DNA from: Thermomicrobiales bacterium
GTDB lineage: Bacteria; Chloroflexota; Chloroflexia; Thermomicrobiales; UBA6265
Length of the DNA: 45,496 nt
Assembly (NCBI GenBank): GCA_020432165.1
Contig: JAGQGU010000005.1
Span: forward strand, 186,280-231,775
Direction of reading: 5' to 3'
Shown here: in pieces, positions 1 to 45,496 of the stretch
Numbering within the stretch: the stretch's first letter is position 1
Layout of the letters: each line of letters begins with the position of its first letter
Notes under the pieces: model-generated
Told to the model about the DNA's origin: nothing
Database searches by the model: none
The model's input: the letters and a program-made list of their open reading frames with translations, nothing else
Position numbers and translations under genes: made by a program

Positions 1-20
1 GTGCATTGACGTGCATTGAC
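1..20. repeat. Tandem direct repeat at window edge
   Basis: Two perfect copies of the 10-mer GTGCATTGAC lie end to end, and the next seven bases (GTGCATT) begin the palindrome at 21-54. More copies may lie upstream of the window edge, so the true extent cannot be judged. Confidence 0.6.
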
Positions 21-54
21 GTGCATTCCATTTCGGAACCGAAATGGAATGCAC
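21..54. repeat. Perfect 16-bp inverted repeat
   Basis: The arms at 21-36 and 39-54 are exact reverse complements separated by only AA. The arms begin and end in GTGCAT/ATGCAC, the same heptamer that starts the two direct repeats before it. No T-run follows on the plus strand, so a terminator is not the obvious reading. It could be an operator or a small repetitive palindromic element upstream of the metallo-hydrolase gene. Confidence 0.6.
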
Positions 55-138
55 TCATCTCTAACAGGCATACGAAGCACGAACAGTCGCAAACAATACT
101 ATTTCTGGTCACTCGCTTTCGGTTCAGGAGCCACAACC

Positions 139-1002
139 ATGCGTATAGAGTTCCTCGGTACAGCGGCGGCGGATGCATGTCCGGATCCCTTCTGCGAGTG
201 CGAGTATTGCGAGGCATTCCGCAAAGCTGGTGGCAAGAGTATTCGTATGCGATCCAGCATGTTGTTGAACGATAATCTCATTATCGACCTCGGACCAGAC
301 CTCCTTGTTGCTGCAAATCGCCGCGGTACATCCTTCGCCAAGGTCCGCTATACGCTGCAGACACATCCACACAACGACCATGCCGATCCCACCACGATGT
401 ATATGCGCAGCGATGATTGCCTGCCAGAAGGGCTGGTGACAATGACCTATGCCCTCAGCCCCGCAGCAGTGGATGTATGGGATCACGTAATGGAGGATCA
501 TCACCGTTCATTCCGAGAAGCCGATGTGCAGGCACGCCACCATATCGAAATCGTGGAGATCACCCCGTGGCAGGCATTCTCGCTTGGACCGTATGAGGTG
601 CAGAGCATCAAGGCCAGCCATGCCCAACCGGAGCTGCAAGCGATGCTTTTTGCAATTCGGGATACACGAGATGGCAGTACATTCTTCTACGGGACGGATA
701 CCGGCCCACTACCATCAGATACCTGGGCGCGGCTTGCAGATCTCGGGTGGCGGTTCGATCTCTTTACCCTGGATCACACGCGGGGGTTCCGCAGCGATCT
801 CCCTGGTCACCTCGGAGAAAACGGCTTCATGGCGGAAGTTGCGGCGGCGCGGAGTGCCGGTGTGATCGATACCACAACACAGGTGATCGCCACGCACTTT
901 GCCCATCACAGTGTGTTCCCGCACGAACAACTGGCCGAACGTTGTGCTGCCAACGGATATGAGCCCGCGTACGACGGCATGGTCGTGACTATCCCGCGTT
1001 AG
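139..1002 (+). CDS. MBL-fold metallo-hydrolase, PhnP-like
   Basis: This 287-residue protein belongs to the metallo-beta-lactamase fold superfamily. The metal-binding HxHxDH motif is visible as HPHNDH, with further His residues in the C-terminal half (DHTRGF, THFAHHS). The N-terminus carries the Cys cluster CPDPFCECEYC followed by a basic stretch ending RMRSS, as in PhnP-type cyclic phosphodiesterases, where Cys residues bind a structural zinc. I chose the ATG at 139 because AGGAG at 126-130 sits eight bases upstream and translation then opens directly with the fold's first strand (MRIEFLGT). Longer upstream readings begin inside the palindromic repeat. A phosphodiesterase role is inferred from the family; the substrate is unknown. 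The gene converges on the kinase gene and overlaps its 3' end by 14 bp. Confidence 0.8.
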   Translation: MRIEFLGTAAADACPDPFCECEYCEAFRKAGGKSIRMRSSMLLNDNLIIDLGPDLLVAANRRGTSFAKVRYTLQTHPHNDHADPTTMYMRSDDCLPEGLVTMTYALSPAAVDVWDHVMEDHHRSFREADVQARHHIEIVEITPWQAFSLGPYEVQSIKASHAQPELQAMLFAIRDTRDGSTFFYGTDTGPLPSDTWARLADLGWRFDLFTLDHTRGFRSDLPGHLGENGFMAEVAAARSAGVIDTTTQVIATHFAHHSVFPHEQLAERCAANGYEPAYDGMVVTIPR

Positions 1003-2014
1003 CAAGCACCTCTATCTCATCCTTCGTGGCGATCAGCATCTCGCCAGGCATGGTTTGCACCAACGCACCCATCGCGGCTCCGAGCGAGACAGCCCGGGTG
1101 ATGGCAGCAGGGTCATCGAGATATCCGGCCAGAAATCCCGCCGCGAAGGCATCACTGGCGCCGCCACCATCCACCACATCCACGGTGTGACTGGTACTTA
1201 TGGCCATCGAGCCATTCTTGCCCATCGCCAGACCTTCCAGTGTGATCCGGCCCGTGCCGCGGCTCCGCTCGCGTAACATCGCGACAGCGGCGACACCGAT
1301 CTTCTCGATAGCCGAACGCATGGCAACATCGTATGCCCCCTCAATGCCGAAGAAGAGCTCCAGATTCTGACGAGTAGCGAAGAGAACATCGGTATGGCGG
1401 ACAATACCGGAAATCGTGCGACGAGCTTCCGCCTCACTCCAGTGATCAGGTCGATAGTCCAGATCGAAGGCGACAATGACACCCATATTGCTTGCAGTCG
1501 TCATGGCCGCAACTGCATCCTGCCGCACAGCGGCCGACACTCCCAGAGCAGCTCCAGAGAAATAGAGTGCACTGGCGCCCTCGAGAATGGCGCCCCAGTC
1601 GTAGCCACCACTGCGTCTGCTCGCGAAAACGCTATTGCCGGTGTCCATCACCACCGTGGCCATGCGAGGTTCCACACCAGCCTCGGCAAACTTGATGCCC
1701 GTGCGACCCTCGGCGACCTGCACATTGGCGGTACCCACATTGGCAGCGCGGGCAGCACGCAAGGTACGGCGACCAAATGGAGAATCGGATACGGTGCTCA
1801 CCCAATCCGCCTCATGTTCGAGGCAGGCGTATGCAGCGGCGGCATTGAGCTCTGGACCACCGACGGCAATGTGGGCGATATTCGCGTGTTCCAAACGATC
1901 GCGACTTCCCGATTCCAACACGATATAGGCTTCGCCGAATGTGACGAGTCGGCCAGGACCGGTACTACCGCCAATGGCTTCAGCGATGATGTCGTCAATA
2001 TCTGGTTCGTTCAT
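989..2014 (-). CDS. PfkB-family carbohydrate kinase, KDG kinase-like
   Basis: This 341-residue protein has the ribokinase/PfkB layout. The N-terminal signature GGPELNAAAA is at about 52-61. FDLDYRPDHW at about 183-192 resembles 2-keto-3-deoxygluconate kinases. The C-terminal nucleotide and catalytic motif reads GGGASDAF at about 283-290, with Asp288 as the expected catalytic base. The usual anion-hole GAGD reads GASD here, a mild departure. It would phosphorylate a sugar or sugar acid with ATP in the cytoplasm; the substrate cannot be fixed from sequence. It is divergent from a sugar-ABC ATPase gene, which fits a sugar-uptake context, although no sugar permease is present. The first ~18 residues precede the fold and may be an extension. 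Confidence 0.82.
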   Translation of the reverse strand: MNEPDIDDIIAEAIGGSTGPGRLVTFGEAYIVLESGSRDRLEHANIAHIAVGGPELNAAAAYACLEHEADWVSTVSDSPFGRRTLRAARAANVGTANVQVAEGRTGIKFAEAGVEPRMATVVMDTGNSVFASRRSGGYDWGAILEGASALYFSGAALGVSAAVRQDAVAAMTTASNMGVIVAFDLDYRPDHWSEAEARRTISGIVRHTDVLFATRQNLELFFGIEGAYDVAMRSAIEKIGVAAVAMLRERSRGTGRITLEGLAMGKNGSMAISTSHTVDVVDGGGASDAFAAGFLAGYLDDPAAITRAVSLGAAMGALVQTMPGEMLIATKDEIEVLANAG

Positions 2015-2131
2015 ATGTTGGTGGTCCTGCTACCCACTATCCAGGATCGTGCCTGAGTGACACATATTCGCAACATGATACCCGAAATCGTATACAGGCG
2101 ACACTTTTTGCAATTAACAACATCTCTTGCA

Positions 2132-2160
2132 TTGACACTCGCACAGAAACTGTGTACAAA
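2132..2160 (+). promoter_or_regulatory. Sigma-70-type promoter for the sugar-ABC ATPase
   Basis: TTGACA at 2132-2137 is a perfect -35 box. It is followed by exactly 17 bp and TACAAA at 2155-2160 as the -10 box. Transcription would begin near 2167, leaving a leader of about 150 nt before the ATPase start at 2320. This is the best consensus promoter seen in the window. Confidence 0.6.
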
Positions 2161-2247
2161 AGGAGAAGCAGATCGTAAAGCGCCGCGTTCTGCGAGAGAA
2201 GATGACACCGATGGCATGGATTTCAGGCAATGAGCATGCTGGGTCTC

Positions 2248-2295
2248 AGGGCGCTTCTTGGGCAGGAAGCCGGATGGTCCGGATGTCCTCGCCCT
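2248..2295 (+). promoter_or_regulatory. Possible nested hairpin in ATPase leader
   Basis: AGGGCG (2248-2253) can pair with CGCCCT (2290-2295). Inside that, CCGGA (2270-2274) can pair with TCCGG (2278-2282). It lies 12 nt before the AAGGAG ribosome-binding site. The stems are short, so this is only a hint of leader structure. Confidence 0.25.
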
Positions 2296-2319
2296 TGTAA
2301 TCGGTGAAGGAGATTGCCG

Positions 2320-3432
2320 ATGTCTCGTATTATCTTCGACAACGTTTCCAAGGTATACCCCGGAAACGACACCCCTTCAGTTGCCAACCTGAATATGGAG
2401 ATCGATGATGAGGAGTTCCTCGTCATGGTCGGTCCGTCTGGTTGCGGCAAGTCGACCGCGATGCGTATGGTCGCCGGACTGGAGGAGATCTCGGACGGTC
2501 GCATTATCATCGGCGATCGCGTGGTGAACGACCTTCCCCCGAAGGATCGTAATGTAGCCATGGTGTTCCAGAGCTACGCTCTTTATCCGCATATGAGTGT
2601 GCGCGATAATCTCGCCTATCCGCTGAAGCTGCGCAAGGTTCCCAAGGCCGAGCGTGAACAGCGCGTGCTGGAAGCCGCCCGTATCCTCGATATTGAGCAG
2701 TATCTCGATCGCAAGCCGAAGGCACTCTCCGGCGGTCAGCGACAGCGCGTAGCGCTCGGTCGCGCGATTGTACGTAACGCCGATGTCTTCCTGATGGACG
2801 AGCCGCTCTCCAACCTTGATGCCAAGCTGCGTGTACAGACACGTGCCGAGCTGGTGAAGCTGCATGATCGCGTGCGCACCACCACCATTTACGTAACCCA
2901 CGACCAGACAGAAGCCATGACCATGGGCGATCGCATCGCTGTGATGAGCCTTGGCGTGCTGCAGCAGCTGGATACCCCACAGAACCTGTATGACACCCCG
3001 AACAACAAGTTCGTGGCAGGCTTCATGGGTTCGCCAAGCATGAACTTCGTGGATGTCACGATTGAGGAGCAGGATGGCAAGCTCTACGCCTCCAATCCGG
3101 GCTTCCGCATGCTGATTCCGGACAACAAGGCTGCCAGCCTTGCCGGTTACAAGGGCAAGGCTGCCACCATGGGTATCCGCCCGGAGCACATTGTGGAGCA
3201 GAGCCGCGTGCCAAATGGCGCCGTGCCGGAAGATGCCTTCATCCCGGTGACTGTGGATGTGGTCGAGCTGTTGGGTAATGAGATCTTTGTCTATCTCACC
3301 ACCCGCACCAGCACCCTCACCGCCCGTATGGATCCGGATCTGAAGCTTGAGCGTGGCCAGGAGATCAAGATCGCCCTCGAGCCAAGCAAGCTGCACTTCT
3401 TCGATCCACAGACCGAACTCGCTATTCGGTAA
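2320..3432 (+). CDS. ugpC: Sugar ABC transporter ATP-binding protein, UgpC/MsmK/MalK type
   Basis: This 370-residue ATPase drives CUT1-type sugar or glycerol-phosphate importers from the cytoplasmic face. All nucleotide-binding motifs are intact: Walker A GPSGCGKST at 38-46, Q-loop at Gln84, signature LSGGQ at 136-140, Walker B ending in Asp160-Glu161, and the H-loop His194. The C-terminal third is a MalK-like regulatory (TOBE/OB) region, and the length is normal for the family. AAGGAG at 2307-2312 sets the ATG at 2320; an in-frame TTG at 2314 is too close to it. The gene stands alone with its own promoter and no permeases nearby. In related bacteria such orphan MsmK-like ATPases energise several sugar transporters, so a shared role is likely. 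The symbol marks the family, not a proven substrate. Confidence 0.9.
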   Translation: MSRIIFDNVSKVYPGNDTPSVANLNMEIDDEEFLVMVGPSGCGKSTAMRMVAGLEEISDGRIIIGDRVVNDLPPKDRNVAMVFQSYALYPHMSVRDNLAYPLKLRKVPKAEREQRVLEAARILDIEQYLDRKPKALSGGQRQRVALGRAIVRNADVFLMDEPLSNLDAKLRVQTRAELVKLHDRVRTTTIYVTHDQTEAMTMGDRIAVMSLGVLQQLDTPQNLYDTPNNKFVAGFMGSPSMNFVDVTIEEQDGKLYASNPGFRMLIPDNKAASLAGYKGKAATMGIRPEHIVEQSRVPNGAVPEDAFIPVTVDVVELLGNEIFVYLTTRTSTLTARMDPDLKLERGQEIKIALEPSKLHFFDPQTELAIR

Positions 3433-3453
3433 CGCACCAGAATCGATTCGTTC

Positions 3454-3481
3454 AAGGCGGCGGGATGCATCCCGCCGCCTT
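3454..3481 (+). terminator. Terminator-like palindrome after the ATPase gene
   Basis: A perfect 12-bp stem joins 3454-3465 and 3470-3481 around TGCA, all G+C-rich (GGCGGCGGG). It lies 22 bp after the ATPase stop and 20 bp before the regulator start. No T-run follows, so termination may be incomplete or Rho-assisted. Confidence 0.6.
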
Positions 3482-3501
3482 GGCAATTCAGGTAGGCGAA
3501 T

Positions 3502-4224
3502 ATGGCGGATATCGCTGACACAGACAACAATCTGATCCGCACACTACTCAACTTGCCACCAGGACAGACAACCTTCACCAAGACCCAGCTGGCCTATGCC
3601 ACAGTGCGTGAGGCTATCGTCACACACTCCCTACCAGCAAATACACCGCTTGATGAGGCAAAGCTACTGGCCGAGTTCCCGGTAGGACGCACACCACTGA
3701 GGGAGGCCCTTAAGCGCCTGATGCATGAGGGGTTTCTGCGTTGGCCTGCACATCAGGCCCCCATCATATTGGATGTGGGGGTGCACGAGATGCGCTATCT
3801 CTACGAAACGCGACGCATGCTGGAACCCACCATCGCCCGGCTGGCCGCAGTTCGTCTCACTCCACTCGATCGCATCCTTTTGGAATCCACGCGCCTGGCA
3901 ATGGTCAAAGCGTGTGCATCCGGCTATATCTATAGCTCGGTGGAGCATGACTTCGCCTTACACGCCGCTATCTCCGGAGCCACCCACAATCGTTTCCTGG
4001 CAGAGGCAAGCTATCACCTCAACTTGCAGAGTTTGCGGTTGTGGTATCGCGCCCAGGAACGACATGGCATCGCCAACATCCACGTCTCCCATACCGAGCT
4101 GGTGCACGCGATCACGACTGGCCAGGCAGATTTGGCAGAGCAGTTGGCTCGCGATCATATCGAGATGTCCCTCCAGCGGCAACAGGCAATGCTGGACGAG
4201 CACTACGTTACGTATGACAAATAA
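3502..4224 (+). CDS. GntR-family transcriptional regulator, FCD subfamily
   Basis: This 240-residue protein has an N-terminal winged helix-turn-helix at roughly residues 25-85 (motifs TVREAIV, GRTPLREALKRL, GFLRW). An all-helical FCD ligand-binding domain fills the rest. The FCD metal and ligand residues appear present: Asp and His in EHDFALH, His in SHTELVH and His in DHIEMS. FCD regulators usually bind small carboxylates and repress or activate neighbouring catabolic operons. The likely targets here are the downstream amidase and peptide-type ABC cassette, since a 118-bp gap with an inverted repeat separates the regulator from the amidase. The ligand is unknown. Confidence 0.88.
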   Translation: MADIADTDNNLIRTLLNLPPGQTTFTKTQLAYATVREAIVTHSLPANTPLDEAKLLAEFPVGRTPLREALKRLMHEGFLRWPAHQAPIILDVGVHEMRYLYETRRMLEPTIARLAAVRLTPLDRILLESTRLAMVKACASGYIYSSVEHDFALHAAISGATHNRFLAEASYHLNLQSLRLWYRAQERHGIANIHVSHTELVHAITTGQADLAEQLARDHIEMSLQRQQAMLDEHYVTYDK

Positions 4225-4250
4225 CACCAACCTATTGCCCTATCGAAGCC

Positions 4251-4268
4251 TCTACAGTAGGCTGTAGA
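4251..4268. promoter_or_regulatory. Inverted repeat, possible operator before amidase
   Basis: TCTACAG (4251-4257) and CTGTAGA (4262-4268) form a perfect 7-bp inverted repeat with a 4-bp spacer, in the gap between the GntR-type regulator and the amidase. It is a plausible operator for that regulator, but no second copy was found, so the link is inference. Confidence 0.35.
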
Positions 4269-4342
4269 CAGTCGACCAACCTGCCGAACCCTCTCGTGTA
4301 GGAGTGCTCGATATATTACAGATATATTGAGGAGGTAAACTC

Positions 4343-5152
4343 ATGCTTGCTGCTGTCATTCAGGTGCTGGTAACGGACGATCTGGACGTTAATCTCACCA
4401 AAGCTGCAAACCTCGTGCGCGACGCTGCCCGTGCCGGAGCCAAGCTGGTGGTTCTGCCAGAGATGGTGGAGTTCCGCGGCGAGAAGGAGGATGTGGCCAG
4501 GATTAAGTCCGATATCCCCGGTCCGGTCACGCAACATTTCGCGAACCTGGCCAAGGAGCTTGGTATCTGGATTCTGGCGGGATCGATCCACGAAAACATC
4601 GCCGATAGCGAACGCTGCTACAACACCAGCCTCTTCTTCAGCCCAGAGGGCGAGGAAGTCGCTCGCTATCGCAAGCTCCATTTATACGATGTACAGATTC
4701 CTGGCCGGGTAGACGCTTGCGAAAGCGCTACCATCGCCCCAGGCTCCGAAGTGGTAACGGCAGATATGGAAGGGCACAAAGTGGGCCTGAGCATCTGCTA
4801 CGATATCCGCTTCCCCGAGCTCTACCGCGCCCTGGCTAACGATGGTGCCGAACTCATCTTCCTTCCTGCCAACTTCATGATGTTCACCGGCAAGGATCAC
4901 TGGGAAGTCCTCATCCGCGCCCGCGCGATCGAGAACCAATGCTACATGCTCGCCAGTGGTCAACAGGGCGTCGATGCACGCGGTGTTGCCAGCTATGGTC
5001 GCAGCATGATTGTCGATCCCTGGGGCACCGTTCTGGCGGTCGCACCCGATGGCGAAGGATTTGCTCTGGCAGATATCGATTTCGATCGTGTCGCCCGCAT
5101 TCGCACCGAACTCCCGAGTTTGGCCAATCGTCGAAGGGAGGTGCTCGCCTAA
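4343..5152 (+). CDS. Carbon-nitrogen hydrolase, Nit2/omega-amidase-like
   Basis: This 269-residue nitrilase-superfamily enzyme has the Glu-Lys-Cys catalytic triad: Glu40 in LPEMVEF, Lys111 in YRKLHLYD, and Cys152 in SICYDIRFPE. The KLHLYDVQIPG stretch is characteristic of the Nit1/Nit2 branch, which hydrolyses omega-amides of 2-oxo acids or deaminated glutathione. The exact substrate is not certain. A near-perfect ribosome-binding site, GAGGAGG at 4329-4335, lies seven bases before the ATG. The gene sits between a GntR regulator and an ABC cassette for peptide-like solutes. It probably releases ammonia from an imported or derived amide in the cytoplasm. Confidence 0.88.
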   Translation: MLAAVIQVLVTDDLDVNLTKAANLVRDAARAGAKLVVLPEMVEFRGEKEDVARIKSDIPGPVTQHFANLAKELGIWILAGSIHENIADSERCYNTSLFFSPEGEEVARYRKLHLYDVQIPGRVDACESATIAPGSEVVTADMEGHKVGLSICYDIRFPELYRALANDGAELIFLPANFMMFTGKDHWEVLIRARAIENQCYMLASGQQGVDARGVASYGRSMIVDPWGTVLAVAPDGEGFALADIDFDRVARIRTELPSLANRRREVLA

Positions 5153-5209
5153 CTCTTCAGAATCTCGAGTTTTCCGGTTGTCTTCATCATTCAGGGAAAG
5201 GATCTTCTC

Positions 5210-6790
5210 ATGACCTCGACGCCGTTCAAGCTCACCCGCCGCGGATTCACCGCCGTGGGGGCACTCGCCGCAGGTGGCATTCTCGTGCCCTCTGCCAGTG
5301 CCCGACCACGCATCACCTTCCCTAGGCTCGCGCAGGATACACCCAAAGCGGGCGGTACCATGATCTACGGCCTGAGTACCGACCCTTCGAACTTCGAACC
5401 ACACGTGAGTACCGGAGCTGCCTCTACCAGCGTGAAGCTGATGTGCTACAGCACACTGCTGACCTACAACGCCGACAACGAACTAATTGGTGATCTTGCC
5501 GAGGAATTCGGTTGGATTGATGACACTACCTATCAACTCAAGATTCGCGAAGGCGTGACCTTCCACGATGGCTCCAGCCTCACCGTGGACGATGTCATCT
5601 TCAGTCTGGAGCGCATTCGCAATCCAGATACTGCCGCTACCAATGCCTCGTATTTCAACGAGGTGACGGACATCAAGGCTGGCGATGGGAATACGGTTAA
5701 TCTGACCTTCAATCGCCCCTTCGCAGCGTTCTCCTTCATTCTGGCGAATACGAACTCCTACATCCTCTCCCAGGCATGGATCGAAAGTGGCGTTGATCCG
5801 AAGGTGGAGATGATGGGCACCGGTCCGTTCATCTTCAAGGAACGCGTACCAGGCGTGTCCATCACCCTGGAGAAGAATCCGAACTACTTCCTCGAAGGTC
5901 TTCCGTACCTGGATGGCATTACCTATCAGCCCATGCCAGATGACACCACCCGCATGACCGCACTCCGGAGCGGCAGTGTGGACTTTGCGGACTACGTGCC
6001 GTACACGCAAATGGACATCATCACGAATGATCCGAATCTCACCTTTGCCTCGGATAGCATCTCGGGCTTCGGTTGGGTCGGATTCAATCACGAGATGGAC
6101 CCGGTCAGCGATGTAAACGTGCGCCTGGCGTTCGCCCATGGCATGAACCGCGAAACGATGGTAACCACTGCCTTCGCCGGTCATGGTGCGCCGATCACCG
6201 GTGGTCTGATTCCAGAAGGCATGCTGGGTTATGCACCTGATCTCGAGGGGACATTTGCTGGCGACTATGAGAAGGCGAAATCGCTGCTCGATACTGCCGG
6301 TCACAATCCGCTTGATATCGATATGGTCAGCACCAGCACTTACTCGGTAATTCAGCGGCCGGCCGAAGCGGCGCAGGCTGAGCTGGAGAATGCCGGCATC
6401 AATGCCAAGCTGGAGCTGCAGGAGTGGTTGACCTTCCGCCAGACCGTGCTGGATGGGACCTTCCCGACGCATTCCTGGGGTACTGCGATCGACTATGGCG
6501 ATCCGGATTTCCTCTGGAACTACATGCACAGCACTGGCAATATGGCCAAGCAGTTCCGCTTCAATAACCCGGATATGGATGCATTGCTGGAGCAAGGTCG
6601 CTTCGAGACCGATGAAGCGCTCCGCGACGAGATCTATCAGGAGGTGCAGGTGAAGGCAGCGGAAGTCGTGCCGTGGGTTTACAGCATTCGCCGTACCCAG
6701 GGCGAGGCCATGCAGAACTTCGTGATGGGGTACACCCACCTGCCCAGCTGGAATCCGATCACGATGCGTGAAATCTGGCTGGACAAGTAG
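5210..6790 (+). CDS. ABC transporter substrate-binding protein, SBP family 5 (cassette 1)
   Basis: This 526-residue extracytoplasmic solute receptor belongs to the DppA/OppA family. Family 5 features include LAEEFGWIDDTTYQLKIREG, the VTFHDGSSLTVDDV segment and the GTGPF motif. The N-terminus is a Tat signal with the twin arginine in LTRRGFTA, followed by a hydrophobic Ala/Gly core and a probable cleavage site after SASA near residue 32. There is no lipobox Cys, so membrane anchoring is not evident. AGGGAAAGG at 5193-5201 supports the ATG. The gene is followed two bases later by the DppB permease. It probably binds a peptide or other small nitrogen compound. Confidence 0.9.
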   Translation: MTSTPFKLTRRGFTAVGALAAGGILVPSASARPRITFPRLAQDTPKAGGTMIYGLSTDPSNFEPHVSTGAASTSVKLMCYSTLLTYNADNELIGDLAEEFGWIDDTTYQLKIREGVTFHDGSSLTVDDVIFSLERIRNPDTAATNASYFNEVTDIKAGDGNTVNLTFNRPFAAFSFILANTNSYILSQAWIESGVDPKVEMMGTGPFIFKERVPGVSITLEKNPNYFLEGLPYLDGITYQPMPDDTTRMTALRSGSVDFADYVPYTQMDIITNDPNLTFASDSISGFGWVGFNHEMDPVSDVNVRLAFAHGMNRETMVTTAFAGHGAPITGGLIPEGMLGYAPDLEGTFAGDYEKAKSLLDTAGHNPLDIDMVSTSTYSVIQRPAEAAQAELENAGINAKLELQEWLTFRQTVLDGTFPTHSWGTAIDYGDPDFLWNYMHSTGNMAKQFRFNNPDMDALLEQGRFETDEALRDEIYQEVQVKAAEVVPWVYSIRRTQGEAMQNFVMGYTHLPSWNPITMREIWLDK

Positions 6791-6792
6791 TC

Positions 6793-7737
6793 ATGATCCA
6801 GTTCATCACCCGGCGCATGATTACCCTGGTGGGGCAGGTGCTGTTGGTGGCGACGATCGTCTTTTTGATGCTGCGACTCGTGCCGGGTGATCCGGCACGG
6901 TCGGTCCTGGGGGAGACAGCATCGGAAGAACAGATTGCCACCATGCGGCACAAGCTGGGTATCGATCGTCCCGTGTGGGAACAATACGTGGATTGGCTCG
7001 GCAATGCGGTTCGAGGAGATTTGGGGACTTCCATTATTAGCGGAAGGGACATCTCCTCGGACATCGCCAGTCGATTTGGGAATAGCGCCGAGCTAATCGT
7101 CATCTCGGTCGTGCTCTCGCTGATCATCGCCATTCCGCTTGGAACCATCGCCGCATTGAAACGCAATCAGTTCATCGATGTGGCTCTGAGCTCCATTGCC
7201 ATGTTGGGCCTCTCACTACCAGGATTTGTGGTTGGTACCGTGCTGGTACTCCTCTTCGGTCTGAAGTGGAGGATTCTGCCGCAGAGTCGCTTCGTGGAGT
7301 TTGGTGATGATCCCATGGCGCACATCAAACTGCTGATTCTGCCCAGCATCACGCTGGCCATCGGCAATGCTGCCGTGATTCTGCGGATGATGCGCTCCAG
7401 CATGCTGGAAGTTCTCCGCCAGGACTATGTGCGCACCGCCCGGGCCAAGGGGCTGAACGAGGCCCGGGTCGTGCGAGCACACACGCTGCGAAATGCCATC
7501 AATCCCGTCGTGAGTCTGGTTGGCCTGGAAGTGGCCACTCTACTCGGCGGCATGGTGATTGTGGAGCAGATCTTCAACTGGCCGGGCCTGAGCACGCTGC
7601 TGATGTCTGGTGTGATCTCCCGAGATTACCCGGTGGTGCAAGGCGTGGTGTTGGTGATCGCGATCGTGACCATCATCGTGAACGTGATTGTGGATATCAC
7701 CTATGCGCTGCTGGATCCGCGCATTCGACTGACCTAG
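6793..7737 (+). CDS. ABC transporter permease, DppB type (cassette 1)
   Basis: This 314-residue inner permease has an N-terminal membrane helix, the conserved RLVPGDPAR loop, and a C-terminal six-helix core. The core contains the EAA-type coupling loop (YVRTARAKGLNEARVVRAHTLRNA) that docks on the ATPase, and the protein ends in the usual ALLDPRIRLT. It starts two bases after the binding-protein stop, so the two are translationally linked. It pairs with the DppC-type permease that follows. Confidence 0.92.
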   Translation: MIQFITRRMITLVGQVLLVATIVFLMLRLVPGDPARSVLGETASEEQIATMRHKLGIDRPVWEQYVDWLGNAVRGDLGTSIISGRDISSDIASRFGNSAELIVISVVLSLIIAIPLGTIAALKRNQFIDVALSSIAMLGLSLPGFVVGTVLVLLFGLKWRILPQSRFVEFGDDPMAHIKLLILPSITLAIGNAAVILRMMRSSMLEVLRQDYVRTARAKGLNEARVVRAHTLRNAINPVVSLVGLEVATLLGGMVIVEQIFNWPGLSTLLMSGVISRDYPVVQGVVLVIAIVTIIVNVIVDITYALLDPRIRLT

Positions 7738-7754
7738 AGAGGAGCGGTGAAGAT

Positions 7755-8645
7755 ATGGCAACCGTTGCAACAACCTCCCCACTCGCGGCCGGATCGAAGG
7801 CAGCACCCAGGCAGCGCAGCCAGTTCGCCACGGTGATACGCAAACCACGCGTGGCGATACCACTGGTGGTGCTGATCACGCTGACGCTGGTGAGCCTGTT
7901 CGCACCGTTGATCGCGCCATACGACTATACAAAGATGATGGCGCAACCTCTGCTTTCGCCGGGTCGAGATCATCTGCTGGGTACCGATGATTACGGCCGG
8001 GATGTGCTGAGCAGACTCATCTTTGCTGGTCGCGTCTCACTGGGTGTATCGATCGGATCCGTTGCGTTGGCGGCGGTCTGTGGCATTACGCTGGGACTGA
8101 TTGCAGGATACTTCCGGGGCTGGCCGGAGTTCCTGATCATGCGCGGTATGGATCTGCTACTGAGCTTTCCAACAATTGTGTTGGCGATCGCCATGGTGGC
8201 ATTTCTTGGTCCCAGTATTCGCAATCTCATCATCATCATTGGTGTCATCTATACACCGCGATTTGTACGCGTTGTGTATGGTTCGGCACTCGTGCTGGGG
8301 GACGCAGATTTTGTGAATGCCGCCCGCGTACTCGGAGCCAGCAACACCCGGATTCTGACGACAGCGGTGTTACCAAATGTGATGGCACCAATCTTCGTGC
8401 AAGTCTCGCTCAGCCTCGGCTTTGCGATTCTGGTGGAGAGCGGACTCTCCTTTCTCGGTCTCGGCGCACAGCCACCAACACCGAGCTGGGGCAATATGAT
8501 CTCCTCCGCGCGACCATTCATGGAGATGTATCCACATCTCCTCATCTTCCCGTCAATTGTTATTGGTCTCACCATTCTCATGCTGAATACGCTGGGCGAT
8601 GGACTGCGAGACGAACTCGATCCGCGACTCCGCGGGAGTCGCTAA
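7755..8645 (+). CDS. ABC transporter permease, DppC type (cassette 1)
   Basis: This 296-residue partner permease shows the DppC landmarks. The first helix is followed by FAPLIAPYDY, then HLLGTDDYGRDVLSR, and the coupling loop contains FVNAARVLGAS. The SFLGLGAQPPTPSWG signature and the terminal DELDPRLRG are also present. About 40 cytoplasmic residues precede the first membrane helix. With the adjacent DppB it would form the translocation pore. No DppD/DppF ATPase genes follow, so the energising subunits must come from elsewhere. Confidence 0.92.
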   Translation: MATVATTSPLAAGSKAAPRQRSQFATVIRKPRVAIPLVVLITLTLVSLFAPLIAPYDYTKMMAQPLLSPGRDHLLGTDDYGRDVLSRLIFAGRVSLGVSIGSVALAAVCGITLGLIAGYFRGWPEFLIMRGMDLLLSFPTIVLAIAMVAFLGPSIRNLIIIIGVIYTPRFVRVVYGSALVLGDADFVNAARVLGASNTRILTTAVLPNVMAPIFVQVSLSLGFAILVESGLSFLGLGAQPPTPSWGNMISSARPFMEMYPHLLIFPSIVIGLTILMLNTLGDGLRDELDPRLRGSR

Positions 8646-8660
8646 CGAAAGGTACTTTCG
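8646..8660 (+). promoter_or_regulatory. Small hairpin covering the ribosome-binding site
   Basis: CGAAAG (8646-8651) is the exact reverse complement of CTTTCG (8655-8660), separated by GTA. The only plausible Shine-Dalgarno sequence (GAAAGG) lies inside this 6-bp stem, and the start codon follows two bases later at 8663. It may dampen translation of the amidohydrolase gene. Confidence 0.3.
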
Positions 8661-8662
8661 GC

Positions 8663-9475
8663 ATGTCACTACGGACAAAGGAACTGGGACGTTTGAGCTT
8701 CAGCGAAGTTGGGGAGGCGGCCGAGCAGAAACCGATTCTGCTGATCCCGATGGGAACAGTTGAGCAGCACGGACCACATATGCCGGTGAACGCGGACAAT
8801 ATGGTGGCTGAGTTTGTGGCGAGTCGCGCCGCGGAGCAGACGAACGCGGTGTGGGCACCCGGTGTGAATTACGGTTGCTCCGATATCTTCCGCAATTTCC
8901 CGGGCACTATCTCCATTGGTCACGATACCTTGGCGAAGTTGCTCGAAGAGATTTGCGAAGGCTATATCCAGTCCGGTTTCCGACGAATCATCTTCGTGAA
9001 CAACCATGGTGGCAATGAAATCGTCGTGGAGCGGATGGCTCGAATCCTGCGCAAGCGCCATGGCATGCTGGTTGGTAGCATCTACCCCTGGCAGCTTGGT
9101 TACGCACTCATGCAGGATCAGTATGACGATGTTGCCAAGGCATACGGTCATGGTGCTGAGCCGGAGACGTCCGCGATGCTGGCGATGTTCCCCGAGGACA
9201 CAACCTGGGAGCGACTCGAGACCGGCACATTCCATGATTTCCAGGGCTGGCAGCCAACCGGGTATGCCAAGGTGAAGATTGCCGGTCAAAGCGTGCCAGG
9301 CACGATCTATTTCGAGAGCGATGATATCGCAGCGAATGGTGTAACCGGCGACGGATCTGGCGCAACCAAGGAGCGCGGGGATGTCTGGATCGAGCGGGTT
9401 GTGGGGTTCGCCGTAGCATTCATCAATCAGTTCGACGAAACCACACGCGATCAGCCGTGGGCACAGGCAGACTAA
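8663..9475 (+). CDS. Creatininase-family amidohydrolase
   Basis: This 270-residue protein has the metal-dependent creatininase fold. Expected ligands are visible: Glu34 and His36 in VEQHG, Asp45 in VNAD, His115 in NNHGGN, and Glu in GHGAEPETS near 163-170. The family includes creatininase, FAPy-pyrimidine deformylases and the mycofactocin peptidase MftE. The NNHGGN form resembles the latter members rather than true creatininases, which as I recall read NGHYEN. The substrate is therefore open; an amide or cyclic amide brought in by the upstream transporter is likely. It is the last gene of the cassette, 17 bp after the DppC gene, and a strong terminator follows. Confidence 0.82.
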   Translation: MSLRTKELGRLSFSEVGEAAEQKPILLIPMGTVEQHGPHMPVNADNMVAEFVASRAAEQTNAVWAPGVNYGCSDIFRNFPGTISIGHDTLAKLLEEICEGYIQSGFRRIIFVNNHGGNEIVVERMARILRKRHGMLVGSIYPWQLGYALMQDQYDDVAKAYGHGAEPETSAMLAMFPEDTTWERLETGTFHDFQGWQPTGYAKVKIAGQSVPGTIYFESDDIAANGVTGDGSGATKERGDVWIERVVGFAVAFINQFDETTRDQPWAQAD

Positions 9476-9512
9476 ACGTCTGCGGTTCAGCGCGAATATC
9501 TGACCCAAACAC

Positions 9513-9549
9513 ATCTGGGCCTCGGTCATCACACCGAGGCCCAGATTTT
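9513..9549. terminator. Strong bidirectional intrinsic terminator
   Basis: A perfect 14-bp stem (9513-9526 with 9533-9546) closes a 6-nt CATCAC loop and is followed by TTT on the plus strand. It separates the end of the first ABC cassette from the convergent secreted-protein gene and probably serves both. Confidence 0.85.
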
Positions 9550-9624
9550 GCCTTGCGAGGGTTCTAGATTCCCAGGATTTCCCCGATGACACGTTCTACG
9601 CGTGGAGCCAAACCTGAAGCTCAA

Positions 9625-10803
9625 TCACTCGCCCCAGAGTTCATCCCAGTCCCGTAGAAGCGGTTCGCCATTAATCTCCACGGTGCGGACGCCTTCAATG
9701 CGCTTTTCTGGTTTGCTGCCACTCACGGTCACCATCACGGTGACAACGGTATCGTCATCGACAAAGATATACTCGAGCACCGCCAACTCATCGTCATCAC
9801 TCCAGGATGCGATCAGCAGTCGGTCATCGGAGATCACACTGTTCACGTATCCGCTGTGTCGCTGTTCGCTGGCAACGATATCCTCGAAATAGGCCTGGCG
9901 GTTTGTTTCGGTGGTATCGCGTCCGGTGAACGAAATCACCACCTCGGGTCTGCCTGACGATGTGATGCTGAACTCGCCGATAAGCGAGTTGGTCGCAACC
10001 CAGCCGTCGCCGTAGGTAACGGTGTAATCGTTGGTAGCGCTTTCGAACTCGCCCCCGCTGCTCTCCGCTTCGGTACTTGTGGGCAACAAGCCACTACTGG
10101 GGGCATTGCGGTCCGCAGAGTTCTTGGCGGTGGCTGGTTCCGCCGCCGAGTCGCTATCGACCGTCTCAGCAGACTCACTGGTGGGCTCGTTCTCTTCCAG
10201 AACCGCCAAAATCTCGTTGCCGTCTTCTCCGTCCATCACCGGCATGTCGTTGATGACCAGGTCCTGTTGCATGGCTTCCAAGGACAAGGGGAATGCGCTC
10301 ACCGGGGCACCAGCAAACTGCATAGTGGGACCGCTTTCGGCGGTAGCGGGATCGACGCGCATGAAGAGGAGGAACTTGATGCCCTCGATCTCAACCAGAT
10401 TAATCCCCCGGAAGGCACCATCATCGCCAGTCCACTCGATAGTTTGCGTCGGTGAAGCATCGAACGATTCAAGTAAGACATCAGCGAGACTGTAATAGAC
10501 CGAGCGCGGACTCAGGCCAACATCGGGATCATGAATAAACATGACCGCATAGATCGAGATATCGCCCTGGAACATCAGCATGGACGAGAAATCTTCGTCG
10601 GATTCCAGACTGGCGGACCAGTCGTCGGTCCAGGTGATGGTGTGATCGCCGTAATCCGTGGTGTATTCGTCGCCGCGTAGCGTTTCTGCAGCGAGAGAAG
10701 TTGGTGCCAGCATCGGAGCGATGGCTGCAACCATGATCAGGAAGAGACTCAGATGCATGCGCCAGCGCGATCGTGATGATTCGGTGATGTCCGCTTGCCT
10801 CAT
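9625..10803 (-). CDS. Secreted protein of unknown function with two related domains
   Basis: I do not recognise a named family for this 392-residue protein. A basic N-terminus and hydrophobic segment at about 17-38 end in SLAA, giving a likely Sec signal peptide without lipobox. The mature part seems to contain two related beta-rich domains. One starts near residue 46 (EYTTDYGDHTITW) and one near 258 (NDYTVTYGDGW), and each ends in a segment with VxEIxG or VEINGE. They are joined by an Asp/Ser/Glu/Ala-rich linker at about 195-255. It is strongly acidic overall and probably acts outside the membrane. It is a single gene, ending at a shared terminator. Confidence 0.65.
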   Translation of the reverse strand: MRQADITESSRSRWRMHLSLFLIMVAAIAPMLAPTSLAAETLRGDEYTTDYGDHTITWTDDWSASLESDEDFSSMLMFQGDISIYAVMFIHDPDVGLSPRSVYYSLADVLLESFDASPTQTIEWTGDDGAFRGINLVEIEGIKFLLFMRVDPATAESGPTMQFAGAPVSAFPLSLEAMQQDLVINDMPVMDGEDGNEILAVLEENEPTSESAETVDSDSAAEPATAKNSADRNAPSSGLLPTSTEAESSGGEFESATNDYTVTYGDGWVATNSLIGEFSITSSGRPEVVISFTGRDTTETNRQAYFEDIVASEQRHSGYVNSVISDDRLLIASWSDDDELAVLEYIFVDDDTVVTVMVTVSGSKPEKRIEGVRTVEINGEPLLRDWDELWGE

Positions 10804-10911
10804 GACTACCCTGCAACTACGTACGAAAACCGGCGGGCAGACGATCCATCTCCCGCTCTGGTATGGTAACGACCCATCGCTACGGCTGGTTCCATTGATG
10901 CAAATAGCAAA

Positions 10912-10947
10912 CTCGGGAGCAGGTTCCTTAGCCTACTCCCTCCCGAG
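10912..10947 (-). terminator. Possible terminator of the DsbA-like gene
   Basis: CTCGGGAG (10912-10919) pairs exactly with CTCCCGAG (10940-10947) around a 20-nt loop. It lies about 55 bp past the minus-strand stop at 11001. The following minus-strand sequence is moderately T-rich. The large loop makes it only a moderate candidate. Confidence 0.4.
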
Positions 10948-11000
10948 CAACGAGCCATCGTGCGATGGTCCTGAATCCTTCGATCCAGGTTTACAAGTCA

Positions 11001-11645
11001 TTATTCATAGGCTGGCATAGGCAGGAAGCTGGGCCCGGCATCGCGTGAACGCTTGAGCTCATAGAACCCGTCCACCTGTGCCAATGCCAGCAAGCCGTCC
11101 CACAAGAGTCCGGCGGCCTCGCCGGTGGGTGGTGGGGTGATTACCGGACCGAAATAGGCGCTGGTGCTGCCATCCGGCTTGGGGAAATGCACCACCGGTG
11201 TGCCGACATCGTTCCCCACAGGATCCATACCCGCATGATGGCTCGCTCTCAGGGCCTCATCCAGCGAGGCATCCTCAGCGGCGGCGGCGAGTTCGGGGCT
11301 AACCCCGGCCGCTTCGAGAGCGGCTGCATAACTGCTGCTACTAAATCCACGCTTCTGATTGTGCCTCAATGTACCGAGCTTCAGGTAAAACTCGCGCAGC
11401 GCATCCTTGCCGCCGGCCTGTTCCACCGCAATCGCGACTCGTACTGGTCCCCAGCCGGACACCAGCATCTTTTGATACTCCTCGCTGAGCCCCTCCCGTC
11501 CATCGTTCAGATAGCTCAGGCTCATGATGTTGTACCGCACCTTCACCGGTCGGACCTTCTCGACTTCCAACAGCCACTGACTGGTCATCCACGCCCAGGG
11601 GCAGAGGGGATCAACCCAGATATCAACGGTTTGCTTCACGACCAT
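11001..11645 (-). CDS. DsbA-family protein, mycothiol-dependent nitroreductase-like, CPWA active site
   Basis: This 214-residue thioredoxin-fold protein closely resembles the Rv2466c family as I recall it: DPLCPW, then VRYNIMSLSYLN, WGPVRVAIAVEQAGG, SHHAGMDPVGNDVGTP and the C-terminal FYELKR. The active-site motif reads CPWA at residues 15-18 where the mycobacterial enzyme has CPWC. The resolving Cys is therefore missing and only monothiol chemistry would be possible. I chose the ATG at 11645 because AGGAAAGG lies just upstream and the family alignment begins there; an alternative ATG at 11678 would add 11 residues. Its likely role is thiol-dependent reduction or detoxification in the cytoplasm. 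It is transcribed alone, divergent from the second ABC cassette. Confidence 0.82.
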   Translation of the reverse strand: MVVKQTVDIWVDPLCPWAWMTSQWLLEVEKVRPVKVRYNIMSLSYLNDGREGLSEEYQKMLVSGWGPVRVAIAVEQAGGKDALREFYLKLGTLRHNQKRGFSSSSYAAALEAAGVSPELAAAAEDASLDEALRASHHAGMDPVGNDVGTPVVHFPKPDGSTSAYFGPVITPPPTGEAAGLLWDGLLALAQVDGFYELKRSRDAGPSFLPMPAYE

Positions 11646-11952
11646 ATCCTTTCCTGATTGCTCACAGACAATACACATATCGTACCAACCTTCTGAAATC
11701 AAAGGTCGTTGCACCTATGTAATATCCATTATGAATTGGAAAACTGGACGTCGTTTCCCGAAATGTGGCACCATACGTGCACTGAATAAACCGGATGTTG
11801 TACCAGAGTCCTTCGCGCAGGGCGCATAGTCCGCAAACTGCACGAAACATTATCCACGGTACACGGTGCAAGCCTTTGGCACGTAGTTTGCATAGCATTC
11901 ATCCGTACATGTGTTCAGATCGGGGGTTTCCCACAATTTAAGGAGTATCGTC
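11646..11952. other. Divergent intergenic region
   Basis: This 307-bp stretch lies between the DsbA-like gene and the second binding-protein gene. It contains the ribosome-binding site AGGAG at 11941-11945 for the latter. I saw no convincing promoter pair, long palindrome or small gene. Confidence 0.5.
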
Positions 11953-13548
11953 ATGCCTATTTCACGACGCCAGTTCGCGCAACTACTCGGTATGGGTGCC
12001 GTTGGAGCAGCGGTAGCCAGGGTACCTGCTGCCTTCGCGCAGGATGCAGCCACGTTGCGCATTGCCATGAATACGTCCGATATCCAGACGCTCGATCCTC
12101 ATTACGCTTCCGGTTCACAAGACCGTGCCACGGTGGATATGATCTTCAACGGTCTTGTTCGCTATGTACCGGGCCGATCCGATGCCTTTGAGCCCGATCT
12201 GGCCGAAGCCATGCCGACTGTCACCGTCAATGACGATGGCACCCAGAGCTGGAGCTTCACACTGAAGTCCGGTGTGAAGACACATGGCGTCGATACCGCT
12301 CCATCCGCCGATCTCACGGTTGATGATCTTCTCTTCTCCTTCGGCAAGGCCTCCAATGCCGACTCATCGGCCTATGCTGGTGACTACGCTGGCTGGACCT
12401 TCGCCGCTGGTGATGGCGCAAACGAATTCGTGGTAACCACACCCACCGCGCTTTCGGAGTCTCTGGTTCTGCCGAAGGTCGCCAACTACTCCGGTGGTTA
12501 CATCATTCCGCAGGCGGCATATGAAGCAATCGGAGCCGATGGCTTCATCACCTCGCCGGTTGGTACTGGTCCGTTCGCCTTCTCGGCACACAATCCCCAG
12601 GTGGATGTGCAGCTGGTAGCCTTCGCTGATTACTTCCGTGGTGCACCGCAGTTGGCTGGTGTGAATGTCGTCTTCCAGGCCGATCCCACCGCCCGCGAGC
12701 TTGCGCTCCAGAGCGGTGACCTTGATGTCATCTATGGTCTGAGCGAGGCCGCGTGGTCCGATCGCATGGACGCACTGGATGGCTACACCAGCGATGTCTT
12801 CGGTGTGGGCGAGCAGGTCTTCCTGAATCTGAATGTCGAGCACGAGATCCTCAAGGATGCCAAGGTACGCGAGGCCATCATCAAGGCTGTCAGCCGCGAC
12901 AATCATCTGGCACTTTCCGGCGAACCAGTAGCTCAGAAGACCTTCTCGGTTGTGCCGGCTGCGCTGATCCCGGGTGGCTTGACTGAAGAGGAGGCCGAGG
13001 CCGCTGGCGTGAACTACCAGCAGGATATCGAGGGTGCCAAGGCACTGTTGGCCGAGGCAGGATACGCGGATGGTTTCGAGCTCGATCTGGTTACCAGCGA
13101 GCAGACCGCCTATCGCACCAACTACGAAGTGCTGCAGGAAGAACTGCGCCAGGTTGGCATCACGGTGAATCTCGAAGTGGTGCAGCATGCCACCATGCAC
13201 GAACTCATCCGCCAGGATCGCAATCCGATCACGATCTATATCGCCTTCCGCCCAACTGCTGACACCTACCTCACCCAGTTCTTCTCGACAGACGGTGGAG
13301 TAACCAACTTCAGCAAGTTCACGGTCGACGATCTGCGTGATCAGGCGCGCGCCGAAACGGATACGGAAGCACAGGAAGAACTATGGCGTCAGGCAGATAT
13401 CGCCATCGCCCAGGCGTACGCCGGCTTCGGCATCATGTTCGTGAATCAGGTCTTCGTGCGCAAGGATACGGTGGAGTACGGTCACGAGCTCGTCGCCGTC
13501 GTCCAGCTCTACCCAGGCATTGATGAAACGACCACGATCAGCGGCTAG
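11953..13548 (+). CDS. ABC transporter substrate-binding protein, SBP family 5 (cassette 2)
   Basis: This 531-residue solute receptor is of the DppA/OppA family. Its N-terminus MPISRRQFAQLLGMG is a Tat signal with a probable cleavage after AAFA (about residue 27) and no lipobox. Family hallmarks include DIQTLDPHYASG, FTLKSGVKTH, the GTGPFAFSA motif and AKALLAEAGYADGF. I moved the start to 11953, where AGGAG at 11941-11945 is seven bases away and the twin arginine falls close to the N-terminus. It heads an operon with two permeases and a FAD oxidoreductase. A stem-loop follows the gene, which often keeps binding-protein levels above permease levels. Confidence 0.9.
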   Translation: MPISRRQFAQLLGMGAVGAAVARVPAAFAQDAATLRIAMNTSDIQTLDPHYASGSQDRATVDMIFNGLVRYVPGRSDAFEPDLAEAMPTVTVNDDGTQSWSFTLKSGVKTHGVDTAPSADLTVDDLLFSFGKASNADSSAYAGDYAGWTFAAGDGANEFVVTTPTALSESLVLPKVANYSGGYIIPQAAYEAIGADGFITSPVGTGPFAFSAHNPQVDVQLVAFADYFRGAPQLAGVNVVFQADPTARELALQSGDLDVIYGLSEAAWSDRMDALDGYTSDVFGVGEQVFLNLNVEHEILKDAKVREAIIKAVSRDNHLALSGEPVAQKTFSVVPAALIPGGLTEEEAEAAGVNYQQDIEGAKALLAEAGYADGFELDLVTSEQTAYRTNYEVLQEELRQVGITVNLEVVQHATMHELIRQDRNPITIYIAFRPTADTYLTQFFSTDGGVTNFSKFTVDDLRDQARAETDTEAQEELWRQADIAIAQAYAGFGIMFVNQVFVRKDTVEYGHELVAVVQLYPGIDETTTISG

Positions 13549-13570
13549 GCAACGTTGATCGTCACGTAGG

Positions 13571-13596
13571 AGTGGCCTGGCAGTGACCGGGCCACT
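13571..13596 (+). terminator. Intercistronic stem-loop after the binding-protein gene
   Basis: A 10-bp stem with one G-T pair joins 13571-13580 and 13587-13596 around the 6-nt loop CAGTGA. GCGTTTTCTCTC follows. Placed between the binding-protein and permease genes, it is likely a partial terminator or RNA-stabilising hairpin. Confidence 0.6.
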
Positions 13597-13632
13597 CTGC
13601 GTTTTCTCTCGATCAATATGGGAGGATTGGTC

Positions 13633-14574
13633 ATGTTCAGACATATCTTGAGGCGTCTGTTACTGGCAATCCCAACCTTGTGGGCCGTAGTCACCATCAT
13701 TTTCCTGGTGGTGCGGGTGGTGCCAGGCGATCCCGCCCGAGCGGTATTGGGCGATTACGCCAGCGAGGAAACGATCGCAGCCTATCGCGAACAGATGGGT
13801 CTGAACGATTCGTTGTGGGTGCAGTACAAGAACTACATTCTCGGTTTGCTGCGGGGTGATTTGGGAGACTCCCTCGTATCACGCACACCAGCGTGGGACC
13901 AGATCAAATCGGTCCTTCCACACACGCTGGAGCTCAGCCTTGCTGCGATCCTGATTGCACTCTGCATCGGATTGCCATTGGGTGTGATCAGCGCGATGAA
14001 GCGCAACACGATGATCGATTACACCACGCGCATTGTCAGTCTGATCGGGCTGAGTGCACCGGCGTTCTACATCGGTCTTCTACTCATGTACTTCTTCGCC
14101 GCCAAGCTCGGCTGGTTCCCGGCCATTGGTGCCGGTGATTTCAGCGATCCTGTCGACAATTTGCGACGCCTGGTATTGCCAGCAATCACACTCGGAATGG
14201 TGGAGACGGCCTCGGTGACCCGTATGACACGCTCGGTGATGCTGAATGTGCTGAACGATGACTACGTGCGCACAGCACGCGCAAAAGGGCTGGTAGAAAG
14301 CCGTGTCATGCGGGATCACGCCCTGCGATCCGCAATGGTTCCGATCGTTTCGCTGGTGGGTATCTTCACCATTGGACTCATCGGCGGCTCGGTTTTGACC
14401 GAACAGGTCTTTGGCCGACCAGGACTCGGGAGTCGTCTGGTCGGAGCCACGCGTCAGTTCGACTACAACATGATTCAGGCAATTATGGTGGTGTACGCGC
14501 TCATCATCGTGATCGTGAATATTCTGGTCGATCTCATTTACACGTGGGTTGATCCGAGAGTGAGGCACAGCTGA
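13633..14574 (+). CDS. ABC transporter permease, DppB type (cassette 2)
   Basis: This 313-residue permease has an N-terminal helix, the conserved RVVPGDPARAVLGDYAS loop, membrane helices, and the coupling loop YVRTARAKGLVESRVMRDHA. It ends in TWVDPRVRHS. GGAGG at 13621-13625 lies seven bases before the ATG at 13633; the in-frame ATG at 13618 would put that site inside the gene. Its stop overlaps the start of the DppC gene (TGATG), so the two are translationally coupled. Confidence 0.92.
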   Translation: MFRHILRRLLLAIPTLWAVVTIIFLVVRVVPGDPARAVLGDYASEETIAAYREQMGLNDSLWVQYKNYILGLLRGDLGDSLVSRTPAWDQIKSVLPHTLELSLAAILIALCIGLPLGVISAMKRNTMIDYTTRIVSLIGLSAPAFYIGLLLMYFFAAKLGWFPAIGAGDFSDPVDNLRRLVLPAITLGMVETASVTRMTRSVMLNVLNDDYVRTARAKGLVESRVMRDHALRSAMVPIVSLVGIFTIGLIGGSVLTEQVFGRPGLGSRLVGATRQFDYNMIQAIMVVYALIIVIVNILVDLIYTWVDPRVRHS

Positions 14575-15470
14575 TGGCTACCGCGACCCACGCTGCCGGT
14601 GGCAACACCGCCAAGCTACCAAACAAGCAACTTATCTCCCAGCGACAACGTGCCTGGCGCGCCTTCAAGCGAAACAAGCCTGCGCTCGTTGGAGCGGTGA
14701 TGATTATCGTGCTTCTGCTTGTAGCGATCTTCGCGCCATTAATAGCGCCCTATGATCCACTGACGCAGAGTGTGATCAACAAATTCCAGCCTCCGTCGCG
14801 CGCGCATTGGCTGGGAACCGATGACTATGGTCGCGATGTGCTGAGCCGCATCATCTGGGGTACCCGCGTGGCACTGCAGGTAGGTGTGCTCTCCGTGATT
14901 ATCGGTGCCGTCATCGGTATCACCCTTGGTGTGACGGCTGGCTATTTCGGCGGCAAGATCGATGCTGTTCTCATGCGTATCGTTGATATCATGCTCAGCT
15001 TCCCCGATCTCATCACTGGCCTTTTGGTGATGGCCGTTCTGGGTGCAGGCAAAACAAAGCTGATTCTCGCGATTGGTCTGACCATCGCTCCGAGATTCGC
15101 CCGTATTGCCTACGGACCAGTATTGGGATTAAAGGAAAAGGAGTTTGTGGAGGCTGCGCGGGCGATCGGGCAAAGCACTCCCAGGATCATCAACAAGCAT
15201 ATCCTTCCCAATATCGCTGGCGAAATGATTGTGCTCGGGAGCCTGTGGACCGCCTCGGCGATTCGTCTCGAGGCAAGTCTGAGCTTCATCGGACTCGGTG
15301 TGCCACCACCGACCGCTACCTGGGGGCAGATGATTCGCGATGGTACCGTGCGGCTGGCAGATCTACCGCTACTGAGCCTGGCACCCGGTACAGCATTGTT
15401 GATCGCGGTCTTCGCCTTCAATCTGGTTGGTGATGGTCTGCGCGATGTGCTCGATCCACGCGCCAACTAG
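14574..15470 (+). CDS. ABC transporter permease, DppC type (cassette 2)
   Basis: This 298-residue DppC-type permease has a ~45-residue cytoplasmic N-terminus and a first helix ending FAPLIAPYDP. The HWLGTDDYGRDVLSR motif, the coupling loop with EFVEAARAIGQS, the SFIGLGVPPPTATWG signature and the terminal RDVLDPRAN are all present. It forms the pore with the overlapping upstream DppB-type subunit. No ATPase gene accompanies the pair. Confidence 0.92.
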   Translation: MATATHAAGGNTAKLPNKQLISQRQRAWRAFKRNKPALVGAVMIIVLLLVAIFAPLIAPYDPLTQSVINKFQPPSRAHWLGTDDYGRDVLSRIIWGTRVALQVGVLSVIIGAVIGITLGVTAGYFGGKIDAVLMRIVDIMLSFPDLITGLLVMAVLGAGKTKLILAIGLTIAPRFARIAYGPVLGLKEKEFVEAARAIGQSTPRIINKHILPNIAGEMIVLGSLWTASAIRLEASLSFIGLGVPPPTATWGQMIRDGTVRLADLPLLSLAPGTALLIAVFAFNLVGDGLRDVLDPRAN

Positions 15471-15485
15471 TCTATTCAGATGATT

Positions 15486-15517
15486 TCTGGCCGGTGATAA
15501 TGACATCATCGGCCAGA
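15486..15517 (+). promoter_or_regulatory. Intergenic stem-loop before FAD oxidase gene
   Basis: TCTGGCCG (15486-15493) pairs with CGGCCAGA (15510-15517). The stem continues through a G-T pair and TGAT/ATCA to a 6-nt loop, giving 13 pairs in all. No T-run follows. It lies in the 70-bp gap between the DppC gene and the oxidase, so it may stabilise the upstream mRNA or attenuate the oxidase. Confidence 0.5.
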
Positions 15518-15540
15518 TCACGTTAAGGGGAGATGAAAGA

Positions 15541-16698
15541 ATGTCCACAGCAGAAGTCATCGTCATCGGTGGTGGTATCACCGGGTGCGCAACCGCGTAT
15601 GAACTGAGTAGACGCGGAGCCAAGGTGACCGTGATTGAACGCGAAGCTGTTCATGCCATGGGGAGTGGCTGGACGCTCGCTGGTGTGCGCCAGAGCGGAC
15701 GCGCTGCCGCTGAATTACCGATTGCCCGCGAGGCTGTAAAAAGATGGGCAACGCTGGCAGATGAGCTTAGGGCCGAGCTGGACTACCTTCGTGATGGCAA
15801 TCTGCGGCTGGCGCTGATGCCGGAGCATGAGGCCACCATCCGCAAGGTCGTGGACGATGGCAACGCCGCCGGTGTGGCCATGGAATACATTAGCGATGTC
15901 CAGGCGGTGCGCGAGATCGCACCAGAGGTAACCGATACGATCGTTGGTGCCTGCTTCTGCCCTACCGATGGCCATGCCGACAATCTCAAAACGGTGAGCG
16001 CCTATGCTGCCGCTGCGCAGCGACTGGGGACGACATTCCTCACCGGCGTCGAAGTACTGAACCTCATCACAGATGATGACCGCGTCACCGGCGTAGCTAC
16101 CAGCAATGGTGTGTATAACGCCGATACGGTGGTTGTGGCTGCGGGTATCTACTCCCCTCGTCTACTGGAACCGCTAGGTCTAAAACTGCCACTAACTGTG
16201 GTGCACTGCCCGGTTGCACAGACGATTCCGACAACTGACTTCCGTCTTGCGCCGGTGTTGGGTGTGGCCACGGGAGCCTTCGCCGCCCGGCAAACTGCGG
16301 GCGGTGGAATTCGCTTCATCGGTGCCTCGATCCCTTGGACACTCGGCCAACACAGCTCTGCGAATGTCGGTATGACCGTGCAACAGATGGACAACATGAC
16401 CAGAAATGCGATTGCAGTCTTGCCCCGATTGGCAGAATTGCGGATTGAGCGCGTTTGGGGTGGGCTTATTGATGATACGCCGGACAATATTCCGGTGCTG
16501 GATGCGGTGGCGAGTCATCCGGGGCTGGTTGTCGGGGCCGGGTTCAGCGGTCACGGATTCGGAATCGGCCCCATGTCGGGCGAGATTCTGGCAAATCTGG
16601 TGCTGGATGGCAGGGATGACCGATTTGATCTGGAGCCATTCCGCATTCAGCGATTCATTGATGGCGTGGAGGAATCCAGTCTCGAGATGTTAGGGTAG
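15541..16698 (+). CDS. FAD-dependent amine/D-amino-acid oxidoreductase (DAO family)
   Basis: This 385-residue flavoenzyme opens with the Rossmann FAD motif VIGGGITGCATAYELSRRG (GxGxxG at 10-15). It ends with the family's GFSGHGFGIGPMSG segment, which contacts the flavin. Length and motifs fit glycine oxidase, sarcosine oxidase beta-type and DadA-type enzymes. These oxidise a secondary or primary amine of an amino acid to an imine and pass electrons to oxygen or the quinone pool. GGGGAG at 15527-15532 supports the start. It closes the second ABC cassette, so its substrate is probably the imported solute or a product of it. Which amine is used cannot be read from the sequence. Confidence 0.85.
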   Translation: MSTAEVIVIGGGITGCATAYELSRRGAKVTVIEREAVHAMGSGWTLAGVRQSGRAAAELPIAREAVKRWATLADELRAELDYLRDGNLRLALMPEHEATIRKVVDDGNAAGVAMEYISDVQAVREIAPEVTDTIVGACFCPTDGHADNLKTVSAYAAAAQRLGTTFLTGVEVLNLITDDDRVTGVATSNGVYNADTVVVAAGIYSPRLLEPLGLKLPLTVVHCPVAQTIPTTDFRLAPVLGVATGAFAARQTAGGGIRFIGASIPWTLGQHSSANVGMTVQQMDNMTRNAIAVLPRLAELRIERVWGGLIDDTPDNIPVLDAVASHPGLVVGAGFSGHGFGIGPMSGEILANLVLDGRDDRFDLEPFRIQRFIDGVEESSLEMLG

Positions 16699-16781
16699 AC
16701 GGGCCGGGATCTTCCCGGAACGGAGACAGTGAACCAATACCCAAATCGCTGACCTGGCACCACGTAGAATCATAGGGATCG

Positions 16782-16806
16782 ACCACCACATGCTTCACAT
16801 GGTGGT
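16782..16806 (+). promoter_or_regulatory. Weak inverted repeat before small membrane gene
   Basis: ACCACCA (16782-16788) and TGGTGGT (16800-16806) can pair around an 11-nt loop. It lies in the 134-bp gap after the FAD oxidase, which also holds CCGGGA/TCCCGG at 16704-16718. Both stems are short. Confidence 0.25.
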
Positions 16807-16832
16807 GAATACGCCCCCGGGAGTTCTAACTG

Positions 16833-17252
16833 GTGCCTGAGAATACAGCTACCCCTACCCTGCTCGTTATCAACCGCTGGTTGGTGATCATTCTTGCCGT
16901 GCTGATGGTGGTCACCGCGGCATTGGCTGGCAACGGACTCTTCAAGCGAGGAAGTGATCCCTGGTTGATCACGGGTCATCAACACCTGGGCAATCTCATC
17001 TTCTTCGTTGCTATCGCCCAGGTCGCGATCTGCTATGCACTTTACTCACAGGCCAGGCTACGTGGCAGCGTCATGCTGACATCAATCGGTGTACTTATCC
17101 TGACGATCGCACAGTTCGGACTTGGGTATGCCACGCGCGAGAATCTGGTGAATATCGTGGGTTGGCATATCGCCGTTGGGGTCGGACTCACAGCGGTGGT
17201 CGGCGTGTTGATCACCCAGCTCTGGCAGCAGTCCGCACCTCCGAAGGGCTGA
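16833..17252 (+). CDS. Small four-helix membrane protein, unknown function
   Basis: This 139-residue protein has four predicted membrane helices (about 13-36, 52-72, 80-101 and 108-131) joined by short loops. His residues sit near the starts of helices 2 and 4 (GHQHLGN and GWHIAVG). That arrangement is reminiscent of half a heme A synthase or cytochrome b561-type bundle, but I cannot confirm heme binding. The start is a GTG at 16833 with GGGAG at 16819-16823. A perfect hairpin follows the gene. It may be a monocistronic unit. Confidence 0.7.
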   Translation: MPENTATPTLLVINRWLVIILAVLMVVTAALAGNGLFKRGSDPWLITGHQHLGNLIFFVAIAQVAICYALYSQARLRGSVMLTSIGVLILTIAQFGLGYATRENLVNIVGWHIAVGVGLTAVVGVLITQLWQQSAPPKG

Positions 17253-17295
17253 TTCTCTCACTGCCGAATTACCGGTTACCCATACTACCGCGATC

Positions 17296-17332
17296 ATCCC
17301 GGACTCCTAGACTTATGGCAGGAGTCCGGGAT
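17296..17332. terminator. Stem-loop between the two small membrane genes
   Basis: A perfect 13-bp stem (17296-17308 with 17320-17332) encloses an 11-nt loop about 45 bp after the upstream stop. There is no T-run, so it may be a Rho-assisted terminator or a 3'-end stabiliser. Confidence 0.6.
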
Positions 17333-17381
17333 AGCGCGTATGTCGCAACAATCCCCACGTGATTCAGGCAGGGAGGTTCCG

Positions 17382-17930
17382 ATGGAATCAAACATTTCAC
17401 TCGATCGCATCATGCAACGCGCCAAGGATGTGATGAGCTTCAATACTCGCACCTATAACGAAATCATTCGGGATCCAGGAGCGACCGGCGAAGCCGCAAT
17501 TATCGTCGCAACCGTCGCGATTGCCGGCGGACTCGGCTGGCTCTTTGATGGACCTGGTGCCCTCATCGGGGGCGTTATCGGTATGCTGCTCGGTTGGGTC
17601 ATCAGCGCGGCCATCATCTACTTTGTTGGTACTCGCATCACCGCCGAAGGTGAAAGTGGCGCTTCAGTCGAGCGAGTCATGCGTATCGTTGGTTATGCAG
17701 CGGTACCGAATGTCTTCCAGTTCCTCACCAGTATCTGGTTCATTGGCGGCATTATCGGCACGGGCCTCTGGCTGTGGACGTTGGCCACGATGACGCTCGC
17801 GATTCGCGCGGCATTCGGTCTGAGCACCGGGCGTGCATTTGCCACCGGCATCATTGCCTGGATCGCCAGTCTGATTGCGTTCGGTATCTTCGGTGTCATC
17901 TTCAATGTCTCGTTGAAGCTTCCTTTCTAG
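17382..17930 (+). CDS. Yip1-like multipass membrane protein
   Basis: This 182-residue protein starts with a soluble ~40-residue segment (RAKDVMSFNTRTYNEIIRDP) typical of the lead-in to bacterial Yip1-domain proteins. Five hydrophobic, Gly-rich helices follow. Bacterial members are often annotated as Yip1 family, but no biochemical role is established. GGGAGG at 17371-17376 lies five bases before the ATG at 17382, which I prefer to an in-frame ATG 42 bases upstream. A terminator follows closely. Confidence 0.7.
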   Translation: MESNISLDRIMQRAKDVMSFNTRTYNEIIRDPGATGEAAIIVATVAIAGGLGWLFDGPGALIGGVIGMLLGWVISAAIIYFVGTRITAEGESGASVERVMRIVGYAAVPNVFQFLTSIWFIGGIIGTGLWLWTLATMTLAIRAAFGLSTGRAFATGIIAWIASLIAFGIFGVIFNVSLKLPF

Positions 17931-17951
17931 AAAATTCCCCCTCCCCTTTCC

Positions 17952-17984
17952 GAACGACACCTGGCCAGCCACCGGGTGTCGTTC
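17952..17984 (+). terminator. Intrinsic terminator after Yip1-like gene
   Basis: GAACGACACC (17952-17961) pairs exactly with GGTGTCGTTC (17975-17984) around a 13-nt loop. CCGTTTTCG follows. It begins 21 bp after the stop codon. Confidence 0.7.
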
Positions 17985-18062
17985 CCGTTTTCGCGCAGAC
18001 AACATCACCGGTTTGGTAGGATTCCATTTGGTTTGGCCCGTTTGCGTTACCTCTGTGAGAAC

Positions 18063-19259
18063 ATGATGATACCTTCACCCTACGATATTCGACCTGGCGA
18101 TGCGAACAGCGAGGAAGCGAGGCTGCTGGGAAGCTATGCCTTCGCATCATCGCCGGAGACCGAGACTCCAGAGCAAGTCGAACGACGCACCGCGATGCGC
18201 GTTACCGACCGCACGTTCCTCAGCTATGTAGACGACGTCGCCCTCGCCAAGGTAGCGATTGTGCCGATGACGACCAATGTGCGAGGCACCGTGGTACCAA
18301 TGGGCGGAATTAGCGGCGTGGCGAGTATGCCAATCGCGCGGCGCGGTGGTCATATCCGGGAGTTACTGCATCGAGCGATCAAAGACATGCACGAGCAGGG
18401 CGAGGTTGTCAGTGCTCTCTATCCTTTCAAGAGCTCATATTACGAGAAGTTCGGCTACGCCAAATGGCCTGTGCCGAAATGGATGCACGTGAGTCCGGAT
18501 GCACTCTCCCCCTATCTCGCGGCCGAGAAAACCGGAGTTGTCAAACACCGCCTGAGTGGCGAGGCAATCGATGATGTCGCTACGGTGATGAAACAAGCAC
18601 AGCGCACGATGCATGGGTTGAGTCTTTTCCAGAGACCGAAACAGGATGCCTGGCTATCGTTCAACAAAAGTTGGGCGATGACCGTGCATGAAGGCGACGA
18701 TGTCACCGCGGCCATCGTTTATCGCATTGATATCAACAAGCAAGAGTTGATCGTCGATACAGGATTCTGGAGTACGCTCAACGGCTACCTGCAGGTGCTC
18801 GACTTTCTGGCGCGACACGTTGACCAGATCAAGACCGTGAGAATGCCAGTACTACCAGATGAGCAACCGCACATGTGGACGACGCAAGACGGATCGATCG
18901 AGATTATCACCAACGATGCCGACAGTTGGGGTCCGGCTATGGCGCGAATTGTGACCGTGTCCGGATTGACAGGCATCGGCGCGGGCAATGGCAGCGTCTG
19001 CCTGACGGTGACCGATGTGCAAGCACCCTGGAACAACGGCACGTTCACCTTCACCGGTGATAGTGGCTTGCTGCTGGTGCACGAGGGCGGTATGGCGCAG
19101 GGTGAAGTAACGATTCACGGACTCTCAACCCTCATCTTCACTGGTGGTGATGCGCGACTCCTGCCGATTCGCGGCTGGGGTCGGGTGAATAATGAGGCCG
19201 TGGATGCGCTGGCCCGAATCTTCCCACCGGTGGAGCCGGTGATTGGCGCGATGTTCTAG
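18063..19259 (+). CDS. Eis-like GNAT N-acetyltransferase
   Basis: This 398-residue protein has the Eis layout: an N-terminal GNAT domain, a second GNAT-like domain and a C-terminal sterol-carrier-like (SCP2) domain. The acetyl-CoA loop is IARRGGHIREL at about 91-101. SSYYEKFGY at about 124-132 supplies the candidate catalytic Tyr126. The chain ends in Phe, and in mycobacterial Eis the C-terminal Phe carboxylate is the general base. Eis enzymes acetylate aminoglycosides or protein lysines; whether this one does is unknown. The start is the ATG at 18063 or 18066, since upstream sequence overlaps the preceding terminator. It is monocistronic, with terminators on both sides. Confidence 0.8.
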   Translation: MMIPSPYDIRPGDANSEEARLLGSYAFASSPETETPEQVERRTAMRVTDRTFLSYVDDVALAKVAIVPMTTNVRGTVVPMGGISGVASMPIARRGGHIRELLHRAIKDMHEQGEVVSALYPFKSSYYEKFGYAKWPVPKWMHVSPDALSPYLAAEKTGVVKHRLSGEAIDDVATVMKQAQRTMHGLSLFQRPKQDAWLSFNKSWAMTVHEGDDVTAAIVYRIDINKQELIVDTGFWSTLNGYLQVLDFLARHVDQIKTVRMPVLPDEQPHMWTTQDGSIEIITNDADSWGPAMARIVTVSGLTGIGAGNGSVCLTVTDVQAPWNNGTFTFTGDSGLLLVHEGGMAQGEVTIHGLSTLIFTGGDARLLPIRGWGRVNNEAVDALARIFPPVEPVIGAMF

Positions 19260-19288
19260 AGAATCGCCACAAGACGCCTGTTAAAAGG

Positions 19289-19322
19289 AAGAAGTCGGGA
19301 GCTGGCACACTCCCGGCTTCTT
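19289..19322 (+). terminator. Intrinsic terminator after acetyltransferase gene
   Basis: A 13-bp stem with one G-T pair joins 19289-19301 and 19310-19322 around the 8-nt loop CTGGCACA. TATCTTT follows. It lies 29 bp after the stop. Confidence 0.75.
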
Positions 19323-19552
19323 CTTATCTTTGCACGGCCCGGCTCTGCTCATCGGGGGTGGTGAGCCAGCGTGGGTACCGTCGGGATGTTCCTATACAGA
19401 TCCAGCGGCTTCGTGTTCATGTTCGATAGGACTTGTCGGGATCACACGTGAGATCAAAAGCCTGATGACAAGTCAATCCGAACCGCAGGAACGACGTACC
19501 GAACCGAGTTCTGGAATCGCATTTTCACTTTACGACAAGATTGTGCATAGAA

Positions 19553-19573
19553 TACCGAAGTGTTTACCGAAGT
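19553..19573 (+). repeat. 21-bp direct repeat, left copy
   Basis: The sequence is 1.75 tandem units of the 12-mer TACCGAAGTGTT. The same 21 bases occur in the same orientation at 30882-30902, on the far side of the giant surface-protein gene. Bases outside the 21 do not match. Confidence 0.75.
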
Positions 19574-19689
19574 TACTGCGGTGACAAATCAAAAACGAGG
19601 CTTCGGTTTCCCCATCGATTTCATGGATATCGTTCAAGGGCCGCTCCCGCTCTATTGGCGCTGATATCGATGGTAGTTACCGAAAAACC

Positions 19690-19723
19690 GGAAGGGCCGG
19701 GAGCCTATGCTCCCGACCCTTCC
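19690..19723. terminator. Terminator of the giant surface-protein gene
   Basis: GGAAGGG-C-CGGGAGC at 19690-19704 pairs with GCTCCCG-A-CCCTTCC at 19709-19723 around CTAT, with a single mismatch. Read on the minus strand the stem is followed by GGTTTTTCGG, giving a proper T-run 24 bp past the giant gene's stop. Confidence 0.8.
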
Positions 19724-19746
19724 TTCTCATCTCCGAGAGATGATGA

Positions 19747-22700
19747 CTAGTTCCGCCTGTTGCGGCGCGTACCGACAGCTCCCGTTCCGAGTGCGACGAT
19801 GCTGAACGCTGCCGCTACCCAGATGAGGTTCGCCATGCCGGCGGATGTACCTGTACCGGTCTTCGGGAACTCCTTCACCGGTGTGGTTGGCGTTGGTGTG
19901 GGTGCATCCTCAGCGCGGAAGTACTCCTCACCACATCCACTCACTGCCTCGGCGTTGTTGCCATCACCGGAGTACGTCGCTACCCAGTAGTACGTACCGG
20001 CTGCAGGCACCTTGACCGTCGCAGAGTTCGGCACCTTGCCATCCACAACCACAACACTTTCCGGCTCGGTCACTGCAACGGTGCAGGATGCATCCGAGAA
20101 GAGCTGGTAGGTGATGGTACCGGAAGCATCACTTGTCGCGCCTGTCAGTACCGCTGTATCCAGGACCACATCGCCAGTGGTGACCACATCGTTGTTCGCG
20201 ATGACCTTGCCATCTTCATGGCGCATCTCGGTCACGACGGCGGGTTCGGCCTTCTGAACCACCAGCCATTCCTCGCCACAACCACTCTCGGCAGATTCGT
20301 TATTCGCGTCGCCAGAGTATGTCACGACCCAGGAGTATGTACCTGCATCCAGAAGGACGACGCCTGTCGACGGCGGAATCACGCCATTGACGATATCCAC
20401 GACAATCGGTTCGGTGTACGGCACCGTGCACGATGCGTCAGCGTAGAGATGATAGGTGATCGTTCCGGTGAAGTTTGCGGATTGACCCGACATCAAGACG
20501 GTATCCAGAACCTCATCACCGATGTTGAGAACATCACCGTTCTCAATGACTTCGCCTTCGACATCGGCGGACTGCATCACTGTACCAATCTCAGGCTGTG
20601 CAGGCTCAACGCGGAAGTACTCATCGCCACATGGGCTCGAAGCCTCCAGGTTGTTCGCATCGCCGTGGTACTCCACGATCCAGTAGTACGTGCCCACATC
20701 TGTAATCGTCACCGGACTGGATGGCGGAATAATTCCACCTTCTTCGATGTCGAAGGTCTCTTCGTAGATAACCTCGGCACCCTCCGGAAGCGCTGCAGCC
20801 TGAACCAGGAAGTTCTGAGTATCCTGGTTTTCAACATCGCAGCTCTCGGCGCGGATCAACGTGTAGGTCACCTGACCCGTCACGTTCTCAGAGTTGCCGC
20901 TCATCGTCGCGGTGTCACGCACGGTCGAATCGATCGGCACGACCTCGTCGTTGGCGATGACGGTGTACTCGTCGTCCACATACTGCATCTCGGTCACGAC
21001 TTCAGGCTGAGCCGGTTCAACGTGGAACCATTCATCGCAGCCAGTGCTGGTGTATGCCGCGTTATTGGCATCACCCCCGTAGCTCACGACCCAGAAGTAG
21101 ACACCGACATTCTCGATCGCAATGCCTGGAGCGACATCCGGAATCGTGCCATCACTGGCCAGGTCAACGGTCCAGGAGTCGATTTCGGTCGCTCCCTCAT
21201 CGTTGCAGACACTGCCGTGGTAGAGCGTGTATGTGACCATACCGGTCGCGTTATTGCTCTGGCCGCTGATCGTGGCGGTGTCCTTGACGACCGAATCGAT
21301 AGCTACCTCGGCACCGTTCGCGATGACCGTGCCTTCCTCGTCATCATGCTTCATGACGGTGACGATCTCTGGCTGTACCCTCTCGACCTCGAACCATTCA
21401 TCGCAACCATTGCTGGTAGACGCTTCGTTGTTCGCATCGCCGCTGTAGTTGACGACCCAGAAGTAGGTACCGACTTCAGTGATAGCGATACCAGGATTCA
21501 CATCCGGCACTGTGCCATCGCTGGAGAGATCCACCGTCCACGAATCTATCTTGGTCGCACCTTCATCACTGCAGATGCTACCGCGGTAAAGCGTGTAGGT
21601 AACCGTACCGGTCGCATTGTCGCTCAGACCACTGATCGTGGCGGTATCCTTGACGACCGAATCGATCGCAACGGTCGCACCGTTCTCGATGACCGTGCCT
21701 TCCTCATCGTCATACTTCATGACAGTGGCGATCTCTGGCTGGGCCTTCTCGACCGTGAACCACTCATCGCAACCACTGCTGGTGTATGCCGCGTTGTTCG
21801 CGTCACCTTCGTAGCTGACAACCCAGAAGTAGACACCGACATTCTCGACCGCGATACCTGGAGCGACATCCGGAATGGACCCGTCACTGGCCAGATCCAC
21901 CGTCCAGGAGTCGATCTCGGTCGCACCTTCATCGTTGCAAACACTGCCATGGAAGAGCGTGTATGTGACCTTACCAGTCGCATTCTTGCTCTGACCACTG
22001 ATCGTGGCGGTGTCCTTCACAACCGAGTCGATAGCAACGATCGCGCCATTCGAGATAACCGCACCCTCTTCGCCGTCATGCTTCATGACGGTGACGATCT
22101 CTGGCTGGGCTTTCTCGACGTGGAACCACTCGTCACAACCACTACTGGTGTAAGCCGTGTTGTTCGCATCGCCGCTGTAGCTCACCACCCAGAAGTAGGT
22201 GCCGATATCGGTGATGGCAATACCAGGATTCATATCCGGAATCGTGCCATCGCTGGCGAGATCCACCGTCCAGGAGTTGACCATAGTCGCCTGGGCATCA
22301 CTGCAGATCGAACCCTTGTAGAGCTTGTACGTGACCTTACCGGTCGCGTTATCGCTCAGACCACTGATGGTCGCGGTGTCCTTGACCATCGAATCGATAG
22401 CTACCTCGGCTCCGTTCGGAATGACTGTGCCGTTGGTGTACTTCATCACAGTCGTGATGCGCGGTGTGGTCTTTTCGACCTGGAACCACTCATCGCAGCC
22501 ACCGCTGGTGTATGCCTTGTTGTTGGCATCGCCCGCGTAACTCACGACCCAGAAGTAGACACCGACATTCTCAACCGCGATACCTGGAGCAACATCCGGA
22601 ATGGAGCCGCCGCTCGCCAGATCAACGGTCCAGGAATCGACCTCGGTCGCTCCCTCATCGTTGCAGACGCTGCCGTGATAGAGGGTGTATGTGACCTTAC

Positions 22701-25700
22701 CGGTCGCATTCTTGCTCTGACCACTGATCGTCGCGGTGTCCTTGACCACCGAGTCAATCGCAACCGTGGCGCCGTTCTCGATGACTGTGCCTTCCTGATC
22801 GTCATACTTCATGACGGTCTTAATGCCTGGCTCAGCCTTCTCAACCTTGAACCACTCGTCGCACGGGCTACTGGTGTAACCGGCATTATTGTCGTCACCG
22901 CTGTAGCTCACGACCCAGAAGTAGGTGCCAACATCGGTGATCGCGATACCAGGATTCACATCCGGCACCGTGCCATCCGTCGCGAGATTCACGACCCATG
23001 GCGTACCAATCACAACCGCATTGCCGTCTTCGCAGCTGGCGCCCTTGTACAGGGTGTAGGTAACCTCACCGGTCGCGCCCTTGCTCAGGCCGCTGACGGT
23101 GGCGGTGTCCTTGACCACCGAATCGATGGCAACCGTTGCGCCGTTCGTGATGACAGTGCCGTCGGTGTACTTCATAACTGTGGCGACGCGTGGTGCTGTC
23201 TGACCAACGACGAAGTACTCTTCACAGCCACTGCTGGTGTATGCCGCATTATTCGCGTCACCACCGTAGCTGACGACCCAGAAGTAGACGCCAACCGCTG
23301 TGATATCGATACCCGGATTGACATCCGGAATCGTACCGTCGCTGGCAAGATCCACCGTCCAGGAGTTGACCTCAGTCGCCGTGGTGTCCGAGCAGCTACC
23401 ACCCTTATAGAGCTTGTAGGTGACCTTGCCGGTCGCATTCTTGCTCAGACCGCTGATGGTCGCGGTGTCCTTCACCGTCGAATCGATCGGCACGGTTGAA
23501 CCGTTGGTGATCACGGTGCCATTGGTGTACTTCATCGCCGTGGTGATACGTGGCGTGGTCTTCTCAACCTTGAACCATTCATCACAACCGGTACTGGTGA
23601 CGGCCCTGTTGTTGGCATCGCCAGCGTAGCTCACCACCCAGAAGTAGGTGCCAACATCCGTAATCGCGATACCAGGATTCACGTCCGGAATCGTGCCATT
23701 GCTGGTCAGATCCACCGTCCAGGAATCGATCGTGGTTGCGGCTTTGTCATCACAAACGCTGCCCTTATAGAGCGTGTATGTAACCTTGCCAGTCGCATTC
23801 TTGCTCAGGCCAGAGATCGTGGCGGTGTCCTTCACCGTTGAATCAATGGCGACAGTCGCGCCGTTCTCAATCACGGTGCCATTGGCGTACTTCATCACCG
23901 TGCTGATCTGTGGATGGGCTACCTCGACCTTGAACCATTCATCACAGCCGGTACTGGTGAAGGCACGGTTGTTGGCATCACCGGCGTAGCTCACGACCCA
24001 GAAGTAGGTGCCAACATCGGTGATCGCGATACCAGGATTCACATCCGGGATCGTGCCATTGCTGGCAAGATCCACTGTCCAGGAATCGACCGTAGTTGCG
24101 GCTTTGTCGTCGCAAACGCTGCCCTTGAAGAGCGTGTAGGTGACCTTGCCGGTCGCATTCTTGCTCAGGCCAGAGATCGTCGCGGTGTCCTTCACGGTCG
24201 AATCGATGGCAACCGTCGCGCCGTTCGTGATGACAGTGCCGTCGGCGTACTTCATGACCGTGGTGATGCGCGGTGTGGTCTTCTCGACCTTGAACCACTC
24301 ATCGCAAGGACTGCTGGTGAATGCCGCGTTATTGGCATCGCCGCTGTAGCTCACCACCCAGAAATAGGTACCGACATTCGCAACCGCGATACCTGGATCA
24401 ACATCCGGCACCGTGCCGTTGCTACCCAGATTGACTACCCATGAGGTGCCTACCTGTGTGGCCTGGGCATCATCGCAGGCACTGCCCTTGAAGAGCTTGT
24501 ACGTGACCGTACCGGTGGCGCCACTGCTCAAACCAGTGATGGTAGCGGTGTCCTTGACGACCGAATCGATGGCAACGGTTGCGCCATTGGTGATCACGGT
24601 GCCGTTGGTGTACTTCATCACCGTGGCAATGCGCGGCGCAGTCTGTCCAACCACGAAGTACTCTTCGCAGCCACCGCTGGTATACGGACTGTTATTGGCA
24701 TCGCCAGCGTAGCTCACCACCCAGAAGTAGGTGCCGACTGCAGTAATCGCGATGCCTGGATCGACCGGCGGAATCGTACCGTCGTTCGCCAGCTGGACTT
24801 CCCACGTGGTTCCTACCTGCGTCGCCTGGGTATCCGAGCAGCTGGTGCCCTTATAGAGCTTGTATGTGACCTTGCCGGTCGCATTCTTGCTCAGACCAGA
24901 GATCGTCGCAGTGTCCTTCACTGTCGAATCGAGCGCAACCGTCGCACCATTGGTGATCGGCGAGCCATCGGCGTACTTCATCGCCGTGGTGATACGTGGT
25001 GTGGTCTTCTCGACCTTGAACCACTCGTCGCAGCCAGTGCTGGTGAAGGCACTGTTGTTGGCATCGCCGCTGTAGCTCACGACCCAGAAATAGGTGCCGA
25101 CGTTCGCAACTGTGAAGCCTGGAGTCACATCCGGAATCGTGCCATCGCTGGCAAGATCAACTTCCCAGGAGTTCAGCTTCGTCGCCTGCGTATCCGAGCA
25201 GCTGGTGCCCTTATAGAGGGAGTATGTGACCTTACCAGTCGCATCCTCGCTCAGGCCGCTAATGGTTGCGGTGTCCTTCACCACCGAGTCGATGGGTACG
25301 GTGCCACCGTTCGTGATCACGGTGCCATTGGTGTACTTCATCACCGTCGTGATGCGCGGTGTGGTCTTCTCGACCTTGAACCATTCATCACAACCACTGC
25401 TGGTATACGGATTGTTATTGGCATCGCCGCTGTAGCTTACGACCCAGAAGTAGACGCCAGCATCGGTGATGGCGATACCTGGATCAACATCCGGCACCGT
25501 GCCATCATCCATCAAATCAACTTCCCAGGAGTCAACCTCGGTCGCATTGGCATCGTTGCAGACACTCCCCTTATAGAGCGTGTAGGTAACCGTGCCAGTC
25601 GCGCTGTTGCTCAGACCAGAGATCGTCGCGGTGTCCTTGACCGTCGAGCCGAACGGAACCTTATCGCCATTGTTGATGACCGTGCCTTCCTGATCGTCAT

Positions 25701-28700
25701 ACTTCATGACGGTCGTGATCTTGGGCGTAGTCCTGGCTATCTGGAACCACTCGTCACAGCCACTACTTGTGGCGGGCAGATTACTGCCATCGCCAGAGAA
25801 GGTGACGATCCAGAAATAGACACCGGCGTCGTTCACCTTCACGGTGTATGGGAAATCGGGCACCGTGGCGACACCGTTGCCGTCGACGGATATGACCACC
25901 GTTTCCTGCGCGATCTGCGTACGCTCCGCAGCTGTAGCCGCGCATGTCTTGCCAGCATCGGCACGATAGAGCGTGTAGGTGACGGAACCTGACACATCGA
26001 TGGTGTAGTTATTCATGACCGCAGTGTCATTGATATAGGATCCGCGCGGAACCGTGGAGGTGTTCGGGAGCACTGCCAGATTGCCACCGTTGGTCTCCGT
26101 GGACTTCATGGTGGTGTTGATCGACACTGTCTGCCGTGGCAAACATCCCTGCACACCGGTGAATTTATCGCCGTTCGGCCACGTCACACTCACCGAGATA
26201 CGACGCCACGTGGTCTGCCAGAAGTCAGGAGTCTGACCGGCACCCGTGCCACTGTCGTACTTGTGGTAGGTGATTGGGGCCAATGGGTTGTTGAACTGAT
26301 CGTATGGAGTGACCACCACAGTCAGGTTCGGATCTTCATCGGGCGCGTTCGAGGTGAGCTTGGCCGCCTGTATCCGGTAACTGGCACGCGGGCCTTCATC
26401 TGTATCGGCGATGGTGCAGGAGATCGTCGCGGATTTATCGATCTTCTCGACGACCACGAAGGATTCTGCGCCACACGGGCTGATGAGATCCGTTGCCAGA
26501 GCATCGCTCTTAATGGTAACCACCCAATGGTAGGTACCGTAATCAGTGATGGTGATTTCAGGTGACGCCGGTACTTGCGCATTGGTGAAGGCTTGCGGGG
26601 TACCAGCAGACACCACCGTAGCAGTGTTGCAGTTCTCGCCCTTCAGTAGCGTGTAGGTCACCGTACCAGTCAGGTCTGCAGGCACACCATAAAGGATGGT
26701 GGTATCGCGCATGGTTGCGGGAGACTCGACCAAACCAGTGTGTGGGACCTCTGTCGGATTATTCCAGTTGCTTCCCGACTTCTTCTGCATGACCGTGATG
26801 ACACCGGGAACCGCACTGACGGTGAACGGCTCTTCAGCACAACCACTCTTGGCGGACTTGTTCGGTCCGTTGCCGCTGTACTCGGCGACCCAGCGATAGG
26901 TACCCGAGAACTGCACGACGTAGGTATCGGAGTTCGGGACGTTCCCACCGGAACCGGAGACGCTCTTCGTGGATGTGAAGACAGGCGTACCAGAGCACGT
27001 ACTGTCGTTGTAGTAGAGCTTGTATGTCACCGAACCGCCTGGGCTGGTCGTATGGTTGCCCAGATCGGCCGTATCGAAGACGGTCGTACCCGCAGTTACC
27101 TCTGTCATTTGAGCAGGAGGCAATGCCAATGCAACATTGTTCCCATTCTTTATCTGGTAGTGCTGCGTGGTTAGGGTCGGCTGAATGACCACGAAGAAGG
27201 TCTCGTCGCCGCAGCCATAATCGTCGATCGAGTTGTTGATGGCGTTGCCGCTGTAACTCACCACGAAGTTATAGGTACCCGGCGTATTAAGCAGGGCCAG
27301 ATCCACGTTCGGAGATGCAGGGATTGTGCCATCAGCGTTGACATTGACGGTTTGGGTCCAAATCGCCGAACCGCCGCAGTTTGCATTGCGATAGAGGCTG
27401 TATGTAACGGTGCCATTATTGCCGGCGCCGAGACGAGCATCAATTGCGGTGGTGAATGTGGCGGTATCAAAGATATTGGTGCCTATCGTCAACTCACCGT
27501 TGTCCGCCAGCGTCGTGCCATTCGGACTCGTACCAGTCTTCATCGTCGTCGCTATTGCGGGGCTTGCCTTGGGCACGCGGAAGGATTCCGTACCGCACTC
27601 GCTGGTGAAGACCTTGCTCCCGTTGGCTGGAGTGGTAGTGAAGGTCACCTGGAACTCGTAGTAACCAGCGGCGAGGGACGAACTGGTGTTCGGGCTATTC
27701 GGAACATTCCCGTTTGTGAACGATTGCGGTCCGAAATCCTGTAGCAGATTGCCAGAGGTGCAGCTCGGATAGGCGGTAGGACTGTAGTAGAGACGGTATT
27801 GCACCGTACCCGCAGTGGTCAGGGTCGTATTTGCGGGATTCAGTTGTGCCGTATCGTATACAGCCTGGTTACGCGGGATCTGCGCGTTATCGCTGACAGC
27901 ATTGCTGTTACTGGCACGTCTCACCTGCGTGGTGACGAAGACGCCACCATCACCACCAGTGCCATACGCGGTAACGAAGAACTGCTCTCCGCCACACGCA
28001 GAGTTGGAGGAGGCATAGTTCGTGTCGCCGTTATAGGTGGCTTGCCAGTTGTAGGTTCCCGGCGTCGTAATAGTCGGGAACTGGCTGGTCATGGTCGCCA
28101 CACCATTTGTAACGGTGACCGTCACTGTCGCAATAGCGTCACCACTACAGGTTGCATTGCTGTAGAGGCGGAAGGTGACGGTGCCCGTCAGCGTCACACC
28201 ACCGACGGCACCGCCGACCGTGGCACTATCGCCGAAGGTCAGTCCGCCAGATTGTGGCAACGAAAGCACAGCGTTGTTCGCCATTGGCGTATTGGAACCA
28301 CTCACGCGTTGGAATGGTGAGGTGGTTGTTGATGTCGCGCGGCGAGCCACGTTGAACGTCTCTGCGCCACAGCTGGAAACAACTGAACTATGGCCACTAT
28401 CTCCACCATAGTAGACGCGCCAGTTGTACACCCCTGGTGTCTGAATAGTGAAGTTCCCGGAGGAAGGCAGGGTTGGGCCGGTGATGTTCAGATCACCGCT
28501 GTCGTAAACGATATTGGCGGTATCGCAGTTATCGCCAGAATCAGATCGGTAAAGGACATAACGAATGGTTCCGGTCGGATTGTCCACGTTGGAAAGCGTG
28601 GTTGTATCGAAGGTGACATCGCCCAGAGCCAACGAACCACCATCGGCAACGACCGTGTTCGGTGAACCGGCCTTGTACATGGTGGTAGCTATGGTCGGTT

Positions 28701-30408
28701 GGCGCTTGCCGATGTTGAAGACTTCACTACCACATGGGCTGGTAGCAGCATTGTAGTAGCTATCGCCGCTGTAGGTCGCCACCCAGGCATAACTACCACT
28801 TTCGGATGGGAGATACGCGGTCGGGGTCGTTGGCACGGAGCCATTACTAAGCGTAACAGTCTGCGAGGTGAGCGCAGCGCCTGTGCAGACCTTGTTCACA
28901 CTGTCGTACTTGAAGAGCTCGTACTTAACCGTACCGGTCGGCGTCTGCGCAGAATCGGTGCCAGACAATGCGGAGCTATCCCGTACATATGTGCCCAGCG
29001 GCACAGTCGCATCCTGGGCGATCGTGCTATTTCCGGATTGTCCCTGTCGCATCGTGGTGGTGAGGGTCGGAGTGATGGGACCAAGGAACAGACTCTCGCG
29101 GTTACCTGGTACACAGGGCGCGGTGGCACTCTGGTTAAAGGCATCACCGCTATAAGTCACACTCCATGAGTACCAACCCGGTGCTGGCTGCGGAGACACA
29201 TTCGCAGATGTGGGTACAACCCCGTTGGTGACAGGTACGGTCTTGGTGTAAACAGACGTACCGCTGCAGGTAAGGCCTTTATAGAGCGTATAGGTGACCG
29301 TACCACCGGCATCGACGGTTGATCCGGTAAGGACCGCGGTGTCATAGAACGTGGTGGTAGTACCTACCTGCGTTCCGTGAGGAATATTGCTGCCGTCAGC
29401 ATTCTTGATCTGTGTCGCCAGCTGAGGAATCAGCTTCTCGGAGATGTTGCAGTCAGAAACGCCTGTACGCACAACATTCACCGGCGTATCAGGCCAGGTG
29501 ACAACGATCTCTACAGATCGGCTATTGCCGGAAAGCGGAAGCACCAAAGAGGCGCTCGTTACCGTTTGCCATGCGCCCCAGGAGTTATCCAGAAGTCGGA
29601 CACGGTACTCAATCGTCGGCGTCGGCGTGGTTGGTGTTGCATCCACCCGGAAGGTGTACTGACCACCAGAGAAGGTACAAGACTGCGTGAAACCCGGATC
29701 GACAATCGCCTGAATCCCAACGTTACCCGGGGTATCAGTTTCCAGACCATCGCCGGAATCCGGCGTATCGGTCGGGGCTGCCGTGGGAGCGACGGTCGGA
29801 GCAGTCGTGGGTGCCGTGGTCGGTGCCACGGTTGGCTCCTGCGTCGGAACATCAGTTGGGGCAACCGTTGGCTCCTGAGTCGGGACAACGGTTGGAGGTG
29901 CTGTGGTCGGCTCTTGTGTGGGAACGGCCGTTGGAGCAATGGTAGGCTCCTGGGTCGGGTCCTCTGCAGCAGATCCGTCCTGCGCTGCAGGAACAGCATC
30001 ACCTGTATTCCCAGTGGTTTCCTGGAACTGCATCGCGACATCGGATGTCACGAGGGTGATCGGCACTGGTACGATGGCATCCTGAACGATTCGAACCGAA
30101 GTTGGCTCGGCCAGTGCATAGCCAGATGGGCCACTCGTCTGCGTTATTGCCAGCTTGCCAAGCGGCAAGTTACGCAGCTCAATCTGTCCATCGGCGTCGT
30201 CATCGCAAGCGGTGAAGTCATCAACGCCAGCGAGGCTAAATGTGAAACAACCATCCGACAGGTTGGTGCCCTTAACATCGCGCAAGACGATGGTGACACC
30301 ACCCGTGGATGGTTGCAATGGCTGCATGGTGCTTGCGAAAGTCGATTGAACGATCGATAGCACCGTGAAGATTGCCAGGAATACGCGGAACCTGCTTACT
30401 GTCCTCAT
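19747..30408 (-). CDS. Giant cell-wall-anchored Ig-like repeat surface protein
   Basis: The 3,553-residue product has, in order: a signal peptide (1-26, ending STFAS); a SpaA/CnaB-like beta domain (about 37-120, GCFTFSLAGVDDFTACDDD); and a Pro/Thr stalk of TQEPTVAPT-type repeats (150-220). A short beta domain (about 235-322) and 25 Ig-like repeats (about 323-3501) follow. One extra domain, related to the one at 235-322, sits between repeats 8 and 9 (about 1323-1430). The end is a sorting signal: FPKTG at 3514-3518 (19855-19869), a hydrophobic helix and a basic tail. Repeats 10-22 are near-identical, about 121 residues each, with landmarks VKDTATISG, ATGKVTY, GTYFWVVSY, SGDANN and GCDEWF. Every repeat holds exactly one Cys pair. 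Adhesion or a surface-layer or stalk role is inferred. No sortase gene is in the window. The gene is monocistronic with its own terminator. Confidence 0.9.
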   Translation of the reverse strand: MRTVSRFRVFLAIFTVLSIVQSTFASTMQPLQPSTGGVTIVLRDVKGTNLSDGCFTFSLAGVDDFTACDDDADGQIELRNLPLGKLAITQTSGPSGYALAEPTSVRIVQDAIVPVPITLVTSDVAMQFQETTGNTGDAVPAAQDGSAAEDPTQEPTIAPTAVPTQEPTTAPPTVVPTQEPTVAPTDVPTQEPTVAPTTAPTTAPTVAPTAAPTDTPDSGDGLETDTPGNVGIQAIVDPGFTQSCTFSGGQYTFRVDATPTTPTPTIEYRVRLLDNSWGAWQTVTSASLVLPLSGNSRSVEIVVTWPDTPVNVVRTGVSDCNISEKLIPQLATQIKNADGSNIPHGTQVGTTTTFYDTAVLTGSTVDAGGTVTYTLYKGLTCSGTSVYTKTVPVTNGVVPTSANVSPQPAPGWYSWSVTYSGDAFNQSATAPCVPGNRESLFLGPITPTLTTTMRQGQSGNSTIAQDATVPLGTYVRDSSALSGTDSAQTPTGTVKYELFKYDSVNKVCTGAALTSQTVTLSNGSVPTTPTAYLPSESGSYAWVATYSGDSYYNAATSPCGSEVFNIGKRQPTIATTMYKAGSPNTVVADGGSLALGDVTFDTTTLSNVDNPTGTIRYVLYRSDSGDNCDTANIVYDSGDLNITGPTLPSSGNFTIQTPGVYNWRVYYGGDSGHSSVVSSCGAETFNVARRATSTTTSPFQRVSGSNTPMANNAVLSLPQSGGLTFGDSATVGGAVGGVTLTGTVTFRLYSNATCSGDAIATVTVTVTNGVATMTSQFPTITTPGTYNWQATYNGDTNYASSNSACGGEQFFVTAYGTGGDGGVFVTTQVRRASNSNAVSDNAQIPRNQAVYDTAQLNPANTTLTTAGTVQYRLYYSPTAYPSCTSGNLLQDFGPQSFTNGNVPNSPNTSSSLAAGYYEFQVTFTTTPANGSKVFTSECGTESFRVPKASPAIATTMKTGTSPNGTTLADNGELTIGTNIFDTATFTTAIDARLGAGNNGTVTYSLYRNANCGGSAIWTQTVNVNADGTIPASPNVDLALLNTPGTYNFVVSYSGNAINNSIDDYGCGDETFFVVIQPTLTTQHYQIKNGNNVALALPPAQMTEVTAGTTVFDTADLGNHTTSPGGSVTYKLYYNDSTCSGTPVFTSTKSVSGSGGNVPNSDTYVVQFSGTYRWVAEYSGNGPNKSAKSGCAEEPFTVSAVPGVITVMQKKSGSNWNNPTEVPHTGLVESPATMRDTTILYGVPADLTGTVTYTLLKGENCNTATVVSAGTPQAFTNAQVPASPEITITDYGTYHWVVTIKSDALATDLISPCGAESFVVVEKIDKSATISCTIADTDEGPRASYRIQAAKLTSNAPDEDPNLTVVVTPYDQFNNPLAPITYHKYDSGTGAGQTPDFWQTTWRRISVSVTWPNGDKFTGVQGCLPRQTVSINTTMKSTETNGGNLAVLPNTSTVPRGSYINDTAVMNNYTIDVSGSVTYTLYRADAGKTCAATAAERTQIAQETVVISVDGNGVATVPDFPYTVKVNDAGVYFWIVTFSGDGSNLPATSSGCDEWFQIARTTPKITTVMKYDDQEGTVINNGDKVPFGSTVKDTATISGLSNSATGTVTYTLYKGSVCNDANATEVDSWEVDLMDDGTVPDVDPGIAITDAGVYFWVVSYSGDANNNPYTSSGCDEWFKVEKTTPRITTVMKYTNGTVITNGGTVPIDSVVKDTATISGLSEDATGKVTYSLYKGTSCSDTQATKLNSWEVDLASDGTIPDVTPGFTVANVGTYFWVVSYSGDANNSAFTSTGCDEWFKVEKTTPRITTAMKYADGSPITNGATVALDSTVKDTATISGLSKNATGKVTYKLYKGTSCSDTQATQVGTTWEVQLANDGTIPPVDPGIAITAVGTYFWVVSYAGDANNSPYTSGGCEEYFVVGQTAPRIATVMKYTNGTVITNGATVAIDSVVKDTATITGLSSGATGTVTYKLFKGSACDDAQATQVGTSWVVNLGSNGTVPDVDPGIAVANVGTYFWVVSYSGDANNAAFTSSPCDEWFKVEKTTPRITTVMKYADGTVITNGATVAIDSTVKDTATISGLSKNATGKVTYTLFKGSVCDDKAATTVDSWTVDLASNGTIPDVNPGIAITDVGTYFWVVSYAGDANNRAFTSTGCDEWFKVEVAHPQISTVMKYANGTVIENGATVAIDSTVKDTATISGLSKNATGKVTYTLYKGSVCDDKAATTIDSWTVDLTSNGTIPDVNPGIAITDVGTYFWVVSYAGDANNRAVTSTGCDEWFKVEKTTPRITTAMKYTNGTVITNGSTVPIDSTVKDTATISGLSKNATGKVTYKLYKGGSCSDTTATEVNSWTVDLASDGTIPDVNPGIDITAVGVYFWVVSYGGDANNAAYTSSGCEEYFVVGQTAPRVATVMKYTDGTVITNGATVAIDSVVKDTATVSGLSKGATGEVTYTLYKGASCEDGNAVVIGTPWVVNLATDGTVPDVNPGIAITDVGTYFWVVSYSGDDNNAGYTSSPCDEWFKVEKAEPGIKTVMKYDDQEGTVIENGATVAIDSVVKDTATISGQSKNATGKVTYTLYHGSVCNDEGATEVDSWTVDLASGGSIPDVAPGIAVENVGVYFWVVSYAGDANNKAYTSGGCDEWFQVEKTTPRITTVMKYTNGTVIPNGAEVAIDSMVKDTATISGLSDNATGKVTYKLYKGSICSDAQATMVNSWTVDLASDGTIPDMNPGIAITDIGTYFWVVSYSGDANNTAYTSSGCDEWFHVEKAQPEIVTVMKHDGEEGAVISNGAIVAIDSVVKDTATISGQSKNATGKVTYTLFHGSVCNDEGATEIDSWTVDLASDGSIPDVAPGIAVENVGVYFWVVSYEGDANNAAYTSSGCDEWFTVEKAQPEIATVMKYDDEEGTVIENGATVAIDSVVKDTATISGLSDNATGTVTYTLYRGSICSDEGATKIDSWTVDLSSDGTVPDVNPGIAITEVGTYFWVVNYSGDANNEASTSNGCDEWFEVERVQPEIVTVMKHDDEEGTVIANGAEVAIDSVVKDTATISGQSNNATGMVTYTLYHGSVCNDEGATEIDSWTVDLASDGTIPDVAPGIAIENVGVYFWVVSYGGDANNAAYTSTGCDEWFHVEPAQPEVVTEMQYVDDEYTVIANDEVVPIDSTVRDTATMSGNSENVTGQVTYTLIRAESCDVENQDTQNFLVQAAALPEGAEVIYEETFDIEEGGIIPPSSPVTITDVGTYYWIVEYHGDANNLEASSPCGDEYFRVEPAQPEIGTVMQSADVEGEVIENGDVLNIGDEVLDTVLMSGQSANFTGTITYHLYADASCTVPYTEPIVVDIVNGVIPPSTGVVLLDAGTYSWVVTYSGDANNESAESGCGEEWLVVQKAEPAVVTEMRHEDGKVIANNDVVTTGDVVLDTAVLTGATSDASGTITYQLFSDASCTVAVTEPESVVVVDGKVPNSATVKVPAAGTYYWVATYSGDGNNAEAVSGCGEEYFRAEDAPTPTPTTPVKEFPKTGTGTSAGMANLIWVAAAFSIVALGTGAVGTRRNRRN
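21013..25731 (-). repeat. Tandem ~363-bp repeat array (13 units)
   Basis: Repeats 10 to 22 of the surface protein occupy 4,719 bp, an average of 363 bp per unit (357-366), always a multiple of three. The string GCGGTGTCCTTGAC or a close variant recurs once per unit on the plus strand, for example near 21271, 21637, 22003, 22729, 23459 and 25266. Units before and after this block are more diverged. Such an array is prone to slippage and to assembly collapse. Confidence 0.9.
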
Positions 30409-30438
30409 CTCTTCATCCCTCTCCTACCTCAGTCCGAC

Positions 30439-30475
30439 CATCGATATGGCGGTATGCGACCTGATCATCGATATG
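30439..30475 (-). promoter_or_regulatory. Paired CATCGATATG boxes upstream of the giant gene
   Basis: The 10-mer CATCGATATG occurs at 30439-30448 and 30466-30475, 27 bp apart start to start, and 31-67 bp upstream of the giant gene's ATG. Each copy contains the palindrome ATCGAT. Two spaced identical boxes in a leader suggest a regulator site, but a chance repeat is possible. Confidence 0.35.
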
Positions 30476-30554
30476 CACCCTTTCTGGTGGCTCTTCCGTT
30501 GTGAGATCTGGCTTCTTATGACCATGACGCGACCTCGCAACGATCATTGGCAGC

Positions 30555-30578
30555 GGGAGTCGCACGAATGCGATTCCT
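30555..30578 (-). promoter_or_regulatory. Hairpin with UUCG loop in giant-gene leader
   Basis: A 10-bp stem with two G-T pairs joins 30555-30564 and 30569-30578. Read on the minus strand the four-base loop is TTCG, a very stable RNA tetraloop. It would lie in the 5' leader about 150 nt before the start codon if transcription begins further upstream. Confidence 0.35.
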
Positions 30579-30881
30579 CATGAGTAGCTGCCACTGGCAC
30601 AACCGATTTCGAATCTCTGCCCCAACCTGAAGCAGCATGCAGCATTGCAGACCAACCTCGCGGCTGGCCCTCTATCCTGAGGTTCAGATGCAGTTATCCT
30701 GCCATCGATCACCCCGAAACCTCCGTACGCTGACAGACGCCCCGGTCCTAAAATGACCGGCTTTGATCCCGCCCGGCTCCACATAACCCGGAAGCATGGG
30801 CGGTGAGTAGCTATGTCAACGTTCCTTGAGCGGTATAGTACGGGACTGGTACCCCCCAATCAACGAAGTCAGCAGGGGATT

Positions 30882-30902
30882 TACCGAAGTGTTTACCGAA
30901 GT
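30882..30902 (+). repeat. 21-bp direct repeat, right copy
   Basis: It is identical to 19553-19573. Here two full tandem copies of TTTACCGAAGTG occupy 30880-30903. The site lies about 475 bp upstream of the giant gene's start codon. Confidence 0.75.
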
Positions 30903-31062
30903 GTTTTTGCGCGAAGAAATCGGTGTATATGGGGAAGCTGGTGCATTAAGGGAAGTATTTTGACATGACAATAGAACCCTCGTTGGAGGGCCATGCCACC
31001 GTCAAGGGACCTACCGATATGCAATGCTGAGGGGCTTCAAGACGTCGGGAGCCTGCCTGGTA

Positions 31063-31959
31063 CTAGGACCTGGCGGCGTATTGACCGAATGCCTGCCGGA
31101 ACTCCTCGGTTGCGAGCGACTCACGCTCCTGAAGTTGCGCTATCTCGGCCTCCAGCTTGCGGAGATGGCGGGCTATGGCTGCATTCGCGAGGGCAGAATC
31201 ATACCAAAGCGCGCGGGTTCTGGAGCGTCGGAGGGACTGCAGGCGAGTGCGGGCACCAGTGCATCGCTGCATTATCTGCTCCAGATCGCGCCTAAGCTGC
31301 TGCAGTTGCCAGACACGCGTGCGATTGGTACCGATATCCAACAATTGCCGGCTACCGCTGTGGAGATCTCGCATCGCCTGGAGATCGTGTGTGTGCCAGG
31401 CATGGTTGATGCGGAGCATCATCTCCGCCCGAAACAGATGCTCTTCGGTATCGCTCGCAAGATCAGGATGGAATGCCTTCGCCAACTGCCGGTAGAGTGT
31501 ACGCAACTCATCCATATCATCGTGAGGTAGTGTCTCCGCCGGTTGCTCCAGCTGCGGATCGTCAGCCCATTCCCACGCACCCGCAGAGGTTGTCGTACGC
31601 GACTCCGTACCGAACCATTCCTCGGGCACATCGATACCAAAAAGCTCACCGATAGCGCGGAGCTCGTTAGGCGTGAAGATATCGGAGAGGTGTCCATCCG
31701 GATCGGCAAGAAGCCGGGCGTGCAGACGATTGGTGTAATGCTCGATCTGCAGGCAGCGTTTACGCAGGCGATTGCGCTCGGCAGTGATGCCAGCACTCTG
31801 GGATGCGACTTTCTGCTCGAAGAGACCGAACGCCGTCTCCAATGGAGCAAGCTCCCGCTGGAGACGCATCAACTCCTGCTGGGCATCACGAATCTGGAAT
31901 GCCAGAAGGGCGCACTCAAGATCGACCTGGATGGTGATAGGAACAAGTTGCATGGACAT
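31063..31959 (-). CDS. Coiled-coil J-domain protein
   Basis: This 298-residue protein carries a J domain in its middle (about 145-195), with the HPD motif at 164-166 in LAKAFHPDLAS, followed by the usual helix RAEMMLRINHAW. Long, charged, Leu/Gln/Arg-rich segments before (about 20-85) and after (about 210-298) it should form coiled coils. J domains stimulate the ATPase of Hsp70 (DnaK). A J domain flanked by coiled coils, without the DnaJ zinc or Gly/Phe regions, suggests a specialised co-chaperone, not DnaJ itself. An in-frame ATG two codons later is an alternative start. No clear terminator follows. Confidence 0.75.
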   Translation of the reverse strand: MSMQLVPITIQVDLECALLAFQIRDAQQELMRLQRELAPLETAFGLFEQKVASQSAGITAERNRLRKRCLQIEHYTNRLHARLLADPDGHLSDIFTPNELRAIGELFGIDVPEEWFGTESRTTTSAGAWEWADDPQLEQPAETLPHDDMDELRTLYRQLAKAFHPDLASDTEEHLFRAEMMLRINHAWHTHDLQAMRDLHSGSRQLLDIGTNRTRVWQLQQLRRDLEQIMQRCTGARTRLQSLRRSRTRALWYDSALANAAIARHLRKLEAEIAQLQERESLATEEFRQAFGQYAARS

Positions 31960-32055
31960 CGCTGCGGAGATTCCCTGAGACTAGGACGCAGCGGAGCTGG
32001 TCACGTACCATTCCTTATTATACGAAGCGGATTCAACCGATTTGGAGTTGTGTTC

Positions 32056-32610
32056 ATGATTGCAGGTCATATTGGTGCGGCGGCAGGTGCAAAGCGATGG
32101 GCACCGGATGTGCCGATTTGGGCATTGTTGGTAGCGAGCTTTCTGCTGGACATTATCTTCCTGCCACTGTGGCTATTCGGTGTGGAAGATGTAACCGCGA
32201 TTCCCGGTACCGATGGCGGCTACGGCAATATGATCTTCAATATCGACTGGAGCCATTCCTTCTTTGGCACACTGGCGATCTGCCTGGTGGTGCTGATCGT
32301 GTGCACGCGCTGGTGGGGTGCCAAGGGGGCATTCGTGCTGAGTTGCGTGGTTTTCAGCCACTGGTTTCTGGATGTGATTGTCCATAATTTGGATATGCCG
32401 ATTCTGCCCGGCGATGCGGGCGTGACACCACGCGTTGGTATCGGTATGTGGGATTTCCCTGTGTTTACCGGGATCATGGAGTTGCTGTTGGTATTGGGTG
32501 GTTGTGCGATCTGGTACACCATGCCGGATGCCACCGCCGCCACCAGAAAGGCCGCAGTAATCACCACCGTGGTTGGTATCGTGGTATTGGCCGTGAATTT
32601 CTGGATGTAG
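32056..32610 (+). CDS. DUF457-like membrane protein (putative metal-dependent hydrolase)
   Basis: This 184-residue protein has about five membrane helices. It starts MIAGHIGAAAG and contains WSHSFFGT and SHWFLDVIVHN. Such His/Asp motifs at helix ends are seen in the YdjM/DUF457 family of inner-membrane proteins, described as putative metal-dependent hydrolases. The function is unproven. GGAG at 32044-32047 supports the ATG at 32056; the much longer open frame upstream overlaps the J-domain gene antisense and is not credible. It is divergent from the J-domain gene and is followed closely by a REP-like hairpin. Confidence 0.72.
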   Translation: MIAGHIGAAAGAKRWAPDVPIWALLVASFLLDIIFLPLWLFGVEDVTAIPGTDGGYGNMIFNIDWSHSFFGTLAICLVVLIVCTRWWGAKGAFVLSCVVFSHWFLDVIVHNLDMPILPGDAGVTPRVGIGMWDFPVFTGIMELLLVLGGCAIWYTMPDATAATRKAAVITTVVGIVVLAVNFWM

Positions 32611-32633
32611 GTCCGGAAACCACCAGCGTTGGT

Positions 32634-32682
32634 GTAGACTCGGGCCTCGCAAGGCGCTTGCGCCTGCGAGTTGCCCGGGTTC
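32634..32682 (+). repeat. REP-like palindrome, left of the RAYT gene
   Basis: The 49-bp element starts with GTAG and folds into a long hairpin on the plus strand. The outer stem is ACTCGGGC (32638-32645) with GCCCGGGT (32673-32680). The middle stem is CTCGC (32646-32650) with GCGAG (32666-32670), and the tip is GGCGC-TT-GCGCC (32653-32664). Its outer 17 bp on each side match the right element in inverted orientation. Confidence 0.85.
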
Positions 32683-32737
32683 CAGCACTCGCTAATATGC
32701 AACTCCGCCACCAGTCCCGCCTCAACCCTACAGATCC

Positions 32738-33256
32738 TCAGTAGAACTCATCCTCTCCCCAGCGATAGACGTTGTTGGCTACGTAGTCTCGCAATATCCC
32801 CAACTCTCTCTCGTTTCGCACAATGTGGTCATGGAAACTGCTCTGCCACACCTTACCGCTGTATGGTTTCCAACCCAATCGCTTGACACCGTCACCGAAG
32901 CGACGATGCGTGGTTGTCTTGAGCCATTGCACAATGTCGATCAGATTCGTCTCGTCAGCGATGTCCTCTATCCGTACAGCCAAACCAATCAGTATGTGAA
33001 CATGGTTCGGCATGACCACGAAGGCATCAATCGTGGTGTTTGCATGAAAGTCAGGAATTGATGCAATGGCATCGTGGACCATTGCGCCAGCGGGAGATTG
33101 CGTCATTTCTCCATTCTCGATCACGCCAAAGTAGGAGTGGCGTTCATGAGTGCAGATGGTGACGAAGTAATAGCCAGCCGCTGAGTAGTTGTATCCACGC
33201 TGCCGTACGCGACGGGTGGTACCAGGTCGTATTGCTTTCCGGTTGGGGAAGATCAT
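32738..33256 (-). CDS. REP-associated tyrosine transposase (RAYT, Y1/HUH family)
   Basis: This 172-residue single-domain Y1 transposase is related to IS200/IS605 TnpA. The metal-binding HUH motif is HVH at residues 85-87 in VMPNHVHIL. The candidate nucleophile is Tyr158 in LRDYVANN. The family's conserved N-terminal RxYNYxxxGxYFVT and the WQSSFHDHIVRN segment are also present. RAYTs cut single-stranded REP hairpins next to a GTAG or similar tetranucleotide and are usually fixed, domesticated genes. Matching hairpins flank it on both sides, which strongly supports this assignment. It appears intact. Confidence 0.88.
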   Translation of the reverse strand: MIFPNRKAIRPGTTRRVRQRGYNYSAAGYYFVTICTHERHSYFGVIENGEMTQSPAGAMVHDAIASIPDFHANTTIDAFVVMPNHVHILIGLAVRIEDIADETNLIDIVQWLKTTTHRRFGDGVKRLGWKPYSGKVWQSSFHDHIVRNERELGILRDYVANNVYRWGEDEFY

Positions 33257-33292
33257 GCCTGGACTCCAGAACTACTGGGTCGGCGAGACGTC

Positions 33293-33340
33293 GAACCCGG
33301 GCAACTCGCGCAGCTTCGCTGGCGCGAGGCCCGAGTCTAC
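33293..33340 (-). repeat. REP-like palindrome, right of the RAYT gene
   Basis: On the minus strand this 48-bp element begins GTAGACTCGGGC and ends GCCCGGGTTC, like the left copy. The centre differs in sequence but still pairs: CTCGCG/CGCGAG plus CAGC/GCTG around a 3-nt loop with one bulge. The different but still paired tip indicates selection for the hairpin. Confidence 0.85.
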
Positions 33341-33371
33341 CCTGGGCGCCGTCGTCTCCCAAGGTCCGAAG

Positions 33372-34313
33372 TTAGTCAAACTGACCGGAACGTACCATCG
33401 CGGCGATGAGATTGAGGATGAGGCGAGCCGTGACCGTGGCGGTGACGGCGCCGGCATCGCTGGCCGGATTCACCTCAGTGAAGGTAGCAGCGGCAATTCT
33501 GGCGCGGGCAGCCGTGGCCATCAACAGATCAGTGGCATCCCAGTAGTCAATCCCGCCGAAGGCAAGGCTGTTCACACCCGGTGCGATTCCGGGATCCAGC
33601 ACATCGACATCGAAGTTGATATACGCCGTCTCCATTTCGGGATAACGGGCGATAATGGAATCGGTCCCCTGCCCCTTGATCTCCCGCGCCGGATAGAAGG
33701 TATTGCCATTCACGATCGCGGCCTCGGCATCCCCCACACGGGCACTTCCCGCGCCACGAAGGCCAAACTGGCTGATGTGCCGTATGTGCGCCATTTCCGA
33801 AGCACGCCGCATATTGCTGCTGAGGCCATCGCGCACACCATCGCGATCATCCCGGAAATCCATATGCGCATCGAAATGCATCACTTCGATATCGCTGAGA
33901 TCATCCAGCGCGCGCATGACCGGAATCGGAATCGAATCATCGCCACCGAGCACGATCGGCACCGCACCACGAGAACGAATTGTGCGGATAGCTGCTTCGG
34001 TGCGAGCATGATTCTCCGCACCTGTTTCGGCAGAGCCAACGAGATTCCCGCAATCGACCAGCCGTAGTGACGCGCCATTGAGAATCGATCCACCGAGGTC
34101 GATATCGTAGTGCGTAAAGAAGCGTCCATACCGTTGGGAGGCAGCACGGATGGCGTCCGGAGCATCAGTCGAGAGCGCGGCTGGTGGATAGGGCATACCG
34201 AACGGCGCACCGATGATAGCAATATCGGCCTCGAGTGTGGCAATGTCCTCGCAGCGATCAAACGCGGCAAAAGTCGGCTGATCGGCAGGTACGGGGGCGA
34301 TGAACTGCGTCAT
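33372..34313 (-). CDS. Agmatinase/arginase-family ureohydrolase
   Basis: This 313-residue enzyme is of the ureohydrolase family, which cleaves guanidino compounds to urea and an amine with two Mn ions. Ligand motifs are GGDDS at 123-127, DAHMD at 148-152 and FDVDVLDP at 234-241. The usual GGDHS His, a manganese ligand, is Asp126 here; this variation is seen in part of the family but changes the metal site. Agmatine, guanidinobutyrate or another guanidino acid are possible substrates. Its start overlaps the stop of the MFS gene by four bases (ATGA), so the two are translationally coupled. It is the last gene of the third cassette. Confidence 0.85.
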   Translation of the reverse strand: MTQFIAPVPADQPTFAAFDRCEDIATLEADIAIIGAPFGMPYPPAALSTDAPDAIRAASQRYGRFFTHYDIDLGGSILNGASLRLVDCGNLVGSAETGAENHARTEAAIRTIRSRGAVPIVLGGDDSIPIPVMRALDDLSDIEVMHFDAHMDFRDDRDGVRDGLSSNMRRASEMAHIRHISQFGLRGAGSARVGDAEAAIVNGNTFYPAREIKGQGTDSIIARYPEMETAYINFDVDVLDPGIAPGVNSLAFGGIDYWDATDLLMATAARARIAAATFTEVNPASDAGAVTATVTARLILNLIAAMVRSGQFD

Positions 34314-35512
34314 GCATTTTCTCCAATCTCACGAGCAACATGCGGTGCTGAATAGGACGATGATGAAGGATTCACTTTGGTAAGCACAACAATTCCGAGC
34401 AGCACCATCGCGACGGCGAAGATCGCCACCCGCAGCGATGTGAGATCGGCAATGGTTCCCACCAGCAATGGCCCGATCAGGAATCCACAGAAGCCGATGC
34501 TTGCTACGGTAGCGACAGCCGTAGCGGGCGCGACACCCGGGATTGCGTTGGCGCGGCGATAGGTAACCGGTACAACGACGGCGAGACCAAATCCCATGAC
34601 GGTGTAGCCAAGGATGATGGCCCATGGCTGGTTCACGATCATACCGAAACCGACGCCGGCCGCGGCGAAAATGGTACCGATGGTCAAGGTACGATCAGTA
34701 CCGACACGGGCAATGACAGCATCGCCGAAGAGCCGACCGGTCGCGGTGGAAATACTAAAGGCAGTAAAGGCCCAACTCCCCACCGCAGCCGTCGTGCCGA
34801 GATGATCCTTCATATAAAGAGCCGCCCAGTTGTTGACGGTTTCCTCGCCCAGCGCGATACAGACGATAGTGAGTCCCAAAAGCAAAATGGCTTTGGGAGG
34901 CAATGTCGGCAGACGACGCATTCTCCGCATGGCAGGTGCCGGCACGATATCGTCCGGCAGCATGCTTTGGGTGAGCAACCAGGAGAGCGGAATCATGACC
35001 ACCGCCATACCCAGGAACTGCGCGGTGATGGGAAGACCCGCCTGGGCCAGCAGTCCACTGCTGAACGAACCCGTGAGCGCGCCTACCGAGTAGAAACCAT
35101 AAAGCGCAGAAATGATGGGCTTATGCGTCTGCCGTTCCACCACGGCACCCTGCACCGAGGAGCTGATGTCGTAGATACCTGCGCACAGACCGAAAGCGAA
35201 CATCCCGATGGCAAACTGCAGCGGGGTCGCGACTTGTCCGAGTCCGACCACTATTAAGGGAAACGGCAAGGAGAAGAGAAGGTGCGTGCGCGGTGAGCCT
35301 ATGCGGAGGGTGAGCCTGGCGGCGAGCATAAACGCAATGATATTACCGAGGGCGAAGAGGAAGAAGATGGAACCGAGTGTCGCGGAGTTCACCTCTACCC
35401 GATCAGCCACACCCGGGACACGTGGATACCAGCTCCCCTGCACGAAGCCACGCAAGATGAAAGCAGTCGCAATGGCAATTCGTGGAGAAATATGCGGAAT
35501 ACGGGGGTTCAT
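34310..35512 (-). CDS. MFS transporter
   Basis: This 400-residue major facilitator protein has about twelve membrane helices and a central cytoplasmic loop (about 200-215). Loop 2-3 contains the family's basic motif region (AARLTLRIGSPRTH). The N-terminal half (RGFVQGSWYPRVPGVAD) resembles YbjJ-type MFS proteins. The substrate is unknown. Coupling to the ureohydrolase suggests export or import of the guanidino substrate, the amine product or urea. It lies 98 bp after the M24 gene, with a terminator hairpin between. Confidence 0.85.
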   Translation of the reverse strand: MNPRIPHISPRIAIATAFILRGFVQGSWYPRVPGVADRVEVNSATLGSIFFLFALGNIIAFMLAARLTLRIGSPRTHLLFSLPFPLIVVGLGQVATPLQFAIGMFAFGLCAGIYDISSSVQGAVVERQTHKPIISALYGFYSVGALTGSFSSGLLAQAGLPITAQFLGMAVVMIPLSWLLTQSMLPDDIVPAPAMRRMRRLPTLPPKAILLLGLTIVCIALGEETVNNWAALYMKDHLGTTAAVGSWAFTAFSISTATGRLFGDAVIARVGTDRTLTIGTIFAAAGVGFGMIVNQPWAIILGYTVMGFGLAVVVPVTYRRANAIPGVAPATAVATVASIGFCGFLIGPLLVGTIADLTSLRVAIFAVAMVLLGIVVLTKVNPSSSSYSAPHVAREIGENA

Positions 35513-35539
35513 GCGGCAGTGTAACCATACTTGAAAAGT

Positions 35540-35568
35540 GGTGAGCGAGATGTCGCCTCTCGCTCACC
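35540..35568 (-). terminator. Terminator between M24 and MFS genes
   Basis: A perfect 11-bp stem (35540-35550 with 35558-35568) encloses a 7-nt loop. Read on the minus strand it is followed by ACTTTTC. It would terminate or attenuate transcripts leaving the M24 gene, so the MFS-ureohydrolase pair may be expressed less or separately. Confidence 0.7.
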
Positions 35569-35610
35569 GAATGGTATATCGCAGTATCGTTTCCGCCAAT
35601 GAGCGGTTGA

Positions 35611-36801
35611 CTACACCGGTACGATCTGGTCTTCCAGCTTCTTGGAGCGCGTGGTGATCACTTCCGGCGCATCCTTGCCGATGATCACGGTGTCATCGTG
35701 ACGGAAGCCACCCACGCCGTAGATGTAGATACCTGGCTCCGAGCTGAAGACCTCGTTCTCCTTGAACGGTCGATGCAGGAAAGGCATATCTTCCGGGAAT
35801 TCGTGACCGCCAATACCGAGTCCGTGACCGGTGCGGTGATTGATATACTCGCCAAAACCGGCAGCTTCATACTCTCGCTGGGCCGCAGCATCGGCGCTGG
35901 ATACACGATTACCCGCAATCATCTGGGCGGCAGCAGCTTCGCACGCGGCGGTGGCGGCATTGAAGGCACGAATCTGGACATCACTGGCAGGCTCACCGAC
36001 GAAGAGCGTGCGCTCGTTCTCGATAACCAGTCCGTTCAGACGCACGATGAGGATGTTCACCACGCCGGTACCGACCTCAAAGGCTTCCGCTGCTTCAGCA
36101 CCAGAACCATGCGGTGCGGAGGACCACTTACCCCCGGATGAGAATGCACGTACCTCGACCTTTTCGTGCGGCCAACGGCGAGCCCCCTCTTCCATCATGA
36201 GTTTGCTGATCTCGAAATCGAACGCCTTGATGTTCATGCCAGGCTTGAGCAGCGCCATGTATTGATCCTGCCCCCAGTCGGTCAGCTTGGCGCCATCGCG
36301 AAGGATATCGAGTTCCTCCGGATACTTCACCTCGCGCATCTCGATGAGATAGCGGGTGGCATTCGCCCAGCTCATCTGCGGCATGGCAATCTGCATCAAG
36401 GGATGCGGTCCACCCTCCACCGCAATGGTGCCGCGGGTGACACCGCGCTGCGCCAGACGCTCAGCAACAATCGCGCCGAACTGATCGCGCGAGTAGGTGC
36501 GGTTCAGTGAGGTCTGATGCTCCTGATAGATCGTGTAATCGCGCACGAAGAGTGTATCGCGTTCCTCGGCGAACTTAAGGTGATTGGTGGAAAGCTCGTT
36601 CATCACCAGGAAGGGCTCGCCACCCCGCGGGAAGACGGCAGCCACCGGGCGTTCCCATGGCTCCACATCCAGATGGAAACCGGTAACCATGTAGAAGTTC
36701 AGCGGCGTGGTGACAACAAGGGCGTTGTAATCCTGTTGTTCCAGCCACGCCTGAATGCGTTGTGCGCGATCGGCAAAGACTGATTGAGGGACGAATGCCA
36801 T
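35611..36801 (-). CDS. M24-family protein, creatinase / Xaa-Pro peptidase-like
   Basis: This 396-residue protein has a creatinase-type N-terminal domain (about 10-155) and a C-terminal pita-bread M24 domain. His231 (SSAPHG), His326 and His333 (GHGLGIGGHEFP) and Glu355 (SSEPGIY) are kept. The two Asp metal ligands of peptidases appear replaced, one by an Ile/Leu near 250 and the other by Glu261 in IENERTLF. The last Glu of the RxED motif reads HDD. This pattern, with ERTLF, resembles creatinase and ectoine-hydrolase members, which work without metal. It may therefore be a C-N hydrolase, not an aminopeptidase. The ATG at 36801 has AGGAAAGGA upstream. It follows the third permease pair. Confidence 0.8.
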   Translation of the reverse strand: MAFVPQSVFADRAQRIQAWLEQQDYNALVVTTPLNFYMVTGFHLDVEPWERPVAAVFPRGGEPFLVMNELSTNHLKFAEERDTLFVRDYTIYQEHQTSLNRTYSRDQFGAIVAERLAQRGVTRGTIAVEGGPHPLMQIAMPQMSWANATRYLIEMREVKYPEELDILRDGAKLTDWGQDQYMALLKPGMNIKAFDFEISKLMMEEGARRWPHEKVEVRAFSSGGKWSSAPHGSGAEAAEAFEVGTGVVNILIVRLNGLVIENERTLFVGEPASDVQIRAFNAATAACEAAAAQMIAGNRVSSADAAAQREYEAAGFGEYINHRTGHGLGIGGHEFPEDMPFLHRPFKENEVFSSEPGIYIYGVGGFRHDDTVIIGKDAPEVITTRSKKLEDQIVPV

Positions 36802-36933
36802 GAGGAGGATTCCTTTCCTGTTGTGTCGAAATGCCCGGCCGTGACGACCAGATGCATGTTTCCCGGATACTGAACCTGTTTCTGGCACCATATCTGCGAT
36901 TCGCAGAGAGGGCAAGAGACATCTGCACGTGAG

Positions 36934-37827
36934 TTACCGATTACGAATCCGCGGATCCAGGGTATCGCGCAACCAGTCGCCGGTGATATTCACCGCCAGC
37001 GCCACTAACGCGAGCATGAGTCCCGGGAAGGTGATCAGCCACCATGCGGAGAGAATGTACTTGAGACCATCGCTCACCATACTGCCCCAGGCCGGTGTCG
37101 GGGGTTGTACGCCGAATCCCAGGAAGCTGATGCTCGCTTCGGCGATGATGAAGCGCGCAACCTGCAATGTACCGATGACGATGAGCGGTGTAGTGATATT
37201 CGGGAGAATGTGCCGTAACAAAATCACCCACTCCCGCGCACCCATCAGATGCGCCGCCTGGATGAACTCCCGCTCCCGCACAATCAGCGTCTCACCTCTG
37301 GCGATACGCGCGTACTCGATCCATCCCACGATCACGAGGGTGATCAGGATATTCTTCAGCCCCAAACCCATGATGGCGTTGATGGTCAGCGCCAGGAGAA
37401 TGAAGGGGAAGGAGAGCTGCACATCCACCAGCCGCATGAGGATGGTATCGAACCACCCGCCGAAGTAACCAGCCATCATGCCGATAGGGATACCAATGAG
37501 CAGCGCGAAGAAGACGGTGCCGAAACCAACCACAATGGAGACGCGAGACCCCAGAATAAGTCGACCAAGCACATCCCGACCCAATTGATCCGTACCAGCG
37601 AGGTGCCCATCAGTCATGGGAGGTAGCAACCGCGCGCCGAAGTCAGGACTATTGATGTTATCTGGCACGATCATGTCCGCGAAGATGGCCATGAGAATGA
37701 CGAGAATCAGGAAAATCACCGCAACGGTTGCCCACTTGTCCTTAAGCAACGGTCGCAATCGCCGTCGCAAAGAGGGTTTGGCAACCTTGGTGAGATCGTT
37801 TCTGGCGACGGAGGCTGCAGTACTCAT
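36934..37827 (-). CDS. ABC transporter permease, DppC type (cassette 3)
   Basis: This 297-residue DppC-type permease has a cytoplasmic N-terminus of about 30 residues and the HLAGTDQLGRDVLGR motif. It also has a coupling loop with EFIQAAHLMGAREW, the SFLGFGVQPPTPAWG signature and an RDTLDPRIRNR end. Its ATG shares one base with the stop of the DppB gene (TAATG), indicating coupled translation. The M24 gene follows after about 130 bp. Confidence 0.92.
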   Translation of the reverse strand: MSTAASVARNDLTKVAKPSLRRRLRPLLKDKWATVAVIFLILVILMAIFADMIVPDNINSPDFGARLLPPMTDGHLAGTDQLGRDVLGRLILGSRVSIVVGFGTVFFALLIGIPIGMMAGYFGGWFDTILMRLVDVQLSFPFILLALTINAIMGLGLKNILITLVIVGWIEYARIARGETLIVREREFIQAAHLMGAREWVILLRHILPNITTPLIVIGTLQVARFIIAEASISFLGFGVQPPTPAWGSMVSDGLKYILSAWWLITFPGLMLALVALAVNITGDWLRDTLDPRIRNR

Positions 37828-38744
37828 TATTTCAACCTCACTGTTGGGTTAACCCAACCATACGCAAGATCGGCAATGATGTTGCACGCGGTGTACATGG
37901 CAGCAAAGAGCACGACCGCCGCGGTAACCACTGCGAAGTCGCGATTAAGCAGCGATTGCACCATCACCCGCCCCATACCTGGCCAGGCAAAAACCTGCTC
38001 TACCACGACCGCACCGGCGATGAGGTTGCCAACCTCCAACGCTGTCATGGTGATGAGGGAGACGCTGGCATTCTTAAACGCGTGTCGCCTCAAGATGATC
38101 CCCTGCGTCAGCCCCTTGGCGCGAGCAGTACGAATGTAGTCCTGCCCGAGCACATCAATAAAGGTCGATCGGGTCAGGCGGGCATAGCGGGCCATACTGA
38201 ATGCCGAAAGTGTGATGGCAGGCATGATGAGATGATCTATTCCGCCGCGACCGCTGGTGGGTAGCCAACCGAGGCGAACGGAGAAGAACATGATCAAAAT
38301 GACACCGAGCCAGAAGCTGGGCACAGCCTGACCAAGCACGGAGATAAACCGCGCCAACTTATCCCATATTGAGCCATGTTTGACGGCCGAAAGAATGCCA
38401 AGAGGTATACCGATGGCGATAGCCAGTACCAGAGCGGTGCCTCCGAGGAGCACCGTGGCCGGGAGGCGTTCTACGACAACCTCCATTGCTGGCCGTCGTT
38501 CCCGCGATGAATCTCCGAAATCACCCTGCACGGCATCTCGCATGAATCTTCCGTATTGCACAATCACGGGATCGTTGAACCCCATGCGCTCCCGAATTGA
38601 GTCGAGGTCCTGCCGGGAAGTATCCATCGGCGCGAACAACAAAACAGGATCGCCCGACAGCCGCAACATGAAGAAGACGGCTGTCAGGGCCAGGAAGATG
38701 ACGAGAATACCGGAGAATATGCGACCAATGACGTATCGCTTCAT
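37827..38744 (-). CDS. ABC transporter permease, DppB type (cassette 3)
   Basis: This 305-residue permease has the N-terminal helix, the RLSGDPVLLFAP loop where the other two cassettes have RxVPGDPAR, membrane helices, and the coupling loop YIRTARAKGLTQGIILRRHA. It ends in GWVNPTVRLK. The altered loop suggests a solute type or lineage distinct from cassettes 1 and 2. It is separated from the binding-protein gene by 138 bp containing a strong stem-loop. Confidence 0.92.
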   Translation of the reverse strand: MKRYVIGRIFSGILVIFLALTAVFFMLRLSGDPVLLFAPMDTSRQDLDSIRERMGFNDPVIVQYGRFMRDAVQGDFGDSSRERRPAMEVVVERLPATVLLGGTALVLAIAIGIPLGILSAVKHGSIWDKLARFISVLGQAVPSFWLGVILIMFFSVRLGWLPTSGRGGIDHLIMPAITLSAFSMARYARLTRSTFIDVLGQDYIRTARAKGLTQGIILRRHAFKNASVSLITMTALEVGNLIAGAVVVEQVFAWPGMGRVMVQSLLNRDFAVVTAAVVLFAAMYTACNIIADLAYGWVNPTVRLK

Positions 38745-38839
38745 ATGCCTCTCCCCGGTTTAGTCGTTGGTGCATTGCTTTTGCGTCAGTCGAAATACTC
38801 CGTTCATACGGCGAGTGGCATCGACGATGACGCTGTGGG

Positions 38840-38876
38840 TGCAGGGTGGATCCAGTGATGCCAGATCCACCCTGCA
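38840..38876 (-). terminator. Intercistronic stem-loop after third binding-protein gene
   Basis: A perfect 13-bp stem (38840-38852 with 38864-38876) encloses an 11-nt loop, seven bases past the binding-protein stop on the minus strand. There is no T-run, so 3'-end protection or partial termination is more likely than full termination. Cassette 2 has a hairpin in the same place. Confidence 0.6.
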
Positions 38877-38882
38877 TGTGAT

Positions 38883-40442
38883 CTAGGCGCCGCTGGCCTC
38901 TGCCATCCAGAGTTTCTCGTCGGCCCGTGGTTCCCACACGATGTTGTTGGCGACACCGTAGCTATCGTGCTGCTGCCAAAGGAAGAGCCATCCAGCCTGA
39001 TCGTAGATATCCTGCTGAATCTCGTCCCAAATGGCCTGACGTGCTTCAGCATCGACGGTACCACTGGCCTCGGTAATCTTCGCCTCGATCTCGGCATCGC
39101 CGAAACCACTGTAGGTTGAGTCACCGACAAAGAGATAGGCGATGGTGCCGAAGGCGTCCAGTGCCGGACCCCAACCGAGATAGAACATATCGCCGGTCTG
39201 GCGATTGACGATCTTGTCGAGATGGGTACCCCACTCGTTGTATTGCACATTGACCGTAACACCAACCTCACCAAGCGAGGCAGCAATGGCCATGGCGGCA
39301 TCAGCATCCATTGGATAGCGCCCTTGTGGGGCATCCATCGTGATCTCGAGTCCGTCGGCAAAACCAGCCTCGGCCAGCAGCTCACGAGCCCGATCCGGGT
39401 TGTATTCGTATGGCGTGATGGCAGTATTACGCTCCGGATTGATCTCCGAAAGGCAGCCCGCCATACGCGTGGCGTGATCCTGGAAGATACCCGCGATGAT
39501 GCCATCGACATCGACCGCATGATTGATCGCCTGACGCAGCGCCTGGTTGTTGTAGAAGACGCTATCCTCGCGGTTGGTTACCAACGCGACATAGTTCACG
39601 CGAGAAGATGGAATCGACTTGATCGTCGCCAGACCGCTATCTTCCACGGCCTGGAAGGAATCGACCGGCACATCCTTCACGATCGCGAGTTCGCCAGCCA
39701 GCAGCGCCGCCAGGCGAGTGGCGAACTCCGGCATAGTGCGGAACTGTACTTCCTTAATAAGGACATCCTGAGCCCAGTAGTCCTCGCGGGCCTCAAGCGT
39801 GATGTACTCGTTGCGCACCCACTCCTTCATGACATATGGACCGGTGCCGGAGGGGTTCTTCATGTATTCATCAAGACCGACCTCTTCGATCTTGGCGGTA
39901 TCAATAGGATAGACCTCGGCGATACGGTCCCACGCAAGTGGATACGGAGAATCGGTGGTGATCTTCAACGTCTTGTCGTCAACCACTTCAAGACCGGTGA
40001 ACGCAGCCCAGCGCTCGAGATAGTGGCTGTTGTTGGCCGGATCCTTCGCAAAATTGAAGGCCGACACGAAGTCGTTGATCGTGAGTGGATTGCCACTGCT
40101 GAACGTGACCCCTTCCTGCACCAGCGTCAGGTTCCAGGTCAGGTCATCAACATTGGTCAATTCGCACAGCCAGGGCATGTAACGGAACTCATCGTCCTTA
40201 TTACGGACGATAGCTGCATCAAACATGTGATAGGTGATGACACCGGTGGGGCCATCCACAATGTGGTTTGGCACAAGCGTCAGTGGATCGGAACCGACAC
40301 CCAGGGCGACGCTATCGACGGTATTGCCTTGCGCGGATACCGAGAGAGCTCCCATGGAGTTCATGCCAGCCAACAACCCGTAGGAGAGTGGCATCGACGC
40401 CGCCAACTGAGTCAAGCGGCGGCGGGAAATCGCGTTCTTCAC
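38883..40442 (-). CDS. ABC transporter substrate-binding protein, SBP family 5 (cassette 3)
   Basis: This 519-residue solute receptor is of the DppA/OppA family, with LTLVQEGVTFSSGNPLT, the GTGPYVMKEW motif and ARELLAEAGFADGL. A Tat signal (AISRRRLTQLAAS) opens the chain, with a probable cleavage after SVSA and no lipobox. I propose the GTG at 40442: AGGAAAGG lies eight bases upstream and the twin arginine then falls near residue 7. An in-frame ATG at 40466 would add eight residues and put that site inside the gene. It heads the third cassette and is divergent from sucAB. Confidence 0.88.
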   Translation of the reverse strand: MKNAISRRRLTQLAASMPLSYGLLAGMNSMGALSVSAQGNTVDSVALGVGSDPLTLVPNHIVDGPTGVITYHMFDAAIVRNKDDEFRYMPWLCELTNVDDLTWNLTLVQEGVTFSSGNPLTINDFVSAFNFAKDPANNSHYLERWAAFTGLEVVDDKTLKITTDSPYPLAWDRIAEVYPIDTAKIEEVGLDEYMKNPSGTGPYVMKEWVRNEYITLEAREDYWAQDVLIKEVQFRTMPEFATRLAALLAGELAIVKDVPVDSFQAVEDSGLATIKSIPSSRVNYVALVTNREDSVFYNNQALRQAINHAVDVDGIIAGIFQDHATRMAGCLSEINPERNTAITPYEYNPDRARELLAEAGFADGLEITMDAPQGRYPMDADAAMAIAASLGEVGVTVNVQYNEWGTHLDKIVNRQTGDMFYLGWGPALDAFGTIAYLFVGDSTYSGFGDAEIEAKITEASGTVDAEARQAIWDEIQQDIYDQAGWLFLWQQHDSYGVANNIVWEPRADEKLWMAEASGA

Positions 40443-40546
40443 AGGTTCTACCTTTCCTAATGACATCAATACGCCTCGGAGAGACATCGGCGAGATTGTA
40501 TACAGCAATATCCGAGCCATCGTGATACGAGGTTCGATATTGTCGT

Positions 40547-40575
40547 TTGCATACATTCGTCGTCGAAGTATGCAA
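40547..40575. promoter_or_regulatory. Inverted repeat upstream of third cassette
   Basis: TTGCATAC (40547-40554) pairs with GTATGCAA (40568-40575). After one bulged A, TTCG (40556-40559) pairs with CGAA (40564-40567). The site lies about 105 bp before the binding-protein start and could be an operator or leader hairpin. Confidence 0.4.
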
Positions 40576-40708
40576 TTACTATACCAACTATCCAGAGGAT
40601 AGGGAAATTCCGGCTGCGCGATTCCGCATCTGTTGCCAGATAATTCATACACATCACCAGGCTATGCTCGCGCTCGTCGGACACCCAAAATGGGAGGAGG
40701 TGATTAAG

Positions 40709-40759
40709 TTGTGCTGTCTGCACACAGGGACAACATTCTTGTGCGATATGACCTGCTGA
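40709..40759 (+). CDS. Possible 16-residue Cys-rich peptide
   Basis: AGGAGGTGAT at 40695-40704 matches the canonical Shine-Dalgarno sequence in full. It is followed at good spacing by a TTG that opens a 16-codon frame (TTG TGC TGT ... TGC TGA) encoding four Cys. The same frame is open upstream from an ATG at 40662, giving 31 residues (WEEVIKL before the Cys part). It could be a leader peptide or a small modified-peptide precursor. It could also be chance, since no modification enzyme is nearby. Confidence 0.2.
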   Translation: MCCLHTGTTFLCDMTC

Positions 40760-40857
40760 TGATGATTAGTTTGTACTGCAGAAACATTGTGAATACCTTC
40801 ACCATCGGCATAGTCAAGGGCAAATCTCCCGATTGTAATTAGGTTGGATTCGTGTAC

Positions 40858-40880
40858 ATATCACCCACCCGTGATATGAT
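40858..40880 (+). promoter_or_regulatory. sucAB promoter with overlapping operator-like palindrome
   Basis: ATATCAC (40858-40864) and GTGATAT (40871-40877) form a perfect 7-bp inverted repeat with a 6-bp spacer. Its right arm overlaps an extended -10 box, TGATATGAT (40872-40880). No good -35 box is seen, as is common with extended -10 promoters. A repressor bound here would block the promoter. Transcription would start near 40887. Confidence 0.45.
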
Positions 40881-40894
40881 TGGCGATAGATATT

Positions 40895-40973
40895 GAGGGT
40901 GAAAAACCCTTACCGCCCGCGCGTGTGGCCGGGTGGCGCCAACAGTCTCGAGTACGATTTTGGTACCGCGAGA
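40895..40973 (+). promoter_or_regulatory. Structured 5' leader of sucA
   Basis: Three consecutive hairpins can form between the putative transcription start and the ribosome-binding site. The first is AGGGT/ACCCT (40896-40910, GAAAA loop). The second is CCGCCCG/CGGGTGG (40913-40936, one G-T pair). The third is TCTCG-A-GTAC with GTAC-CG-CGAGA (40946-40973). No known riboswitch consensus was recognised. Confidence 0.35.
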
Positions 40974-40995
40974 TGATCCATATGCGGAAGGAACC

Positions 40996-43896
40996 ATGAG
41001 CGACCTCAACGCCTTCTACGGCCCCAACGCCGGCTACGTGCTGGAGCAATACGACCGCTATATCGCTGATCCGAATTCTGTATCCAGTGAGTTCCAGTCG
41101 TTCTTTAGTTCATTCGATCCCGCATCACTGGAGACTGCTGCTTCCGGCACTTCGCAACCCGCCGCGATGGCAGTTGCGCCGGGCGAGGATCTGATCGAAA
41201 AGATCGTGAGTGCGGTGACACTGGCGACGGGTATCCGTGAATACGGACATCTGGCTGTGCAGCTCGATCCTATCGGTACGCCTCCGCCAGGCGCGCCGGA
41301 GATTGAACTGAGCACCTACGGTCTTACCGATGATGATCTGCGCGCGATTCCCGCCAGCGCCGTTGGCGGCAAGGCCGCCGAAGGTGCGGCCAACGCCTAT
41401 GAAGCGCTGGGTCGATTGCGCTACCGCTATACCACCCGCATGGGGTTTGACTTCGATCAGGTTCAGATCGCGGACGAACGCGAGTGGCTGGAGGCTGCTG
41501 CCGAAAGCGGTGAGTTCGACTACGATCTCAATGCCGATCAAAAGAAGCGCATTCTCAAGCGACTCACCCGTGTGGAGGGTTTTGAGCAGTTCATCCACAA
41601 GACCTACCCCGGTGTGAAGCGCTTCTCTATTGAAGGGCTCGATATCATCGTACCGATGCTCGATCTCGTTATCGATGACGCTGCCGAAAACGGAGCTCGC
41701 GAGGTTGTGCTGGGTATGGCCCATCGTGGTCGCCTGAATGTGCTCGTGCACACAATGAATCGCCCCTATGGCAATCTCATCGCGCAATTCGAAAATCGGC
41801 ATGATGAGGCGCAGCCACCCTCTGGCTTCAACAGTGATCTGGAAGAATCCCGCGCCGGCGATGTGAAGTACCACATGGGTGCACGGCTGACCCGGCATCC
41901 AGTCACGGGCGAGAAGCTCACCGTGCCAGTGGTGCTGGCCCCGAATCCGAGTCACCTGGAAGCGGTGAATCCGGTGGTGATGGGTATGACCCGTGCCGCC
42001 CAGGATGATCGCGACAAAGCAGGTCCGGCAGTACAGAATCCGGATCGCGCAGTGGGTATCCTGCTGCATGGCGATGCCGCCTTCGCTGGTCTGGGCATCA
42101 ACGCCGAAACCATGAATATGAACGCGCTGAAGGGATTCACCACCGGCGGTACCGTCCATATCATTGAGAACAACAATATCGGTTACACCACCCTTCCTTC
42201 GGACTCTCGCAGCACGACATACGCTGCCGATCCCGCCAAGGGCTTCGAGATTCCGGTGATTCATGTGAATGCTGATGATGTGGTGGCGTGCCTGAGTGCC
42301 ATTCACTTCGCAATGGCCTATCGCAAGAAGTTCCACAAGGACTTCGTGATCGATTGTGTCGGCTACCGTCGCTACGGTCACAATGAGGGCGACGAGCCAC
42401 TCTACACCCAGCCGATCACCTATACCAAGATTCAGAAGCACCCGACGGTGCGAGCTATTTTCGCCAAGGAGTTGGCGGATGAAGGCATTATCACGCTCGC
42501 CGAAAGCGAAGCGATGAACAAAGAAGTCTTCGACGAACTCGCCACCATTCGCCGGGGTATCACCGAAGGCAAAGATACCTATCCGATGGACTGGATCGAG
42601 CCGATGCATCCCAGCGAAAAGATCGAGACCAAGATCGATCTCGAGCGCCTGGATGCAATCGATCAGGCAATTCACGATTTCCCGCAGGGATTCGTACCCA
42701 ACCGCAAGCTCGGTCGGCAATTGCAGCAACGCGCCCAGATGGTTCGCGCCGAGGGTGGATTGCTGGATTGGGGACATGCTGAGAGCATCGCCTTCGCCAG
42801 CATCTTGCAGGATGGCACGCCGATCCGCTTCAGTGGTGAAGATAGCCAGCGCGGCACCTTCAACCACCGACATCTGGTGCTCCACGATGCCGAGACTGGT
42901 GATGAGTTCACACCGATGTACCAGGTACCGGGCGTGAACGTGAGCTTTACGGTCTATAACAGCCCGCTCTCCGAGTTTGGCGTGATGGGCTGGGAATATG
43001 GTTACAACCAGAACGCACCAGAGTGCCTTGTGCTCTGGGAAGGTCAGTTCGGCGACTTCGCCAATGGCGCCCAGACGGTGATCGACCAATTCATCGCGGC
43101 GGCCCGCTCCAAGTGGGGCGAGAAGCCGAGCCTGGTGCTGCTGCTGCCACATGGCTACGAAGGTCAGGGGCCAGAGCATTCCAATGCTCGCCCGGAACGC
43201 TATCTGCAGTTGGCCGCGGAAGATAATATGCGTGTGGCCAATGTCAGCAGCTCAGGTCAGTACTTCCACTTGCTGCGACTGCAGGCGAAGACACTCGCAA
43301 CCGATCCACGACCGTTGGTGATCTTCACACCGAAGAGCCTGCTGCGTAATCCGTTGGCCGCCAGCCCGGTGAGCAAGCTAACCGAAGGAAGCTTCCAGCC
43401 GGTTATCGACGATCCGCGCGCGGTAAATCGCAAGGAGCAGGTGACGCGCCTGATCCTCTGCACCGGCAAGGTGAGCATCGATCTGGAGCAGAGCCCTCTT
43501 CGCGATTCCGAAAACGTTGCCGTTGTTCGTGTCGAGATGCTGGCACCGTTCCAGAAGGCGCCATTGCGCGAAGTTATTGGCAACTACCCCAAGCTGCGCG
43601 AGATAGTGTGGGTGCAGGAAGAGCCGCGCAACATGGGCGCCTGGGCGTACATGGGTTATCGACTCCGCGATCTGGTGGAGGATCGCATCCCGGTGCGCTA
43701 CATCGGTCGACCCGAGCAGGCGAGTCCGGCGGAAGGCTACGCCGAGAAGCACAAGGAGAATCAGGATCGCATCGTTGCAGCAGCCTTCTCCGATGTTCTC
43801 CCGGCCGATTCCGTGGAGAGCAATGGTCACTCCGATGAGGATGTGCCCGCCGAGAGCCGTCGCCGCGAAGACGTTTCTGTCGCGACAGCCGATTAA
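40996..43896 (+). CDS. sucA: 2-oxoglutarate dehydrogenase E1 component
   Basis: This 966-residue thiamine-diphosphate enzyme decarboxylates 2-oxoglutarate and succinylates the E2 lipoyl group in the TCA cycle. Recognisable parts are the N-terminal FYGPNAGYVLEQYDRY segment, the active-site GMAHRGRLNVL, and the diphosphate/Mg site GDAAFAGLGI...ENNNIGYTT. EDSQRGTFNHRH and the terminal EEPRNMGAW are also present. The length is slightly above the common ~930, owing to an acidic, Ser/Glu/Asp-rich tail after about residue 935. GGAAGGAA at 40986-40993 sets the ATG at 40996. There is no fused E2 catalytic domain, unlike actinobacterial KGD. sucB follows after 96 bp, so they form an operon. Confidence 0.95.
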   Translation: MSDLNAFYGPNAGYVLEQYDRYIADPNSVSSEFQSFFSSFDPASLETAASGTSQPAAMAVAPGEDLIEKIVSAVTLATGIREYGHLAVQLDPIGTPPPGAPEIELSTYGLTDDDLRAIPASAVGGKAAEGAANAYEALGRLRYRYTTRMGFDFDQVQIADEREWLEAAAESGEFDYDLNADQKKRILKRLTRVEGFEQFIHKTYPGVKRFSIEGLDIIVPMLDLVIDDAAENGAREVVLGMAHRGRLNVLVHTMNRPYGNLIAQFENRHDEAQPPSGFNSDLEESRAGDVKYHMGARLTRHPVTGEKLTVPVVLAPNPSHLEAVNPVVMGMTRAAQDDRDKAGPAVQNPDRAVGILLHGDAAFAGLGINAETMNMNALKGFTTGGTVHIIENNNIGYTTLPSDSRSTTYAADPAKGFEIPVIHVNADDVVACLSAIHFAMAYRKKFHKDFVIDCVGYRRYGHNEGDEPLYTQPITYTKIQKHPTVRAIFAKELADEGIITLAESEAMNKEVFDELATIRRGITEGKDTYPMDWIEPMHPSEKIETKIDLERLDAIDQAIHDFPQGFVPNRKLGRQLQQRAQMVRAEGGLLDWGHAESIAFASILQDGTPIRFSGEDSQRGTFNHRHLVLHDAETGDEFTPMYQVPGVNVSFTVYNSPLSEFGVMGWEYGYNQNAPECLVLWEGQFGDFANGAQTVIDQFIAAARSKWGEKPSLVLLLPHGYEGQGPEHSNARPERYLQLAAEDNMRVANVSSSGQYFHLLRLQAKTLATDPRPLVIFTPKSLLRNPLAASPVSKLTEGSFQPVIDDPRAVNRKEQVTRLILCTGKVSIDLEQSPLRDSENVAVVRVEMLAPFQKAPLREVIGNYPKLREIVWVQEEPRNMGAWAYMGYRLRDLVEDRIPVRYIGRPEQASPAEGYAEKHKENQDRIVAAAFSDVLPADSVESNGHSDEDVPAESRRREDVSVATAD

Positions 43897-43992
43897 TCCG
43901 CGGTGGTCGTGGCATAATTCATGCACGAACACTGGCGTTGGTACAGAAAACTGGTCGGGTTCTTCCGACATGTTGTGGAGAGACGAAGCACG

Positions 43993-45285
43993 ATGGCTAT
44001 TACGGTAAAGGTACCGGCGCTTGGTGAATCGCTGGTGGATGCGGTGGTGGGAACCTGGCTGAAGGCCGAGGGGGATCCAGTCTCCACAGGCGAAACGATT
44101 CTGGAACTTGAGACCGACAAGGTCAATCTGGATGTCACTGCCGATCAGGATGGCGTGCTGAGCAAGATCATCGCCCAGGAGGGTGATGTGGTTGAGGTCG
44201 GTGCAACTCTTGGTGAGATCGAGCCCGGTGCCGCTGCGGCAGCCGCCGAAGCGCCCGCTGCTGAAACCGGCCAGCAGGAACAACCAACGATCAATGAAAA
44301 CGCCGCCCCCGAGCCGGAGAAGCAGGCTGCTGGCAGCGGTGTACGCGCAACTCCGGTGGTGCAACGATTGGCTGAGGAGCACGGTGTCGATCTGTACGCC
44401 GTCAAGGGCACCGGTCCGGACGGCCGCATTACGCGTGACGATGTCATGATGGCGCGCACCGCCGCTGCCGCAGCGCCAGCGGCACCAGCACCCACGCCGA
44501 CAGCGGTAAGCCCGGCACCGGACAGAATGCCGAAGGCCGCCCAACCACCAGCAGCTACCGCACCAGCTGTGGCAGCGACTGATGATGGTCGCGTTGAACG
44601 CGTGCGCCTGAATCGTCGCCGTCAGACGATCGCGAAACGACTTGTGGAAGCACAGCAGACCGCCGCAATGCTCACCACCTTCAACGAGGTGGATATGACG
44701 GCAATTATGGATGTGCGCAAGCGCCGCAAGGATGCCTTCAAGGAGGCCCATGGCGTCAATCTCGGCTTCATGAGCTTCTTCACCAAGGCAGTTGTCGGTG
44801 CACTGAAGGCATTCCCAGATGTGAACTCCGAGCTCGATGGCGACACGCTGCTCGTGAAGAAGTACTACGACATCGGTATCGCAGTTGGCGTGGAAGAGGG
44901 CCTGGTGGTGCCGGTGGTACGCGATGCCGATCGCAAGGGCTTCGCCCAGATCGAGCAGGATATCGTGCAACTCGCTGGCCGCGCCCGGGATGGCAAACTG
45001 GGATTGGAAGAGCTTCAGGGTGGCAGCTTCACCATCACCAATGGTGGTGTGTATGGCTCACTGCTGAGCACACCGATTCTGAACACACCGCAGGTCGGTA
45101 TCCTCGGGATGCATACCATCCAGCAGCGCCCGGTGGCGATTGATGGCGAGGTAGTCATCCGTCCGATGATGTATATCGCGCTGAGCTACGATCACCGCGT
45201 GGTCGATGGCAGCACCGCAGTTCGCTTCCTGGTGAAGGTTAAGCAACTGTTGGAAGATCCGGAGACGATGCTGCTGGAGGGGTAA
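43993..45285 (+). CDS. sucB: 2-oxoglutarate dehydrogenase E2, dihydrolipoyl succinyltransferase
   Basis: This 430-residue E2 forms the core of the complex and transfers succinyl from lipoate to CoA. It has one N-terminal lipoyl domain with Lys43 in ETDKVNL. An Ala/Pro/Glu linker follows, then the E3/E1-binding domain ([17 protein letters not shown] ... [11 protein letters not shown]), a second Ala/Pro linker and the catalytic domain. The catalytic domain carries the motif SYDHRVVDG (His401, Asp405). GGAGAG at 43978-43983 supports the ATG at 43993. E3 is not in the window. The terminator right after the gene indicates that sucAB is a two-gene unit. Confidence 0.93.
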
Positions 45286-45313
45286 TACCTGCTGGCGCTG
45301 ATTCTGGGATTTG

Positions 45314-45347
45314 CGGGGCGGATGACATGTGTCGTCCGCCCCGTTTT
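45314..45347 (+). terminator. Strong intrinsic terminator after sucB
   Basis: A 13-bp stem with one T-G pair joins 45314-45326 and 45331-45343 around ATGT and is followed at once by TTTTGTTT. It starts 28 bp after the sucB stop. Confidence 0.9.
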
Positions 45348-45496
45348 GTTTATCCCCAGGGACTTTGGGCCTAACGGGCCTCACCCGGTAGTAGCGTGCC
45401 TTGTGCACGCTCCAGGAGAGAGGTGGGTGTTGATCATCCGCCACCAGGTGGCCATAAATGTTTGACGACACGACATGGGTAACACTTCCCGCATGA
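45348..45496 (+). other. Region after the sucAB terminator, window end
   Basis: No gene is visible in these 149 bp. GCGTGC/GCACGC (45394-45410) can form a small hairpin, and a possible ATG begins at 45493, too close to the edge to assess. This may be the leader of the next gene. Confidence 0.3.

Follow-up and report, generated by a model that had tools for sequence, protein, structure and literature searches.

How REP sequences spread through bacterial genomes is a long-standing question, to which the usual answer is 'by the RAYT'. The locus considered here, a RAYT gene between two inverted hairpins, raises this question for a Thermomicrobiales bacterium: is this transposase sufficient to explain the related hairpins scattered over the genome? 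The hairpins were analyzed in a window of 45,496 nucleotides (the whole stretch of DNA under study), in the draft assembly to which it belongs (3,216,338 bases), and in congeneric genomes, one per species. The reading reached is that of an ordinary REPtron whose REP pairs probably hitchhike in a miniature element of the terminal inverted repeat (TIR) type. In the following, REP-A denotes the family of the window REPs, G000 this genome, and G001 and G003 two congeners. The features of the locus are:

32059..32607, plus strand: left neighbor, a membrane-protein-like gene with no Pfam match, kept beside MFS-agmatinase in G003 and G001
32634-32682, plus strand: REP1, 49 nt, with an alpha-type CAAGGCGC core in the upper stem
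32683..32720, plus strand: post-REP1 stretch of about 38 bp, matching the alpha half of the scattered-doublet spacer
32738..33256, minus strand: RAYT (TnpA-REP), 172 aa, an intact ORF with a PNHVH HUH motif (H85, H87) and the catalytic tyrosine Y158
33293-33340, minus strand: REP2, 48 nt, with an alpha-type GCCAGCGAAGCTGC core, inverted relative to REP1
33375..34313, minus strand: right neighbor of the arginase/agmatinase family, separated from the left neighbor by an MFS gene in G003 and G001

The RAYT gene and its hairpins

The RAYT ORF matches Pfam Y1_Tnp (E = 1.7e-8), and a 38-row alignment of its relatives shows no variation at H85, H87, or Y158. The NCBIfam model REP_Tyr_transpos is matched at 9e-18 (64.5 bits, under the curated 80-bit cut-off) and IS200 at 2e-4 (21.6 bits). 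When an AlphaFold model (pLDDT 88.5) is superposed on the experimental structure of the E. coli RAYT-REP complex (4er8), TM is 0.59 and rmsd 3.3; in a Foldseek search ISDra2 TnpA ranks first by E-value and 4er8 best by query TM and rmsd. Residues 162-163 (window 33256..32741, minus strand) read NV where NP is nearly invariant after the catalytic tyrosine, a feature common to the window RAYT and its three closest relatives (L020, L021, L142).

REP1 consists of a GTAG head, an 8-bp lower stem (ACTCGGGC/GCCCGGGT), a TT bulge on the 3' arm, and an upper stem. REP2 shares head, lower stem, and bulge, and the GTAG of both lies on the outer side of the pair. Identity between the two hairpins extends over exactly 17 nt from either end (5', GTAGACTCGGGCCTCGC; 3', GCGAGTTGCCCGGGTTC), as the preliminary description had it. 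Their folding energies of -17.6 (REP1) and -18.0 kcal/mol (REP2), with z = -4.6 and -5.0, respectively, are equalled by none of 200 dinucleotide shuffles. With the Y1_Tnp match, the HUH motif, the tyrosine, and the flanking inverted REPs, the earlier identification of a RAYT/REP unit, a Y1 transposase between two inverted GTAG-headed hairpins of about 48 bp, is borne out. At a distance of about 610 bp, the RAYT-flanking pair is not a REPIN. A search of Rfam yielded no match above threshold, and a scan for GTAG-headed 8-bp hairpins in the window alone gave four matches versus five in the reversed control; the REP pair is distinguished by its genome-wide copies, exact copies of REP1 among them, and not by the window-only scan.

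Six RAYT genes are present in this genome, several of them visibly flanked by GTAG or GTAC hairpins of their own. The window RAYT forms one clade (99/97) with L020, L021, and L142, relatives from G003 and G001; near this clade the tree places L015, another RAYT of this genome, and L143 of G003. REP type tracks the RAYT tree: the window clade is accompanied by long bulged REPs of REP-A design, the L015 and L143 RAYTs by GTAG-CGCC hairpins. The REPs at the related RAYTs of the congeners are diverged and show GTAG, an 8-bp lower stem with compensation, a 2-nt 3' bulge, and an exchangeable upper stem. Among 78 complete RAYT loci, a GTAG-type hairpin is found within 300 bp of the gene in 60, versus 14 control windows, and hairpins on both sides in 30, versus no control window. 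Relatives beyond the genus are often from Chloroflexota.

The REP-A family and its inverted doublets

The scattered copies foreseen in the preliminary description exist. Its strict pattern finds 13 copies in the assembly, and up to three mismatches raise the number to 36; the reversed control gives none in either case. When related lower stems are included and read by structure, at least 47 REP-A copies are present. The true number may be higher, as several contigs break off within or next to a REP, and copy counts from pattern searches may likewise be low. The REP-A lower-stem class occurs in G000, G001, and G003 and is at background level elsewhere in the family, so that judged by sequence REP-A is confined to the genus, in keeping with the lineage-specific family proposed earlier. 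Many intergenic matches, often as inverted pairs, had also been expected, and this holds as well: in a crude ORF calling with a 110-aa minimum, 16 of 44 copies (36%) fall inside an ORF, compared with 76% for random positions, and at least 13 inverted pairs are found.

The family alignment comprises 68 members, 47 from this genome and 21 from the two congeners. The GTAG head is kept in 58 of them, and the 8-bp lower stem shows covariation, pair 6 being G-C in 43, T-G in 17, and C-G in 5 members and pair 7 G-C in 42, C-G in 18, T-G in 5, and A-T in 3. A 2-nt bulge follows on the 3' arm, with T at its first position in about 66 of 68. Most cores extend the pairing of the lower stem if this bulge is assumed, and hardly any if it is not. 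In the variable upper stem, 49 different cores occur among the 68 members. Those of REP1 and REP2 differ and are both of the broad alpha type. The compensatory change first read into the two cores thus applies to the lower stem, where covariation is family-wide, and not to the cores themselves, which are different interchangeable modules.

The inverted REP-A pairs carry GTAG outside and have 64-65 bp between the lower stems. With core types assigned by eye, 12 of 13 doublets are alpha/beta and one is alpha/alpha; random pairing would give 12 or more mixed doublets at P = 0.006. Similar heterodimers are the Y/Z pairs of E. coli BIMEs and those described in PMC3733652.

A second class of REP, GTAG-CGCCGGGT-TTTAT-ACCCGGCG, stands 2 bp after the REP-A tail in the same orientation (G000 C9:1223, C9:23536, C51:6971, C51:30381, C63:491, C82:88991, and C99:6757); it is similar to the hairpins that accompany RAYTs L015 and L143.

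A carrier with terminal inverted repeats

Outside most doublets the sequence is conserved as well. About 43 bp beyond each GTAG starts a 19-bp terminal inverted repeat (CATYYGTWCCGAGAAAATR), which forms the ends of a carrier of about 245-250 bp when it holds a plain doublet; spacer, REP, and outer flank are common to the copies as one unit. A terminal repeat lies outside the REP in 27 of 43 copies with enough flank; the threshold for acceptance was a score of 14 out of 19, which is the 99th percentile for random windows at the same loci. In about a third of the REP-A copies no terminal repeat is recognizable; these may include products of the RAYT or elements that have decayed.

In a set of 22 elements from G000 and G003, target duplications of 9-10 bp with at least 8 of 9 bases matching border 10; among mismatched flank pairs there were none in 462. 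A GTAG-type hairpin (at most one mismatch) is contained in the reconstructed target of 11 of the 22, versus 2% of random positions; about half of the elements are without a clear duplication or target hairpin. In the clear cases the duplication equals the hairpin loop plus about 2 bp per side, e.g. ACTTTATGT in GTAGCACCGC-ACTTTATGT-GCGGTG. The carrier thus has the terminal inverted repeats, target duplication, length below 400 bp, and lack of a gene that define a MITE.

G003 harbors one kind of carrier without REP-A and another with its own REP doublets, one REP pair of which corresponds to the two REP types at the RAYT on G003 C34. Carriers of 260-400 bp without REP-A and with many other internal hairpins were seen at G003 L181-L187, L189, L191, L193, L194, L196, and L200. 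No carrier terminal repeats were detected in G001 or G002, both 72% complete (0 matches in G001). Nested insertions occur: at G000 C21:1-330 (L044) a TIR element sits in the loop of a second-class REP, itself within the apparent spacer of another element. A helper transposase or autonomous element with carrier ends was not found in the assembled contigs. One candidate for an autonomous partner, G003 C11:23331-25006 (L184, 1676 bp), was rejected, being a carrier with a nested IS3-family IS (rve, HTH_Tnp_1; ends TGGAGTGTT/AACACTCCA; likely 3-bp duplication GAA).

Other insertions lie exactly at the REP-A GTAG head or the matching carrier point (GTAG|TAACTGTC... and ...AATAGACAAG|ACTCGGGC). Their junctions are seen at G000 contig ends (right: C21, C32, C52, C58; left: C105, C64, C9). 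An intact counterpart in G003 (L201) holds an IS110-family transposase (Pfam DEDD_Tnp_IS110, 1.7e-20). As the G000 assembly, with junctions at contig ends only, gave no match to an IS110 protein, the link between these junctions and IS110 is a presumed one.

The window unit differs from these carriers. No terminal repeat lies outside REP1 or REP2 (p = 0.77 and 0.46), whose scores of 9 and 10 are background. On the REP1 side, the hairpin and the 38 bp after it correspond to the alpha half of the doublet spacer (score 38, shuffled mean 20.9, p = 0.001), and the REP2 side has no match to the spacer (p = 0.55), nor has the RAYT locus on G003 C34 a significant one (p = 0.64 and 0.13). A RAYT gene inside a full doublet spacer was rejected, the match being at the REP1 side only. 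This match hints that internal deletion or insertion may connect the RAYT unit with the doublet, a route of the general kind put forward by Bertels & Rainey (PMC3116915).

The gene order in G003 and G001 is up298, membrane protein, MFS, agmatinase, MFS; this genome lacks the middle MFS gene and has the RAYT unit at that position. Since the RAYTs of G003 and G001 reside at other sites, gene order makes it most likely that the unit is derived here and is not an ancestral founder. The 'founding doublet' of the preliminary description thus finds no support: the unit looks derived, its pair is alpha/alpha, unlike 12 of 13 scattered doublets, and no fewer than 27 of the 43 testable REP copies are housed in TIR elements with ends that the unit does not have. 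In G003, a GCAG-headed REP of REP-A design (L170 2368-2413, C28) directly follows the MFS gene absent from the window and occupies the intergenic site corresponding to the window locus.

How the doublets may have spread

On single-stranded DNA, the RAYT would most likely recognize the GTAG head, the conserved lower stem of 8 bp, and the 2-nt bulge of the 3' arm; any paired upper stem would be tolerated, which would explain the free exchange of cores. By analogy with E. coli TnpA-REP, it may nick and rejoin REP DNA. As 27 of 43 REP copies lie in duplication-making TIR elements, the RAYT alone does not explain the copy number. Presumably, REP doublets became cargo of a non-autonomous element of about 250 bp with 19-bp terminal inverted repeats, which would be moved by a putative transposase of the 9-10-bp-duplication type and would often insert in loops of other GTAG hairpins.

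A closer cooperation is a tentative extension of this reading, possible though not favored: a DDE-moved element would scatter doublets into the loops of other REPs, and the RAYT would later rewrite the REPs inside to its own type in each species. Signs of it are the REPs inside the same terminal repeats, which are not the same in G000 as in G003 and correspond to the flanks of the local RAYT, an element at G000 C54:5548 with a beta-side outer flank and an alpha core, and a chimeric REP. The latter (G000 C62:76718-76765) joins a second-class head (GTAGCGCCGGG) to an alpha REP-A body and stands in tandem after an intact REP-A.

The classical model has doublets (REPINs) spread in trans by the RAYT alone and treats the conservation of the outer sequences as incidental. 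REP types following RAYT relationships, the fixed 64-65 bp spacing of the inverted doublets, and the copies without terminal repeats all agree with it. Nevertheless it appears unlikely: spacer, REP, and outer flank go together, and 9-10-bp duplications lie outside the terminal repeats, whereas RAYT-type Y1 enzymes are reported not to make larger ones (PMC2817692), so that a different transposase would be needed for the carrier.

Alternatively, the hairpins could be the TIR element's own parts and the RAYT locus an old element copy that gained a RAYT gene, as the half-spacer match beside REP1 would suggest. This is quite improbable, given the background scores outside REP1 and REP2, the unmatched REP2 side, and the many G003 elements with the same terminal repeats and no REP-A; furthermore, GTAG hairpins also flank related RAYTs far outside the genus, and G001 (72% complete) apparently has a RAYT locus with REP-A and no TIR match. 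Least probable are hairpins kept mainly as terminators or RNA-stability elements between convergent genes, their mobility being past, which would suit the position of REP1 and REP2 about 25-31 bp past the stop codons of two such genes and the depletion in crudely called ORFs, but leaves GTAG heads, doublet geometry, RAYT linkage, and target duplications unexplained; such a role can coexist with mobility.

With REPtrons (Nunvar 2010, PMC2817692; TnpA-REP, PMC8266576) the preferred system, a REPtron with hitchhiking REP pairs, shares the Y1 RAYT between two inverted GTAG hairpins, a REP family of its own, REP types that follow the RAYT, and a stem bulge as in group 2 REPs; it differs in the long two-storey hairpin with interchangeable upper stem and in its occurrence in a genus distant from the proteobacteria in which such units have been studied. 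The doublets resemble BIMEs and REPINs (Bertels & Rainey 2011, PMC3116915; PMC3733652) in their inverted pairs with GTAG outside, constrained spacing, heterodimers, and alternative inner stems, but most are internal to a larger TIR element with target duplications. IS elements are known to insert at REPs, including the palindrome axis (Tobes & Pareja 2006, PMC1525189). Insertion at this axis or at a fixed REP point (as for the IS110-family IS621 and ISPpu9) recurs here, yet the element that targets loops of other REP classes is non-autonomous and carries a doublet, and a presumed IS110-type IS sits at the GTAG head. Like bacterial MITEs (Correia, RUP, MITEAba12, PMC6382973), the carrier is short, has terminal inverted repeats and a target duplication, and bears no gene; unlike them, it has a REP doublet as cargo. 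A partial literature search, which is no proof, found no precedent for a TIR element with target duplications that carries a REP doublet and often lands in the loops of other REPs.

In this genus, most REP copies are traceable to another vehicle with recognizable ends and target duplications, so copy number alone is not evidence of RAYT activity. The natural series of one head, lower stem, and bulge combined with dozens of upper stems predicts, in turn, what the RAYT would read.
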